In this document: positions 1 to 64,000 of the stretch, one piece after another
Layout of the letters: the number at the start of each line of letters is the position of its first letter
How positions within the stretch are numbered: position 1 is the first letter of the stretch
From: Pichia kudriavzevii
Lineage: Eukaryota > Ascomycota > Pichiomycetes > Pichiales > Pichiaceae
DNA: 64,000 nt
Direction: 5' to 3'
Assembly: GCF_003054445.1 (NCBI RefSeq)
Contig: NC_042509.1
Location: 930,001 to 994,000 of the forward strand
Notes under the pieces: generated by a model
What the model was told of the DNA's origin: nothing
Seen by the model: only the letters and a program-made list of their open reading frames with translations
Database searches by the model: none
Program-made: the position numbers and the translations under genes

Positions 1-357
1 TGGGGCAAGTTCAGACCTGGAGTTGTTCCTCCAAAGTCTCAGGCAGAACTAGAGAGACTCACCAATCATAAGCCGGCACCCAAACCGTTGAATCCAAACG
101 TTTTCAAGCTGCCGCCAGGTACAGTTTCCATGTCAATGCCATCCATGCCAATGGTTCCACAAATGCCTATGGCTCCCCAAATGGCCATGCCAATGCCGCC
201 TCAACCTGCCATTGTTTCCCCCGGTGACCCCAGAATCGGCGGTGTCTTGTGCCCAAGATGCAAGGGTAGAGGTATGGTGCATTTCTTCCTAGATCTTGAA
301 AGATGCCACGTCTGTAATGGATTGGGAAGGGTTGCTTCTAACGGTAGACCGCTATAA
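1..357 (+). CDS. HUA1: HUA1-like zinc-finger protein, 3' part only
   Basis: The frame is open from base 1, so the N-terminus lies outside the window; 118 residues are visible. The segment begins WGKFRPG, continues through a Met/Pro-rich stretch (repeated MPM, PQM), and ends in two DnaJ-type cysteine pairs, CPRCKGRG and CHVCNGLG, close to the C-terminus. S. cerevisiae Hua1 is a cytoplasmic protein of about 200 residues with the same C-terminal J-protein-like zinc motif, linked to actin-patch and endocytic assembly. The call rests on the zinc motif and its position, because the Met/Pro region is low complexity. It converges on BRF1, with 175 bases between the two stops. Confidence 0.65.
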   Translation, partial: WGKFRPGVVPPKSQAELERLTNHKPAPKPLNPNVFKLPPGTVSMSMPSMPMVPQMPMAPQMAMPMPPQPAIVSPGDPRIGGVLCPRCKGRGMVHFFLDLERCHVCNGLGRVASNGRPL

Positions 358-532
358 TGACCGTATTCTCCTTACACATCCTCTAGAATATGTATGTATA
401 TTTCCATTTTCCTTGCGTCACTTACTTAATTTAATGAGTTTTCTCTACTATTTTATACATTTACGCCCACCCAGAAGATAACAACAGAGAAACTCTTACT
501 TTCTGAAACGTAAAAAAAAAAGAAAAGATATG

Positions 533-2203
533 TTAATCATCAAATAAACTGTTCACTGCGTTGTAGTTGATTTTTTTGCTCAATGTCTTGCTTGTCAATA
601 AAGCCTTGGCATTGTCTGTAGCAGAGGAATTCCCAGACATAGTTGCACGCATAAACCCAGCAAACCCACCCAAGCCACTCTGCTTGTTTTCTGTCTCACC
701 GCTTTCTTCCTTCTTACGGCGCTTTCTTGTCTGAGTGGAATGTCCAGCAATCTTGTCCGTTTCCACCTTGAGCCTCTTTCGTTCTTGTTCAACAAGAAAG
801 TCATGGTTGGTACCCACCCATAGTCGCTCCTTCAATTCACTTTCTTCTTTGCTTAAAATAAGAGCGTTTAGTTCATCATCATCAATCAATTTATCCAATT
901 CTTCTTCGTCGTCAGGTATCTTTTTTAGCATCTCCTCCGTCGTTGGTAATGTTGTCAATAAATTTCTAGGCTTATTTTCTTCGATCATTTTTTCTATCTC
1001 ACTTTGCCCCTTTGGCATGCTTGTATTTCGTTCGGAATCGTCCTCCTCGTTTATGTATTCGTAGTTAGGCTCAATGGAAATCCCACTCTCGTTATCTATT
1101 TCCACACAAGTGCTACCATCTTTGAAGGTTAGCTTGCTCGTGATTTTTCTGGACAAGTCACGCTTCTTCCTGTCCAAGATTCTCTTTATATTCATTTGTA
1201 TTTCGTCCTCGGTGATGTCGGCGTCTTCCAACATGGCCCCTAAAACCGGATCGTTCATCATCTTATCACCTGCAGATTCTAGCTCTTTAAGTTCCTGTCG
1301 TAGTTTGGACTCGCTATCTTTACCTTTCACATAAGATGGCGGCAAAGCCGCCTCCACCTTCTTGCCAGCCTTGAATTCTTCAACCGTCAACTTGGAGGCA
1401 TTGCTTTTCTTGAATTCATGAAGTCTCTGCTGGATCGTTGGGGCACTGACATGTGTAACAGCAACAATTTCTAAATGCGACCTTCTGAAATTATTCATAC
1501 GTGCAGAAAGTAAGATACATGCGCCAGCTATACCAGCAGGTCTTCTACCCTCGTATAACCAATCGTTTGACATTCTTTTGGCTAGCTTTTTGGCATCATT
1601 TATGACTTTGGGTGTTTTCTTCCCAAAGTTGAGTTTTTCAGCAAAATGTTGGATATATAACGACGGATCGACTAGTGGCAATCCAGTAATATGCAAAGCT
1701 TTAACCATTTTCAGAAACGTGGCGCCGATGGCATAAACACTAACTTGTAATCTTATTGAGAAATCAATCAGCATATGATGAGTGTTAAACTTTCTGCAGG
1801 CAATATACAAGCACGCTGCAATGACATTCTGTGATCTTCGACCTTGTACAAAGTTGTTTGTTAATGCCAATTTAAACCACGAATGAGCACTATCGGATAC
1901 ATGCTCGGGTATGCCCAATGCTAATGCGACATTCTTGATTCTCCTTTTACCGTTTTGGATGGTCTGCTCCCTAGACTCTAGAGACCCACGGTTACCAAAG
2001 GAGGCTCCACTCTGATCGTTACTGACATAGGAACCTTGCACAGTTGCACCTCCGGCAGCATTTTCAGAGAAGGTCACCTCAGAGACAATTGGATTCTCCT
2101 CTTGAACAGCACCACAGTTGGTGCACGCCAAATCACCTGACGCGGTGTGGTATTCCCTGGTAAATGATGTTCCACCACATTGCTTACACGCTTTAGCAGC
2201 CAT
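533..2203 (-). CDS. BRF1: TFIIIB subunit Brf1 (TFIIB-related factor)
   Basis: 556 residues. Brf1 joins TBP and Bdp1 in TFIIIB to recruit RNA polymerase III to tRNA and 5S genes. Visible parts in order: an N-terminal zinc ribbon (C6, C9, C27, C30), two TFIIB-type cyclin repeats at about residues 80-280 (YIACRKFNT; GRRPAGIAGACILLSAR), a charged linker, the conserved C-terminal homology block at about 425-485 (LDKLIDDDELNALILSKEE; LWVGTNHDFL) that binds TBP and Bdp1, and a Lys/Arg-rich segment. Length is close to the S. cerevisiae protein (596 aa). The start is the ATG at 2203, directly before the zinc ribbon. Confidence 0.97.
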   Translation of the reverse strand: MAAKACKQCGGTSFTREYHTASGDLACTNCGAVQEENPIVSEVTFSENAAGGATVQGSYVSNDQSGASFGNRGSLESREQTIQNGKRRIKNVALALGIPEHVSDSAHSWFKLALTNNFVQGRRSQNVIAACLYIACRKFNTHHMLIDFSIRLQVSVYAIGATFLKMVKALHITGLPLVDPSLYIQHFAEKLNFGKKTPKVINDAKKLAKRMSNDWLYEGRRPAGIAGACILLSARMNNFRRSHLEIVAVTHVSAPTIQQRLHEFKKSNASKLTVEEFKAGKKVEAALPPSYVKGKDSESKLRQELKELESAGDKMMNDPVLGAMLEDADITEDEIQMNIKRILDRKKRDLSRKITSKLTFKDGSTCVEIDNESGISIEPNYEYINEEDDSERNTSMPKGQSEIEKMIEENKPRNLLTTLPTTEEMLKKIPDDEEELDKLIDDDELNALILSKEESELKERLWVGTNHDFLVEQERKRLKVETDKIAGHSTQTRKRRKKEESGETENKQSGLGGFAGFMRATMSGNSSATDNAKALLTSKTLSKKINYNAVNSLFDD

Positions 2204-2422
2204 GGCTATATTTCTCCTTTTGCTTGGAGAACGTGTGTGTCGAAAAAAGAGCTGCTAGGCATATGATTATAAACTTAATCGTTAAGCACCTTACAAACAC
2301 CTTCTATAAAAAAAAAAACATTCATCACCGCGTTTGTTGACTCGAGTGAGTTCTCTAACCTTAGCTGGGTTTATGATGAGATTTTACTCTGCTTTTATAT
2401 ATTAACTCGGTGCTGGAGTTTA

Positions 2423-4162
2423 TCATAGGTATCCACGAGCTTGGACCCATTCTAGCCATTGGTGAACGGTGTCATCGAAAATGCTGTCAATTGGTTCCGA
2501 AGGAGTTGCTTCTTTGATTACTACAACCCACTGTTGTGGAGAAAATCGTTTATAAAGACCCCAATGATTGCGTCCGATTTTTGTTAATTTTTCGTAACTG
2601 TGCCCTTGGGCAATATGATGTAGTTGTTTGTCTTCCATCAGGGCAATGATTCTAAGAGTTTTCAAAGCTGTGGATTTGTCAGGAACATCCGATATCCCAA
2701 GTGACTTTTCAATCAGCTCCTTCTGCGATTGAAGTTGATACTTGTACGAATCTTCATCTGGTGGTAGAATGTTTATGGATGAGAAGTATTTGCAATCATC
2801 ATATATAATGTATCTAAACTCTTCCTTTTTCTTCAAAGAGTCGATTTGTTTCAGAATTAGTTCTTGTAGATAAGTGTTGTACATATCAGTAATAGTATTT
2901 GATAATTGTTGATAGTCTACCTCGGCAGTTTCCCTGTACAGGAAAACAAACATAATTCCATTAACTTCATAAACAACCAATTTGGGATTATCCCATGTTC
3001 CGTCTTGCTTTTGCAGGTGGAACGTTTGAAGAATTTCTCCCTTTTTGGTCAATCCCAGAATGTACTGGCCGTTTGCTAAAGAATCCTCTTCTGTAATTGG
3101 CTCTTCATTCTCTTGGTTTACATCAGGTTCTGCCTCTCCGTCTCCGCGGCTCCAATACGAGTATAGTGTGTTCCATGGTGTAGTGACAACTGCGTCGCCA
3201 ATATTCTTCATTGTTCCCATAACAGGCACATATGATTCAACTGCATCTATTAAATCACCGACAGGATTGAAAACATTCTCTGAGAGTTGTTCCTGTAGAT
3301 ACCACGCAGGTGAGAGTATGGATCTCTCGAATAACCCCCCACTTGGAGTGACCGAATCCAATCTCTTTAATTGGTCATTGTATTGTTTCAATGATGGCCA
3401 GTTCCCATAAGTTAATGAATATGTGCTTAATCCTAAATAAATATCAAGATCTTTTAGGTAGTTAATCAAGTCACTTGCGTGGTATATAGATGAATCGTGT
3501 ATAACTCCCCAGTTCTTATTAGGTATCCAATTTGAATTGATTATTATGATATCCTGCAAGTAATCGTCAAGTAAACCGGCTACAGCATCGTTTAGGTTTT
3601 TCGTGAACCCAAATGGCTTTTCCACACACGAATAACGCACTCCTTCTAATAAACCTAGCATTCCATCTCTGGAGGTAAAGCACGACGAGTCGAACTCATA
3701 TTTATTGGTGATCCACTGTCTCCACCATTTTTCACTTAGTAACTTGAGCCCTTCTTTTTTTATATAACAGTCTCCTAGCAAAAGAGGGCCATTGACAAGA
3801 GTGAACAATTTGAATCCATCTTCAAATTGTTTTTTCAAGTTGACGGCATCTGCCAAACCATGGATCTTTCTGAATTTTGCAAACCACATAAACTCACCAA
3901 CCACACCGAAAACCGTACGTGACTTGTCGGTTTCGATTGCCTCCAAATCAGCTTTCTCTCCGTTGTTGAATTGGTTACCGAGTTCACATATTGCGGATAC
4001 TACTCCGACTTGTTTCACCATCTCGTCATCAAGCATGTCGAGGCCATTATCTACTTTGTCATTTCTATCGGTATGTATATAACATAGAATTTGTAGTAGT
4101 TGAGAAGCCGTGTCCTCACAAGATAGAGCCCACTTGGGATTGAAAATACAAAAGTCGTCCAT
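2423..4162 (-). CDS. CCZ1: Ccz1-like subunit of the Mon1-Ccz1 Rab7 GEF
   Basis: 579 residues from the ATG at 4162; the frame is open four codons further but with no earlier ATG. The N-terminus (FCIFNPKWALSCEDTASQLL, then ILCYIHTD and KQVGVVSAICEL) has the pattern of the Ccz1 longin domain. Ccz1 with Mon1 activates the Rab GTPase Ypt7 for late-endosome and vacuole fusion. No membrane segment or signal peptide is seen. The middle and C-terminal parts are divergent and were not matched motif by motif. The gene is divergent from SRP54, with 239 bases between start codons. Confidence 0.72.
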   Translation of the reverse strand: MDDFCIFNPKWALSCEDTASQLLQILCYIHTDRNDKVDNGLDMLDDEMVKQVGVVSAICELGNQFNNGEKADLEAIETDKSRTVFGVVGEFMWFAKFRKIHGLADAVNLKKQFEDGFKLFTLVNGPLLLGDCYIKKEGLKLLSEKWWRQWITNKYEFDSSCFTSRDGMLGLLEGVRYSCVEKPFGFTKNLNDAVAGLLDDYLQDIIIINSNWIPNKNWGVIHDSSIYHASDLINYLKDLDIYLGLSTYSLTYGNWPSLKQYNDQLKRLDSVTPSGGLFERSILSPAWYLQEQLSENVFNPVGDLIDAVESYVPVMGTMKNIGDAVVTTPWNTLYSYWSRGDGEAEPDVNQENEEPITEEDSLANGQYILGLTKKGEILQTFHLQKQDGTWDNPKLVVYEVNGIMFVFLYRETAEVDYQQLSNTITDMYNTYLQELILKQIDSLKKKEEFRYIIYDDCKYFSSINILPPDEDSYKYQLQSQKELIEKSLGISDVPDKSTALKTLRIIALMEDKQLHHIAQGHSYEKLTKIGRNHWGLYKRFSPQQWVVVIKEATPSEPIDSIFDDTVHQWLEWVQARGYL

Positions 4163-4211
4163 ACCAACAGACAACCAACATTAAAACAAAAGGAAAAAAA
4201 AATAAAAACAC

Positions 4212-4427
4212 ATGTACAAGGAGGACACGATTGCTGAGCCGAGAAAAATGTACTTTGTCAGAAACTGCCAATTTTCAAAATACAGCGAAGATGAAAATCA
4301 TCAAAGTTGGATTTGTTCACCACTTAGGAATTGTTTGTTGGGTGACGCCCTAGATTTCATTACTTCTGTATTTGAGGATTTGGCAAGAGAACTAGAAGAC
4401 TATGGTTTTAGCAGATTTAGGTCGTAG
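4212..4427 (+). CDS. Possible upstream ORF overlapping the SRP54 start
   Basis: An ATG-initiated 71-codon frame fills nearly all of the CCZ1-SRP54 intergenic space and ends with TAG inside SRP54, 23 bases past the SRP54 ATG, in a different frame. The peptide is acidic with four cysteines and I do not recognise it. If SRP54 transcripts begin upstream of 4212, ribosomes would translate this before or instead of SRP54, so it could repress SRP54. It may equally be an untranslated chance frame if transcription starts further downstream. Confidence 0.3.
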
Positions 4428-5955
4428 GATCAACAATGCTGTCTCTGAGGCAACCAAGTCATCGGTTGTTGACGAATCAGTTGTCGACACTTTATTAAAG
4501 GAAATCTCCAATGCGTTGATGGAGGCTGATGTAGATATCAAGTTGGTTATTCAAATGAGAAAGAAACTGAAATCCAAGATTGATGACACGCCAAATGTGA
4601 ACAAGAAGAAGTTGATCCAGAAGGCTGTTTTTGACGAATTATGCGAATTAGTGGACGTTAAAGACGCCAAAGTTTTCAAGCCAAAGAAGAAGCAATGTAA
4701 CGTTATTATGTTTGTTGGTTTACAAGGTGCGGGTAAAACCACCACCTGTACAAAGGTTGCTGTTTATTACCAGAGAAGAGGATACAAAGTTGGTATGGTG
4801 TGTGCAGATACGTTCAGAGCAGGTGCATTTGATCAGTTGAAGCAAAATGCCACAAAGGCGAGGATTCCATTTTATGGTTCATACACGGAGAGTGATCCCG
4901 TTAAAGTTGCAAGTGAAGGTGTTGAGAAGTTCAAAAGGGAAAAGTTTGAAATAATTATAGTTGATACTTCCGGTAGACACCGTCAGGAGGAAGAGTTGTT
5001 TAAGGAAATGATTGAGATTGGCGATGCCGTGAAGCCAAACCAAACCATCATGGTGTTGGATGCCAGTATTGGACAAGCAGCAGAGGCGCAAGCAAGGGCA
5101 TTTAAGGAGTCATCTAATTTTGGTGCTATTATTATGACGAAAATGGATGGCCATGCCAAAGGTGGTGGTGCAATTTCTGCCGTTGCCGCCAGTAAGACAC
5201 CGATTATTTTCATTGGTACAGGAGAACATATTCACGATTTAGAGAGTTTTACGGCGAAGCAATTCATCTCCAAGCTTTTAGGTATTGGGGATATCCAAGG
5301 CTTGATGGACCATGTCAAGTCATTGAATTTGGATCAGGGAGACACAATCAAGAACTTCCAAGAGGGTAAGTTCACCTTGAAGGACTTGCAGACGCAAATG
5401 AACAACATCCTCAAGATGGGGCCGCTCTCCAAGATTGCGCAGATGTTACCTGGGGGGATTGGAGACATGATGAACCAGGTTGGAGAGGAGGAAACCAGCA
5501 AGAGATTCAAGAGAATGGTTTACATTATGGATTCCATGACCAAGCAAGAGCTGGAGAGCGATGGCTCGCCCTTTATCGATCAGCCAAGCCGGATCATACG
5601 TGTGGCCCGTGGTTCAGGAACCAGTGTTACGGAAGTTGAGGCCGTTTTGTTACAGAGAAACATGTTTGCAAGTATGGCCAGAACTACAAAGAGTATGGCC
5701 CAGGGCGGCGGGATGCCTGGAATGCCCAACATGCCCGGCATGCCATCGATGAATTCGCCACAGATGAGAAAGGCCATGCAGCAGATGCAGTCCAATCCTG
5801 CGATGATGGAGAACATCCAGAAGATGATGGGCGGTATGGGAGGTATGGGAGGTATGGGAGGCATGCCTAACCAACAGGATATGATGTCCATGATGCAAGA
5901 TCCTAAAATCAAGGCCATGGCCGAACAAATGAAGAAACAGTTTGGTCTTTCTTGA
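4402..5955 (+). CDS. SRP54: Signal recognition particle 54-kDa GTPase subunit
   Basis: 517 residues. Srp54 binds signal sequences on nascent chains and, with its receptor, uses GTP to deliver ribosomes to the ER. Visible: N domain helical bundle ([14 protein letters not shown]), G domain with P-loop GLQGAGKTT at about residue 108, [23 protein letters not shown] and [11 protein letters not shown], then the Met-rich M domain ending in [11 protein letters not shown] and a Met/Gln helix. The 9-base repeat coding GGM lies near 5830-5865. CTG at 5551-5553 encodes the conserved Leu in the KxELESDG motif, which indicates the standard leucine reading of CTG. Confidence 0.98.
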
Positions 5956-6362
5956 TTACACTCTGTAGCCAGTGTACTGTGTAACCCTAAGGTAAACTAT
6001 AAATTGACGTAACCCTTTTCTAGGAGGAGTCTCAATGGGGACCAAAAGATTCGAAAATGAAAAAAAAAAAAAAGAAAAATGAAAAATGAAAAAAGAAAAA
6101 AAAACGTTTGATTTTCTCGCAATTTCCCTATTTTACCGGTATTTTCTGTAGGTGTTTAGATTTGCGCGCCCTATGCGGAAGGAGAAGGAGAGGAGGAAAA
6201 AAAAAACAAAAAAAACAGAGAGAGGGCAGAGAAGGGGAGGAAAGGCGAGGCAACAAAGTATACACTGATGGATGTTGTTGTTTCCGGTGAGGCGACTGTT
6301 GAGAGAGTTGTGACCATTACAACCGTCAGTTGAGGAGTATACTTAAAACAACCGTGTAAGTC
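5956..6362. other. Intergenic: SRP54 3' end and rhodanese promoter
   Basis: A long purine-rich poly(dA) block (about 6058-6105), a GC-richer patch at 6165-6185 and another purine tract to 6250. Poly(dA:dT) tracts like this are usual nucleosome-depleting promoter elements in yeast. I see no gene here. Confidence 0.6.
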
Positions 6363-6917
6363 ATGTCTGCTGTAAGAGCCGTATTAAAAGGTGCATTTAG
6401 AACCACTCTAAGAAGTAGTGTTGTTTTAAGAAGAACAAGAAGTTTTGCCATTGCCTCATCTGCAACTAGGCCAAACATGAGTGGAGTTTCAGTCAATGTC
6501 AAGAGTAGTGTCGACAAGACCGCAAGAAAGTACTCCTCCATGGAGGGGGCAGCGCCAGTGATTGACTTTTCCAAGATGAAGGAGATTGCCGAGAGTAAGG
6601 ACGACAAGTATGTCATTGTTGATGTTAGAGAGCCGGACGAATATTCCGCAGGCCACATTCCCGGTGCCATCAATATCCCCGTCAAGTCGAGTCCTGGTGC
6701 GCTAGGTCTCGATGCAGAGGAGTTTAAGGATACCTTTGGCTTTGAGAAGCCAGACACTAACAAGACACTAGTATTCTATTGTTTGGCTGGAGTTAGAGCA
6801 GGAATGGGTGAAGAATTGGCTTCTACATTTGGTTATGAACACCGTTTGAACTATGTTGGCTCCTTCGGTGATTGGATGAAGAACAAGGGCGAGGTTGAGA
6901 TCCCAAAACAGGCATAA
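6363..6917 (+). CDS. Mitochondrial rhodanese-domain sulfurtransferase
   Basis: 184 residues. The N-terminus is rich in Arg, Ser and Ala with no acidic residue for about 45 residues, typical of a mitochondrial presequence. A single rhodanese domain follows: VIVDVREPDEYSAGHIPGAI, then the active-site loop CLAGVR with the catalytic cysteine at residue 140, and a C-terminal Tyr/Gly/Ser-Trp block (YVGSFGDWM). The family transfers sulfane sulfur from thiosulfate or glutathione persulfide to acceptors. The closest S. cerevisiae relatives are Rdl1 and Rdl2/Aim42; I cannot choose between them. All expected active-site elements are present. Confidence 0.9.
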   Translation: MSAVRAVLKGAFRTTLRSSVVLRRTRSFAIASSATRPNMSGVSVNVKSSVDKTARKYSSMEGAAPVIDFSKMKEIAESKDDKYVIVDVREPDEYSAGHIPGAINIPVKSSPGALGLDAEEFKDTFGFEKPDTNKTLVFYCLAGVRAGMGEELASTFGYEHRLNYVGSFGDWMKNKGEVEIPKQA

Positions 6918-7896
6918 TCTTGTTCTCCCATTCGCCATTGACAATCTCAACTTTGAAACGTCTCCTATTGGGCAAATAGTTATCTCACCCAATGTTCCAA
7001 CTGTCCTTGGGCTGTCTTCCCGCCTTCCCCTTTTGTCGTTGATGTTGGTATCGGTATCGATGGCCTTGTCTATGTCCATGTCCGTGCTTGTATTCATGTT
7101 TATATATTTTCTTTTTTCCCATACTTATGTTCATAAGATTCATTCACAGTACCATTTTTTTATGATTCATGTACTTATTTACAAACTAATTTTCGATACT
7201 CTAATCATAATAGTCCGTCTTAGGATCAACGACAGATGTCAATGGTATAATAGCATCAGAGACGATGAATGTGGTGAAGGTTGTGAAAAAAAAAGAAGTT
7301 AGTTCTGTTGACGTTATACATAGTAAAAAAAGGTATAAAGTAGATTTCTTGATCTAGTAAAGTACTGATGTAAACTTCTAAAAAAGTGAGTCAAAAAAAA
7401 AAAAAACTAAAAAAAAAATGTTAGATAATAGATTCCTGATCTGTTATAGAGATCCCCAGAGTAGTGAAAAAAGGTGTGGATGCCAAAGGCAAGCCCGAGA
7501 AGTGAAACCAAGTGAAGTCAAGTGTAATGAGATGAATTGAAGAGATGAAGTGAAGATAAATTAGATTAAAAGTGAAATAATATGCAAAAAAGGAAAAGAA
7601 AAGCAAAAGTTCCAAACAATGTACGACATCCGAGGGTTGTACGCTGTAAGCATGCGACCATGCATGTGTCTATTTTCGTATGTATGTTTATGTGTAGGGG
7701 TATGTATGTCTTATTTGATAGAATCGACAGACCAACATTTTCTGCATTGTCTTTGACTGTCATATATTTTTTTGTTTTTATTTCTCGTTTCTCGTTTCTC
7801 ATTTTTTTTTGTTTTTTTTTGGTGTTTTTTTTTTAAATTTTTTTTTTTCATTCTAAATGTTGGGCTGAGCCGCATCTTATCAAAGCGCCACTTTAA
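6918..7896. other. Intergenic, low complexity, no gene seen
   Basis: Lies between two convergent genes. It holds a degenerate 6-base repeat (about 7040-7095), a degenerate AAGTGAAG-like purine repeat (about 7480-7580) and long T tracts at 7800-7850. Open frames across it start at non-ATG codons and have biased composition, so I do not call them. Confidence 0.5.
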
Positions 7897-8157
7897 TTAG
7901 ACACATTCCTTCAACTTCATATAAGTCTTGAGTCTCTCCACTTGGGCAGGAGAGAGATGATGGTCTCTAGAGTTTGTGCAGTAACTTCTAGTTGGTGAGG
8001 CATGTTGCTTGCGGAACACCGAGTTGAATATCCGCTCATCGACAATGTCTTGGTTGATAATGGACTCCACAGAAGGGGTGGTTGTGACAGCAGTAGCCGC
8101 AGTCTGTCTTAAAGGACTGAAAGTTCTCAGTTGTGTTGAAGTTCTTAATGCTCTCAT
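7897..8157 (-). CDS. Small predicted mitochondrial protein, unknown function
   Basis: 86 residues from a proper ATG. The first 30 residues carry four Arg and many Thr/Ser/Ala with no acidic residue, as in a mitochondrial targeting peptide; the remainder is charged and ends in a Lys-rich helix (LSPAQVERLKTYMKLKE). I do not recognise the family. A believable promoter lies upstream on the same strand: CACGTG at 8237-8242, TATATAA at 8287-8293, and a stress-element cluster further out, which supports it as a real, probably stress-regulated gene. No membrane segment is evident. Confidence 0.55.
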   Translation of the reverse strand: MRALRTSTQLRTFSPLRQTAATAVTTTPSVESIINQDIVDERIFNSVFRKQHASPTRSYCTNSRDHHLSPAQVERLKTYMKLKECV

Positions 8158-8286
8158 TGTATTGTAGACGTCTATAGGTTGTGTTATAGTTAAACCTTTA
8201 GGTAAATGGTGATGGTATTTGATGGATCAAAAGTAACACGTGAAATAGAAACGAAAAATCAAAATCAACAGTGGACGTGCCCCACC

Positions 8287-8293
8287 TTATATA
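8287..8293 (-). promoter_or_regulatory. TATA box (TATATAA) of the 86-aa gene
   Basis: TATATAA read on the minus strand, 130 bases upstream of the ATG at 8157, a usual spacing for a yeast TATA element. A CACGTG E-box (8237-8242) lies between it and the start. Confidence 0.5.
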
Positions 8294-8630
8294 AACTACA
8301 ACCTATACGAGGGATTTTAATAATACACGCATACGGATGAGTAATTATAATAAAATACCCCCCCCTCAGCCACGATGACAAATCTCCTCCAGGGATGGTA
8401 AATCCGAGAATGCAAAATTAAGGAGAAAACCAAAAATACAGAAAACACCGAAAAAGCTAAACGGCGAGATGGGAAAACAGAAATGGAAAATGGGATATAC
8501 GTGTATTTACAGTGACACCAACAAACGGAGAGCGCTATTTCCGCAATTCCCGCATCTCAGAAACTTCCCATGTCCGCGCGGCCTCGGCGTTTGGCCAGGC
8601 TAGCTTTTTTTTGTTCCGTGTTGTCAAAAC

Positions 8631-8643
8631 GAATTTTCAAGAA
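8631..8643. promoter_or_regulatory. Heat-shock element, three perfect units
   Basis: GAATTTTCAAGAA matches nGAAnnTTCnnGAAn exactly, the trimeric binding site of heat-shock factor Hsf1. Confidence 0.6.
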
Positions 8644-8676
8644 CTCCGCAGACCTTATCTCCGTGTTCCTGTTTTC

Positions 8677-8689
8677 TTCTAGAAAATTC
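8677..8689. promoter_or_regulatory. Heat-shock element, three perfect units
   Basis: TTCTAGAAAATTC matches nTTCnnGAAnnTTCn exactly and lies 34 bases from the preceding element, so two Hsf1 trimers could bind side by side. Confidence 0.6.
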
Positions 8690-9003
8690 TAGTGCTTGGC
8701 ACCAGTGTAGTCCTTTTTTTGTTTTTAGCTCGTCTATCCTCTAACTCCCCTTCGCGACTAGTGCCACATTTTTTTTTCTGTTTTTTTTTTTATTTTTCTC
8801 GCATAACGAAAAGAGATAAAGCAAAAATGAAAACACGGGAATTTCTTAAGGCTCAGCGCCATGTAATGTCAATCTAAAAGAACCTTACAATATTTATAAA
8901 GAGAAAGAGAGGGACAGGCAGTGTGCCATTTTCTTATCTGAAAATTGTAGTAGCAGGGAAAGTATAATAAAGGAAAATAAAAATAAAATACAATACTGGG
9001 GAA

Positions 9004-9022
9004 CCCCCCCCCCCCCCCCCCC
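9004..9022. repeat. C19 homopolymer
   Basis: Nineteen consecutive C bases followed by TCAGGGG. Such runs are prone to length change and can form G-quadruplex-type structures on the G strand. It lies 181 bases upstream of the membrane protein ATG and its edge creates CCCCT and AGGGG motifs. Confidence 0.9.
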
Positions 9023-9203
9023 TCAGGGGATAGACAATTACCGCCATGTCCCACATACGCCCACTTGATATTCTCTGTGAGTTTTGATGTAGACACTTTT
9101 ATATTATACGGTTGTTCATTGGGAGGTGTATCTACATTTGCCGTAGCTTGACGTTGTATATTCTCTGTTGCTTTGTAAATACTCACTCCAAACACTCTCC
9201 ACT

Positions 9204-10007
9204 ATGGCTTCCAACGACGGCTTGACTGCCAGCAAGATCTTCATCACCATTTCCTATATTTTGTCGGTATTTGGATCTCTATTCTACCTCCTGCCCCACT
9301 TGAACGACAAGCACTTTTTGACCCCCTTTTCAGGTACGTTTATTGTCACGGCCATCTTTTGGATATTGACGCTTCTACTCCAGTTTGTCTTTATCACCAA
9401 AGTCTTGTTCAACAACAATGTATCTCCATCAAACCAGTCCTCGGCAATTGCTGTCATTGGCCCTCATTTCACAACTTCAAATATCTTACACTTCTTTTGG
9501 TGCTACTTTTTCTCAAGAGAACGTTTTGTCATTTCAGAGGTACTCTTAATTGTCAACTTGTTGAACCAATTGACCTTATATTTCTCTCACAAGACGATTG
9601 CTATAAAGTCGCTGCCAGACTGGCTAACCGTTCACCTCCCTGTAACAGGAACACCGCTTGCATGGTCCCTATACGCAATTCTCTGGAACGGTGCTACAAT
9701 GTTCCACTCCCATAATAAGTCCCTGTTGCCTCGTCTTCTCGCCAATATCTTCATTTGGGAGTTGTTTGTCGTTCCAATGGCCTTGCTAGTATTCTACAAG
9801 GATTGGTCGGTCGGCTTGGCAACCTCCTTTTTGGCATTGGGTATGGGCTTTGGCCAAATGTTCACAAAGTTAGTTGCTCTTCAATGGATCTTTGCCTTTG
9901 TTATTGCCGGCGCAAACTTCACCTTCTCCGTCTTGAGCATGTTCAACTCAGCTGTCGCACAGTCTCAAACAACTACCTCAACAGATCAAGCACCACTACT
10001 TGCTTGA
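9204..10007 (+). CDS. Fungal multi-pass membrane protein (DUF1774-like)
   Basis: 267 residues from the ATG at 9204; the frame opens upstream but without ATG. Six to eight hydrophobic segments cover the length (for example ISYILSVFGSLFYLLPHL, FIVTAIFWILTLLLQFVFIT, LLANIFIWELFVVPMALLVF and WIFAFVIAGANFTFSVLSMF). The short C-terminal tail is polar and ends in PLLA. There is no signal peptide beyond the first membrane segment and no catalytic motif that I recognise. The pattern resembles the fungal DUF1774 family, from memory only; function unknown. A stress-type promoter lies upstream. Confidence 0.75.
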   Translation: MASNDGLTASKIFITISYILSVFGSLFYLLPHLNDKHFLTPFSGTFIVTAIFWILTLLLQFVFITKVLFNNNVSPSNQSSAIAVIGPHFTTSNILHFFWCYFFSRERFVISEVLLIVNLLNQLTLYFSHKTIAIKSLPDWLTVHLPVTGTPLAWSLYAILWNGATMFHSHNKSLLPRLLANIFIWELFVVPMALLVFYKDWSVGLATSFLALGMGFGQMFTKLVALQWIFAFVIAGANFTFSVLSMFNSAVAQSQTTTSTDQAPLLA

Positions 10008-10183
10008 ATGAAGCCCCTTAACGGGCTCCCTAAATTCTATTTTACTTATATTTACATTACATTATTTTATTTTATTTTATTTCAGGTATCCTTCAGTAGT
10101 GAACCTGCTACTTCCAGCACACATACAATCAAGCAAACCAAAAACAAAAAAAAAAAAGATCAAAAAATAATCATGACATTACC

Positions 10184-10423
10184 CTATTTACCATCTTTAT
10201 AACCACCACACATTTTATTTAAAATTTCAAACCTTACCTCACTCTTGGTCTTGCCCGTTGCATAACTAATCTGTGTTAACGTGCAGTCATGTCCAACAAG
10301 ACTCGTCAGGGTGTCCCGCTTGACATTCTCTAAATACTCCCCCCTAGTGGTATCTGCATCGCCGAGTCCCACATATCGTGTCTTAAGCGTCTGATATAAC
10401 TGCCTCTCCCGACTATTCTCCAT
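10184..10423 (-). CDS. YSF3: SF3b complex subunit Ysf3 (SF3B5/SF3b10 family)
   Basis: 79 residues, matching the 80-86 aa family size. The hallmark segment is present: LKTRYVGLGDADTTRGEYLENVKRD corresponds to the human SF3B5 block with GxGDADTTK and the following RD, and a C-terminal RFEILNKM matches its RFNLMEKM. The protein stabilises Hsh155/SF3B1 in the U2 snRNP that recognises the intron branch point. The gene is easily missed because of its size. It is convergent with the membrane protein gene and divergent from THO2. Confidence 0.9.
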   Translation of the reverse strand: MENSRERQLYQTLKTRYVGLGDADTTRGEYLENVKRDTLTSLVGHDCTLTQISYATGKTKSEVRFEILNKMCGGYKDGK

Positions 10424-11500
10424 TGACTGGATGTACCTCTCTATACTCTCTCCACCAGGAAGAAGGATGGCGGTGTTAGGTGTCTCTTATTCTCCTCTCT
10501 TGGTTCCTTAATTGAAAAATTTGCGCATTGATAAGAAACCGGGAAAGGCTGGTGCCCCTGTATCACGTGACGTTGGCGGCTTACATGCGCCACGGTTGGT
10601 TTCTAGAGTCAGAGGAATGGGCCTTCCTGCACAGATTGTCCGGGATCTAAGGTTGTAAACTACAGATTGACAGTGCCTTTTATTGTTCCATTTTATAATC
10701 GTGGAATACGTATTCGATGATGTTGGTGTAAAACTCCCCACCATTTAAAGATGAGGTGATAAAACTGACATTTTGTTATATAACTAAGGCAAAAGGTGAA
10801 GTCAGCTTATTTCATAATTAGTTTCAACCTCCCGCAGATTACCGAAGTACGCCTTAACTGTATTCGAAGCTATCGGCTAGATACTGAATTCTCTATAAAA
10901 ATCATGATACCTGCTGGCAGTTGAGAGAAATGTCGGTATCCTGGTGCCTCCATGTTTTGCGCAACAGGTTTTTCGATTCTAGAGAAACTGCCCTACAGAT
11001 TATGGTTGGCATAGAGAGCACCAGCCACGTAAACTCTAATCGGAGGTTACTAGATTGTACCCTGACAAATATACTTTCAGAGATCGTAAAACAAGCTGGA
11101 AGCGATTGTGAGCTGTTCTTCTGCGCATAAGCCTTGAAATAAAAAGCTTGTCTTGAGGCTTGTACGCTTAGAACTAAGCTCGGCTTGGTTACACAAGATG
11201 TAATGATTGCATCCTTTTTAGTTGCATCTTCCCATGTAGTACTTCTAGTGACAACAATTAGTCGTAATAGATGCTCTTATGTATATATTCTCACGAGCAC
11301 GTACTATTTCTTTTCCACTGTGATTGAGCAAGAAAAATGACGTAAACTGAAAAAAAAAAGGAACAAGATTTATCAAATCACTTGAAACGTGTTGAGCTTA
11401 TGAAATTTTTCAATATTTCTCGTCCATCAATATACTGCCATCATGATACAGCTCCCAACCCATCTTTATTTTTATCGCTTGTCAATCAAGGCATTATAAC
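10424..11500. other. Long divergent YSF3/THO2 intergenic region
   Basis: 1,077 bases. A CACGTG within ATCACGTGAC at 10562-10571 fits a Cbf1 site about 140 bases from the YSF3 start. Frames of 69-78 codons occur on both strands but have no recognisable sequence. No tRNA A/B-box pair was found. An unrecognised non-coding RNA gene is possible but unsupported. Confidence 0.45.
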
Positions 11501-14500
11501 ATGAGTGCCCAGTGGTCGTACATCACTGAAGAGTTACTCGCGTCGCCCTTGAGCGTCTCGACCCTTGTTGAATCTCTGAAAACAACGCCAGAATCAATTG
11601 ATGATGTATTCTACGAACTGATATTGAGCATCGCCGAGTATGATCGTGCCTCGACGGCAACATACTCTTCAATTCTGGCTGCATTGTTCAAAGAGTTCCC
11701 TAATAAAGAGGAGAAGTTTCTTGTTCTCTCACAGGCATTCCCGTCAACATCTTCATTAAATTCATTTTTGAAGAATTGCTCGATTGACAAGTCTCTGAAA
11801 GTGTTACACCTTGATAAAAATATACTCAAATCTGAAGGAATATTCCCAGATTATGGACGGTACCAGTATATTGATGCACGTACAAGGATTTTTTCAGTTG
11901 ATTCTTATTCCTCCCTCCATGAGTCAAGTGAAGGTTTTGCAAAGTATATCTCTGAGATTATAAGCTTCATGGATAAACCTGAAAATCCTTCAGATTTAGT
12001 AGACACGTTGGATCAGATTACAGTGATATATGAACTCGACGCAAATAGATGCACGCTTATAATGTTAAACATCTTTGCAAATTTCTTGGGTGATAAAGAA
12101 GATGTTGTTTTGGATATTTGTAGAAACTGTTCTTGGTGGAGAACGCAAGATTCAAATTCTTCCATACAATCCACCATTAATTCATACTTGTTGAATGTTC
12201 GAGAAGAGAATATTTTAGAGCTAAGAATGATCACGTTGCTCATCAAACACGAAATTTTGGACTTTAAGCAGGTGTATAACTGTCTAGGGCCTTTGAATGT
12301 GAAAATTATCGATTCTGCCACTACTGAAGCAAACGAATCAAATGAAATGAATGAATTGCTTGATACGACTCTTGAGCAAAAACAAAAAGATGCTGCAGTT
12401 TCGAATGTATCTGCATTAGCGATGGCTTCCTTGTTACCTGATTCAGATGACGAGGAAGATAATAAGGGGGAAAAAGAGGACAAGGTAGCTACAAGCGAGA
12501 CATTGGCACAGGAAACCATTCTTGACAAATCCAAATATTTCAATAAGGTTCAACTCCTTGATTCTTTTATACATTACAAGATGTTTGAGTATATTGATGT
12601 GGTGCTAGGAGAATTCCCAGAGATTCCTCTCATTTATGACAGAATAGCTGATCGCTTGAATGATTTGGTTGAATCCTTCATCACACCTTTTTACTTTGAG
12701 TTTGTCGACAACTTAAACTTACTAAGCGCCGATGTGGAGGTTGAAGTTACCATACAGATCAACAACCTTGATGAAATGTTTGATGCAGTTATTCCGTATG
12801 TGAACTTGCTAAAATATAAGATAATGCGGAATTCCTCATTAGTGACTAAGCTAGTACGGATTTTGAAAACTGCAATCTTCAAAAATATTGAAGAGAATGA
12901 AATATGCTTTGAATTTTTCAGGAACTACATATTCCTTTACCTTCCATTTTCCCATAATATTCCTTTAGTTAATGAAAGCTTCAGTATATTGTCTTGCTAT
13001 CCGTTGGAAACAAGGTACAATCTATACGGTGAGTATTCGGTAATGGTGAAAAAGGATCCGGCAACTAAACTTAATAACGATATTTGCGAAAAAAAAACTA
13101 AAGATTTGTTGAAACGTTTATCAGTTGAGAATATCAATACTTCTTGCCGTTCTTTGAACAAGCTAATCTCGGTTAACCCAATCGCCGCATCTAATACATT
13201 TATCTCTCATATTGAAAGCTATAGTTCATTGATAGAACTTGTCTGTGAATCTTCCAAGTTTTTTAACGACTTTGCATGGGATGTCATTACATACCAACTA
13301 CTTACAAAGTTATATGGTAACCGATCCCCAATGCAGCCTGATGGTATTAACTACACTCAATGGTTTGGAAATTTGACACAATTTATTGGTAAACTGGGAA
13401 GTTTGTACCCTGAGTCTTTCCAGTTATCTCCGATTTTGCTATCCGTTGTGAAGAGCTTGATTAATAAAAACTTTTGCGTTTTGGAAATTTTACAAGCCTT
13501 GATTAATTCCATGACAGGAATAAAACCGATTAACAATTTATCTTATCAACAGATCATGAGATTGAATGCAGAGAAAAGTTTGAAACAGTTAGCTTATTTT
13601 TCTATTCAAGACAATAGAGAAATCACGCGTAGGTCGTGCTCCAAGTTGCTTCGCATAATGATAGACGATGGAGTTTTTTCAAAAATCTTTATCCTTCTCT
13701 CACAAGTACAGTTTCATTTACTTAACGAAGTTGACAACAATCCCCTGAAAATTATTAACCAACGACTAGATGACGTGAACTTGTTGCTTCATAGTTTCAT
13801 AACAACTTTTGAGTCCAACCTTGGCAACAAAACATTCAAAGAGAACATGACATCTATTTCTAATTTGATCAAGAAATATAGCGTCAAACCTGAATGGTGT
13901 TTTGAGGTATGGAGACCATACATTGCGGAAGATTTAAGGAACTCGGATAATGACAACAATGTAATTGTTTCAGAGTTGAGGGAAAGTATCAAGGATGTTT
14001 TACCTTACCAATGGGAGCACATGAACATTGGTTTGTATATTATGTTTTGGATGTTGTCGTTATATGATATAAATTATCAAGATTTATCTTATATGATGGA
14101 ATACTCAAATCTGAAGACGCAAATAACAGGCATCAATTTGAAGCTCAGACGTAGAAATGATTTACCTATGAAAGATGTGGTTGAGCTAGAGGAAAAACAT
14201 CGCTATCTTACGCGTGTTTCCGCATACATTAAAGAGGACATGCTTACTCATGAGACTAATAACAGCTTGGTGATGAAGAAAATCGAAAAAGAGAAAGATC
14301 AATGGTTTGAGACCGCTGATGATAGTGGTATAAAGAAGACGATGTTGGCCTTTATGCAGTACTGCTTACTACCTAGGCTACAGCATTCATCATTTGATGC
14401 AGTATTTGTATCTAAATTTATTTTTATGCTGAATTCTTTGGATGTTCAAAATTATTCTTTGGCTCAAATTCTTGAGAACTTTTTTGTGAAGGATATACTT

Positions 14501-16300
14501 AAGGATTTATTGTACACGAATACCTCGTTACAGACTGAAAACCTTGCTTCATTTTATCAGTTGGTTATCAAGAAATTGAAAGAATGGTGGTCAGATCCTG
14601 AAAAATATGCAAATGAGGGTCACAGCTTCAAATCAACACAAACTTATGAGGAGTATCGTTTGTTATTGAAGTCTTGGTTTGATAGCTTATTAAATCAGGT
14701 GATCAAATCCTTGGATGTTGATGATTACACCACTCGAAATAATACCATCTTATTCTTAAAGGTAATCCTTACCCAGTTCCCTGTAATTGAGGAACACGCA
14801 GACAAGTTACTTGATAGGGTGAACCAAATTGCCGAAACCGATGACAGAGAGGACATAAAGCTTGCCTCGCGTGCGCTTGTTGGGCTAGTCACATTCAACA
14901 AATCCAAATTGCTTCCAGTCTGGGAGTTCTATAGTATGCCATCGGACGAGAAGGAAAAGGCCATGAAGGCCAAGGCAGAAAAGATGAAAGCACAGCGAGA
15001 AAGAGATGAGGAGGAAAGGAAAAGAAAGTTGGAAGAGGATCGGAAGGAAAGGGAACGGTTGATGGCAGAATCAGGCAAGCCTACATCCAAACCGTATGGA
15101 TTGGTCCAATTGAAAACTGAGAAGAAGGAACAAAGAACTCAGGATGTGCGTCCACAAAGATCCGGGAATAATCCATTACCGGAAAACAGCAAAGACAGGG
15201 AAAGCGATAAAACGACAGGACCAACCATCAGAGAAACTAGTCCAGTGAGAGACAGTAACAAAGAAGTTGTAAAGAGTTCTTCTGGTCAACATGAAGACAA
15301 TCATGGTCCAACCAAAAATCAAAATATGGTGGAAGATTCTAGTAAGCCTCCTAACACTGGTGTGAATATGGCAAGTATCACAACTCTGGATTATGCTTCG
15401 ATTCCGGGAGGCCCTAAGCCTGTGAGTGATGCATCATCAGCAAAGGTTGGTCCGTTATCTTTGGAATCAAAGACCGCTGTCGACAAAACCACTGTCGACA
15501 AAACTGCTTTGCTTCCTGTAAAAGAGCAATTGAATACTACCACATCAGCTTCGGGGCAAGTTTCCACTCCTCTGCAGCAGAAACTGTTGGTAAAAACCAC
15601 AAAGGAAGTATCTGACAGGTCATCCAGCGGGAACTCAAATTCAAGAACAAAGTCTGCATCTATGACCCCCCATTCACGAATTTCCAATACAAAAATGGAC
15701 GCAAGTAACCAGAACGAGTCCAGATCTGCAGACAAGGCAAGAGCAACTTCTAATGCACCACGCGAGAGAGACCAAAGGAACGGTGCCAACCAAAGAAACG
15801 GTGCCAACCAAAGAAGCTACGATGGACAAATGGGGTACAGAAATTCAAGAGAGTCTCGAAAAGACTACAGTAGCTACCGTGATAGCGGTCATCCCGAAGG
15901 TAGTAATCGAGATGCGTATAGGAAGGACGGAACTGGACGAAACAGCAGAGACGACAGAGTTGCTAGAGACAGCAGAGAATCTCAACGAAAGACGCCTAGT
16001 CAGAAATCCCAGTACCGAGACGAGAGAGATGATCATGGCAGAGGTAGAGGTGCCTGGGATAGGTATGATGAGGGGCGCAGTAGCCGGTATTACGACTCAT
16101 ATGACTACCAGAGAGACCGTAGAGACTCAAGGGATACACGGGACTATCGAACTTCACGAGACGCACGTTCCTCTCGTGCCCCACTGCCGCCACCGTCAGC
16201 ACCACCTCCCCCACAGTCCGCCTCTACTCCCCCAGGAGGAGGTAACAAGCGTTCCAGTTATGACAGCCAAAGTGGTAGAGAGAAACGTCGGAAATTTTGA
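11501..16300 (+). CDS. THO2: THO complex subunit Tho2
   Basis: 1,599 residues, almost the same length as S. cerevisiae Tho2 (1,597). Tho2 is the scaffold of the THO complex, which couples transcription to mRNA packaging and export through TREX and limits R-loops. The N-terminal two-thirds is helical with an acidic insertion near residue 315 (PDSDDEEDNKGEKEDK). From about residue 1150 a Lys/Glu/Arg helix leads into a disordered basic tail rich in Arg-Asp and Arg-Ser pairs, with a short repeat RNGANQ and a proline-rich end, ending GREKRRKF. A charged nucleic-acid-binding tail is known for Tho2. Confidence 0.92.
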   Translation: MSAQWSYITEELLASPLSVSTLVESLKTTPESIDDVFYELILSIAEYDRASTATYSSILAALFKEFPNKEEKFLVLSQAFPSTSSLNSFLKNCSIDKSLKVLHLDKNILKSEGIFPDYGRYQYIDARTRIFSVDSYSSLHESSEGFAKYISEIISFMDKPENPSDLVDTLDQITVIYELDANRCTLIMLNIFANFLGDKEDVVLDICRNCSWWRTQDSNSSIQSTINSYLLNVREENILELRMITLLIKHEILDFKQVYNCLGPLNVKIIDSATTEANESNEMNELLDTTLEQKQKDAAVSNVSALAMASLLPDSDDEEDNKGEKEDKVATSETLAQETILDKSKYFNKVQLLDSFIHYKMFEYIDVVLGEFPEIPLIYDRIADRLNDLVESFITPFYFEFVDNLNLLSADVEVEVTIQINNLDEMFDAVIPYVNLLKYKIMRNSSLVTKLVRILKTAIFKNIEENEICFEFFRNYIFLYLPFSHNIPLVNESFSILSCYPLETRYNLYGEYSVMVKKDPATKLNNDICEKKTKDLLKRLSVENINTSCRSLNKLISVNPIAASNTFISHIESYSSLIELVCESSKFFNDFAWDVITYQLLTKLYGNRSPMQPDGINYTQWFGNLTQFIGKLGSLYPESFQLSPILLSVVKSLINKNFCVLEILQALINSMTGIKPINNLSYQQIMRLNAEKSLKQLAYFSIQDNREITRRSCSKLLRIMIDDGVFSKIFILLSQVQFHLLNEVDNNPLKIINQRLDDVNLLLHSFITTFESNLGNKTFKENMTSISNLIKKYSVKPEWCFEVWRPYIAEDLRNSDNDNNVIVSELRESIKDVLPYQWEHMNIGLYIMFWMLSLYDINYQDLSYMMEYSNLKTQITGINLKLRRRNDLPMKDVVELEEKHRYLTRVSAYIKEDMLTHETNNSLVMKKIEKEKDQWFETADDSGIKKTMLAFMQYCLLPRLQHSSFDAVFVSKFIFMLNSLDVQNYSLAQILENFFVKDILKDLLYTNTSLQTENLASFYQLVIKKLKEWWSDPEKYANEGHSFKSTQTYEEYRLLLKSWFDSLLNQVIKSLDVDDYTTRNNTILFLKVILTQFPVIEEHADKLLDRVNQIAETDDREDIKLASRALVGLVTFNKSKLLPVWEFYSMPSDEKEKAMKAKAEKMKAQRERDEEERKRKLEEDRKERERLMAESGKPTSKPYGLVQLKTEKKEQRTQDVRPQRSGNNPLPENSKDRESDKTTGPTIRETSPVRDSNKEVVKSSSGQHEDNHGPTKNQNMVEDSSKPPNTGVNMASITTLDYASIPGGPKPVSDASSAKVGPLSLESKTAVDKTTVDKTALLPVKEQLNTTTSASGQVSTPLQQKLLVKTTKEVSDRSSSGNSNSRTKSASMTPHSRISNTKMDASNQNESRSADKARATSNAPRERDQRNGANQRNGANQRSYDGQMGYRNSRESRKDYSSYRDSGHPEGSNRDAYRKDGTGRNSRDDRVARDSRESQRKTPSQKSQYRDERDDHGRGRGAWDRYDEGRSSRYYDSYDYQRDRRDSRDTRDYRTSRDARSSRAPLPPPSAPPPPQSASTPPGGGNKRSSYDSQSGREKRRKF

Positions 16301-16700
16301 TTGTATGGTTGTTTCTCTTTAAGTGTATATTTCTGTGTATTGAAAAGACAGTATTGAATTTGCCGTTTTAGGTAACTATTGGACCTATAATTTCCTTCTC
16401 TAATGAGATTTGACAAATGAGCGAAATAAAATAAGAAGGAAAACATGCTTTCAACTAACCGGTTGGAATTGCCTCTTTAGTCCACTATTTTTTTTCCTCA
16501 CTCGGTTCAAGAGATATTAGGAGCGAATTTAATTTGTCTGGTTTATGGATTTTCGCCCTGATAATCGCCGATTAGCTATTTGGATTGGAATTGTTGGCGC
16601 TGAGATTAGATACCGAGTTCTTCTCGTAGAGGTGAGTGTTATATTGAACAATTTGCTTTATACAACGCCCCATCTGATATCCATAGACAACACCGAGAAC
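16301..16700. other. THO2 3' region and kinase promoter
   Basis: The stretch holds the THO2 terminator region and the upstream region of the next gene. An in-frame ATG at 16545 would extend the kinase by 52 residues, but that part is hydrophobic and unlike the polar N-terminus that follows, so I treat it as leader sequence. Confidence 0.5.
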
Positions 16701-19265
16701 ATGTCGTCACTCACAAAGCTCATGAACGAGCAGAAAAAGGCGTCTGTGTCTTATGATAACACGATCCATTCATATAATGGGACCATTACTACTGCAGTAT
16801 CTGTTGAAACTTCGCCAGATGACGAAGACGAAGCATATGATCCACGAAATGGCTCCAAATCTCCATCTACGGCATCGAGGCTTCTTCCTAGGTCTCTGAA
16901 GAAGAAATCGGCATTGCCTCCCTCCACCATACGGTTGAATACTGGGTTGGATGTTGTTGATGCGCCGCCATCTGTTAGAAATGATGAAATTTTAGCTATT
17001 GATAATGATACTTCACTGTTAGCACCGGGCACTGATTTGACTATGACAGGTGTAGGGACTGACAGAACAGAATACACAAGCTCCTCTGCCATCCCCGTTC
17101 AGCATTCTAGGGCGCCATCGGTGGTATCGAAGAACCCGTCCTTCAAGAACTCCCTTTCGAGTTCCTTCTCTCAGTTATCGATCAATATCCCGTATAGTGC
17201 ACCAGGTAATCACAAACCATCACAATCACTCTCGTCATCCAACATGAGCTCGTCATTTACTAATATGCCTATAAATGGCCAATTTATCACGGGTAATTCA
17301 TTGGCATCTCCTACAGTCAGTTCTAGTCAAATTGATTCTAGATTCATTGTTTCCAAACAGAAAATCGAAGCTAGGACTCTCTCTGCATCCCATAACAACA
17401 AATCATCATCCACGCTATCCAGCTTTTTTTCTAAATCTAGAAGATCAACAGCAACTAATTTTGATGGGGTGTCGGCATCTCCTGGTAAAGCTGGAATGTC
17501 GACGACATACCACCCATCAAGTACATCGCATTTCCCATCACAGCAGAACCCCGAGGGCGTGCCACCACCCCAATCAAGCTTTGATAGCAACTCTAGCTCA
17601 ACTAGGCACTCATCAATGGCAGACTTGAGAAGATTCTTCAAGAGATCGTCCTCAATAAATCAAAGTAGCGTGTCATCCTCACCTAGAGTCTCAAACTTGA
17701 GTGCAGGGCTAACTTCCCAACGAAAAGGTTCAGTATCAATCAATGTCCAAGGAAATGCACCATCAAATAACAACGGACTTTCAGTGAATTCACCTTCTGC
17801 ACACAATTCTTCTTTGTCGATGGCAAATTCTAATTTTCCTCCGCCTTTATCGTCATCGTCATCCTCAACACATTTATTCAATGCCTCAAACACATACTCT
17901 CCCATCCAAGCTCCTCCCAATGCTATTACCATCAACAATGGAACACCAAACTCACATCTATCTCAAACTCCAAATTCCTTGTATGGGAAGTCTCCAGGTT
18001 CAGGCCTAGTTTATGGAAGCGGGTCACCGGAAGTTACCCGTCATTATGACCCTTCACCAAAAGTTAACAGCCTTTCTACATCTGCCTCCTCCACTTCTAC
18101 CATCAACAACATTTCAATTGGTGGTAATACCACGTCTATACCGTTCAGTAAGAGATATGTCAAATTTGGCGAAAACCTAGGTGCTGGTGCTGGTGGTCAA
18201 GTCAAATTGCTTAGAAGGCTCGCTGATAACAAGGTTTTCGCCGTCAAGGAATTCAGAGCAAAGTTCACTACAGAGAGTAAAAGAGACTATACTAAGAAAA
18301 TTACCAGTGAATATTGCATTGGTTCAACTTTGAAGCATCCCAATGTAATTGAGACAATTGAAATATCCTTTGAAAATGACAGATTGGTTCAAGTCATGGA
18401 GTATTGTGACTATGATTTATTTGCGATTGTTATGTCCAATAAAATGACGGAGAATGAAATCAACTGTTGTTTCAAGCAGATCTTGAATGGGTTAAGGTAC
18501 ATCCATTCTATAGGTTTGGCACATCGAGATTTGAAACTAGACAATTGTGTGATCAACAAGGATGGTATTGTTAAAATCATTGATTTTGGTTCGGCAGTTG
18601 TTTATCAGTATCCATTTTCAAACAAGTTGATTGAAGCCACAGGAATCGTTGGTTCTGATCCATATTTAGCGCCAGAAGTGTGCGTCTTCAACACATATGA
18701 TCCAAGGCCTGTTGATATTTGGTCAACTGCCATTATGTATTGTTGCATGGTGCTGAAGAAATTCCCATGGAAAATCCCTAAATTGAGTGATCCTAGTTTC
18801 AAGGCTTTTGCTTCGAGAGAACCGGGAGTTACTTTTGGTGAGTTGTTGAAACGATTACCCGATTCTCTTGAACCATCTCCAATTTCGTCTATTCCCGAAG
18901 GTACAGAAATCGAAGGACATACCGCTTCTGATAAAGATACCAATGAAGCTGCAGGAGAACCGATACATACTTCAGATTTGATTGGCGAGGATAGACTACT
19001 GAAGGCATTGAAACCTGCCCCACGCAAGTTGATTGGTAAGATGGTCAGGTTGGCACCAGCATGTAGGATTTCAATTGATGAGATCTTTGAAACCCCATGG
19101 ATCAAATCGCTAGAAATGTGTTCTGTTGTCAACGAAAATGGCGAGCCTGCCAATAACGGGAAGCTTGTTCCCGGTTCCGATCATACACATACGCAAGTTG
19201 ACCAAAGTGTTGCTCATATTGCTTGTTTTGAAAGGGCCAAAAAGAAGCAAGCTGCAAAAAAGTGA
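16701..19265 (+). CDS. HRK1/RTK1-type Ser/Thr protein kinase (NPR1/HAL family)
   Basis: 854 residues from the ATG at 16701 (906 if the ATG at 16545 is used). About 480 residues of Ser/Asn/Pro-rich disorder precede a C-terminal kinase domain: glycine loop GAGAGGQV, AVKEF lysine, HRDLKLDN catalytic loop near residue 608, DFGSAV, and GIVGSDPYLAPEV in place of a classic APE loop. This pattern belongs to the fungal kinases that regulate membrane transporters. The kinase domain is closest to Hrk1, which activates the plasma-membrane ATPase Pma1; Rtk1 is the alternative. An insertion with acidic residues (about 735-770) lies within the C-lobe. Confidence 0.85.
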   Translation: MSSLTKLMNEQKKASVSYDNTIHSYNGTITTAVSVETSPDDEDEAYDPRNGSKSPSTASRLLPRSLKKKSALPPSTIRLNTGLDVVDAPPSVRNDEILAIDNDTSLLAPGTDLTMTGVGTDRTEYTSSSAIPVQHSRAPSVVSKNPSFKNSLSSSFSQLSINIPYSAPGNHKPSQSLSSSNMSSSFTNMPINGQFITGNSLASPTVSSSQIDSRFIVSKQKIEARTLSASHNNKSSSTLSSFFSKSRRSTATNFDGVSASPGKAGMSTTYHPSSTSHFPSQQNPEGVPPPQSSFDSNSSSTRHSSMADLRRFFKRSSSINQSSVSSSPRVSNLSAGLTSQRKGSVSINVQGNAPSNNNGLSVNSPSAHNSSLSMANSNFPPPLSSSSSSTHLFNASNTYSPIQAPPNAITINNGTPNSHLSQTPNSLYGKSPGSGLVYGSGSPEVTRHYDPSPKVNSLSTSASSTSTINNISIGGNTTSIPFSKRYVKFGENLGAGAGGQVKLLRRLADNKVFAVKEFRAKFTTESKRDYTKKITSEYCIGSTLKHPNVIETIEISFENDRLVQVMEYCDYDLFAIVMSNKMTENEINCCFKQILNGLRYIHSIGLAHRDLKLDNCVINKDGIVKIIDFGSAVVYQYPFSNKLIEATGIVGSDPYLAPEVCVFNTYDPRPVDIWSTAIMYCCMVLKKFPWKIPKLSDPSFKAFASREPGVTFGELLKRLPDSLEPSPISSIPEGTEIEGHTASDKDTNEAAGEPIHTSDLIGEDRLLKALKPAPRKLIGKMVRLAPACRISIDEIFETPWIKSLEMCSVVNENGEPANNGKLVPGSDHTHTQVDQSVAHIACFERAKKKQAAKK

Positions 19266-19653
19266 TATATTAACAAACCATACCATTAAAGAAAAGAAAA
19301 TTACTACAAATAGATACGCCGGTTTCGTTACTTACTCTTTCTTTTTCCTGTTTATTGTGCACATCATCAGTTGCCCTCCTTATTATTGTATACTACAATA
19401 TTTTTGTCTGTATTTATTTCTCCTTATTAAAAAGCATGTATTTTGATATCCCTCATTTTTTCTGTGTTTGCCAGCTAATTTTTTTTTCGCGCAGTGTATA
19501 AAAAAAGGAGAGAGAAACAGTCCCGATTGAGGATTTCAGTGTGTGTGTTCAATCTCCAAGACATGTTTCTCGATGGTTAACGGTGACGGTGAAGAATGAA
19601 CATCTTGAGTTGGACACGTCTTCTTACAGGATCATACACACCCCTAACAAACT
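19266..19653. promoter_or_regulatory. Kinase 3' region and MRPL19 promoter
   Basis: AT-rich 3' sequence followed by a TATAAAAAAAGG element at about 19498, some 155 bases upstream of the MRPL19 ATG. No other gene is seen. Confidence 0.4.
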
Positions 19654-20109
19654 ATGTCAAGAGCAGTCAAGGACATCTCTGTCAAGCTTATTGTTGGTGC
19701 AGGTAAAGCGGCACCCACCCCTCCAGTTGGTCCGGCATTAGGTTCTAAAGGTGTCAAAGCGATTGACTTTTGTAAAGAATTCAACGCACGTACTGCACAT
19801 TACACACCAGACGTTCCAATTCCAGTCAAGTTGACAGTCAGACCAGACAGAACTTTTTCATTTGCCATTAGAAGTCCGACTACGTCCTGGTTGTTGCTCC
19901 AACTCATTGGAAAGGAGAAAGGTGCAGACACCTTAGGTAAGGGTAAATTCCAAAAGCAAGGTTACCTAGGTACAATTTCTTTGAAGCATGTCTATGAGGT
20001 TGCTAAAATCAAGAAGACAGACGATACCCATGCAGACATTCCACTGAAGGATATCTGTAAGAGTGTTATAAGTACTGCGAAAACGTTAGGTATCCAGGTT
20101 GTCGAGTAA
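19654..20109 (+). CDS. MRPL19: Mitochondrial ribosomal protein uL11m
   Basis: 151 residues. It begins with the L11 signature: [20 protein letters not shown], then [13 protein letters not shown], and continues with [14 protein letters not shown] and [13 protein letters not shown]. uL11 forms the stalk base of the large subunit at the GTPase-associated centre. The absence of a cytosolic-type extension and the bacterial-like sequence mark the mitochondrial version. There is no obvious cleavable presequence, as for the S. cerevisiae homologue. Confidence 0.96.
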
Positions 20110-20381
20110 GCATTTCCGTCTATATACATATATATATAATAATAGATCCTCTTGTATAAATTCCCTTCATCTATATAGTGATAATACACTTTCAAGATAG
20201 ACTTTTTTTTCGACAAAAAAGAAACAAATGCAATGTGCGGTGTGCATATAATGTACATTGTACTTTATATATATATACATTCTCACTTGGCCAAGTATTG
20301 TTACTTGGAAAATTCTTTACTGTGAGATAAATGCTATAAATCGGTAGTCTACAAACTCAATACATTGTTCTAGGCAATGGC
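20110..20381. terminator. Shared 3' region of convergent MRPL19 and UBP10
   Basis: Contains TATATA-type runs at about 20120-20145 and 20265-20280, which resemble yeast polyadenylation efficiency elements and could serve both strands. Confidence 0.4.
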
Positions 20382-22862
20382 TTATTTTCTTCGTTTGTTT
20401 TTGGTGTTATTTTTGTTTGGCTGACTCTTCCTTTTCTTTCTGTTGGAATTTTCGGCACTAGTACCTTCTGAAAATGGTGGTTCCTTCAGTGCATTCTTGC
20501 TTGTCAACCGCTCGTAAAATAGCACATAAGCGCCAGGGTCAGAGAGCGCACTTGCTCTTGGAATCTTATTGATATACTCATCATCATAAGTGGCCCACGT
20601 TCCATCTGGCTGTCTACAGTGTGTAATATAATGGCCCGAAGAAACGGAACGACCTTGGTGGACTATTACACTAATCAGCTTATACCGAACAGGAGTCGAC
20701 ATACTGGTGGTATATGGAGTCAAGTCTAAAATTTCGGGATAACTGACGTTTGCCTTAACTTTTTGTGATTGTTGACCATCAAATCTGAACCTTTTGAGAT
20801 GGACAGGCAACGTTTCAGGTGCCCTTTGAATAGTCGAAATCTTGACCGCATTTGATTGTTTCTTACATTTTTCACAAACATAACCCGATTGATCCCTTTT
20901 ATCGGTTCTTAGTATTTCTGGCGTGAAGAAATCTCTAATTGCATTTTCAAGGGAATATCGTTTGGTTGGAACCGATTCTTGTGGGTCTGGTGATTGCTGC
21001 AACTTGTTACTATTATAGTTGGTGGAACCATTCTCATCTGAAGGATTCTTCAAACTGTCCGCATTTATAGTTTCAGTTGAGGGGGAGTTTTCATCTGTTG
21101 GAGACAACGATCCGGAATTTTCCCGTTTGGCCAAGAGAATTCGTTGTTGTAAGATTTTGGATAGCTGGTTTTTTTCGTTGTTGGAAGAAGAGTTACAATT
21201 CTCAATTTGATCTTTCAATTGATTCAGTTGTTGTGGTTCCACCATCAAACTTGTCCTCTTTTTTCTGTTTTCCAACCCTAATGACAAATCGTAAAATTCC
21301 TGCTGTGTTGTGGATATATGTCCACAGTTTTTACATGTGACCGTTTGGTCTAGTAAACCGCCAAAAATATCATATATGATACTCTGGTTAAGTTTGACAC
21401 CCTTGGGAGTAGAATCTTCTTGTATTCTGGACATTAATGACATAAAGTACTCATGAGAGTCTTCCTGCTGCCACTCAGACATCATACAGTTGATATCCTC
21501 CAAACGCTTACACAACTTCTTTGGATTGATCATCAATATCTTCTTGTTGTGACCAATTCTGTACATCTTATTGATTGTAGAGGCTAGTACTTTGGTGACT
21601 GAATCTGGTTTTAGCTCTTTGTCATATTTACCCTTGGATACGTCAATCAAATAATGCGTCAATGATGGAATATGTGAGATCGACTGGATTGCAGCATTCA
21701 TGTAGCAAGTGACTCCATGGTTCACCAATCCCAGTGGGATATGATTTTCAATAAAATCTCCCCAACTCTTGTGTATTCTTTTGGAATTATTAGAGCCTTG
21801 GTCATTAGGATTTTCATTCAAGTCCCAGAAGTCACTTTGTGAGTAGTTGTTAGCAATGAGTTGTGTGCTAGGTTTAGGAGATTTTCCACGCTCATCGTCA
21901 TCGTTGTTTGAAGTTGGAGGGGTTTCTACCGTGCTTCCCGAGACTTGGTCAGTAAGAACATCGGTTTTCAAATTCTTGGCTAGCTGGTTGGTGTGGTTCT
22001 CGTCCATGACATTTTCTTCTTCATCGTTGGCGTCTTCTTCTTCTTCTTCTTCTTCTTCTTCTTCTTCCTCGTCTTCCTCGTCTTCAGAATTATCTTGTAG
22101 TTCTTCCAGGACAGCATTATCATCGCCGCTATCCTCTTCGACATCACCATCGCCATTGTCATCAGAAGAACTAGATGTTGCCTGGTCATCACCAGTCTCA
22201 CTTTCTGCCGTATGGAAATCATCATCTGAAGAATCATCATCATCAGCCCCTTGGCTATCACCTACATTTTCGTTTCCGTTGGAACTGTCATCATCTTCAT
22301 CATCATTACTATCTTCTTCTTTATCATCGTTAACACTGTCCTTTGGTTCCATTGATACCACAGCAGAATCAATCGAGCCGTGCTGTTGCTCTTGAGAGGT
22401 TTGTGGTCTAGACTCTACTGATTGTTGTAATAGCAGTTTCTTCAACTGTTCCCTTTTCTCCGCACTGGAAACCTTTTGTTTCTTCCTTGTGTTTCTACCG
22501 GAATCGCCATGGATATTTCGGAGGGTGACATTGGCAGTGTCGTTGTCGTTGTCGTTGTTGGTATTAGCGGCCTGTGGGTGTTTCCTCCTTGAATAATTTG
22601 CAACTGCCTCAGCGAGAGATTTCGGACGTGCCATCTGCACCTTCTTTTTCTCCTCTTGATTAGAATTGTGCTGTGCAATTGACTTTGATTTCCCAAGGGA
22701 AGACTTGAAAACCTTGTAACTTGAAGGCTTTATAGTGACCTTGTCTGGGTTTTTGGCAATTTTGAAATTTATTGGCTCCTTCAACAATGTCTCAATAACT
22801 GGATTTAACGTCTTCTTTTTACTGTTTTTGTATTGGTTAAGATGGTCTAGACTGGACGACAT
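20382..22862 (-). CDS. UBP10: Ubiquitin-specific protease Ubp10/Dot4
   Basis: 826 residues from the ATG at 22862; the frame runs 17 codons further but with no ATG. The N-terminal half is disordered with an acidic tract of Glu/Asp coded by a TTC repeat near 22035-22080. The USP domain begins near residue 376 with NHGVTCYMNAA (the catalytic Cys box has Val in place of the usual Asn, as in Ubp10), a zinc site from CKNCG and CEKCKKQ, and a His box SSGHYITHC near residue 741. It ends in a Lys/Arg-rich nuclear signal. Ubp10 removes ubiquitin from H2B and from PCNA and acts in silencing. Confidence 0.92.
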   Translation of the reverse strand: MSSSLDHLNQYKNSKKKTLNPVIETLLKEPINFKIAKNPDKVTIKPSSYKVFKSSLGKSKSIAQHNSNQEEKKKVQMARPKSLAEAVANYSRRKHPQAANTNNDNDNDTANVTLRNIHGDSGRNTRKKQKVSSAEKREQLKKLLLQQSVESRPQTSQEQQHGSIDSAVVSMEPKDSVNDDKEEDSNDDEDDDSSNGNENVGDSQGADDDDSSDDDFHTAESETGDDQATSSSSDDNGDGDVEEDSGDDNAVLEELQDNSEDEEDEEEEEEEEEEEEDANDEEENVMDENHTNQLAKNLKTDVLTDQVSGSTVETPPTSNNDDDERGKSPKPSTQLIANNYSQSDFWDLNENPNDQGSNNSKRIHKSWGDFIENHIPLGLVNHGVTCYMNAAIQSISHIPSLTHYLIDVSKGKYDKELKPDSVTKVLASTINKMYRIGHNKKILMINPKKLCKRLEDINCMMSEWQQEDSHEYFMSLMSRIQEDSTPKGVKLNQSIIYDIFGGLLDQTVTCKNCGHISTTQQEFYDLSLGLENRKKRTSLMVEPQQLNQLKDQIENCNSSSNNEKNQLSKILQQRILLAKRENSGSLSPTDENSPSTETINADSLKNPSDENGSTNYNSNKLQQSPDPQESVPTKRYSLENAIRDFFTPEILRTDKRDQSGYVCEKCKKQSNAVKISTIQRAPETLPVHLKRFRFDGQQSQKVKANVSYPEILDLTPYTTSMSTPVRYKLISVIVHQGRSVSSGHYITHCRQPDGTWATYDDEYINKIPRASALSDPGAYVLFYERLTSKNALKEPPFSEGTSAENSNRKKRKSQPNKNNTKNKRRK

Positions 22863-23777
22863 CACTATACTGCTATGGAAACACGCTGCTCGTAGTACTG
22901 GATTGTAGAGCAATAACAGATACTAGAACCAAATATGGATAGATCACTTTTTTGTGAAAATAATATTCTCTTGTTGGTGTTTTGGGGTTTTTTTTTCTTC
23001 CTTTTTCTCCGTTTTCTCTCTTCTTTTCTTTTGCTATGTTTTTTTTTTTTTTTTCTTGCTAAATTTTGCGTTCTGTGCCTTTTTTTTTTAACCGAAATTA
23101 TCCCCCCCTCACAAGAAAAACTAAAAAAATAAAAATAAAAATAAACACGACTAAACTTGACACGAGTATCCAATACGTCTAATATTGGCAGAACGTGTTT
23201 ATCAAAGTAAACTAGACTAGACTAAACAGCACCAAATTTAACTGAATATACACTATACCGCCACAGAATGACACAGACAGTACTAGTTGACCTGGAATAT
23301 GTGTTAAAATTGGGAAAATAAATAAATTCCTTTACTGAACCCAATGCTCATGATGAAGAAATTGGTACTGGTGTTATGGTGGCTTGGTATAAGTTGTTGT
23401 TGTATTTTTTATTATTATTTTATTTTATTTTATTTTTTCCTTATTTCCCCTTTGGTAATTGGAACTAAGGAAAAGGGGCATACACGAGTTTGAGAGGGCG
23501 GCTTGAAACATCGGCGCGACGAAAAAAATGCGAGTGTGAGAATGAAGGGAAAGAAAAAAAAAAGGAAAAGAACCACAAGAGAGGGCGTTACAAAGTGAAT
23601 CGCAGGGGTTCTGCGACGCGACGATTTTTGCGCTGCCGGAGTTGAAGGAGCGCTGTAGAAGTTGTGGCTGACAGTTAGCCAAATGGGACTACCATACAAT
23701 AGAGAATGAGTAGATGGTAAAGTAGACACTCCACTACCTGGAGGGACATTCCATAAGGACTAAGAGGAGTTTCTTCA
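22863..23777. other. UBP10/APS2 divergent intergenic region
   Basis: 915 bases with T-rich blocks (22988-23110), an ATTTT repeat (about 23403-23440) and a more GC-rich patch (23500-23660) containing GACGCGACG-like motifs. Frames in the patch have no ATG or no recognisable content. No gene is called. Confidence 0.45.
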
Positions 23778-24176
23778 ATGGGAGTGCAGTTTATCTTGTG
23801 TTTGAACAGACGGGGGAAAGTGCGGTTGCAACGGTGGTACTATCCATGTGACGAGGAGAGGCGGCGGTTTACAATAGAGGATGTACATTATAGGGTCGGT
23901 GAAGCTCTTGCGCACGGTGGGGGGAACACGATCCCCTATGGAGCCACATTGAAGCTGGTCTTTAAGCGGTACAATGGGGTGACGTTTATTGTGTGTGTGC
24001 CGTGTTTGGAGAACGAGCTCTACTACTTGCAGAGCATTCCAGCATTTGTGCGAGAGCTTGACATGGAGCTTGAGAATGTCAGTGAGCTGGACCTGGTTTA
24101 CAATTTCCACAAGATGGATGCCATTCTGGACCGGTTCTACAACTGTGGGGAGTTGATGTTGAAGGGAGACAATTAA
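23778..24176 (+). CDS. APS2: AP-2 clathrin adaptor sigma subunit (small)
   Basis: 132 residues. The longin-type sigma fold is clear: VQFILCLNRRGKVRLQRWY at the start, then LKLVFKRYNGVTFIVCV, and ENVSELDLVYNFHKMDAILD. The N-terminus beginning with VQFILC is closest to S. cerevisiae Aps2, so AP-2 and endocytosis are the likely setting; AP-1 sigma is the main alternative. Unlike the usual 142-156 residues, it stops right after the GELM position and lacks the last helix. A single stop ends it, with no continuing frame beyond. Confidence 0.82.
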   Translation: MGVQFILCLNRRGKVRLQRWYYPCDEERRRFTIEDVHYRVGEALAHGGGNTIPYGATLKLVFKRYNGVTFIVCVPCLENELYYLQSIPAFVRELDMELENVSELDLVYNFHKMDAILDRFYNCGELMLKGDN

Positions 24177-24360
24177 ATGGAGATATTAGGATAAATTGAA
24201 TGACTTAAATACATATATACGAATATATCCATGTAAATAAGAGAGAATTTATATACATACATATATTAGAAAATGAATGATAGAAATTACGAAATCAAAA
24301 ACTTGATAGAAGGGACAAAAACATGATAGTAAGTCCTAACTCAAATTCAAGAAATCAAGC

Positions 24361-24834
24361 TTAGTTACCCTTTGGAGCTTCCTTGTAAGAGATACATGCT
24401 TCTTCACCCATGGCAGTAATGACAGTGACAATCAATTCCTTACCTTCGTCGAATTCGGCTTGTAACTTGTCACCTAATTCACCTTCTGGTGCTCTAACGT
24501 CTTCCTTCATGTCACCGTCATTGTTCATTAAGGATAAGTAACCATCATCAATATCTAACAATTGATATTCGTTTCTCTTGACAACTGGAACTTCCATATT
24601 GTGAGTGGATGGAGACAAATCTTCCAACTTCTTTTGGGTGAAAATGTCAATCGCAACCAAATGGACCTTAGCGTGACCGTGCTTACCGGTCTTAGAGGTG
24701 GACATGTCGACAATCTTACATGGTCTACCCTTAATAACAACGTGACCATTCTTTCTTAAAGCAGAACATTGCATTGGGTAAGTTAAGGAGGAACCTGCAT
24801 CAGCAACCTCGAAGTTATGTTCTTCGTCAGCCAT
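24361..24834 (-). CDS. HYP2: Translation factor eIF5A
   Basis: 157 residues, the same as the S. cerevisiae paralogues Hyp2/Anb1. eIF5A helps ribosomes stalled at proline runs and at termination. The hypusine loop [14 protein letters not shown] is intact with the modified lysine at K51. The N-terminal SH3-like domain precedes the C-terminal OB domain. Codon choice is strongly biased to preferred codons (AAG, GGT, TTG), as expected for a highly expressed gene. The 5' leader is A/T rich and free of ATG close to the start. Confidence 0.98.
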
Positions 24835-25811
24835 CTTGTATATGTATGTGTGTGTTTACTAGTAACTGTTTATTAAACAAACAAAAAATTTTCACCTAAA
24901 GGTTGGAAAGAAAAAGTGTTGAAAAAGGGAAGAAAGTATGCTTTTAAAAGACGTCCACGAACGGCCACGAATTGCGCATTTCCTCCACTTGAACTCGAAA
25001 AAAAAAAAAAATGAAGGAAAAAAAGGAAAAAAAAAAATTTGTCACCACCTTTTATTTATTTTTTTTCTTGCCCTCTTTCTTTGTTTTTGCCCTTTCTTTA
25101 TTGTTGCCCATTTGTTGACCACCTCCACTGAAAAAGAGGAAAAAAAAAAAAAGGCGCGAATCCTCGAAAAAGATGGAAAATAAAGTATAGACGCCTTACA
25201 ATGTACACGCCATCCCACACTGTCTTGCACCCTACGCGCAAACAGTGTCTGTTTGGCATGTGCTCTACAGTGTCGTACTCTTCTACATATCTATACATCT
25301 ACATATCCATTGATCGATGTGTCTATACACGCATCTCGCTATGTAACTACCTGTCTACTTGTACATCCCATATCTCTCCTAATAGAGAGACCCCTGCCCT
25401 GAGGGGGAGGAGTTAACAAAACCCTCGTTTCCGCCGTGCGCTCGCGAAGTCTCGAAAATACCCTACAGGAACTTCAAGTACTGGGAGTGCAATCACGTTT
25501 TTTTTTTTTTACTTCTCAAAACGGGAGTGCCAAGAGAAACGAGTGCGCGCCCCCGCCCAATCGGCACCACGGGCTCTGGCCGGGTAACTCTCTCGCAATG
25601 TACATTGGGCTGGGCACTCTGTGTGCGGTGTCCGTTTAGGAAAGAGGCCGGTGGGGGCAGTGGGGGTGGTTAGTAGATGACAATCTGCAGGGGGAAAAAA
25701 AAAAAGAAAAAAAGAAAAAAGAGGTACATTGTTTATATATTGTCATTTGGCAAGTATGTACACACACATAAACAAGCTTATACATATACACGTCGAGACA
25801 CTCGTTAGAGA
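24835..25811. promoter_or_regulatory. eIF5A promoter and flanking intergenic DNA
   Basis: Several poly(dA:dT) tracts near the gene (24998-25040, 25138-25152), then a more GC-rich block. CCGGGTAA at 25580-25587 fits the general regulatory factor Reb1. Further A tracts lie at 25690-25720. No gene is seen; frames here have no ATG or are low complexity. Confidence 0.4.
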
Positions 25812-28800
25812 TCAACGGGTCTCTCCTTTATGAGAGGACTGCTGTGCCGACCATCGTAGCAGTGAGAGGTCGCTGTTGATCTCGGCGACAGTTAACCCGC
25901 TGGGCATCCCGTAAACTTTTGTGTAGCTGGCCCCAATTTCCTCCCGGTTCAAATTGAGCATCTTCACTCGATCAACATCACATAATGACTTGTCCAAGCT
26001 GCTCGTAATGTTCAACTCCCGTCGTAGGTTCATCTCCATCGGCATCTGCGTGCCACCACGTGGATGCTCTAGGTCTTCTACAACAACAGCTCCGTTACTC
26101 CCAGGAGACGCCGATGTAGACCGCGAGACTTGTTTGTGGTCATTCGATATGTTGTCGTTGTTGTCAGTAGTGAGGTAGTTGTTACTGTCGGAGGATGAAT
26201 CATGATGCGTGTTGCTGCTGAACGTAGAGACATTGACACTGTTGGCATTATAAACGCTGTTCTTTCTTGGACGACCATTCCGTTGACCAACACTCCGTCG
26301 TTCGATTCGTTCGTTCCTCTTTAGATCGACATTCATACCATCAATTTGTAATTCTCTCAATATTCTGCTGCTAGTATTGACACCTATTTTCGTCAATCCA
26401 TATTCCGATATCATGTCCTTCTTTTTGTTCTTGTTGATCAAAACGTTGCGGGTCTTTTCGTTGAATGTATACCCCCGTCTCTTAACTTCCTCATATAAAA
26501 GCATCAACGTACTGTTCTCATCCAGGTAATAATCAATCAATCCAACAATCTCATTCTGATTCTTATTACCCTTATCCATTGAATTGTTCAATACATAAGT
26601 CGCATACGACCTCGAGTTCGGATTGGTCAACAATATAAATTCCCGATCTGATATAAAGGAACTTTCGAGATTCGAATATGTCGTCACCTCATTACCGCCA
26701 GTGCCACAGTTACTGCCACTTGCAATACCTCCACTGCTGCTGTTATTTGAATCGGTGTTTGTCCCCGTCGCTGTCGTTGTAAATAGGGCCATCCCAGTAG
26801 AATGGCGATTCCTCATTCCTCCACTCTTGATATATTTATTCCAAATGCTTTGACATTTATTGTGGTTTATTCGACAGAGTCGATTCTTGTGTCTCCGTAG
26901 TCGCTCATTCTCAACATTCAAGTAGTTTTTGAATTTTAGTAACCTCGAAGAATAGTCAAGATACTGGACACTCTTGAGCTCCCTCACATTCGAGCTGTAT
27001 TCTCTCTCAATGGTTTGTTTCTCGTATAAATAGCTGAGTTCTTCTCGCAAAAGCTCATAATCTCTCATTTCCATTAGATCGATATCATAGTCAGTCTGTT
27101 CAAGGTTGACATCTAACTTCTCAAGTAACCTACTCAACTTGTTCCGCTCCTTTTTATAGATGCTAAATATCTCAAGCTTCTCTCGCTCAATCAATCTGTT
27201 GTAATAAACAATCTCTCTCTGGAACTTCCTGTCGCCTGTAAACTTGGGGTAGACCAGCTTACAGGCAGATTCCTTGGATAATAAATAAAGGGAAAGTGAT
27301 GCACATTTATCGGCATTGTTGAATTCAAAAAACACACCATCTCTCTCCTTTTTCTCATGTCCGATATAATGGGAGTTTGTGTCAGTATCAGAGGACTTCG
27401 CATCAACTCTGTCCCAAATTGGCCTTAAAATAGATACAAAGCTACTTTTGGGGTTGATATTGACCAATTCCATGGGAATGAGTGTCCCGTCGGGGGCCAT
27501 CACTAGTGGTATGTAACCTCTCGGTATGATTGGTACTTCGTTATCGGAGATCTTGATGGCATTGGGTAACGCCTTCTTTAACTGTATCAGCTCTTGTGGA
27601 CTCTTTGGATTGTTCCTATGATTTAGTCTATCTATTTGTTCCTCCGTAACCTGTAAAAGTTGTGTGCTTTGCAGGTTGGATTCACATGCTTGCATGAGTT
27701 CTTCATTTTTCATTTCCTTCGTGTCTCTACTGCCGTCTCCAAGATTTGTGATTTCTCGTAGTTTATCTGCATCCATTCGCAGAACAACAGTTTTCGTAGG
27801 TTTAACGATTTTTCTTGGCACACGATCTCTCTTTCGGCTTGTTGAAGAATTGCCTTCCGTGTTCATTATCTTGAGCGGTCGTCCCCTTTTCAATTTGAGG
27901 TAAATCGGTTCATGTTTCTGATCAACGTGGTCAAACGTAGCCTTTATAAAATTCCGGTCATTTGCATGTTTTGCAATGTGCTTCCCCTGATCCAAGTTTT
28001 TGTAACCATTCTCCATTCCATTGATACCATTCTCTGTGGCATTGATATCATTCTTCAAATCCTGGCCATTCGCCCTTGTATCTTCGTCGATATCCTTTGT
28101 AATGACATTTCCATTATTGTCATTATTTCTAATCTGGGAGAATATATTGTCATCATCGTCATCATTCAATAGATTGGAGATCTTATTGACATTTGAAGAG
28201 GTGGAAAATACTCCATTTGATCCACTTTTGGCAGGTTGATGACTTGAGTTAGTTGCAAATGAGGGACTTGTTCTGTTTAGTGAGGTCTCGAGCATTGAAG
28301 AATTCAATTGGTGTGACAAGTATGGGTTTGTTAGAGGGGGGTTTCTCACTCCATCTTTTGTTTGGATGTCTGATTTATAATTTTCCTTTGTATCCAGATG
28401 TAGCGGGGAGTCCATTGGTGAGCTCCTTTGAGTATCGTGGCTACCTCCTTCAGGGGTGTAGCCTAGGGAAGCATTTCTCCCTTTACTGTTGGTTGTTGTC
28501 GATGTACTCAAATTTGTCTGAACTTGCTCGCCATTTTCCATGTGCGATATTGGGAAGCCAGCAAAGTTCCCCTTTGTAGTGGCAGATGTAGTGCTCGTAT
28601 TGACGGTAGTCATCTCGTGGTCGACACTGTTGGACATCACGGGGTTGGATTGCACATAGATGTAAGGGAGTTGTTGATGCCCTGCCATTGTGTTCAGGGG
28701 TGGCTGCGTGGGGGTTGGTAGATCCGAACCACCCGTGTAGATGCTTTTCATGCCAGAGAGGGGGTGTCTTCCCTGGGTGGGTATTGGACTCTCTTGGGGC

Positions 28801-29186
28801 TGTCTCTCTGTGTAGTAATGTGCCGGAATGGCATAGGGCAAGTACTCGTAGCCCAATGGCAGCTGTAGCTGTTGTAGTTGCGGTTGATGATGATGCTGCA
28901 GCTGGCCAGAATTCCCATTTACGTTTCCATGTGCACCATTTGCAACATTTGCACCATTTGCACCATTTGCAACATTTGCAACATTTGCACCATTTGCACC
29001 ATTTGCACCTCCTGTATTCCCATTTTGGTGCTGCTCTGACATGTAAATATGGTAACCGGAGAGAACCTGGTATGGCAGTTGCTGCGGTGGCTGCGAGATA
29101 TAGTAGGACCCTGGAGAGGAGACGTCTCCCCTCTCCCGGCGTCCCCCTGTTAGGGGCATTGTGTTCTCACGGGTGTTTCTCGCCAT
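25812..29186 (-). CDS. Large Asn/Ser-rich protein with AT-hook-like motifs
   Basis: 1,124 residues from a true ATG. The N-terminal third is Gln/Asn/Ser rich, with an NGA repeat near residues 60-90 coded by a 9-base repeat. AT-hook-type motifs KRGRPLK (about 435) and GRPRK (about 985) suggest DNA binding. A more ordered centre (about 560-800) begins IIPRGYIPLVMAPDGTLIPM and leads into a long charged helical stretch likely to form coiled coil. A conserved-looking end (YTKVYGMPSGLTVAEINSDL) closes it. I do not recognise the gene; a chromatin-remodelling subunit such as Ies1 is a guess by architecture only. Low-complexity parts make length unreliable as a guide. Confidence 0.6.
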   Translation of the reverse strand: MARNTRENTMPLTGGRRERGDVSSPGSYYISQPPQQLPYQVLSGYHIYMSEQHQNGNTGGANGANGANVANVANGANGANVANGAHGNVNGNSGQLQHHHQPQLQQLQLPLGYEYLPYAIPAHYYTERQPQESPIPTQGRHPLSGMKSIYTGGSDLPTPTQPPLNTMAGHQQLPYIYVQSNPVMSNSVDHEMTTVNTSTTSATTKGNFAGFPISHMENGEQVQTNLSTSTTTNSKGRNASLGYTPEGGSHDTQRSSPMDSPLHLDTKENYKSDIQTKDGVRNPPLTNPYLSHQLNSSMLETSLNRTSPSFATNSSHQPAKSGSNGVFSTSSNVNKISNLLNDDDDDNIFSQIRNNDNNGNVITKDIDEDTRANGQDLKNDINATENGINGMENGYKNLDQGKHIAKHANDRNFIKATFDHVDQKHEPIYLKLKRGRPLKIMNTEGNSSTSRKRDRVPRKIVKPTKTVVLRMDADKLREITNLGDGSRDTKEMKNEELMQACESNLQSTQLLQVTEEQIDRLNHRNNPKSPQELIQLKKALPNAIKISDNEVPIIPRGYIPLVMAPDGTLIPMELVNINPKSSFVSILRPIWDRVDAKSSDTDTNSHYIGHEKKERDGVFFEFNNADKCASLSLYLLSKESACKLVYPKFTGDRKFQREIVYYNRLIEREKLEIFSIYKKERNKLSRLLEKLDVNLEQTDYDIDLMEMRDYELLREELSYLYEKQTIEREYSSNVRELKSVQYLDYSSRLLKFKNYLNVENERLRRHKNRLCRINHNKCQSIWNKYIKSGGMRNRHSTGMALFTTTATGTNTDSNNSSSGGIASGSNCGTGGNEVTTYSNLESSFISDREFILLTNPNSRSYATYVLNNSMDKGNKNQNEIVGLIDYYLDENSTLMLLYEEVKRRGYTFNEKTRNVLINKNKKKDMISEYGLTKIGVNTSSRILRELQIDGMNVDLKRNERIERRSVGQRNGRPRKNSVYNANSVNVSTFSSNTHHDSSSDSNNYLTTDNNDNISNDHKQVSRSTSASPGSNGAVVVEDLEHPRGGTQMPMEMNLRRELNITSSLDKSLCDVDRVKMLNLNREEIGASYTKVYGMPSGLTVAEINSDLSLLRWSAQQSSHKGETR
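28931..29010. repeat. 9-base tandem repeat coding NGA/NVA
   Basis: Eight to nine copies of a unit like CACCATTTG or AACATTTGC, inside the N-terminal low-complexity part of the AT-hook gene. Units keep the frame, so copy number could change without breaking the protein. Confidence 0.8.
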
Positions 29187-30237
29187 AGATGTTGCACCGT
29201 AGTGGACCTACGCTAATAAAGTGCAGATGTTTTGCTATGGTGTTTCACTTGAGAGGAAAAAAAAAAACAAAGTACACGGCTATCTGAGCCCTGCAATGAC
29301 AACCTGTATAGATGAGACGGGTAGAGGAGGCGGTGGGGAAGGAGTCCTGATAATGGACGGAACGGTGTTGTATAGAGAGACGTTGAAGTTTCTCGAAAAT
29401 GTCCAAACCTTTATCAGTTGAAAGACGTGGAGCACGTCAGTGAGCAGAGGGGAAATGTACAGTAAAAGTATTTACAGAAAAGCCACCAAGCTCGCCTCGT
29501 GTTCGGCAACTTTTCCGGAGGATCTCAGTGTTGGGAAATTTGGGAGAAATTGCGAATGTTTCTCATCTTTCAAATGCAAGTAAACTTGCTAATGCAGGAG
29601 AAGATGCAAATAGAAGTTTCCATGCGTCAGGGCCAATTTCTGTATACTGAGGGGCATTTTCCACTGCAGTTATAGTACGACATGCAGAGACCCTTATTGC
29701 TGGCCCGTTACAGGGTTGGAGCCAGAGACTATAGACAGCAAAAGAAAGAGGAGGGGGAGATGGAGGGGGGCTTTTCTCTATGAAGGGGTGTGTTACAATA
29801 CGGTGTGGAAAAGACACTGGCGAAAAATACATTTAATAGGGAGTCTATGATCGAAAATCTTGACTTTTCCAGGTGCAGCTAAATATTGAGGTGTCCTTTA
29901 ATGAGGAGAGAGAAGGGAGTAGGGGTAATACAAGACAAGAGAGACGATAAGAGGGTCTCTGCTACAACAGGGGAGACACTGAGAGGCGGTATATGTGTAA
30001 GGATGGTGGTAGAACAGGTGGTTGGCGGTTGTACATGGAAACAATACAAGGGATTTATACAGAGGATATCTCTTAGTGTGTTGTTTATATAATAGCGACA
30101 AAGCACGACATCCAGAGGTGGTGTTGTGTGTTGTTTTGTCTTGTGTAGTTTATTGTTGTCTTGTGTTGCAGCTATAACTTAGCTTTTATATAGTCATACT
30201 GTTACAGACACGCACATTCCAAGGCACAGTTCGAAGT
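29187..30237. other. Intergenic upstream of the AT-hook gene, no gene seen
   Basis: 1,051 bases separating two minus-strand genes, so it holds the promoter of one and the 3' end of the other. Frames of 60-90 codons occur but overlap each other on both strands and show no recognisable sequence. Confidence 0.4.
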
Positions 30238-33156
30238 TCAGGAATCGTCTCCCGCAATGTACTCCCGCCACTCTTGTGCTTCTTTCAAGACATTCCACTC
30301 CTCTCGTCTCACCATGCCCGACTTGTAGCAACTCAACATTTGCAAGCGTTCTCTAAATCGGCTGTGAAACAAAAACTCGTTAATGGTCGACTGCTCAATG
30401 GGCTTGAGCCTCTCCAAGAATAGTCTCTCAATGTTTTCCTGCTCCAAAAAACACCTCCACACATCCCGAAACGGTACGCTTTCTATAAACCCCTCAATAA
30501 ACTTACCATCGTTGATATTCGTGTCCCTGTCAGTATCACTCCAAAATATCGGCCGGCTAGCATTCAACCTCACTGGCTTCTTCCCATAGCTCGCATACAT
30601 GGTCGTACCTTTCCCCGTAGCATGGTTAAATGAGCTGTAGTCCTTCATTTCGTAGTCGGTACTTAATAACACATGGTTGAAGTTGATTTCCCTCAACTGT
30701 CTACACTCCATCAATACGTGCATCACATACCCAATGGGGACATCTCGATGGAAACAGTACTGCTTGAGCATATCGTTCATCCGTGGATGCGGCTTCTCAA
30801 AGGGAACAACCCGTGCACTAACAACCTCTACACTCTTGCCCCCAAATTTCACTCCAACGCTTCCCCTGTTCCCCCTTCTACGCATGGTGCCTTCCCTACC
30901 GCTGCATCCGCCTCCGACAACATTGACACTGCTTCTCCTGAATTCATCCTTTTGCTTTGTGCTCTTCTCCCTGCTGAATGACTTCTTCAACGCCTTGAAA
31001 AGCGAATTGTCTCCCCTGGATGACGAATCCTTGATCTTTGGTAACGAATTGGACCTCTTTCTAAGTGCTTTGCAATCTTGACTTCGTTTTTTCCCCTCTT
31101 TTTTGCCCTTGCCAGTAAGCAAAGAGAAGGACGACGACGATGAAGAGTTCGTCTTGTACCTCCTCATCTCAACTAAAGAGTTGAAGGAGTGGTTCCGACC
31201 GTCAATAAGTTCAAAATGGGGTCTCGGTAAACTGGAAATGGCACTCAAGGAGTTCGATCTACGGGTCCTCCAATCAATAGAGCCATTGTACTGTGGATTG
31301 TTCCTGTACTTCCAATCTCTCCAACCAGCATAAACTACTCTGCTTTTATCATTCAAAACATCCATGGCTGCAGTTGTGCCGTAGACTAACTTGTCCTGGT
31401 ACCGTGTTTTTTCAGCGGCTGTTAATGAAATGGGAGTGGTAATCATTGACAAATCAAAAACCTCAACGAGAGGGGGTAACTCATGGTTATTCATTATAGC
31501 ATGGACAAATTGTGCAAATCGGTATGAAGACGTGAACTTTGGGTACCTGTACAGATTCTGCTTGCTGTACTTATGAAACTCCTTGTTGACATACAAACAA
31601 TTGACTAAGTCCCTTTGATCTGTAACCATGCCAATAATTCGTTTGACAACATCAGAAGGTAGCTCCTTGAATTGCGTTGTTGACTTGTACTTATCAGGGC
31701 TTGCATGTGCAGCATTTTTAATCATCTTGCTTGTCCCTGATAGCAGTGATTTGATCTTACTTTCCTTCTTTTTCCTTAAGAGAGAATTATGCCCAATGGG
31801 GAATTCGTACTCCGCCACATTAATAACACGCCTGGTAATATAGTCGTACCCCCGATGAGGATTAATCAAAGAACGGTATGGCGGAATAAATACATTAACA
31901 GAAAGGTTGTTCTTCCTCTTCATAGGTGAGACTGGCCCACCGCTACCGCATGGAGAATTGAGGTTCCTTTTCAGTAGGGAGATGGCCGAACCACTCCTCT
32001 TATCTTCCTCTTTTAGTGAAGATGTGCTGCAGCTCTCGCTCTTTTCGATGAAAGGAGTATATGGCGGCGGATCCGAAGAATAAAGCGATGGAGAATCAAC
32101 TCTGCTTTCACTGGTGAGAATTGAACCTGTTTCCGCAACCGCCTGATTGTTTTCATGGGCAACTAATTGGTCTATTGAAAACTTGCCAGTAACATCATCC
32201 TGCAAAGAGCTTCTCGCATTCGAACAGAACGAACGCAAAGAAGGGTTGGACATGTTCCTAGAAGAACTGAATTTCATTTGTACTTTAGTAGGTGTAGTTG
32301 TTGTACATATTATCCCTGCCTGAACTTCATTGATTCTAAGATCAAAATTACTATTCTGACTTGTGAAAATAGAAAACGCATCATCCATCTCAAAGAAAGA
32401 CTTGAATCTCTCTTGTTCATTGCTATATTCGTCATCCGTCGATAGCTGTACGCTCAAAAAATCAATTGTGCTCGTTGCAACTGATCTGCTCCTATCCATT
32501 GAAGCCACATCATTGTTCAAAGGCTCCAAACGCTGTGGTTTGAATTCCAATCCACTTGTATTTAGATCTCCCTCATCACTTTTCGTACTTCCTGTACATT
32601 CGTCATTTGCATTAATACCTTCATTAGTTGAATTTCTCTTCCTTTTGGAGGGGTGGGGGTCTGAAACACTTTTATCCCCCTCATTGTCATCTGTATCCAT
32701 TTTCAACACAGTGTCGGGTTTTACTTCTATGCCCATATTTCTTGATGTTGGGATGCTTGCCCTACCGTGTTGCATTTGACTACAAATATTAGCTGATGCA
32801 TATAAATTTACATTGTTGTTGGCATTATCACTAACTTTATAATTTTCACTGTGGCATGATTCAGGAATGCCTGTGCCAAATTTGGCCAAGGCCAAAAACT
32901 TGTTTTCTCGTGGTGACACATCATTGAAACTCTTGGACATCTCTGCTTCATCCTCTCTGGCAAACTCGTGATGTAATAGATTGTGTTTGGAGTGTATACG
33001 GGGAGGACCCTTGATTGGCGTTGGCGAAGACAACGACAACTTCGACAAGGACGGCTCGGCATTGTTTCTGAAATGTGGAGTATTGAACATCTCACCGGAT
33101 TTCCCAACTGACGTATTCGGCGTTTGACGAGTTCCATTAACCCCTTGTTCCTCCAT
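30238..33156 (-). CDS. F-box protein, YDR306C-like
   Basis: 972 residues from the ATG at 33156 (the frame opens 11 codons earlier without ATG). About 490 residues of Ser-rich disorder come first. An F-box-type segment near 494-545 follows: FKELPSDVVKRIIGMVTDQ, then LVNCLYVNKEFHKYSKQNLY, which should bind Skp1. After it a leucine-rich-repeat-like part (VEVFDLSMITTPISL) is interrupted by a basic Ser/Arg insertion, then resumes (LREINFNHVLLSTDYEM). F-box proteins choose substrates for SCF ubiquitin ligases. The segment SSYRFAQFV after the F-box resembles the poorly studied S. cerevisiae YDR306C; the substrate is unknown. Confidence 0.72.
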   Translation of the reverse strand: MEEQGVNGTRQTPNTSVGKSGEMFNTPHFRNNAEPSLSKLSLSSPTPIKGPPRIHSKHNLLHHEFAREDEAEMSKSFNDVSPRENKFLALAKFGTGIPESCHSENYKVSDNANNNVNLYASANICSQMQHGRASIPTSRNMGIEVKPDTVLKMDTDDNEGDKSVSDPHPSKRKRNSTNEGINANDECTGSTKSDEGDLNTSGLEFKPQRLEPLNNDVASMDRSRSVATSTIDFLSVQLSTDDEYSNEQERFKSFFEMDDAFSIFTSQNSNFDLRINEVQAGIICTTTTPTKVQMKFSSSRNMSNPSLRSFCSNARSSLQDDVTGKFSIDQLVAHENNQAVAETGSILTSESRVDSPSLYSSDPPPYTPFIEKSESCSTSSLKEEDKRSGSAISLLKRNLNSPCGSGGPVSPMKRKNNLSVNVFIPPYRSLINPHRGYDYITRRVINVAEYEFPIGHNSLLRKKKESKIKSLLSGTSKMIKNAAHASPDKYKSTTQFKELPSDVVKRIIGMVTDQRDLVNCLYVNKEFHKYSKQNLYRYPKFTSSYRFAQFVHAIMNNHELPPLVEVFDLSMITTPISLTAAEKTRYQDKLVYGTTAAMDVLNDKSRVVYAGWRDWKYRNNPQYNGSIDWRTRRSNSLSAISSLPRPHFELIDGRNHSFNSLVEMRRYKTNSSSSSSFSLLTGKGKKEGKKRSQDCKALRKRSNSLPKIKDSSSRGDNSLFKALKKSFSREKSTKQKDEFRRSSVNVVGGGCSGREGTMRRRGNRGSVGVKFGGKSVEVVSARVVPFEKPHPRMNDMLKQYCFHRDVPIGYVMHVLMECRQLREINFNHVLLSTDYEMKDYSSFNHATGKGTTMYASYGKKPVRLNASRPIFWSDTDRDTNINDGKFIEGFIESVPFRDVWRCFLEQENIERLFLERLKPIEQSTINEFLFHSRFRERLQMLSCYKSGMVRREEWNVLKEAQEWREYIAGDDS

Positions 33157-33388
33157 ATTTATATCCACTATGATACGATTCACAAGCACCTCTCCCTTGT
33201 AGCTACAAGTACTTGACGCTGAAAAGACAGGGAAGTGTGTTTCTCTCTTGTATCTGAAAACTACAATGGGAAAGATCGGGGTTGTGCAGAATGCGCGGGA
33301 CTGATCCTTTATGGAGGGGTTTTTTCTGTTTTGCGTCTCCCGCTCTATTGTAACTAGCTATCAGTTATACTTTCTCTGGTGTTCCTTG

Positions 33389-34777
33389 CTATACAAGACC
33401 GGAAAAGTCTGCTACATTTTCCTCAATAAGTCCCAAACTCTGTTCGGAAAGGGACATCCACCTAACATGCTCACACTCCGGAAGCAAGCGTGTGCTTGCC
33501 ACAATATTGGCAACTTCCGCACTGGCCACAAGCATACAGATGGCATCGTATCCTCCAGCTCCCGGAACAACGCCGCCCAAAACACCCTTCACTTTGCACA
33601 CGGCATCTAGTATATTGCTCTGTTCATCTGGTTCTATGGACACGCCAGTCTCCAGTGTCATGATTTTCAGGTATTTGCGTATATCACTTAATGATTCAAT
33701 AACATTTTGTAAATATTCAACGTTATCACCTTCTAACTGTAAAATTTCATTGCTGTTGTAAAAGGAGAGATTCTTTATTAGAGTTTCATATTCCGTGAAG
33801 GATGAAGACGATAGCGCATTCAGCTCCAACAAGGCATTGGTTAGCTTCATATTGCTTTCGTTGAGGGCAGACCACACTTGCAGACATTTCTCGGGATTGG
33901 CTCTCTTCCACTCGAGAACCTTACTCACCATTTTGGGTGTCTCCGAACCCCCTTCAACGTCACCCATCAACAACCGGATTCCCCTAGGAAGCACGCATGG
34001 AGAATGCATAGTCTCCCAATCACTATTGTCGACAACCTTGATCAGAGAATCGACGTCTGAAGAGTCAATGACATTGGTAACCAACTTGGAATTGAATCTC
34101 CTATAAACAATAGACCCAAAAGTAGCACTGGCAACGTCAAATCCCGATCCAATTTTACCCTGGGCTTTACAATGGGCAATCTGGGCCAGATTATGTACTT
34201 TCTCCTTCCATAGTGCACCACTCAAATCAAACTCCTCCACAAGACACGACAGCAATGAAGCCGTCAATGATGTCACTAACCCTGCACTAGAGCCAAGGCC
34301 TGTCTTGTTCACCCCGGTAATTTCTTCACCATGATAGAGAAACGCATAACTACCATTATCAGAGGACTTCTTCACTGCACCTTTCTGAGAATGGTATTCT
34401 GGGTCTGAGAACATGGTAATTGTTATATCTTTTCCCTCCATTTTTGGATACTTCCCCAATGCGTAAGAGAACACTGTCAAAATAGTCGCCTCCACAAATG
34501 GATTTCGTCTTGCTTCAACCTCAAAAAGTTCTGCTGTAAGACCGTTGGTCTTGATCTTTTCAGGATCTATCTCATAGCTCCAGCAACCATTCTTGAACTG
34601 TGGGGAATTGACGGTTATTTTGAAAAAACCATCCTCGTCTCGTTTGAAGTTGCTCACCGCATGCATACGTGCACTTAATGCAACAACATAGGCAGCATAC
34701 TCTGGAAATAAAACCAAGTATCCACCGGCCAGGAATGCCTTGGCCGTACTACTAAATGCCCTTGCTTGTGATGCCAT
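33389..34777 (-). CDS. ERG8: Phosphomevalonate kinase
   Basis: 462 residues (S. cerevisiae 451). It phosphorylates mevalonate-5-phosphate in the mevalonate pathway that feeds sterols and isoprenoids. GHMP-kinase motifs are all visible: AFLAGGYLVL at the start, the ATP loop GLGSSAGLVTSLTASLL near residue 162, GKIGSGFDVASATFGS near 212, and the C-terminal GVVPGAGGYDAI near 408. The start ATG at 34777 matches the family N-terminus. It is divergent from the LPL1-like gene. Confidence 0.97.
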   Translation of the reverse strand: MASQARAFSSTAKAFLAGGYLVLFPEYAAYVVALSARMHAVSNFKRDEDGFFKITVNSPQFKNGCWSYEIDPEKIKTNGLTAELFEVEARRNPFVEATILTVFSYALGKYPKMEGKDITITMFSDPEYHSQKGAVKKSSDNGSYAFLYHGEEITGVNKTGLGSSAGLVTSLTASLLSCLVEEFDLSGALWKEKVHNLAQIAHCKAQGKIGSGFDVASATFGSIVYRRFNSKLVTNVIDSSDVDSLIKVVDNSDWETMHSPCVLPRGIRLLMGDVEGGSETPKMVSKVLEWKRANPEKCLQVWSALNESNMKLTNALLELNALSSSSFTEYETLIKNLSFYNSNEILQLEGDNVEYLQNVIESLSDIRKYLKIMTLETGVSIEPDEQSNILDAVCKVKGVLGGVVPGAGGYDAICMLVASAEVANIVASTRLLPECEHVRWMSLSEQSLGLIEENVADFSGLV

Positions 34778-35220
34778 TGCAGCTCCTTGGTTTGCATTTC
34801 ATTTGAAATATACTGTCCTACTTGTTAGTATACGCTGAGCCAGAAGTTTTTCACCTCTCTGCTGTTTTCTCTTGATGAAACTTTTTCTTTTCTTCTCAAA
34901 ACAGCAGACGAGAATAGTTAATGGTAAAGAAAAAAAAAATTGGCTACAAAAACAACGTGAAAAATAACCTCCATTTGAAGAAATAAAAACCTATTTTTCA
35001 TAATTCGGCTATTCTGTCTGCTCTCGCATCGGATAAGTCTCGGCTAACGATTTAACGGAGATGGATTTAAGGGCAATATGGAATTTGCTAAGTTAATCCC
35101 CATATCCGGATCCCCATACGTGTGTGATCCCACCCTTCCACCTCTTACCTTTAAACACTTTCTTCTTCTACACCTGAATAATTTTGTTTTGCAAGAGTCG
35201 TTTCGCTCACAAACCAGACA
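34778..35220. promoter_or_regulatory. ERG8/LPL1-like divergent promoter
   Basis: 443 bases, A-rich around 34920-34945. A GTTAGTA at 34823-34829 (TACTAAC on the ERG8 strand) looks like a branch point, but no donor site with the right sequence lies upstream, so no 5'-UTR intron is called. No clear sterol-response motif was found. Confidence 0.4.
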
Positions 35221-36732
35221 ATGACGGAAGCTGCTGATAGACATCACCTAATAGTGCTTGCCCATGGGTTATGGGGGTCTTGTACAAATTTGGCCAGAGT
35301 TGAATCAGTTATCCATCACACTCTCGGAAAATCCAATCTGTGTACTTTCCACACTTTTGCGCCTACTAGTTTTGCACACTTTAAGACTTATGACGGAATA
35401 GAAGCAATTGGCGAATATCTAATTGAAGAGTTATTCAAACATTTGGAAATACTACATGATGAACATGGGATTACTATAACTGAAATCAGCTTTATCGGAT
35501 ATTCGCTTGGTGGCTTGGTTGTTAGGTATGTCATTGGTGAGCTGTTTGGTGCAGGCATGTTCCAAACCATCAAGCCTGGCTTTTTTACAACGTTTGCAAC
35601 ACCACATTTGGGTGTAACTTTCTATGAAAATACGATCTTAAACTATCTAGGTTCTTATTTCCTCGGTAGAACCGGATATGATTTGTTTATCTCGGGCGGT
35701 AAAAAAGCGATTGTTTACAAGTTAAGCGATCCACAGGAAAAGTACTACAAAGGCTTGAAGTTGTTCAAAACTAAGATAACTATTGCCAACGTGAAGTTTG
35801 ATAGAACCGTTGGTTTCTACTCTGCCTTCATTTCTCAATATGATCCTTTTAAGGATTGGAATTCGATCGAACCTGAATATATACCAGGCTTGCCAACTGC
35901 TTTATTGACTAAAAGTGGTAGAACGATTGATTGCCTCATTGTAGATCTTAAGAAATCAAAGAGACTGGTTGATGGTGAAAAAAACTCCACCAAGGGACCT
36001 GCTTATAAACATGCAATGTTTTTGGTTGGCTGTATAGTAACGGTCCTATTCCCTATTATCCTGGGTGTTTCTACTTTTGCTACACTGAAAAGTCTTGCCA
36101 GAACCGCCCTGTTGCCAAAAACGGACGTTAAATCCTCCTGGAAATATTTATATGAGAGTATACATAAAGGCGAAGAGTTTGTCCATGACGAAGCTGAGAA
36201 TGTGAAGCTTTTGGACAACCAAGACGCTGAGTCTGATGATTATAATGAAGACGAAAATTTAAAAGAAAAACCAAAGGGAATTTCACACCTAACGAGATCT
36301 GTGGTTGAGAATGGTTTGAATTTCTTAAATGATGATTATGATGACCTTGCCTTAACTCCAGCTGTTTCCGGTGCTTCTTCCAAGGCAAATGTAAGGGAAA
36401 ACTACAAAATTGACCTTGATTTTGAATTGGATTATCAGTCTAAGAATAAAACTCTTGATAATCTGCTTAAGAACGTCTTACGTGGTGATCTATCCAACAT
36501 CCCGCTAACAGAGAAGCTATCTCCCCTACCTTTCGACTGCACGAGAAGGCAGATTTTGAATAACTTGAATACTTTGGACTGGATCAAAATTCCAGTGCTA
36601 CTCCAGAATTTGAACTCCCATCAATCTGTCGTTGGCAGAAGGGGGTTTGAAAGAACTCCTGACTGTATTCCCTTTTTGTTTTTATATTCATTTTTGATTG
36701 AGGAAAGCTTAACCCACTATGGCAAGCAATAA
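35221..36732 (+). CDS. LPL1: Lpl1-type serine lipase/phospholipase
   Basis: 503 residues. An alpha/beta hydrolase of the DUF676 group: LIVLAHGLWGS forms the oxyanion loop, FKTYDGIEAIGEYL follows, the nucleophile elbow is GYSLGG (Ser near residue 95), and FATPHLGV is typical of the family. One hydrophobic segment at about 264-288 (AMFLVGCIVTVLFPIILGV) could anchor it to a membrane. S. cerevisiae Lpl1 is a lipid-droplet phospholipase with the same FKT(F/Y)DGIE block; the Rog1 group is the alternative. The acidic region after the anchor (about 320-345) is disordered. Confidence 0.8.
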   Translation: MTEAADRHHLIVLAHGLWGSCTNLARVESVIHHTLGKSNLCTFHTFAPTSFAHFKTYDGIEAIGEYLIEELFKHLEILHDEHGITITEISFIGYSLGGLVVRYVIGELFGAGMFQTIKPGFFTTFATPHLGVTFYENTILNYLGSYFLGRTGYDLFISGGKKAIVYKLSDPQEKYYKGLKLFKTKITIANVKFDRTVGFYSAFISQYDPFKDWNSIEPEYIPGLPTALLTKSGRTIDCLIVDLKKSKRLVDGEKNSTKGPAYKHAMFLVGCIVTVLFPIILGVSTFATLKSLARTALLPKTDVKSSWKYLYESIHKGEEFVHDEAENVKLLDNQDAESDDYNEDENLKEKPKGISHLTRSVVENGLNFLNDDYDDLALTPAVSGASSKANVRENYKIDLDFELDYQSKNKTLDNLLKNVLRGDLSNIPLTEKLSPLPFDCTRRQILNNLNTLDWIKIPVLLQNLNSHQSVVGRRGFERTPDCIPFLFLYSFLIEESLTHYGKQ

Positions 36733-36979
36733 CCTTTGCATATCTGGTGAATTCATCAATTTTTATCTCTCCCTATACCCGTATCATATTCAAAGTGACT
36801 AAACCGCTTATGCACAAAATGGTTGACATTTCGCCAAAGTGATACCACATTACATTTTCATCATAATCTAGAAGTAAAAAAAATAATATTTAAAACATAT
36901 ATATATATATATATATATCAAAAACATGATTGTTCTAGGCACTAAGTCATTACTACATTTTACATGGCCGTATTTGCAA
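36733..36979. terminator. Convergent 3' region with (TA)n run
   Basis: Lies between the convergent lipase gene and ABP1. An uninterrupted AT dinucleotide run of about 24 bases sits at 36895-36918, a likely efficiency element for 3' end formation as well as a microsatellite. Confidence 0.45.
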
Positions 36980-38962
36980 TTACTGCAATTTAACATAGTT
37001 CGACGGGAATAATTTTCTCTCACCATTGAGAGAACCAAGCCACCAATCATCATCCACTTGATCAATATCAGTAATAATGTCACCCTCCTTAAAAGTTAAT
37101 TCGTTGTCTTCCGAAGCATCATAATCGAATTCTGCAATTGCAGAAGGTCCTTCAGACTTAACCGGTTCGGGCGGTGTTGGATCGTTTCTTGTAGGCAGTG
37201 CTGGGGAAGCCGACGTCTCAACAGTTGTTTCAATTTTCAATGAAACATATGATGCTGGGAATAATCCGGTTTCACCAGCAGCATTAGTACCTTGCCACCA
37301 ATCTTCATCAACAAATTCAATAGCAGTGATGGTTTCACCCTCGGCAAACCCAATTTCATTATCTTCATCCTTTTCATAATCGTATTCAGCAACTGCGACA
37401 TTGGATTTAGATTCCGAGGCTTTTGAAGCTTCTGGTTGAGCTCCTGGAGCTGACTCCGAAGCCGATGCAGCAGAAATAGCAGATGGCTCTGAAACGTCTC
37501 TTGGCGGCAATGGCACTGGATTCACATTTCCACTCTTCTCTTTAACTGGCTCTGGTTTATTTGTTTCTTCTTTTTCTTCTTCTTCTTCATCCCAGCCATC
37601 GTTATCTTCCTCCGCAGGTTGCTTCTCTTGAAATTTACTGAATGCGTCATTCCTTGCAGGTGGAGGTGGGAATGATGATGTTTCTTTTGCAGGTGGAGGT
37701 GGGAATGATGATGTTTCTCTTGCAGGTGGAGGTGGGAATGATGGTGTTTCTCTTGCAGGTGGAGGTGGGAATGATGAGGTTGGAGACTTTTTGGAATTCA
37801 CTTCTTCCTCCTCCTCCTCCTCCTTTTCAGCTTGTAGATGGATTTGTTCAAATTTCGCCTTGACATCATTAACAGAATGATCTTCCTTTTCCACATCACC
37901 TTCAACTTCGGCAGCATTGACTGGTTTGTCGTCTCTTTCAACTTCGACATACTGGCCTTTCTTTTCAGCCCATAATTGAGCTGGTGTTTTACCGTTGGAT
38001 GAAGCAAAATTTCTACTTGCACCGCCTACCAATATAGAAGAGTCCTTTGCTGGATTAGAACCAAATGTTGGAACTTTGGTACCAAATTCAGGCTTGACAA
38101 CTTCTTGGTTAAACCTCGATAAAACAGAATTGGATGGCTTCGGTTTTGGTAAAGAAGTCAAACCACCAGATGGATTGATTGAAATGGTAGCAGACTGTGG
38201 GAGCGGTGATACGGGTTTAGTTGGTTTGTCCTCCTCCTTTGCATGCACCTTATCATCAACAGGTAAGGAGGGCTTGCCACTTCTCAACGCATCAATGTCA
38301 ACTTTTGTTGGCTTGTATGCAGAAGGTAACGTCTCCAAAGGTTGCTTAGAAAAATCCCTCTCCTTTATTTCTTCTTCATCACCCCAACCATCTTCTTCAG
38401 CTTTTTTAGGTGGCAATGAAGGTTTTGGCTTGATAATAGATGGACTTGGTTTTGGTGTTGAAAGTTCAGGCGCAGAAAGGTTTGATGCTGGTTTAGGAGC
38501 TGGTTTGAATTTGGAACCAGTGGATGAAGATGGAGTTAAGCTTTGGATTGAGTATCTCGCACCAGACGCATTAGAAACGGTTTTCATAATGTCATCGACA
38601 TCTAAGTCATCACTATCTCTTGCTGTGATTTCAACGTGATAATGTAAAACTTTACCAACATTGGACAAATTAGTTGCAAATGAAACCTTCGATTTGATTG
38701 GAGCTGAATCAGGACACCAGCCTAACAAAACTAGCTTTTGGACATCAGAACCAAATGGATTGACCCTTAAAATACCAAATTGGACTGCTCCTTCTTCAAA
38801 TTCTGAAACAAAGTCCTTAATGTCACCATCGCCGAGTGTAGTTGGTTTCAGCGAAGAATCCTTGAGTGTTGTGTAGATAGCGTAAGAGCTCTCGCCACGA
38901 ACAACGCTGTCGTAGTTGCTCTTAATTTCCTTTGCGTGTGTAGATAGGTCTAGTTTTTCCAT
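36980..38962 (-). CDS. ABP1: Actin-binding protein Abp1 with two SH3 domains
   Basis: 660 residues. Abp1 binds F-actin and Arp2/3 at endocytic patches. Order: ADF/cofilin-homology domain (1-140), proline-rich and basic linker, acidic DGWGDEEE near residue 190 and DGWDEEEE near 456 (Arp2/3-binding type motifs), four tandem 11-residue SFPPPPARET units (about 392-435), then two SH3 domains at about 520-575 and 604-658, each with the ALYDY-like start, WW pair and SYV end. S. cerevisiae Abp1 has a single SH3. The start ATG at 38962 matches the domain start. Confidence 0.96.
   Translation of the reverse strand: MEKLDLSTHAKEIKSNYDSVVRGESSYAIYTTLKDSSLKPTTLGDGDIKDFVSEFEEGAVQFGILRVNPFGSDVQKLVLLGWCPDSAPIKSKVSFATNLSNVGKVLHYHVEITARDSDDLDVDDIMKTVSNASGARYSIQSLTPSSSTGSKFKPAPKPASNLSAPELSTPKPSPSIIKPKPSLPPKKAEEDGWGDEEEIKERDFSKQPLETLPSAYKPTKVDIDALRSGKPSLPVDDKVHAKEEDKPTKPVSPLPQSATISINPSGGLTSLPKPKPSNSVLSRFNQEVVKPEFGTKVPTFGSNPAKDSSILVGGASRNFASSNGKTPAQLWAEKKGQYVEVERDDKPVNAAEVEGDVEKEDHSVNDVKAKFEQIHLQAEKEEEEEEEVNSKKSPTSSFPPPPARETPSFPPPPARETSSFPPPPAKETSSFPPPPARNDAFSKFQEKQPAEEDNDGWDEEEEEKEETNKPEPVKEKSGNVNPVPLPPRDVSEPSAISAASASESAPGAQPEASKASESKSNVAVAEYDYEKDEDNEIGFAEGETITAIEFVDEDWWQGTNAAGETGLFPASYVSLKIETTVETSASPALPTRNDPTPPEPVKSEGPSAIAEFDYDASEDNELTFKEGDIITDIDQVDDDWWLGSLNGERKLFPSNYVKLQ
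37656..37787. repeat. 33-base tandem repeat, four copies, in ABP1
   Basis: Copies begin at 37656, 37689, 37722 and 37755 with exact 33-base spacing and few differences. They encode the proline-rich SFPPPPARET units, likely ligands for SH3 or EVH1 domains. Confidence 0.9.
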
Positions 38963-39231
38963 TGATGCAATTGTCTAAGGAGGCGGTTGTCTTGGACATT
39001 AGCAACCTAAGCCATTGTTGTTGATGTTGCCACCGCTTAACTCTCAAAGAAACTCATTTTCCGAGATTTGATGGCTCGCGGATTTTTATGTTGAATGTAT
39101 CGAGAAGCTCCAGATGTCAATTTTCTTTTAAAACTCACTAGAGATGTATCCGATCTGCATATTTGGGTTGGTTTCTACTAGCATTTTCAGTTCTCACAAA
39201 CTCAACAGTCCATTTAACCCTGAATTTTAAA

Positions 39232-40677
39232 ATGACAAGTCTGGAAAAGGTAGTGAGAAAAACACCTATATGGAGTGACCATCAAGACAAGACGTTTGAA
39301 AATCCAGCCAGAACGCGTAAATATTCATCCCAATTTAACTCATTATATACGTATCGTTCAAATGAACTCAAATCTAGGGTGTTGAAGTTGGCCAATCCAA
39401 AATGGAAAGATGTCGATGTTAATGGTGAAAAGCCTAAGTTCATTCCCAAAGTCTTGGATGTTCCTTTTCTTAAGCCTGTATATATAATTGGTACCACTTT
39501 GGCAGATATGAAATATAAACCCAATGTCTTAAAAGAAGTTGAGCTTAGTGTGCAGGGACATTTCCAAGAATTGAATCAAATAAAGGGGAATACAAAGACA
39601 CATAAAAGTGGGATAGAATCCATGAGAAGAGCTTCTTACAGTGATCCCAAAACCGATAAACTATGGCTGGAAGATGAAAGTGGGCGTATTCTTTTAACTG
39701 GCGACTTACTTAATGAGAAAATCATTGTCACCGGCTTGGTGATTGGTGTCTTGGGTATTGAAGTTGAGTCTGGGATTTTCCATGTTGTCGATATTGTTTA
39801 CCCAGAAGCTGCTGAACAGAAGCCCATTCCTGCTGCGTTGAACCAAGATGGTAAATTGCTTCTATGTAGCGGACTCAATATTAGTCACCAAAGCTCATTG
39901 GATAAGTACGAAATTCTGAAGAGCTGGATTTTTGGTGATTTGGGGGATCAGAGAGCACAAACAGTAAATGAGATGATACTCGTTGGTAATTCGGTTGACG
40001 TATCTCAAGTTGAACATAAGGCCAAAACCGGTAAGGATAAATATACCGATGATTATGGCGCCCAATTTAGTAAATTTTCAGTTGAATATTTGGATTCTTT
40101 CATTGATGAATTAACACATAGTGTGCCCGTATGCATTGTCCCTGGTCCTGGCGATATAGTTGAGTTAGGTTTACCAAAACCGCCATTGCACAAATCATTT
40201 TTTAATAAATCATCCCGAAAGGGCAATTTCAAAAGACTTACAGATCCTGTCTTCCATGAAGTCAATGGATTGAGAATACTAATATCTTCCGGTGAGACAA
40301 TTAATGATATCATGAAATATATCATTCCAAACATCAATGACAGTGAGGACATCATTGACGAATCAGTTTGCAATGATTCTAGGCTTCGAGTCATCGAGGA
40401 TTCTTTACTGTGGCAGATAGTTGCACCAACTGCCCCTGATACTCTATGTTGTTATCCATTTGAGGATAAAGACCCTTTCACTCTTGTTGAGACTCCACAT
40501 GTGTATATTGTGGGCAACCAACCCAAATTTGAAACATCGATGGTAGAACTAAAGCGGAAAAATGGGGATGTAATGCCTGTTCGGATCATCTCAGTACCAG
40601 CATTTGACGAATCACGTACTTGTGTTCTATTGGATTTAAAAACTCTTGCGTGTGAACTACTGAAGGTAGATATATAA
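39232..40677 (+). CDS. POL31: DNA polymerase delta small subunit
   Basis: 481 residues from the ATG at 39232 (upstream in-frame codons lack ATG); S. cerevisiae Pol31 is 487. It links Pol3 and Pol32 and is also shared with polymerase zeta. Visible: MKYKPNVLKEV, LEDESGRILLTGD of the OB fold, then the inactive phosphoesterase fold with GNSVD, PGPGD, and the conserved end IVAPTAPDTLCCYPFEDKDPF followed by PHVYIVGNQPKFET. Metal-binding histidines are absent, as in other B-subunits. It is divergent from ABP1. Confidence 0.96.
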   Translation: MTSLEKVVRKTPIWSDHQDKTFENPARTRKYSSQFNSLYTYRSNELKSRVLKLANPKWKDVDVNGEKPKFIPKVLDVPFLKPVYIIGTTLADMKYKPNVLKEVELSVQGHFQELNQIKGNTKTHKSGIESMRRASYSDPKTDKLWLEDESGRILLTGDLLNEKIIVTGLVIGVLGIEVESGIFHVVDIVYPEAAEQKPIPAALNQDGKLLLCSGLNISHQSSLDKYEILKSWIFGDLGDQRAQTVNEMILVGNSVDVSQVEHKAKTGKDKYTDDYGAQFSKFSVEYLDSFIDELTHSVPVCIVPGPGDIVELGLPKPPLHKSFFNKSSRKGNFKRLTDPVFHEVNGLRILISSGETINDIMKYIIPNINDSEDIIDESVCNDSRLRVIEDSLLWQIVAPTAPDTLCCYPFEDKDPFTLVETPHVYIVGNQPKFETSMVELKRKNGDVMPVRIISVPAFDESRTCVLLDLKTLACELLKVDI

Positions 40678-40773
40678 TCAAGTATTCAAGTTTATATACA
40701 CCGTCTAAACTGAATTGAAAGTTCCTTGATAGAGGTAACTTAATATTTACAAGACTAAACTAAGTGCAGAAGT

Positions 40774-42414
40774 TTAGGCGTCCTTTAATTCTAGTTTGGT
40801 TAGAGGAACATTCTGGCCTTTTTTAAACGTTGCATCTTTTCCGTAGCATAAATCCTTCCCTAAAGCTGCATATTCGATGGTTCTTCTTCCACGATCAACC
40901 TTCAATCTATCCAAGAGCAGATTAGAGTACACCGGAATAATAGGTTGAAGTAAAATTAGAATGACTCTTAACGAGTCCAAAGCTGTGAAAATAATCAAGT
41001 CTTGTTTCAATTGTTTTGCTGTCACAATCTCCTCGTCATCGCTAGGTTTTACCTTCAAAGTCCATGGCTCGTAAGTATCAAATAATCCATTGATGATAGG
41101 ACCAAAATTGAAAATCTTTTGGACAGCTTTGTGCATGTTGAAATTTGTTATGTCATCATCAATATCAGCTTTCAAGCTATTGATTTGATCACGAATAGAT
41201 ATTAGATTTTCTTTAAAAGATACATCACTATTTGCATCCAACAAAGATTCAAAGTTCTTATTCTCTAGTCTTGATAGGGCCCTTTCGATTGAAAAATTCT
41301 TGGATAAAGATCTTATCATTAGATTGCAAAATTTGTCAATAAACTCACTACGCAAGTTGTTTAAGCTTTCCTCGCTATAGTCACCATCAGAGTCTAGAAC
41401 AGAGTACTTCATCATGAACAATCTTAAAGAATCACTACCATAATAATTCGAGATAGCAATAGGATCAGCAACGTTACCCCTAGATTTACTCATCTTTCTT
41501 CCGCCCATCAGCCAATGACCATGAACTACAACCTGTTTCGGCAACTGGATTCCTGCAGCCATGAGGAATGCAGGCCAGTATATACAATGAAATTTAATGA
41601 TGTCCTTACCAATTAGGTGGGTTGGTTGTGGCATTTCCTTGGCATTTGGATACCCTTCAGAAGTTAGATAGTTGATTAGGGCATCGAACCACACATAAAT
41701 TTTCTGAGTGTCATCATTTGGAACAGGTATTCCCCACTCCAACCTTTGAGATGATCTTGAAATGGATAAATCTGTTAATTCCCTAGTCTCTAGTTCGTTA
41801 ATAATGAAATCATGGTATTTCTTTGGTTGGATAAAATTCTTATTTTTCTTCAGAAAGTCTAGCAACTTGTTCTGAAAGTTTGACAGTTTGAAAAAGTAGT
41901 TCTCTTCTGATTGAAAGACAACCTCGTTTTGTGTTTCTTTGGAAATCATTATCTTCTTCCCCGTTTTGGGATCAACTGATTCCATGATATCATTTTCAGG
42001 ATAAAAGGTTTCATCAGAAACACAGTACCACCCGCTGTGTATACCTTTGTATATATAACCATTTGCATTGACCGTATTCCAAAATTGATTTACAGCATTA
42101 TAATGGTCGAGATCGGTTGTCCTTATGAACCTATCAAACTTGATCTGACCCAATTTGGCTAGTTCCTTGAATTTATCGGCTAAATCGTCACAGAAGCATT
42201 TAGGATCGGTATTTGCCGCTTGTGCTGCATTCTGGACCTTCAATCCATGTTCATCTGTACCTGTCGTAAAGAATGTTTCACGATTATTGAGCTTACACCA
42301 CCTGTTTCTTACATCAGCCAAAGTCATCGAATAGAAATGCCCCAAATGTGGTTTCGCATTTACGTAGAATATGGGTGTGGTGGTATATACCGCTAGCTTC
42401 GTTAAAGGTTTCAT
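40774..42414 (-). CDS. MSM1: Mitochondrial methionyl-tRNA synthetase
   Basis: 546 residues. It charges mitochondrial tRNA-Met. Class I motifs are present: PHLGH (HIGH box) near residue 22, TGTDEHGLKVQ, the Trp-containing GWYCVSDETFY, and KMSKS (GRKMSKSRGN) near residue 309; the anticodon-binding helical domain follows. The connecting insertion is of the short bacterial type without the zinc-binding cysteines, as expected for the mitochondrial enzyme. The N-terminus is short for a presequence but contains Lys and Thr and no acidic residue before the catalytic core. Confidence 0.95.
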   Translation of the reverse strand: MKPLTKLAVYTTTPIFYVNAKPHLGHFYSMTLADVRNRWCKLNNRETFFTTGTDEHGLKVQNAAQAANTDPKCFCDDLADKFKELAKLGQIKFDRFIRTTDLDHYNAVNQFWNTVNANGYIYKGIHSGWYCVSDETFYPENDIMESVDPKTGKKIMISKETQNEVVFQSEENYFFKLSNFQNKLLDFLKKNKNFIQPKKYHDFIINELETRELTDLSISRSSQRLEWGIPVPNDDTQKIYVWFDALINYLTSEGYPNAKEMPQPTHLIGKDIIKFHCIYWPAFLMAAGIQLPKQVVVHGHWLMGGRKMSKSRGNVADPIAISNYYGSDSLRLFMMKYSVLDSDGDYSEESLNNLRSEFIDKFCNLMIRSLSKNFSIERALSRLENKNFESLLDANSDVSFKENLISIRDQINSLKADIDDDITNFNMHKAVQKIFNFGPIINGLFDTYEPWTLKVKPSDDEEIVTAKQLKQDLIIFTALDSLRVILILLQPIIPVYSNLLLDRLKVDRGRRTIEYAALGKDLCYGKDATFKKGQNVPLTKLELKDA

Positions 42415-42838
42415 GTATGTGATAGTGTCCTGTGATGCTCTTACAAGTCAAGTATTCATATTAGAGGCAGCTGTATCCTGGTGTCATTAATATCGTGCGA
42501 AGATATACTTTCGCTGGATTTTGGAAAATCTATCCAACAAAGGATTGAATAACAACTTAAGATGTTCACTGGAGCTGCCCAAAAGCGCTCCGTATCTATT
42601 GGGCGCCTCCTACCTTGCATCTTGACTTTTGAATAGCTATTACATCGTCTCAAAGAGAGACAAAAAAATTACAAAACTGAAACGTCCTGGCATTCCATTC
42701 CTTTTTTTTGTTTGTTTTCAAAGAAAATGTATTTTATTATATGTACATGACTAAAAACCTAGTAGAAACCAGTCTATAAATCTGGAGGAATCGGCAAAAG
42801 AAAACCGGAGTATTATGCATATGTTAAACATGAAGACA
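42415..42838. other. MSM1 promoter and MRPL44 3' region
   Basis: 424 bases between two minus-strand genes. No further gene recognised; frames are short and without known motifs. Confidence 0.4.
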
Positions 42839-43129
42839 TCATTTGTCAATTTCTTCCTTAAAGAGAAGCTTCTTGCTATGTTTATCAAACATATTGGCAA
42901 AGTCGGCAAGTTTGAGTTTTCTAGGATCGCCACCCATCACAGTATTATCCTTGAATGTCACTTGGACTATAGGTTGCTTCTTAGAGGAACCATTGATTAG
43001 TTCCAACTTTACCTGGCATGTATTCTTCAAAGAAGGTGGTATTTGTGAAAGGATAGACCTTGCACACCTGGCCTCCTTACCAAATGGATTGAATTTGACT
43101 GTGACATTGGTAAAGTATTTGGTGATCAT
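42839..43129 (-). CDS. MRPL44: Mitochondrial large-subunit ribosomal protein mL53
   Basis: 96 residues, close to S. cerevisiae Mrpl44 (98). The start MITKYFTNVTVKFNPFGKEA is nearly the same as the known N-terminus, with the thioredoxin-like fold continuing through VQVTFKDN and a C-terminal helix with DKHSKKL. It forms part of the mitochondrial 54S subunit near the L7/L12 stalk. Divergent from MPD1. Confidence 0.95.
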   Translation of the reverse strand: MITKYFTNVTVKFNPFGKEARCARSILSQIPPSLKNTCQVKLELINGSSKKQPIVQVTFKDNTVMGGDPRKLKLADFANMFDKHSKKLLFKEEIDK

Positions 43130-43497
43130 GACGACAACGGTTGGACGACTTGCTTTTTATTCCTCCAAGGTGGCTAATCTCTCTTGTATGTCTTGTTGAG
43201 TTTGGAATATTCAAGAAATTCCAAGAAAATGAGAAACAGAAAAAAAAGAGAACCAAAAAGGGGACCGAAAAGGGAATAGTAAAAAAATAAAAAAAAAACT
43301 AGAGACAGCCTATAAGACTCGTATAATCGACGCGTCGCGGGCGGCGAGAGCATGAAAATCTTGTGAGAAGGTCCGTTATCTCCTTCAATATGGATAAACT
43401 GGAGAGTTGCATGCCAGTGAAAAGTTGGCGTGTCCATTTCTTTTCAAACATTCATGTGTTAGGTTGAAACCAGTGTCTCTGAAGTTCTTGGTGGAAA
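43130..43497. promoter_or_regulatory. MRPL44/MPD1 divergent promoter
   Basis: 368 bases with A-rich blocks at 43240-43300 and a GC patch at 43328-43350 that holds one ACGCGT (43330-43335) inside CGACGCGTCGCGGGCGGCG. Confidence 0.4.
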
Positions 43498-44424
43498 ATG
43501 TGGAATCTACACCTTCTTTACCTGATAGTTCTTGCTGTGAGCGTCTCTGCACACAGGTCCAGGTCCAATGCACCGGCATTTTATTCCAACAACAAGTACA
43601 TCATGGAATTAACATCCTCAACTTTCCACGATTATGTCTACGGCTCCAACTATAGTACAATTGTTGAGTTCTATGCACCATGGTGCGGCTATTGCAAACA
43701 GCTCAAACCTGAATTCGAAACAGCTGCTAAGAAAGCCCACGATTATGCACAATTTGCAGCCGTTAACTGTGATGACGAAAAGAACAAGCAATTCTGTGCT
43801 TCTCAGAACATCAATGCATTTCCAACTTTGATCACCTATAGACCTCCAAAGAGTTTTAGGGAGACAGTACCTAGAGATCAGCAATATGCTGTTCAGCCAT
43901 TTGAAAATGAACGTAAGGCAAACTCAATCATTAATATAATGAGAGGTACCTTGAAGTCACATGTGAGAAAGGTCCCATCTACGAAAATCGAGAGTTACTT
44001 TACGAGAAAGACAGGCAAACCTAGGGCGCTGCTACTAACGGACAAGGCACAAGTGTCTGCACTGTACAAATCCTTAGCTGTTGATTTTCTCAGTGTGATG
44101 GATCTGAACTATATTCTCGTTAAAGACGATCTTGTTGACCAGATCCGAAAATACGCTCCAGACTTGGCTGATGATGTTCCACAGCTTTTAGTCATTCAAG
44201 AAGATGGAACGGTAACTCATTACAGTGGTAAATTTAGCAAACGTGCCATTTCCGAATTTCTAAGTGAGTTTGCCGTTCCAGTTGAAGGCGACTTTTCCGA
44301 CAGGAAACGGGCAATTGATGGTATCAAAAACGGAAAATTCAAGAGTTTTCTGCAATACAAAAAGAAGATGGCCAAGAAGGAGGAGAAACAGAGTAGAGAC
44401 AAGCTCGGAAAAGACGAACTCTGA
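43498..44424 (+). CDS. MPD1: ER protein disulfide isomerase Mpd1
   Basis: 308 residues. A signal peptide (residues 1-18, hydrophobic LLYLIVLAVSVSA) leads into one thioredoxin domain with active site APWCGYC (cysteines near 63 and 66) and the cis-Pro loop AFPTL. The C-terminal half is a degraded second thioredoxin fold (QLLVIQEDGTVTHYSG), then a Lys/Glu-rich helix. The protein ends KDEL. One N-glycosylation site NYS lies just before the active site. S. cerevisiae Mpd1 is 318 residues and ends HDEL. Confidence 0.95.
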   Translation: MWNLHLLYLIVLAVSVSAHRSRSNAPAFYSNNKYIMELTSSTFHDYVYGSNYSTIVEFYAPWCGYCKQLKPEFETAAKKAHDYAQFAAVNCDDEKNKQFCASQNINAFPTLITYRPPKSFRETVPRDQQYAVQPFENERKANSIINIMRGTLKSHVRKVPSTKIESYFTRKTGKPRALLLTDKAQVSALYKSLAVDFLSVMDLNYILVKDDLVDQIRKYAPDLADDVPQLLVIQEDGTVTHYSGKFSKRAISEFLSEFAVPVEGDFSDRKRAIDGIKNGKFKSFLQYKKKMAKKEEKQSRDKLGKDEL

Positions 44425-44494
44425 TTGTCTCAATGTAATGATGTGTAAATAGTTTGTTTTTTTTTTATTTTTTTTTTATTTTCATATACTACGC

Positions 44495-44528
44495 ACGCGT
44501 ATAGTTAATAGGTGTGTATAAGACGCGT
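44495..44528. promoter_or_regulatory. Two MluI cell-cycle boxes upstream of MGS1
   Basis: ACGCGT at 44495-44500 and again at 44523-44528, 28 bases apart and 133 and 105 bases before the MGS1 ATG. This fits MBF-driven expression at G1/S, as for many replication genes. Confidence 0.5.
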
Positions 44529-44627
44529 TATCAACTTGCCATCTATCTTTAACATGAGAAATCTCCCCAGGTTCTATGGCTAGCTAAGTTTCCACGTCTA
44601 TCTTCCTTTCAGTCATCCCTTTCACCT

Positions 44628-46361
44628 ATGGTCAGTTGCCCCATTTGCAGCAAGCATATACCATTAGCGGAAATAAATGAACATTTGGACCTTTGTGAGA
44701 TCAAAAACAAGAACAGGAAAGTAGAAGCTGAAAATGACATCCCTAGTGATGGTGTGGCAAAGGAACATAGTGATAAACCAGAAAATGTTTCAAAAGTGGA
44801 GACAGTACATGGTTCATCACAGCCAATGATTGCTGTAAACGGCGACTCCCACACAACCTCTTTAGCATCTATACTAACTGGCAAAAAAAAATCAAAGGAC
44901 AAACCTACTTACCAGTATCGGCCAAGTCAGCATCATGAGACCTCCCCGTTATCATCAGTTTCCTCATCAAATGAGATTAACACACCAGCTGTAAAAAGCA
45001 AGCGTCCAATATCAGGTGATGAGTGCAGGGATGACCTAAAAAGACATAAGAAGCAAATCATCGATAATCTCAAAATATCCGCAAATCTCCCCCTCTCTGA
45101 GAGATTAAGGCCAACCGACATTGGCGGGTACATTGGACAGCAACACTTGGTTGGACCCCGTGGTGTGCTACGAGGGTACCTAAAGCAGGGAAGGGTACCG
45201 TCTCTCATATTTTGGGGTAAGCCAGGAACTGGCAAAACAACATTAGCTAGGATATTGGCTAAGACTACAAATATGAGATTTGTTGAGATGAGCGGTGTCA
45301 TTAATGGTGTGTCAGACTGTAAGAAAGTTTTCGAGGAGGCAGTAAATGAAATGAAATTGACTAGGAAATCTACTATTATGTTCATTGATGAAATTCACAG
45401 GTTCAGTAAGAGTCAACAGGATATATTTTTACAGTACGTTGAGAGGGGCATTATTATACTAATAGGCGCCACTACTGAGAATCCGAGTTTTACGGTCAAT
45501 AAAGCCATACTGTCCAGGTGTAAAGTGTTTACCCTCGAGAAACTAAGTAACCATGAAATGAGAGAAATGGTTGGACGTGGGTTGGTGGAGATAAATAAGG
45601 TTCGAAAGTTGGTACACAATACCAGTGTTCTGAAATTAAGTGAGGAAGGAATTGACTGGATAATCAGTGTTGCAGATGGCGATGGCAGACAAGCTCTTGG
45701 ATTTGTTGAGATGATAGACATCAACTTCACCAATACGACAGACGAAAACAAACCAGAAGAAGTCACACTTGAAGACATCAAGGGGATATTGAAGAACTCC
45801 CCAATGTTGTATGACAGAGTTGGAGATGCACATTATGACACTATTTCTGCATTCCACAAGTCAGTGAGAGGCTCTAATCCAGATGCTGCGATGTATTATC
45901 TTGCGAGAATGCTACAAGGCGGTGAAGACCCACTTTACATAGCTAGGAGGATGATTCGAATAGCAAGTGAGGATATTGGGGTTCTAGATGACTCTTGTCT
46001 ACCCTTTGCTGTGGCTGCCTATCAAGCTGTCCAGATGGTTGGTTTACCAGAAGCAGATCTCGCCTTAGTTCACTGTGCTGTCAAGTTGTCACGAGCACCT
46101 AAAAGTGTTGAAATTTACCGAGGCTGGAACCAAATGAAAGCCTGGACTGCTAATCCAGAAATTTCAGGGGCTGAAATCCCCTTACATCTACGTAATGCAC
46201 CAACAAAATTAATGTCTGACCTGGGCTACAAAAAAGGTTATAAATATCCACCTGATTTCAAAGATGGTAAAGTGTCAACAACATATTTCCCTGATTCAGT
46301 TGGAGAACAACAATTCCTGAAAGGGCAACATCTTGGTGATGCAATCGATCCAGACCTATGA
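44628..46361 (+). CDS. MGS1: Mgs1/WRNIP1-type AAA ATPase
   Basis: 577 residues. An N-terminal UBZ4 ubiquitin-binding zinc finger (C4, C7, H19, C23) precedes a disordered linker and a RarA-type AAA module: DIGGYIGQQHLVG, Walker A GKPGTGKTTL near residue 196, Walker B IMFIDEIHRF near 250, sensor 1 GATTENPSF, and the C-terminal tetramerisation domain (YYLARMLQGGEDPLYIARR). Mgs1 binds ubiquitinated PCNA and modulates polymerase delta during damage tolerance, so it is a functional partner of the nearby POL31 and perhaps of UBP10. Two MCB boxes lie upstream. Confidence 0.97.
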   Translation: MVSCPICSKHIPLAEINEHLDLCEIKNKNRKVEAENDIPSDGVAKEHSDKPENVSKVETVHGSSQPMIAVNGDSHTTSLASILTGKKKSKDKPTYQYRPSQHHETSPLSSVSSSNEINTPAVKSKRPISGDECRDDLKRHKKQIIDNLKISANLPLSERLRPTDIGGYIGQQHLVGPRGVLRGYLKQGRVPSLIFWGKPGTGKTTLARILAKTTNMRFVEMSGVINGVSDCKKVFEEAVNEMKLTRKSTIMFIDEIHRFSKSQQDIFLQYVERGIIILIGATTENPSFTVNKAILSRCKVFTLEKLSNHEMREMVGRGLVEINKVRKLVHNTSVLKLSEEGIDWIISVADGDGRQALGFVEMIDINFTNTTDENKPEEVTLEDIKGILKNSPMLYDRVGDAHYDTISAFHKSVRGSNPDAAMYYLARMLQGGEDPLYIARRMIRIASEDIGVLDDSCLPFAVAAYQAVQMVGLPEADLALVHCAVKLSRAPKSVEIYRGWNQMKAWTANPEISGAEIPLHLRNAPTKLMSDLGYKKGYKYPPDFKDGKVSTTYFPDSVGEQQFLKGQHLGDAIDPDL

Positions 46362-46927
46362 TGTCTGTAAACAAGACATTGTATAATATAATAAATTGTT
46401 GCATTGGAGCTCCGTGGTAATCCGATTGTACCTGAATGTTTTTGGGCACGCCATGCTAAATATAACCTTGAATGTTTGTGTTAAACACGCTTTTTACTTG
46501 GCAAAGAAAAAAAAACGGCGCCAACGCGCTTTTGGGAAAACAAAACGCGTTTCATAGCGCGTTTACTCCACATGTAAACATAAAGCAGCCTTAAAGTATA
46601 TTACGTATAAAAGCAGCAGCTTTTGTCCAGGGTTGAAAAGTGGTGGTTGGAATTGTCATCTTCTGGTTTCGACATTAACCCTTTCGATATCTTGCGGTCT
46701 CTGTTCTTTTTTTTCTTTTGATCAGAAAAACCTGTTCAATTAGTAGCAAACACTAAATTGCATTCACCAAATACATTTTGCCCCGCTAGCACCAACTTAA
46801 ACAACACCTATATCTAATTATTTTTTTCTTTCAACTAGTCACTCCTTTAAATTATCCTGTTGAAATCAAAAACTAAAGAGATATATTTCATTCCTTTAAG
46901 AAAAAACTTAGCATTACCATTCAAATT
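46362..46927. promoter_or_regulatory. Promoter and long ATG-free leader of the secreted gene
   Basis: Contains ACGCGT at 46545-46550 flanked by related ACGCGC (46524-46529) and GCGCGT (46557-46562), a forkhead-type GTAAACA at 46574-46580 and TATAAAAG at 46606-46613. From the TATA to the ATG there are about 310 bases without a single ATG, consistent with a long scanning leader. Confidence 0.5.
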
Positions 46928-48019
46928 ATGAAGTTCGCAACTATTTTATCTACTGCTTTACTCTCTACATTAGCCAATTCAGCAGCTCTGCCAAAGAATG
47001 ACTACAAATACTTTGCCAGAAGATACTACAACGAGTCCGAACCACTCACACAGCCAATTAGCGCAGTTCAATTGGATCAAACACAGTCAACTGCAGGCGT
47101 CTCTTTGAGTTCCTTGAATTCTGCAAGTTCACAAACAAGTGAATCATCTACTGCTGCTCCGCAAACCGTTGCTACTACAGCAGCCCCAGCATCAATTGAG
47201 GAGACAACAACGTTGCCATTAGAATCAACCTCTATCTACACCGACAAAAATGGACAAGAACAAACTACTACGTTCTATCTCACAACCACTCTATACATTA
47301 CTTATGATAGCAAATCTTCCACTATAACAAGCACACCATCTCAGCAACACAAGCTGGCGGGTGTTTCATCTGTGGGTTCCCTTGATGTAACCGCCTCCTC
47401 CGCAGCACCAGCTTCTACATTAACTTCAAATGCTTCATCTAACTCTGCTACCCCAAGCATTACATCGACAACCACTTCTTCAACCTCTGTTAATATTGAT
47501 GATTTAGTCAATTCATTACAAGGCTTAGGTAAGCAGGCTGATGTTGCTGCTGTTCAATCTGTGTTGGGCTCAAGTATAATTGATTCTACATGCCCAAGCG
47601 CAAGCACTGTTACTGTTACCGTTACACCTAGCGAGTGTACTTCAAGTGATGCATTAATTGCTCCTTCTAACCTTAAATATATGAAAGTTACTTCATTCTC
47701 TACAGCTACTGCTACCACTACCCTTACTGTTCCAATCACCGCTACCTTAACTGTTACTGATGGTTCGTCTGTCAGGGTTTTCACTGCAACTTCCAGTGTA
47801 GCAACTGCCGTTGAACAAACTACAGTCGTTACAATCACAGCAACGAGTACTATGACACTAAGCTCTGAAACTACTGGATATGCTACTGTTACCACAACAT
47901 CCACTGCATATAGTACATCTGATTTGACTATTGATCCAGCATCAACTGGTGTTTCATACTCCAACGGTAGTTTAGATTCTCCAGCAGTCAACCTGTGGGC
48001 CAAGCGTTCTTTCTTATGA
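46928..48019 (+). CDS. Secreted Ser/Thr-rich protein, cell-wall type
   Basis: 363 residues. A signal peptide is clear (MKFATILSTALLSTLANSAA). A dibasic FARR near residue 31 could be a Kex2 site. The rest is Ser/Thr/Ala/Val rich, fit for O-mannosylation, with two Thr-rich beta-strand-like blocks (TTTFYLTTTLYITYDS; ATTTLTVPITATLTVTDGS). A more helical segment (VNIDDLVNSLQGLGKQADVAAVQ) sits between. There is no GPI-attachment signal: the C-terminus WAKRSFL is short and not hydrophobic. I do not recognise the family. The promoter suggests cell-cycle control. Confidence 0.75.
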   Translation: MKFATILSTALLSTLANSAALPKNDYKYFARRYYNESEPLTQPISAVQLDQTQSTAGVSLSSLNSASSQTSESSTAAPQTVATTAAPASIEETTTLPLESTSIYTDKNGQEQTTTFYLTTTLYITYDSKSSTITSTPSQQHKLAGVSSVGSLDVTASSAAPASTLTSNASSNSATPSITSTTTSSTSVNIDDLVNSLQGLGKQADVAAVQSVLGSSIIDSTCPSASTVTVTVTPSECTSSDALIAPSNLKYMKVTSFSTATATTTLTVPITATLTVTDGSSVRVFTATSSVATAVEQTTVVTITATSTMTLSSETTGYATVTTTSTAYSTSDLTIDPASTGVSYSNGSLDSPAVNLWAKRSFL

Positions 48020-48304
48020 TCCGATGAGTGGAAAATAGCCTGCCACCATCATTGAATGTTTATAATTCTCGTTTTTATAACATTATATAGCCAACTTTTA
48101 ACGTCAATTCCGGAATTGAAATAAGTTAAAGTAAGTACAAATTAGCGTATTGTGGGTAAGGGTTTCCTTGAACGGTCAGAGTCGCACTGCGCTGGTGGGG
48201 TTGAAACCCAAAAAAAAATACATAATCAGGCCAATTAAATGGGTTTAGTTTGTCACTTCAACCACACCCACAAATTGTTCGAGAGTACAACTCTACACCC
48301 AAAG

Positions 48305-49174
48305 ATGAGTGACGAATCCAAATGCCCCGTTGATCCACGTACACGTGATATATGGCTTCAGAAATCCAAGGAAGCTCAGAAGGCGCAAGAACAGAGACTG
48401 AATACCCAACAAGAAAAACAACTTATATTATCCAAAGAAACATCCACATGGACATGGATGAACTTATTGTGGGCACCTAAGCCAACTTCATGCCCTATTC
48501 CCCAGGTAAATGCCTCTGGCGGATGTCCAGTTCCACATTCTTCAGGTACCAATATCCCAGAGGGACATCCAAGTGTCAACGGGTTGGCTATAACTACAAG
48601 TGAACCTGAATCTATCGAATGCAATTCAAAAGAAATAGACCAGGGATTAACGACGCCTCCAAATGCAGTGTCTGGTAGTAAACTATTGAGTGAACAGAGG
48701 GAGATATCAAGTATTCCACGAACCAACGTTGACAGTAACTGGGTATATCCAAGTGAGAAACAGTTTTTCAATGCAATGTTACGTAAGAATTGGACTCCTG
48801 AAGAGAAGGATATGAAAACTGTTGTTCCTCTGCATAATTTAGTTAACGAAGTGACATGGAAGTACATATTAAACTGGGAAAAAGGGCAAGGAAGTTGTGG
48901 ATGTGAAGATATCAAACTAACATCATTCAAGGGAGATTCAAAAAAAATCACACCAAGGGCAGCTATTGGACATTACATCTTTGGTAGAGATTTACCATTT
49001 GATAGGCATGATTGGGTTGTCAACAGATGTGGTAAGGAAGTTGAATATGTTATTGATTTCTATACAACACCTGTGAAAGAGGGCGAGGAGCCTAGATTTT
49101 TCTTGGACGTCAGACCTAAGTTGAACAGTCTGGAAGGTTGTAGGATGAGACTGTATCGTGCACTGGGACTATAA
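48305..49174 (+). CDS. CYT2: Cytochrome c1 haem lyase, long form
   Basis: 289 residues from the ATG at 48305, which aligns with the family start (MSDESKCPVD); an in-frame ATG at 48239 would add 22 residues. It attaches haem to apocytochrome c1 in the mitochondrial intermembrane space. Cyt2 blocks are strong: KCPVDPRTRDIWL, ISSIPRT, WVYPSEKQFFNAMLRKNW, VVPLHNLVNE, FKGDSKKITPRA, PFDRHDW and YVIDFY. It is longer than S. cerevisiae Cyt2 (224 aa) because of an insertion at about residues 45-130 that carries two more Cys-Pro motifs, SCPIPQ and GCPVPHS, reminiscent of Cyc3. Confidence 0.93.
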   Translation: MSDESKCPVDPRTRDIWLQKSKEAQKAQEQRLNTQQEKQLILSKETSTWTWMNLLWAPKPTSCPIPQVNASGGCPVPHSSGTNIPEGHPSVNGLAITTSEPESIECNSKEIDQGLTTPPNAVSGSKLLSEQREISSIPRTNVDSNWVYPSEKQFFNAMLRKNWTPEEKDMKTVVPLHNLVNEVTWKYILNWEKGQGSCGCEDIKLTSFKGDSKKITPRAAIGHYIFGRDLPFDRHDWVVNRCGKEVEYVIDFYTTPVKEGEEPRFFLDVRPKLNSLEGCRMRLYRALGL

Positions 49175-49340
49175 TGGAAATGGGAATGGAATTTGACTAT
49201 ATTCAGGAATATTTAGGTAAGAAGTATACTATGTATTTATTTAACGAACACTAACACAGAAACAAAAACAAAAATATAGGAAGAATTGTGGATGTTGCCC
49301 TTGTCGTTGTAACTGCCTCTTATACTCATTTTAACTGTAA

Positions 49341-49616
49341 TTACTTTCTTGCAAGAGCGCCAGAATTACCAACACTTTGCATGGACTCAGAGACTTTAAC
49401 ATTTGCTTCAAAATATTTGGTGACACATCTATCGATACAAAGAGATTCGTTTTGAGAGAGGTTTTCATCGGTTATATTTTTATCAAAACATTTTCTGTAA
49501 CAAGAATCTAGAAGTTGATTAAACATGGTGGTAATCATGTCCAATTCAGCTTCTGCAGCTGCGATTTTTTGTTCTGAAGAAATTTGAGGCTGGGAGCCAA
49601 AACCAAGGAAGGACAT
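49341..49616 (-). CDS. TIM10: Small Tim chaperone Tim10
   Basis: 91 residues from the ATG at 49616; the frame opens further upstream, but the family N-terminus [11 protein letters not shown] fixes the start. Twin CX3C motifs CYRKC and CIDRC form the two disulfides. Tim10 with Tim9 escorts hydrophobic carriers across the intermembrane space to TIM22. Helical VAKYFE-type block ([11 protein letters not shown]) is conserved. Convergent with CYT2, another intermembrane-space factor. Confidence 0.97.
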
Positions 49617-49878
49617 TTCTAGTGAAGTTGGGTGTGTTTCCGGATAGAAAAGAGCAAGAAATGAATTAAGAGGATACGTTTCTATGAAAATGGAAAGTGA
49701 AATTTTAAGGTTGAGATTCATGTTGGAAAAAGTCAAGGGCGAGGTTATTTGCACGAAATTCTGTCATGTATATTGGGAATTGACTATTAGAATCAAGTTG
49801 CATTTCGTAGAGATAAAAGTATATAAAGGTATAACTGTATAATCAGGAAAAGTTTACAGGGACAAACATGCTGAAGCC

Positions 49879-50730
49879 TCACCAAAACCAGCCAGTATTT
49901 GTCTTCTTTTCGAGAGGCCTAGTTGGAACAGAAGACGTCAATGAATTTGTGTCTGTCGATAAAACAGCAGAGGCCTGGACCAAAACCTTACCATCAGTTG
50001 TAGAGATATGGCTATTAACAATGTAATCGTTGTTGACAGTGTCCAGCTTGGCCGAGTTAGATTTTATGATAAGGAACTGGTTAACAAAGGTGGGAGACTT
50101 AAATTTCAAATCTAGAGATTTGGTATGAACATTGTCGAATGTTAAATTTGGGAATTCCTTGATCAAGTTTGATTTGAATATTTCATCCACCAGCATGCCT
50201 AGCATCCCACCATGTACCAAAAACGGATAGCCAGACATTCTGCGGCCCACATGGACAATGACTATATCGTCACCGGTCTCTTGGCAATGGAAAGATAATG
50301 GGGGGATGGATATACCACCGGGAGTACGCAAGGTGCCGTGGAAATTGGACAAGCCGGTTGGAGAAGAATCTAAATGGTTCCAATCTCTGTATTCGACAAA
50401 GTTTGGATCTGTTCTCAACTCCTTAACAATTGGCAAGGCCTGTAATCTGGACTCCAATCGTTCATTGAACTGAGATATTGACTTTGAGTCGCTAGTCAAC
50501 GGTAGGGGGAATCTTCTTTCGCCTAGTTCATATAGAGAATAGTTGTACGAGAGCGCAGCGCCGGCAATGAAGAACAAAAGGGCTGGTTTGAAGTAGGAAC
50601 GTCTCTTTCGATGATAGTGTGCATAGGGAGGAGGAAACTTAACTGAGGAATAGAGGCAATTCTGCCGATACAGAGGGTGTCTGAATATATCGAACCTCCG
50701 TGGCATAGTTCGTGCGTGACTACCAAACAT
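49879..50730 (-). CDS. FMP10: Fmp10-like mitochondrial hotdog-fold protein
   Basis: 283 residues. A basic N-terminus (many Arg/His, no acidic residue before residue 14) and one membrane segment near 49-63 (PALLFFIAGAALSYNY) suggest inner-membrane anchoring. The block RLQALPIVKEL and the segment MSGYPFLVHGGMLGMLVDEI match S. cerevisiae Fmp10, a thioesterase-superfamily (hotdog) protein of unknown role. HGGxLxxLxDE is the usual acyl-CoA thioesterase signature, and here the Asp is kept. Activity is inferred only. Confidence 0.85.
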   Translation of the reverse strand: MFGSHARTMPRRFDIFRHPLYRQNCLYSSVKFPPPYAHYHRKRRSYFKPALLFFIAGAALSYNYSLYELGERRFPLPLTSDSKSISQFNERLESRLQALPIVKELRTDPNFVEYRDWNHLDSSPTGLSNFHGTLRTPGGISIPPLSFHCQETGDDIVIVHVGRRMSGYPFLVHGGMLGMLVDEIFKSNLIKEFPNLTFDNVHTKSLDLKFKSPTFVNQFLIIKSNSAKLDTVNNDYIVNSHISTTDGKVLVQASAVLSTDTNSLTSSVPTRPLEKKTNTGWFW

Positions 50731-51208
50731 TTCAGATTTATTTGCAAAGATATTAACTTGAAACAGATATTCAAGGGATTATATGGTTGTCTTTATCTGA
50801 GCGATGTAGGGACCCTGGTTGAGCAGACAATCAAGTGTCAGACAAGTTGTGTCTAGCAAATACCCAGGAAAAATACAAAAGACTATCTCCGACTGGGGGA
50901 AGAGGGGGGGTGTGTTTCTTCGCGGGCATAGTCTACAAGTTACCTCCGCCATTAACGCCGAGACCACACGTAGAGATAGAGACGATGGTCTAACAATAGG
51001 TTGTTGGACAACAAGAGCAATATGGACAGCATATAATAGCATGATCTTTTACACAGAGAGGAGGATTTGAACGAGTGGGAGAGTGTGTATGTGTGGGAGA
51101 TTGTGTATGTATGGTAGTTGTGTAATTCCGAGTTGCTGGTGAGGGTAAACATTCTGTTAGAGGGATCTGTCTGTTACACAAGGGTCCAATCCATGGTGGG
51201 GGGAGAAA
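50731..51208. other. FMP10 promoter and FAU1 3' region
   Basis: 478 bases with a G-run (about 50902-50917) and GTGTGTATG-type repeats at 51080-51115. Frames here overlap on both strands with no recognisable sequence. Confidence 0.4.
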
Positions 51209-51862
51209 CTACTTACAAAATCTGCAGAAGGTTGTATCTGCAATGACGACGTAATCCAATTGTTCATCGTGGTCTTCCAGTTGTATATTATGTACGGGCA
51301 AGAGTTGTTCTGGGAGACCAACACCTACAAGAGTCGGTGTTAAATTATGAAGGGATCTATACCTTTTGATGAAATCATCATAGTAACCGGCACCATGTCC
51401 CAATCTGCCACCTTCAGATGTAAAAGCTACGCCCGGTAGCACAATCAAGTCAAGGGGAGATTTTGTAGGTAGCGCGTCTCTGTTGGCAATGAGCGGCGGC
51501 TCACGTATAGAGTATTTCCCACGAGGCGGCAAATTTAAAGCATCTTGCAGAGAGTCTACCCTCAAAAAATGAAGACATGTTTTCTGGCCATTATAACGAG
51601 GAGGGTCATTATTAGTCGATAAAGGTTCAATACGTGGTAAGTAGACTGTTTTCCCCTGAGAGAAGGCGAGTTCTAATAACGGAAGTGTTGGCAATTCGCC
51701 GTTGGGCAAATTCATATAAAGTGCAACAGAATGGGCAGCATTCCATTCGGGGATGCGTGCGACCTGGGCAGCGGTAGCACGGGCACATAAATGGAGGACG
51801 GACGGGTCGATGCGGTTGAGCTTCGCCGTGATGGATTTCCTAGTGGCGATTTTGGCTGCCTT
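51209..51862 (-). CDS. FAU1: 5-formyltetrahydrofolate cyclo-ligase; start unresolved
   Basis: The first in-frame ATG (51715) would give 168 residues. Yet the same frame upstream encodes a family-like N-terminus, KAAKIATRKSITAKLNRID and then SVALYMNLP, corresponding to the usual helix and the xALYMSMPN strand, so coding extends to at least 51862 (217 residues, near the S. cerevisiae 211). A stop lies at 51884-51886 and no ATG occurs between them. The enzyme converts 5-formyl-THF to 5,10-methenyl-THF with ATP. The signature LDLIVLPGVAFTSEGGRLG HGAGYYD is intact. A non-AUG start or an upstream mini-exon is required. Confidence 0.88.
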   Translation of the reverse strand, partial: KAAKIATRKSITAKLNRIDPSVLHLCARATAAQVARIPEWNAAHSVALYMNLPNGELPTLPLLELAFSQGKTVYLPRIEPLSTNNDPPRYNGQKTCLHFLRVDSLQDALNLPPRGKYSIREPPLIANRDALPTKSPLDLIVLPGVAFTSEGGRLGHGAGYYDDFIKRYRSLHNLTPTLVGVGLPEQLLPVHNIQLEDHDEQLDYVVIADTTFCRFCK

Positions 51863-52160
51863 TGTAGTAGATATACAGGATATTTAGGAAAACCAAGGTG
51901 AAGATATTAAAATTGGCAAGAGATCCCGAAAATTGCACCAAACTAAACCCGATTGAGAGTAAACTTGAATAGAATAAAATAGACTAGAATAAAATAGTCC
52001 AGATTTGAATGAATTGAATCAAGGAGATCAATAAGAGTCGGTCCAGACTGTGGTTGGAGACGTCTATTAAGTACTTATTTCTCCAAAGTGCACTTGGACC
52101 AATCTATTGGGGTAAATTGGATATTGTAGGTGCAGGAGAAGTGGAAGTGGAAGGGGGGAT

Positions 52161-52232
52161 ACAATAAACAATACAATAAACAATACAATGAACGACATGG
52201 TGAACGACATGGTAAACGACATGGTGAAGAAT
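52161..52232. repeat. 12-base minisatellite, six units in two sequence types
   Basis: Units are ACAATAAACAAT twice, then ACAATGAACGAC, ATGGTGAACGAC, ATGGTAAACGAC and ATGGTGAAGAAT. The sequence shifts gradually along the array, as when a repeat expands and diverges in place. Confidence 0.85.
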
Positions 52233-52390
52233 ACGGTTCAAGATATGGGGCAATTCTCCCACTATGTGTGTATGACTTTTACTTTTCCCTTTCCTTAATT
52301 TTTTTTTTTTGTTGGGAATATAGCTGATAACAGCATAGTCGTCAAGGCTCAGAAGTTAATGGCCAGGGGGGGGCCAAGACCTAAAATAGG

Positions 52391-52430
52391 AAATGGCAAA
52401 AAATGGCAAAAAATGGCAAAAAATGGCAAA
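52391..52430. repeat. 10-base tandem repeat, four exact copies
   Basis: AAATGGCAAA four times without mismatch, followed at once by a run of G. Confidence 0.9.
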
Positions 52431-53424
52431 GGGGGGGGAGGAAATGTCTCTGAGTATGAATGACGCCAAACCCACTGCATATCTCTCAAATTCAATATCT
52501 GTGCGGCTCGGCGTTGGCGGTCTGCGGCGTTGCCTTTTGTTATTTTTCTTTCCTTGTTCTTTCATGTAGTGTCTATCTATCCGCATTGCGCGGCATGGAG
52601 CGAGGTCTGGACCGCGGCCGCTGCGAGAAATAGGAATGAAATTAAAACAACAAAGAAATTGAAAGACATTGAAGAATGGCAAACGAACAACGGTTTTTCC
52701 CAATTTCTCCCCCCTCTTAGTACTTGCTACTGCCGTATTAGGAAAAGGAGGTGGTATTTCCTGAAAAAATAGTCAGAATTGGGAAATGGTGCGAAATGAG
52801 AAATAAAAAATGGGAAATGAGAAATGGGAAACGAGAAATGGAACTACTATAGTAAGAAACTATTACAATAAGAAACTATTAATGCATGCACTCTGTAGCG
52901 CAACTTTCAATGTGCATCCTCTAAGAGAAGTAGAGTAGAAAGAAAAAAAAAAAAAAAAAATATTGGCTGCCTCCAAGGTGAGCCCTTTGAGGGTGGGCAT
53001 GTCCACAAAGCATGTAAGTGGACATTGCATAAAGTGTAGTGACAAGTACAAGGGTTTAGATGGACGTCTCGTATTGCCACCTGATCTGTTCTTCTGCATC
53101 CTAACTTCACGGTTTTCTTCCATCTATAGAGGCAGTTGCTTTTGCACCACCATCTTCAAGACACACATATTTGCATCCATATATACGTATATAAGGTGCC
53201 ACTTTGTTGTTTTTTTTTCAATTTATAGAATTTAAGCTTTCACATCAGCAGGAAGAGTGAAAAATCTACGGGAAAAGTGGGCAAAAACCTAAAACAGCAC
53301 AAGAGTGTATACCAAGACGGGGGGGCAAGGTACATTACAAGACAATAGAAGACAATAGAAGACACTACTGGAGAGTATTGGAGAGTAGAAACAAACACTA
53401 CCTAGTGAAGGAAGTTTTATTAAA

Positions 53425-54516
53425 ATGACTCTCAAACGATCATTATCCCAGAAGTTCAAGTCCACGTTGGAAAAGACCAAACGAATAGTGAGCTCCTCAT
53501 CTCTATCATCATTCGACAATCATTCGCCTTCGGTTTCAGATAGCTTTTCCTTCAACTCCACCGATTTCTCAACTCCATTAACGTCTACATCCACCACCTT
53601 CAATGATGCTACGGATTTCGGAGGCTTGGGGATCCAATATAACAAGGACTCGATTTCATTGAATCGAAAGTCAAGTAGTCTTGATCCTCCAACGTTGTTA
53701 TATTCTAGAAAGAAAAGATCAGGAACAATGTCAAGGTCGATACCAAATCGTAAACAGTCTATTGATTTGATCGATACAAGTACTCCTACAAATATCACAA
53801 GCTCGATTCCAACTCCAGTGTCTCAAGATGATCTACTAAGTCTGAGCTGTCGTTCGAATTACTCCTTCACTCAGAATGATGAGAACTTTGAAAATGACAC
53901 TGGTGGATTGATCATTCTACCTTCAGGTCCAAATGATGATGATGATATTGATGATGATGATAATAACAATAACAACAACAATAATAACAATAACAACAAC
54001 AATAATAACAATAACAACAACAATAATAACAATAACAACAATAATAATAACAATAACCACAATAACAATATTAGTGGCAAACTTAACAATACCAATAGCA
54101 ATGACAACAATAAAACTACCATTGAGGGTAGTCATGATATTCTATTATCGGCTTTCTTATCCCATTCTGCAGAATTAGAAAAAAATTCTTCATATCTAGA
54201 CTCGCAATCACAAGATAGACCTTCAATTTTGATACCATCAAATTATAGCTCAACTACAACTTCGTATACTCTGAACTCCTTTGCTGAGAATTCGGCAAAG
54301 TGTAACATGGATTTATTGGAATCTCATGAAATCATACAAGACGATGTTGACTCGATCTTCACCAAATCAAATCAAATTGATCACCTCGATAAAGATCTAG
54401 ACACAAGGAAAAATGATTTACTTGCTGACCAGATGGCTTTGAATATTTTGCAAAATATTGATGAGGAAGATGTTGACGAACTATCAAAACTAAAAGAAGA
54501 AATTTCAATGATTTAA
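53425..54516 (+). CDS. Poly-asparagine protein of unknown function
   Basis: 363 residues from a true ATG. It begins with a basic, Ser-rich segment (LKRSLSQKFKSTLEKTKR), continues with Ser/Thr-rich disorder containing RKS/RKQS sites that suit basophilic kinases, an acidic DDDDIDDDD run, a pure Asn tract of about 35 residues plus a His-interrupted extension, and an acidic C-terminus (NIDEEDVDELSKLKEEISM) likely helical. No domain is recognised. AAT and AAC are mixed in the tract, so it is not a simple trinucleotide repeat. Confidence 0.65.
   Translation: MTLKRSLSQKFKSTLEKTKRIVSSSSLSSFDNHSPSVSDSFSFNSTDFSTPLTSTSTTFNDATDFGGLGIQYNKDSISLNRKSSSLDPPTLLYSRKKRSGTMSRSIPNRKQSIDLIDTSTPTNITSSIPTPVSQDDLLSLSCRSNYSFTQNDENFENDTGGLIILPSGPNDDDDIDDDDNNNNNNNNNNNNNNNNNNNNNNNNNNNNNNNNHNNNISGKLNNTNSNDNNKTTIEGSHDILLSAFLSHSAELEKNSSYLDSQSQDRPSILIPSNYSSTTTSYTLNSFAENSAKCNMDLLESHEIIQDDVDSIFTKSNQIDHLDKDLDTRKNDLLADQMALNILQNIDEEDVDELSKLKEEISMI
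53956..54070. repeat. Asn-coding AAT/AAC tract
   Basis: An in-frame run of AAT and AAC codons with an internal longer period of about 27 bases (AATAACAATAACAACAAC units), inside the poly-Asn gene. Confidence 0.85.
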
Positions 54517-54988
54517 AAAAATAAATGGAAATTCTACTTTTATATACCTCTTCCTTAGCTTTTTTTTTTCCTTTGCTCAATCCCTTTCACACTTTATAGA
54601 CTACCATTGTGACCTTTTCTAAACTGTGATTTTTCTTCTTTTTTTTCTCTTTAAAGAAATAATAAAACCACAACAATATAAAAAAAGAACAAAATGAAAA
54701 CGAGAAATAAAGAGAAAATGTAATTTAACATAACTATGTCTTTATCCCCTTCTTTGGCCTTTTCTATCATATAGAAGTCAAAAACTATAGAATCAACTAT
54801 CCTAACTATGGGTACCTTTATGAACTTTTTCGTAAAATCTGTTTTTCCCCTGCCTCGCTTTACACTTGTCACGTATGGCAAGAGCGTTCAAATATTACTT
54901 TTTCTACACGTTATTATTATTCTCCTAGAGATGACATTTAGTTTGTAATTCTAAAAGCTTCCTAGACTCTTTCAAACAAACTTGTGAA
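54517..54988. other. Poly-Asn gene 3' region and HIR3 promoter
   Basis: 472 bases, T-rich and A-rich. A minus-strand frame at 54651-54881 starts at a non-ATG codon and ends in a low-complexity hydrophobic stretch; I do not call it a gene. Confidence 0.4.
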
Positions 54989-57900
54989 ATGGTATGTAAC
55001 TCATTACCTTCTTTATTTTAGAGAAGCGCAAAGATACTAACTACAGTAGTCTTCATTTACTGCACTTAATTTAAGTGATGAGGAGGTGGATATTGAAGAA
55101 CATACTAGAGAACTTCAGATCGAAGTTGCCTTACAGACGCTACAACGTGGTTTGGAATACCAGAAAAACGGCGATTATCTAAATGCACGTAGGAAGTATG
55201 ATGAGTTGGGCAGGATCGAAATCATACAAATGGTAAACTCGACAAACAATCCAACAATTGACTCTTTGAAATATCTATGTTTCCGAAATAGGGGGATGCT
55301 AAGATTACGTGAACTCATTGACAACTCCATAAAGACAAATAATGGAAATCCTAGTGTACATGTTGGTGGTGATTCCCACAAAGAGAAAGTCAACGATTAT
55401 GGTGATGATGATGTCGGTATCAGTGTGTATGGTGAATTTCTCGGCGCAATGAATGATCTCTTGAATGCTGTATCGTTCGGTACACCTGACGATAAGATTA
55501 TTATCATTTTGGCATCTTTATTTGAACATTTTGGCTATTTAAGGCTTTCTCGGCTTTGCTATGAATTGAAAACGTTCAATGATGATATATTATTAATAAA
55601 CGATGCAAAACTAATTGATGGATATCTGAAGTTGCTTTCGAACTTAAACGTTCATAATAGAGTATACTCCAAGCTGAAAAATAAAATCGAAAGGAGTTTA
55701 TTTTGGAAAAATAGAAATGAATTTAAATCGTATGATTGGGATGAGTTACTGACCTTAGAAGCGTGGGAAAACGAGAGATGTGATGCACTAAAAGAAGAAC
55801 TAGTTATTGAAGTCGATGTTAATGATGGCATTGTTAATATAGACCATTTATTGGGCGAATTTGTAGGATGTCTACCAAAACCTAAAGGAAGAGGGAAGTG
55901 CTATGATGGATATACTTTAACTGGAAAAACCATCGATAAAGTTGAGTTTGAATTTCATTTCAAGAATACGGAGCCAATCAGAAGTGAAGACACAAATGAC
56001 TCTGTGGAAAAACCTCATAGTGAAAGAAAGATCGAAGACCTTGATCTTCCTGAAAAAAATGATGCCGTTTTAACCGCCTCTGATTCCGGAAACCAAGTGA
56101 TTAATGATACTGTCCGCTTTAGAGTGCTTAGAACCAAGAATGAAGATGACCAAAATGACCAACTGAAGAATTCTTTGGAACGATTGAACAATTTTGCATC
56201 TGTCACTTTACCCTCATTCTTGAAAACATGTAACATTAACATAAATTTCCCATCCTTGGTAAATCTAATATTATACGGGGATGAGTGCGGTATTGATTTA
56301 ATGACGAGGAAGTTTTATTCGTGTATTAAGAGTTGGGATGATGACTTCACCCAGTGTCTATCGGTTACCGGAGATAACAAAAAGAAAAATAATGAATCAG
56401 TTAGAGAGATACTTAACATTAACTCATCAAAAGTTATAAACCACTCGAAATATACAACTGCAGATGTAGTCTCTTTGAAGCCGTTTCTTGACTCTATGAA
56501 TAGCGGAGGGATGCATTTTAACGAAATTAGGATGCATGTTTTAGAGTACTTGTTCAATTCAAAATATATCTGTTTTAATAACATGAGTAAAGCTTCTTTG
56601 AGGAACTTAAAATCCATAGTTGATTCTGTCAGTATTAACTATTTTAACCAAATGGAGAAATCAGTTAACATTGGAGAAACAATAGACTCACGCATGTTGA
56701 ATATTGCAGTTTCGATATTTGAACTTCTAGTTGATTCCTTCTTGGAGCAATCGAAAGAGCAAAAATTGAAAATCACGAAGTCTTCCAACTTGCTACAAGA
56801 TCCGTACAGTTCCGAAAATATCCTTATCAATAGAATAAACAAATGGAGCTCGATTATAGAAGACATGCTTATTACTGATCAAACAATAGGAAAATCTGAA
56901 GTATGGTGCAGATTCAAATGGTTTCAATTATTGTATTTGCAGAGCTGTCCTTCGCATATCAAAACGCAAATTTTGACCGATTTATTGACTGATTTAATTG
57001 ACGTTATTAGATCCAACGAGTTGTACTTGCCGTATGTGAATTTTGAATTGGTGCCCGTATTAAGCTATGAAAGTATCAGTACACAGCACTCTAAGTTGAG
57101 CATCCTACAAATGTTTGATTCAAATGATAAATCCAATGAAATTCTTGAGAACATTCTGTTGGGCTTGCCAAATCCCACATTAAACGATGATCCAGCTAAA
57201 AGTCAACTTGAAAAATTTACTAAGCTAGCAAACTTACAAATGAAACTGAGGTTATGGTGTTTACTTTTGAGATTTTATAGAATTGAGAATCAAATAGAGA
57301 AATATAAATTAGCTTTTGAGAAAGTGCTAAATATTATGACAAATGAACTGCATCCAGACAGCTTGATAAAATTGTCACCGGAAGATCAAAATTTCACAAT
57401 CCTTACTATAGTTGGATTCTTCAATTATTTTTCAACCAAATTTATTGAATTTGCAGATGAATGTAACTTCACGTGCTTTCAACCAACACATCGTCAATCC
57501 TCTTCAGCTGTGTTATCATTTATTGGCTCTTTAACTTATTGCTTATACTCTTTCTTAATGTATCAAAAATCAGTCCAGGTGTCTCGCAAATTAAGTCTGC
57601 ATACAGTTTCTGTTAAATCCTATGAGATATTAATGAATGCAATCTCATGCTGTTTATTTCTTGCGTGTGCATATTATCCAAGTGCACTAACAAACCGAAA
57701 TGAGGAATACATCAATGATTTTATGAGCCTATGCCATGTTGAGCTAGGATTGAGGCACAAATGTATGACATTAAATGGCACATTCCTAAAATTCCTACAA
57801 CTCAAGCTTTTAGACCTTGATATTAATATCTCTTGCACTGATTTCTTTCAGGTGATACATTGTAGGTTTGGAATGCCGGTGTCCCTGGATAAGTTTGATA

Positions 57901-60900
57901 CGTTTGATCATAAGTGCAAACCAAAGAGTATGACTGTTGAAGATTCTGAGCAATTATCCCAATACATTTCTAAATATTGCTACAAAGGTAAGCATCCTGC
58001 TGTATCGCCACCAAAGAGTGATATCAAAAGTATCATTGATAAAATAGTCCAAACTGTCGAACCTATCCAAGAAACCGATCCTGCTTCCGTACAAAACCGA
58101 AAAATTTTCAACAACTTCTTAAAGCATACTAGTATCGACATGGAATTTATTATAGCTTGTTTTCAAGGTGATTTTGAACTTGATTTCAAAACTCCAGATG
58201 GTATCTTTGCCTCAGTTGCTAAAAACGGTATGTATTATCTTCAAGGCATTGTTGGGCTAAATCTTGTAAATTCCAGGAAAAGGAACGCTTATTTAAGATC
58301 TAGTGAACTTGAACTCATCCAAAAAACGCTAGAAAAAGATATACAATGTGGGTGCAACCGTTTTGAAACCTGGGTTGCATTGGGACAAATATATTCATAT
58401 CTTGTGGAGTATGATTTGATTTGGACTGCAGATAAGCTCAATTCAATCGAACGTAAGCATCAAACAGCATTTACTCAGAAAAAAGCACTTTTGTGTTATT
58501 TCAATGCTATCAATACATTGAACAAATTACCAAACTCAGAACGATCTAAAGCTTCAGCTGTGCTCCCTGGGTTTTGGGAATCTTTAGGTAAAGAACTGTA
58601 TGCAGCATGGAGAGAACCAATGAATAAACGAGCATTTCATGTCAAGCCAAAGGAGGATAAAAATGACCAGATTATTTATCTTGCGTCTAATGATATACCA
58701 CATAATGCCATTTCTAAACTGTTAGACTTAGCATTTAAAAACGCCTATGAGCTTAATAGAAGTAGTTGGTTTGATCTGATGTACCTAGCAAAATCAGAAC
58801 TAATGCTGCAATATGTTGATGTAAAGTCAAAATTGATAGTTGAAAGTTTGTTAAAAGCTTGCACTTTATCATTAGATCAAAGCAACAAGGAAGATCCGAT
58901 TTTAGAACCACATTACTATCTTTTCACCATTGTAGGAAAATTGCTTAAGAGGGGAATTATTACAGAGGCAGATGCTATTCAGATTTATAAGGACGATGAC
59001 CTATTTGTTTCGATATTTGAAGGAGAGGAATCAACGGATTTTCCAATTATAGCAAAAAAAATGCTTGAAAAAATGATTGATTATGATAAAAAGAAATGGC
59101 AGCATAAACCAGTTTACAAGTTGGCTAAATGGTACCATGACGTAGAACATAACAATTTGAAAGCAAAGGAAGAAATGCTCAAGCTTGTCAACCTCAAGGC
59201 CAACGTAAGAGCACTGAGTACTATATGGAAACCTAACAGTGAAAGGCCCGGAAAGCATTATATTTACAATTCCATATACACCCAATTTCTGGTTGATATT
59301 TTGTATGAACTAGGAGATATTTATTCGTTAAGCATCTTGGTGAAAAAAATGAGGAGGGCAGGCTCGACTATGGTCAACCTTACTAAAACTTTTGATGCCA
59401 TTACATTACGAACATGTAGTTTGTTGAAGAAAAGCTTGAAAATAGAACCAGGATATTTAGACAATGTGATTTCTAAGATTAAATTTGCTGACTTTTTAAA
59501 ATACTCCAATGAGTATATAGAAACTTTGAGAAATACCAACATTTTTGATGATAACATGCTGCTGCACTTTTATTTTCTAAGCGAGACTCATAACTTCAGA
59601 AAATTGGCGACAGGTTTTGGTGCAACGGGAGTGATTGATGAATCTTTCCATAGTATATATATGTTGCTGTTCATGCCTTACTTAACAAAAAGGATTATCG
59701 CAGAAGAATTCAAAGGACTACCTGCAAAATATCTACTTGAAAAGTCAAAGAAATTCTCGGTAGATAAAATACTGAAACCAAAACAGTCGACTCCCGATGC
59801 AACGAATTTTCCAGAAGGTCCAGAAATTCAACTAGACCCTATAACAGGGTTACTCGTTCCTGTTACAGCTAAAGAACAAACAGATGAAGAAATTCCTCCA
59901 TTGGAAGAGTTCTCCAAGGTTTACCAAGATATTATCCACCTACCTCTTCAGGATCAACTATCCATTATTTCTTATTTGTCGTTTTCATCACTTGGAAGTG
60001 ACACTCCTGCCAAGGACAAAATTAAAGTTGCACGTAGGGATGTTACACCTTTTGCCACTAAAGTTGTCAATATAACGCAGTCTTTTGTTGATGAGTTGAA
60101 AGAACGAACTGAAGATGGTAAATCGATAAACTATGGGATTGAAGGGCCATTTACGGAGAAAGATTTAATGAATGTTAATGTAGGTGTGTCAGTAAAGACA
60201 ACTAAAGAAAACAAGGAAGATTGGGAATTCAACAAACTGACATCTGCACATGATCGTTCTTTTACAGCGGTTGAATTGAGTAACTTCAACAAAATTTTGG
60301 ACACATATGGTGTAACCACACTAGAAAACCCACAAACTAATTCTGAAGTGGAGGTTGAAAAAATGAGGATGGAAGGTATGAAACAAGAGGAAGCTAACCA
60401 AAATGGAAACGTAGTATCTGTTTATGGAAGTAAGTCTGCCCAAGGATTATCTAATAATAGTGTGAATCATGAACAAGAAAGTAAGGATTCATTGCACAAA
60501 AACAATGAAATAAGTTCCTTGCCTGATCATGAGATAAATGACACTCCTATATCCACTACTCCTTTATTCCCATCTTCTGCTCAAGAGTCCGGCGTTAATA
60601 CTTGGTCTGCTCAGTCGGGGATGGATGTTAATAACCCTTTCCACTCACCCTCTAAAACCAATGCTATCGAAGGTACACTCTTAGCACAAAACACGTCTGT
60701 TCAAACAACTGACGATTTACCTCAAAGTATGTCTGTGACTGGGAATTCTAACGCTCCTATCACCAAAATTCTACCTGAACACTATAATAAGAATGCAGAT
60801 CCAGCCAATAACGAAGAGTGTAGTAAGCATTGTGAGGAAACCAAAAATATCATAACAGGCTCTCCGGGGGGATCTGAGAAGTTAACACCATCCAAGCCAG

Positions 60901-61286
60901 TACAATCAAAAATCACTAGCTTTTTCAAACTGACACCGTCCAGAGAGTCAGATTTTAGTTCAATGGCCTCTGATGGAGGTGCTAGCCCCTTGAAAAGAAA
61001 AATGCTTGAAGAAAATACATCTGCGGCGAAAAGAGGGAGATATTATTTTGATACAGATGATATATCCCATTCTAATGCAGAGTCTTCTGAGCATTCGATG
61101 TCTTCATCTCCACGCCGTAACTCGAGACGTTCAGTCTGTAACCCTACGTTGTTTGAATTGGGTAAAGATGGTGTGGTAAAGGAACAGAAGGATATCAAAA
61201 CCGAACGTGCGAAACAACTAGCCGAAGTCATTACCTCTGGAGATGAAGAAGAAAATGCAGAACAAAGCGTCATTATCATAGATTGA
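54989..61286 (+). CDS. HIR3: HIR histone-chaperone subunit Hir3 (spliced)
   Basis: Two exons: 54989-54991 (the ATG alone) and 55050-61286, giving 2,079 residues. The unspliced frame has no ATG for the conserved N-terminus; joining at 55050 gives MSSFTALNLSDEEVDIEEHT and then RELQIE, agreeing with S. cerevisiae Hir3 (MSMFNALN, EEHSRELQIE). Hir3/CABIN1 is the TPR-like scaffold of the HIR complex, which deposits H3-H4 outside S phase and represses histone genes. Conserved blocks include YLCFRNRGMLRL, NRFETWVALGQIYSYLVE, DPILEPHYYLF, KKWQHKPVYKLA and ERPGKHYIYNSIY. A tail of about 350 residues beyond the helical part carries QSKITSFF (1953-1960), IKTE and a terminal VIIID. Confidence 0.93.
54992..55049 (+). 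other. 58-nt spliceosomal intron of HIR3
   Basis: Donor GTATGT at 54992-54997, branch point TACTAAC at 55035-55041 and tandem acceptor CAGTAG at 55044-55049. Only the distal AG keeps the frame; it lies nine bases after the branch adenosine. Without splicing the ATG opens a 10-codon frame. Confidence 0.85.
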
Positions 61287-61353
61287 TTTATGTTTGTAAA
61301 GATCTTTTTGTTAAATGTCCATAATACTAATAAAAAGAGTAGATAGCAATGCC

Positions 61354-61938
61354 TCATTCAACATCAAAGTCAGGATCTATTTTGGCTGCACTCTCTGACA
61401 CTCCCCACTTCTCACCAACGAAAACCTTGTTGTTCTTTATTTGGTTTATATCGCTAGGCAAATTCTTGCCAATTTTCATCTTTAATTCATCTTCTAGTAA
61501 TTTCTTATCCTGTTCCTTTTGGATTTGCGGTACAAGGTCACGTTCTTCGAGCTTGATAAAATCCTCAACCTTCATCACACCAAAAAGCAGGTCGTGTGTA
61601 AAACCAGTTTTGGAATTCTTTAAAGCCACCAAATCCTTTCGAAACCGCAATTTATAGCCACTCAAAGAATCATTATATTTTTTGTGGAGCATTTCTTCAT
61701 AAGATTTTGCAATCAAGCTTGAACTCTGGGGCAAATCTTCATCCGGATGTTTGGACCGATAACTGTCCAAGGTTTTCGTCATTGCATTAATACAGGCAAG
61801 ACGTGTCACCCTCCAAACATCACTGGGATCATCGCCATAGAATATACCGGTGTCCCTTTTGCTTTTACGACTAGCGTCTTTTCCTGCAGTTGTGTTGCTT
61901 TTGAGTCCTCTAGTATATCTGTTGTCTGATTTTGCCAT
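61354..61938 (-). CDS. Protein with a TFIIS central domain, no zinc ribbon
   Basis: 194 residues from the ATG at 61938 (open frame continues 21 codons upstream without ATG). Residues from about 38 to 150 resemble the three-helix TFIIS central (Pol II-binding) domain: RLACINAMTKTL, a Lys/Arg block YKLRFRKDLVALKNSK, HDLLFGVMKVEDFIKLEERDL and a closing Gln/Lys helix. There is no C-terminal zinc ribbon as in Dst1 and no PHD finger as in Bye1. It may be a cut-down paralogue or a separate Pol II-binding protein. Convergent with HIR3, with 67 bases between stops. Confidence 0.7.
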   Translation of the reverse strand: MAKSDNRYTRGLKSNTTAGKDASRKSKRDTGIFYGDDPSDVWRVTRLACINAMTKTLDSYRSKHPDEDLPQSSSLIAKSYEEMLHKKYNDSLSGYKLRFRKDLVALKNSKTGFTHDLLFGVMKVEDFIKLEERDLVPQIQKEQDKKLLEDELKMKIGKNLPSDINQIKNNKVFVGEKWGVSESAAKIDPDFDVE

Positions 61939-62339
61939 TGCTTCTGGAGAGCTACAGATGATCAATGTTGGTAAAGATTCTTTTTTTCTCCCGACGCACA
62001 AAAATGCAGATTGAGCCCCGTTGTGCGGCTAATCCTGTCTCTTTTTCAGATGTTTCATGTTTTTGAAACGCAAAGTGCCCCTCGATTTCTAGATGTTATT
62101 ACCAGGCAAGCATCGTCTCTTTTTCCAGGTGTGATACGTTGTGTATACTTTGTTCATTTGTGAGATTGATTGCTACGGAATAGGTCCATACAACTTTGCA
62201 GCACGGGATAAATAGCAATAATCTGGTGCGGAAGTCATCGATCCCAAATTGAGTACTGTGTGTATATTTAGAACATAATAATTTTTCAGGTGAAGTTTGC
62301 AAGAAAGGGAAGTCACTACTTCTAGAAAATAGATGCAAA
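61939..62339. promoter_or_regulatory. Divergent promoter with pheromone-response elements
   Basis: Two Ste12-type elements lie about 280 bases before the scaffold gene: TGTTTCA at 62051-62057 (TGAAACA on the other strand) and TGAAACG at 62064-62070, facing each other across six bases. Confidence 0.5.
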
Positions 62340-64000
62340 ATGAACAGTCATCATTATTCTGCTGGTATGCGGCATCAACCAAGCAACGTTGCTTCAGATT
62401 CAGAATTGGCATATCGCTTAGAGCCAACTATAAATCAGAATAAACTGGAACCTTCAAAAAACCCAGAGGGAGAAAATCATCATGAAAAGAGTCTGGCTTT
62501 CAATAACGATATGAATAAAAGCCCCCCACCATTACCAAATGTTCCAAGTTCGTCCGATATATATACAAAAAAAATTGCAAATTTCAAACGAAAATTAAAG
62601 ACATTGAAAGGTATTTCCACCTTAGATATAAGGAAAACATCACAGAGTACCATTAAAGGTAACAAACAGCGATGTGAAAACAATTGTGACAAGCACAAAG
62701 TAGTCACAAGCATGGATGATCGGGTATTGGCGAACGTTTTAACCATTGATAATAATGTAACCAACTTTCCCACCTGTTTTAGTAGGAACAGTTTTGACGC
62801 TTCATCACCAAAAGTAACTGCTCTGCTCGACCCGAAAAGCTTTAATTTCCCAACTAGAAAGTTAGCTAGAGACACCAGATGTTCGATATGTAACCTACAA
62901 CTCGATACATCGTATAATATCATAAAAAATGAACATATAATAGAGCTTCAATGTGGACATATGACACACGAGGAATGTTTATTGATGGAGATTGAGCTAA
63001 GCTTGACTTTATCCAAAACGTTTCTGGAAAACCAGCAGATGTTAAAAGACTTTTTTCCCCCATGTGGATCATGCCCGAATAACGTAAAAGCAGCAAAACC
63101 AAAAGAAGAAGATATTATGACTCGATTATTTACTAGACTGATTACTTCCGAAATAATCCCGATTAGAAATTCAATTATATCAAATCAAACACCAACAACA
63201 CCCCTTTTCTCTGATACATCCAAAATCTTAGACCAAAGTACTAATTCCATTTTATCAATAGACCATAAACATACGGACTATACCAACCATCTGGAAATAG
63301 AGAATTATTTTGATATGCCTTCTTCTGTAAAATCAACGGGCAAATCATTCTATGGAGAGGAAAACAATGAGAACACCAACACCAGCAAATTGAAAAAAAA
63401 TATTGAAGAGCAAAAGCATTCAAAGAAATCATATAAAACACATAGGAAAAAGCCATCACGGGGATCATATGTTTCTGCCACTTCTGCGATTGTCACTTCG
63501 TCTTCGTCAACCAATAATATAAAGAATGAAGCTGCAAAAATCACGTACAATGGAACACCAACAATAGGTGACCAAAAATTTATAGAAGATCTGGTCAAAC
63601 TATCGAACAAAAACATTATTGAATCTACTGATGATGCAAATTTCAAGCTGACCCTCAGCTTTGTCAAATCTTTAGGAAAATTAATACTTGTAGATAAACT
63701 TAACGCACTCGAAAGTATTAATGGAAAGCAATCGACTGTTACCGAAAAGTATTGTTACTTATTTGAACACATGTTAATCACTATAAGTTCGAAGGATTAC
63801 ATATTTTCTATGTTTACCATAACACATACAACATATGTCTACACACAACCAAGGTGTATAACGATGCAAGCATGTAAAAGCTCCGCCAGTTATTGCAACC
63901 TATTGTTTGACAAAGACATTGTATTTGAAAGATGGGCTAAAGTTTTGACAGATCGACGAAAAAAAATGGAAATGCCTGAAATCACACTAACAATGCATGA
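62340..64000 (+). CDS. Ste5/Far1-family pheromone scaffold, N-terminal part
   Basis: The frame is open from the ATG at 62340 to the window end (553 codons), so the 3' part is missing. In order: a disordered start; a basic amphipathic stretch (KKIANFKRKLKTLKG, about 75-90) of the type that binds membranes; an RING-H2-like domain at 181-246 (CSIC, CGHMTHEEC, CGSC) with the pattern shared by Ste5 and Far1, which binds G-beta-gamma; a Ser/Asn-rich linker; and a PH-like domain at about 430-545 (KYCYLFEHMLITISS ... FERWAKVLTD). Ste5 tethers the mating MAP-kinase cascade and Far1 arrests the cell cycle; the part that would separate them lies outside the window. A second ATG at 62333 is in another frame. 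Confidence 0.8.
   Translation, partial: MNSHHYSAGMRHQPSNVASDSELAYRLEPTINQNKLEPSKNPEGENHHEKSLAFNNDMNKSPPPLPNVPSSSDIYTKKIANFKRKLKTLKGISTLDIRKTSQSTIKGNKQRCENNCDKHKVVTSMDDRVLANVLTIDNNVTNFPTCFSRNSFDASSPKVTALLDPKSFNFPTRKLARDTRCSICNLQLDTSYNIIKNEHIIELQCGHMTHEECLLMEIELSLTLSKTFLENQQMLKDFFPPCGSCPNNVKAAKPKEEDIMTRLFTRLITSEIIPIRNSIISNQTPTTPLFSDTSKILDQSTNSILSIDHKHTDYTNHLEIENYFDMPSSVKSTGKSFYGEENNENTNTSKLKKNIEEQKHSKKSYKTHRKKPSRGSYVSATSAIVTSSSSTNNIKNEAAKITYNGTPTIGDQKFIEDLVKLSNKNIIESTDDANFKLTLSFVKSLGKLILVDKLNALESINGKQSTVTEKYCYLFEHMLITISSKDYIFSMFTITHTTYVYTQPRCITMQACKSSASYCNLLFDKDIVFERWAKVLTDRRKKMEMPEITLTMH

Follow-up and report, generated by a model that had tools for sequence, protein, structure and literature searches.

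Textbooks describe HIR as the H3-H4 chaperone that works independently of replication, and Hir proteins have reportedly been tied to PCNA by genetics (work credited to Krawitz in 2002 and Sharp in 2001). Mutants in hir2 and hir3 show interactions with polymerase mutants and sensitivity to hydroxyurea, from which S-phase deposition by HIR was inferred by the authors; the same source, as excerpted, holds that only CAF-1 links PCNA unloading with nucleosome assembly, hir mutants showing the opposite profile (PMC4593000), which argues against docking of HIR on PCNA. Hir1 and Asf1 have been named as candidate PCNA contacts (PMC5834165), in Tetrahymena Hir1 and Pcna1 co-localise (PMC10741905), and the part of PMC4418760 drawn on here leaves unsettled how Hir reaches breaks. 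PIP boxes and SIMs are already known; among the matches listed from the open-licence PMC literature, judged by title and start of abstract, there was no paper on either motif in Hir3, CABIN1 or HIRA, nor a conserved canonical PIP box in a HIR subunit.

Besides S. cerevisiae Hir3, close described systems are CAF-1, Srs2 and Elg1. CAF-1, on the H3-H4 chaperone side, is drawn to PCNA by an ITxFF-type PIP-like peptide of its large subunit (Cac1 or p150). The p150 peptide departs from the canonical residue at position 1 and forms the end of a long helix, and in the mammalian sequence KAEITRFF a change of K to Q at position 1 strengthens binding (excerpts of PMC9570017). Positive flanks can shift the affinity of PIP peptides over four orders of magnitude, and negative flanks probably mean no PCNA binding (excerpts of PMC6881253). 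Srs2, for which the S. cerevisiae comparison rests on papers, is a helicase whose C-terminal arm holds a non-canonical PIP, a six-residue spacer and a SIM; the PIP and SIM sites are 36 Å apart, which six residues cannot bridge, and joint binding was judged implausible (excerpts of PMC6116012). Deletion of the last six residues removes the SIM only, and this SIM is bound by the SUMO-like domains of Esc2 (excerpts of PMC4604347). Elg1, likened here by description, also has SIMs and a PIP-like motif, but these are N-terminal and the protein is a clamp unloader.

The window analysed here is a 64,000-nucleotide stretch of Pichia kudriavzevii DNA (NC_042509.1, positions 930,001 to 994,000 of the forward strand); the source genome, which was also searched, comprises 10.79 Mb in 5 contigs. 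Its Hir3 gene has the following features, with counts referring to the 14 Hir3 proteins of a Pichia clade defined below.

54989-54991, + strand: Hir3 exon 1, predicted, consisting of the start codon only (ATG, then GTATGT)
54992-55049, + strand: 58-nt intron, GTATGT ... TACTAACTACAGTAG, inferred from splice signals and homologous N-termini
55050-61286, + strand: Hir3 exon 2 including the stop codon, by relatives P0001-P0041; whole protein 2079 aa
55245-59516, + strand: conserved Hir3-type core, by match to 8gha_D
60903-60926, + strand: PIP box QSKITSFF, aa 1953-1960; strict PIP in 14/14
60933-60944, + strand: TPSR, full-consensus CDK site two residues past the PIP; [ST]Px[KR] here in 12/14
61113-61130, + strand: RRNSRR, conserved basic motif, putatively NLS-like or a basophilic kinase site; the SPRRNSRR window is third among separate windows
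61152-61241, + strand: predicted small beta-hairpin and helix (FELGKDGVVKEQKDIKTERAKQLAEVITSG), two AlphaFold2 models
61194-61205, + strand: IKTE, aa 2050-2053, proposed SUMO-acceptor, unsupported; ψ-K-x-E near the end in 1/14
61242-61283, + strand: acidic run DEEENAE (61242-61262) and C-terminal SIM-type peptide SVIIID (61266-61283); 14/14

The first-pass annotation had called the protein Hir3, and rightly: residues 6-1429 of the open reading frame (1424 residues) match S. cerevisiae Hir3 of the HIR complex (PDB 8gha chain D) with E = 3.6e-89, and the second structural match is a Hir3 homologue (8gix_D, E = 6.1e-41). This core homology and the placement in the tree below put it in the Hir3/CABIN1 family. 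Pfam returned 0 families on the frame, and the records of its homologues carry the precomputed entries PF27595, PF27584 and PF27596. The S. cerevisiae protein, homologous over the core, has 1648 residues (8gha_D) against 2079 here, a difference of 431 where about 430 had been claimed. The open reading frame at 55230-61286, with its stop codon at 61284-61286, is the main exon; the start-codon intron at 54992-55049 appears from the sequence to complete a 2079-residue protein whose N-terminus agrees with those of relatives, and on comparison of translations the spliced start MSSFTALNLSDEEVDIEEHTRELQIE resembles that of P0008, MSSFTARNLSDDDSDIQEHTRELQIE. A gene call blind to this intron begins Hir3 later, as in P0001 (MDIEEHTREL).

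Convergent with Hir3 lies a minus-strand gene (61354-61938) for a 194-aa protein, mainly a TFIIS central domain (PF07500, E = 1e-10) and with no further Pfam family up to E 0.1. A plus-strand frame at 62340-63998, which runs off the window, has RING-finger and PH_10 matches, all under the curated cut-offs, and its product is one that we take to resemble a Ste5-type scaffold. At 53425-54516 a plus-strand gene encodes 363 residues, among them a long stretch of asparagines, and no Pfam family matches its product up to E 0.1.

Two protein searches gave 41 distinct Hir3-family proteins (P0001-P0041, database clusters), the first of which is 100% identical to the Hir3 of the window after rounding and appears to come from the same species. 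A tree of the Hir3 core (758 columns, 41 rows, quick method) united P0001-P0008 and P0010-P0015, including P. inconspicua (P0008) and P. membranifaciens (P0010), in a monophyletic Pichia clade of 14 with SH-aLRT 100. The closest relatives outside it are P0016, P0018 and P0019, followed by two Ogataea proteins and that of Brettanomyces naardenensis (P0017); outgroups near the clade are few in this sample. Kinship within this clade (P0004 and P0010, for example, are 91% identical over residues 900-1700) means that its 14 sequences do not represent 14 independent events. One of 23 more distant proteins, P0025 (1506 aa), may be incomplete.

The peptide QSKITSFF had been read as an exact fit to the PIP-box pattern, and both its position and its pattern were borne out. 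Under the consensus Q-x-x-[ILMV]-x-x-[FYW]-[FYW] (PMC9570017, as excerpted) a canonical PIP is found in all 14 Pichia-clade proteins, and a scan of the 41 proteins with the stricter Q..[ILM]..[FY][FY] finds it once in each of the 14, always in the tail and always as QxxITx[FY]F. The search of close relatives that the first-pass annotation had proposed as a check was thereby run; it favoured this motif and the terminal SIM-type end, each kept in 14 of 14, and went against the SUMO-acceptor site. Two other Hir3 have a stray strict match outside the tail (P0023 at residue 69, P0029 at residue 761). The tails of the nearest out-of-clade relatives, P0016-P0019, contain no canonical PIP, and the 23 remaining proteins, which include the two Ogataea sequences, have neither a canonical PIP nor a SIM-like end in their last 240 residues; the motif is therefore a lineage-specific trait. 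Seven of these sequences, P0034-P0040 (1640-1665 aa), lie on the Eremothecium branch, with the S. cerevisiae protein left out of the count, and lack both a strict PIP and a SIM-type end.

Within the variable part of the tail (315 residues) the PIP octamer ranks first of 308 windows, with a mean pairwise column identity of 0.747 against 0.204 for the variable tail (median 0.11). Over the whole 562-residue tail it drops to rank 28 of 555, since conservation extends to the part adjoining the core as well. Taken as separate windows, the order in the variable tail is the PIP, EQSVIIID (0.621), SPRRNSRR, LFELGKDG and LAEVITSG, and the invariant columns include the Q, I, T, second F and P of QSKITSFFKLTP as well as an I and the D of the C-terminal end. 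Shuffling (20,000 shuffles per tail, 14 relatives) produced a strict PIP in 0.06-0.38% of cases and Q..IT.[FY]F in ≤0.02%. Genome-wide, CARNNNNNNATHACNNNNTTYTTY matched 19 times and its reversed control 8 times, from which we calculate about 1.6e-4 expected in frame in a 438-codon tail. Chance origin of the PIP was rejected on the shuffles, the genome-wide control and the conservation rank.

AlphaFold2 modelling of the 438-residue tail placed the PIP (312-319) in a stretch without secondary structure, with block mean pLDDT of 45-49 and values below 50 in the segments on either side (225-307 and 319-390). Its flanks, seven residues each side, are nowhere negative: their net charge is above zero in 13 of the 14 proteins (mean +3.1) and 0 in P0013. 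The last 350 residues, by contrast, have a negative mean charge in 12 of 14. Such a flank charge is reached by ≤11% of tail windows in 12 proteins, the exceptions being P0013 (43%) and P0015 (29%). These same two depart from the clade elsewhere. P0013, with its neutral flanks, has no CDK consensus behind the PIP; P0015, with unremarkable flank charge, has a minimal TP in place of the full CDK site and lacks both RRNSRR, which is weak in P0006, and the hairpin-helix.

The hairpin-helix (FELGKDGVVKEQ...) was predicted with block mean pLDDT of 77, 82 and 70 in the first model and 93, 85 and 64 in the second, the latter giving about 93 for its first ten residues. It is otherwise kept across the Pichia clade, with a divergent second half in P0007 and P0008, and the region aligns in P0016, P0018 and P0019 outside the clade. 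Foldseek returned no fold match for it at E ≤ 0.001, and a PDB sequence search with the Hir3 tail gave no match up to E 10.

Possible degenerate PIP-like peptides are seen in the tails of P0016-P0019 (QQSLDAFV, QQSLNQFV, QMQLSDFI and QSTLPFQ): in P0016, P0018 and P0017 a V or I comes after Q..L..F, and the QSTLPF of P0019 resembles the CAF1 'QARL-PF' named in the excerpted text of PMC6881253. Shuffles yield Q..[ILM]..F in about 3.5% of cases for each of P0016, P0017 and P0018, and in an unguided alignment those of P0016 and P0018 did not line up with the Pichia PIP; an ancestral PIP outside the clade was not accepted as proven, and a degenerate or ancestral motif in these four sequences is only a lead.

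The protein had also been said to end in a classic SIM after an acidic run, and here too the position was confirmed: VIIID (61269-61283, aa 2075-2079) forms its last residues. A SIM-type end is kept throughout the Pichia clade, since [VIL][VIL]x[VIL]D stands at the very end of all 14 proteins with 2-5 acidic residues just upstream in each, mostly in a serine-rich setting, so that every one has the hydrophobic ψ-ψ-x-ψ core and the acidic or serine flank of a SIM. The end has no predicted secondary structure (AlphaFold2, low confidence). It arises in 0.03-0.15% of shuffles per tail (20,000 shuffles, 14 tails), and chance origin was rejected. Looser SIM-like ends occur outside the clade in P0016 (IMEIDL), P0017 (LIEID), P0018 (VIEIE) and P0019 (IIEIE), with shuffle frequencies of 0.2-0.5%, and in 0 of the 23 others, which include the two Ogataea proteins nearest to P0017. 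To judge from these sequences, the SIM-like end probably arose before the canonical PIP and would have been lost, or gained separately, near Ogataea. A PIP and a SIM-type end occur together in 14 of the 41 proteins, namely all 14 of the Pichia clade, where 100-161 residues separate them.

The third motif fared differently. IKTE, put forward as a SUMO-acceptor site, lies where it was reported, but ψ-K-x-E is found in the last 60 residues of only one of the 14 proteins (P0001), and over its full length each of the 14 tails has 0-3 copies. In both AlphaFold2 models the tetrapeptide forms the first residues of a predicted helix. With a conservation of 1/14 it is not conserved as the ψ-K-x-E of a SUMO substrate should be, and it was rejected as an acceptor; the sequences give no sign that it occurs beyond chance.

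The candidate partners are encoded in the same genome. PCNA has one match (L001), which retains the lysine corresponding by alignment to yeast K164 (VVTKESVKF) and has an alanine at the position of S. cerevisiae K127. A SUMO-like frame of 92 aa matches the Rad60-SLD family and ends in GGSI, and ten further matches to the same ubiquitin-like family were found, none identified as Esc2. The CAF-1 large subunit is also present with the motif RRSITNFFKK, so that the Hir3 PIP adds to the PIP-like motif of CAF-1 and is no simple replacement for it. The two are close in sequence (compare QSKITNFFKK in the Hir3 of P0005), but position 1 is basic in RRSITNFF, as in mammalian KAEITRFF, and Q in Hir3; the Hir3 peptide further differs from that of p150 in being canonical, in lying in a tail without predicted structure, and in being accompanied by a SIM-type end.

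Srs2 of this genome is a UvrD-type helicase of about 904 residues (L027:588-3299, + strand) with the C-terminal end KPKKRLGMRRPKLIISKPLASRKPEV. Among the best 120 of 7881 matches to Srs2, which hold no Saccharomycetaceae Srs2, the 14 closest (P0042-P0055, Pichia-type) lack both a terminal SIM and a strict tail PIP. All 14 have RLGM in a basic C-terminal stretch without PIP or SIM. Across these 120 proteins a strict PIP lies in the tail (last 28%) of six, where it may be real, a SIM-like end is found in three by a loose pattern (one of them a partial protein) and in one by a stricter pattern, and the two motifs are together in none. PIPs of the form QS[NS]INSFF are seen in the Srs2 of four other yeasts (P0101, P0112, P0118 and P0128).

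We consider it likely, from these sequence patterns, that HIR in Pichia docks directly on PCNA as one of its clients and reads SUMO with the tip of the tail, the two functions being taken in a general sense. The first-pass interpretation, that the tail may bring HIR to (SUMO-)PCNA, holds in part: the PIP and the SIM are kept in 14/14, while the SUMO-acceptor fails (1/14) and the likeness to Srs2 is partial. The conserved peptide gives good support to a recruitment of HIR to PCNA, and recruitment could be specifically to SUMO-PCNA. The tail of Hir3, the largest HIR subunit, would act in the Pichia clade as a flexible recruitment arm: its PIP, seated in the PIP pocket of PCNA, would tether the entire HIR chaperone to replication forks or repair synthesis, where HIR would work beside CAF-1 in depositing H3-H4 on new DNA. 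The acidic and hydrophobic C-terminal peptide would add SUMO binding and favour SUMO-marked sites, be it SUMO-PCNA or further replication proteins that carry SUMO. The CDK site behind the PIP may put docking under cell-cycle control, since negative charge beside a PIP should, we infer, lower its affinity. PCNA binding, SUMO binding, CDK control and S-phase histone deposition are thus functions that the Hir3 tail may have.

A serious alternative, to which we give somewhat less than an even chance, is that the two motifs are independent modules, the PIP serving PCNA and the SIM a different SUMO or SUMO-like partner, for example an Esc2-type SUMO-like domain or SUMO-modified silencing or histone-gene factors. 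The probable precedence of the SIM-like end (P0016-P0019) is consistent with this, though two Ogataea proteins lack such an end, as are the binding of the Srs2 SIM by the SUMO-like domains of Esc2 (PMC4604347, as excerpted) and the ten further ubiquitin-like matches, none of them identified as Esc2; on the other hand, the tail PIP is never found without the SIM among the 41 proteins.

Possible, but in our view less likely than not, is a tandem receptor after the manner of Srs2, in which the PIP and the terminal SIM would engage the same K164-SUMO PCNA and make HIR specific to SUMO-PCNA in S phase. What Hir3 shares with Srs2 is a C-terminal arm that holds a PCNA motif and closes with a SIM (PMC4604347, as excerpted), and both motifs occur together throughout the clade (14/41). 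The likeness ends at the PIP, which in Srs2 is non-canonical and six residues from the SIM: Hir3 has a canonical PIP followed not directly but after 100-161 residues by its SIM. This spacing would amply span the 36 Å gap (PMC6116012, as excerpted), and joint binding to one SUMO-PCNA is therefore geometrically possible, but not required. The 14 closest Srs2 among the best 120 of 7881 lack the arm, so the post may be vacant. However, PCNA binding through a canonical PIP does not depend on SUMO, SIM-like ends occur without a canonical PIP in P0016-P0019, and cooperativity would be modest because the linker is long; even for Srs2, joint binding was called implausible in the excerpted text of PMC6116012.

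Unlikely as a whole is the fullest version, that Pichia HIR is a dedicated, cell-cycle-gated reader of SUMO-PCNA and a replication-coupled depositor of H3-H4, occupying the PIP-plus-SIM post that Srs2 holds in S. cerevisiae and that would be vacant here. A clean swap from Srs2 to Hir3 was not accepted, since the best 120 of 7881 matches contain no Saccharomycetaceae Srs2 by which loss of the Srs2 arm might be dated. Highly improbable is binding of the PIP-like peptide not to PCNA but to another receptor of the PIP-like family, the Rev1 C-terminal domain or Mlh1. The FF followed by K presumably fits a loose RIR, but the Q at position 1 and the I at position 4, invariant in the 14 aligned Hir3, are not known to be required by RIR or MIP. 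PIP, RIR and MIP motifs can indeed overlap (PMC6881253, as excerpted). Chance likeness in a drifting tail is scarcely credible: strict PIP words do arise elsewhere (6/120 Srs2-like tails among the best 120 of 7881, and two Hir3 outside the tail), but a rank of 1/308 where median column identity is 0.11 contradicts it.

If Pichia HIR is indeed a PCNA client with a SUMO-reading tip, the finding bears on hints from yeast genetics, which in the excerpted sources point to an S-phase role and a possible PCNA contact for HIR without a known physical basis (PMC4593000, PMC5834165). Since a natural HIR complex carries such a conserved PCNA-type peptide, two residue changes would suffice to test for this contact directly. 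The case would also illustrate how the evolution of a short peptide can rewire a chaperone pathway between replication-independent and replication-coupled work, and, should the reading as a SUMO-PCNA reader also be true, 'replication-independent' HIR would be physically present at the fork or at post-replicative gap filling.
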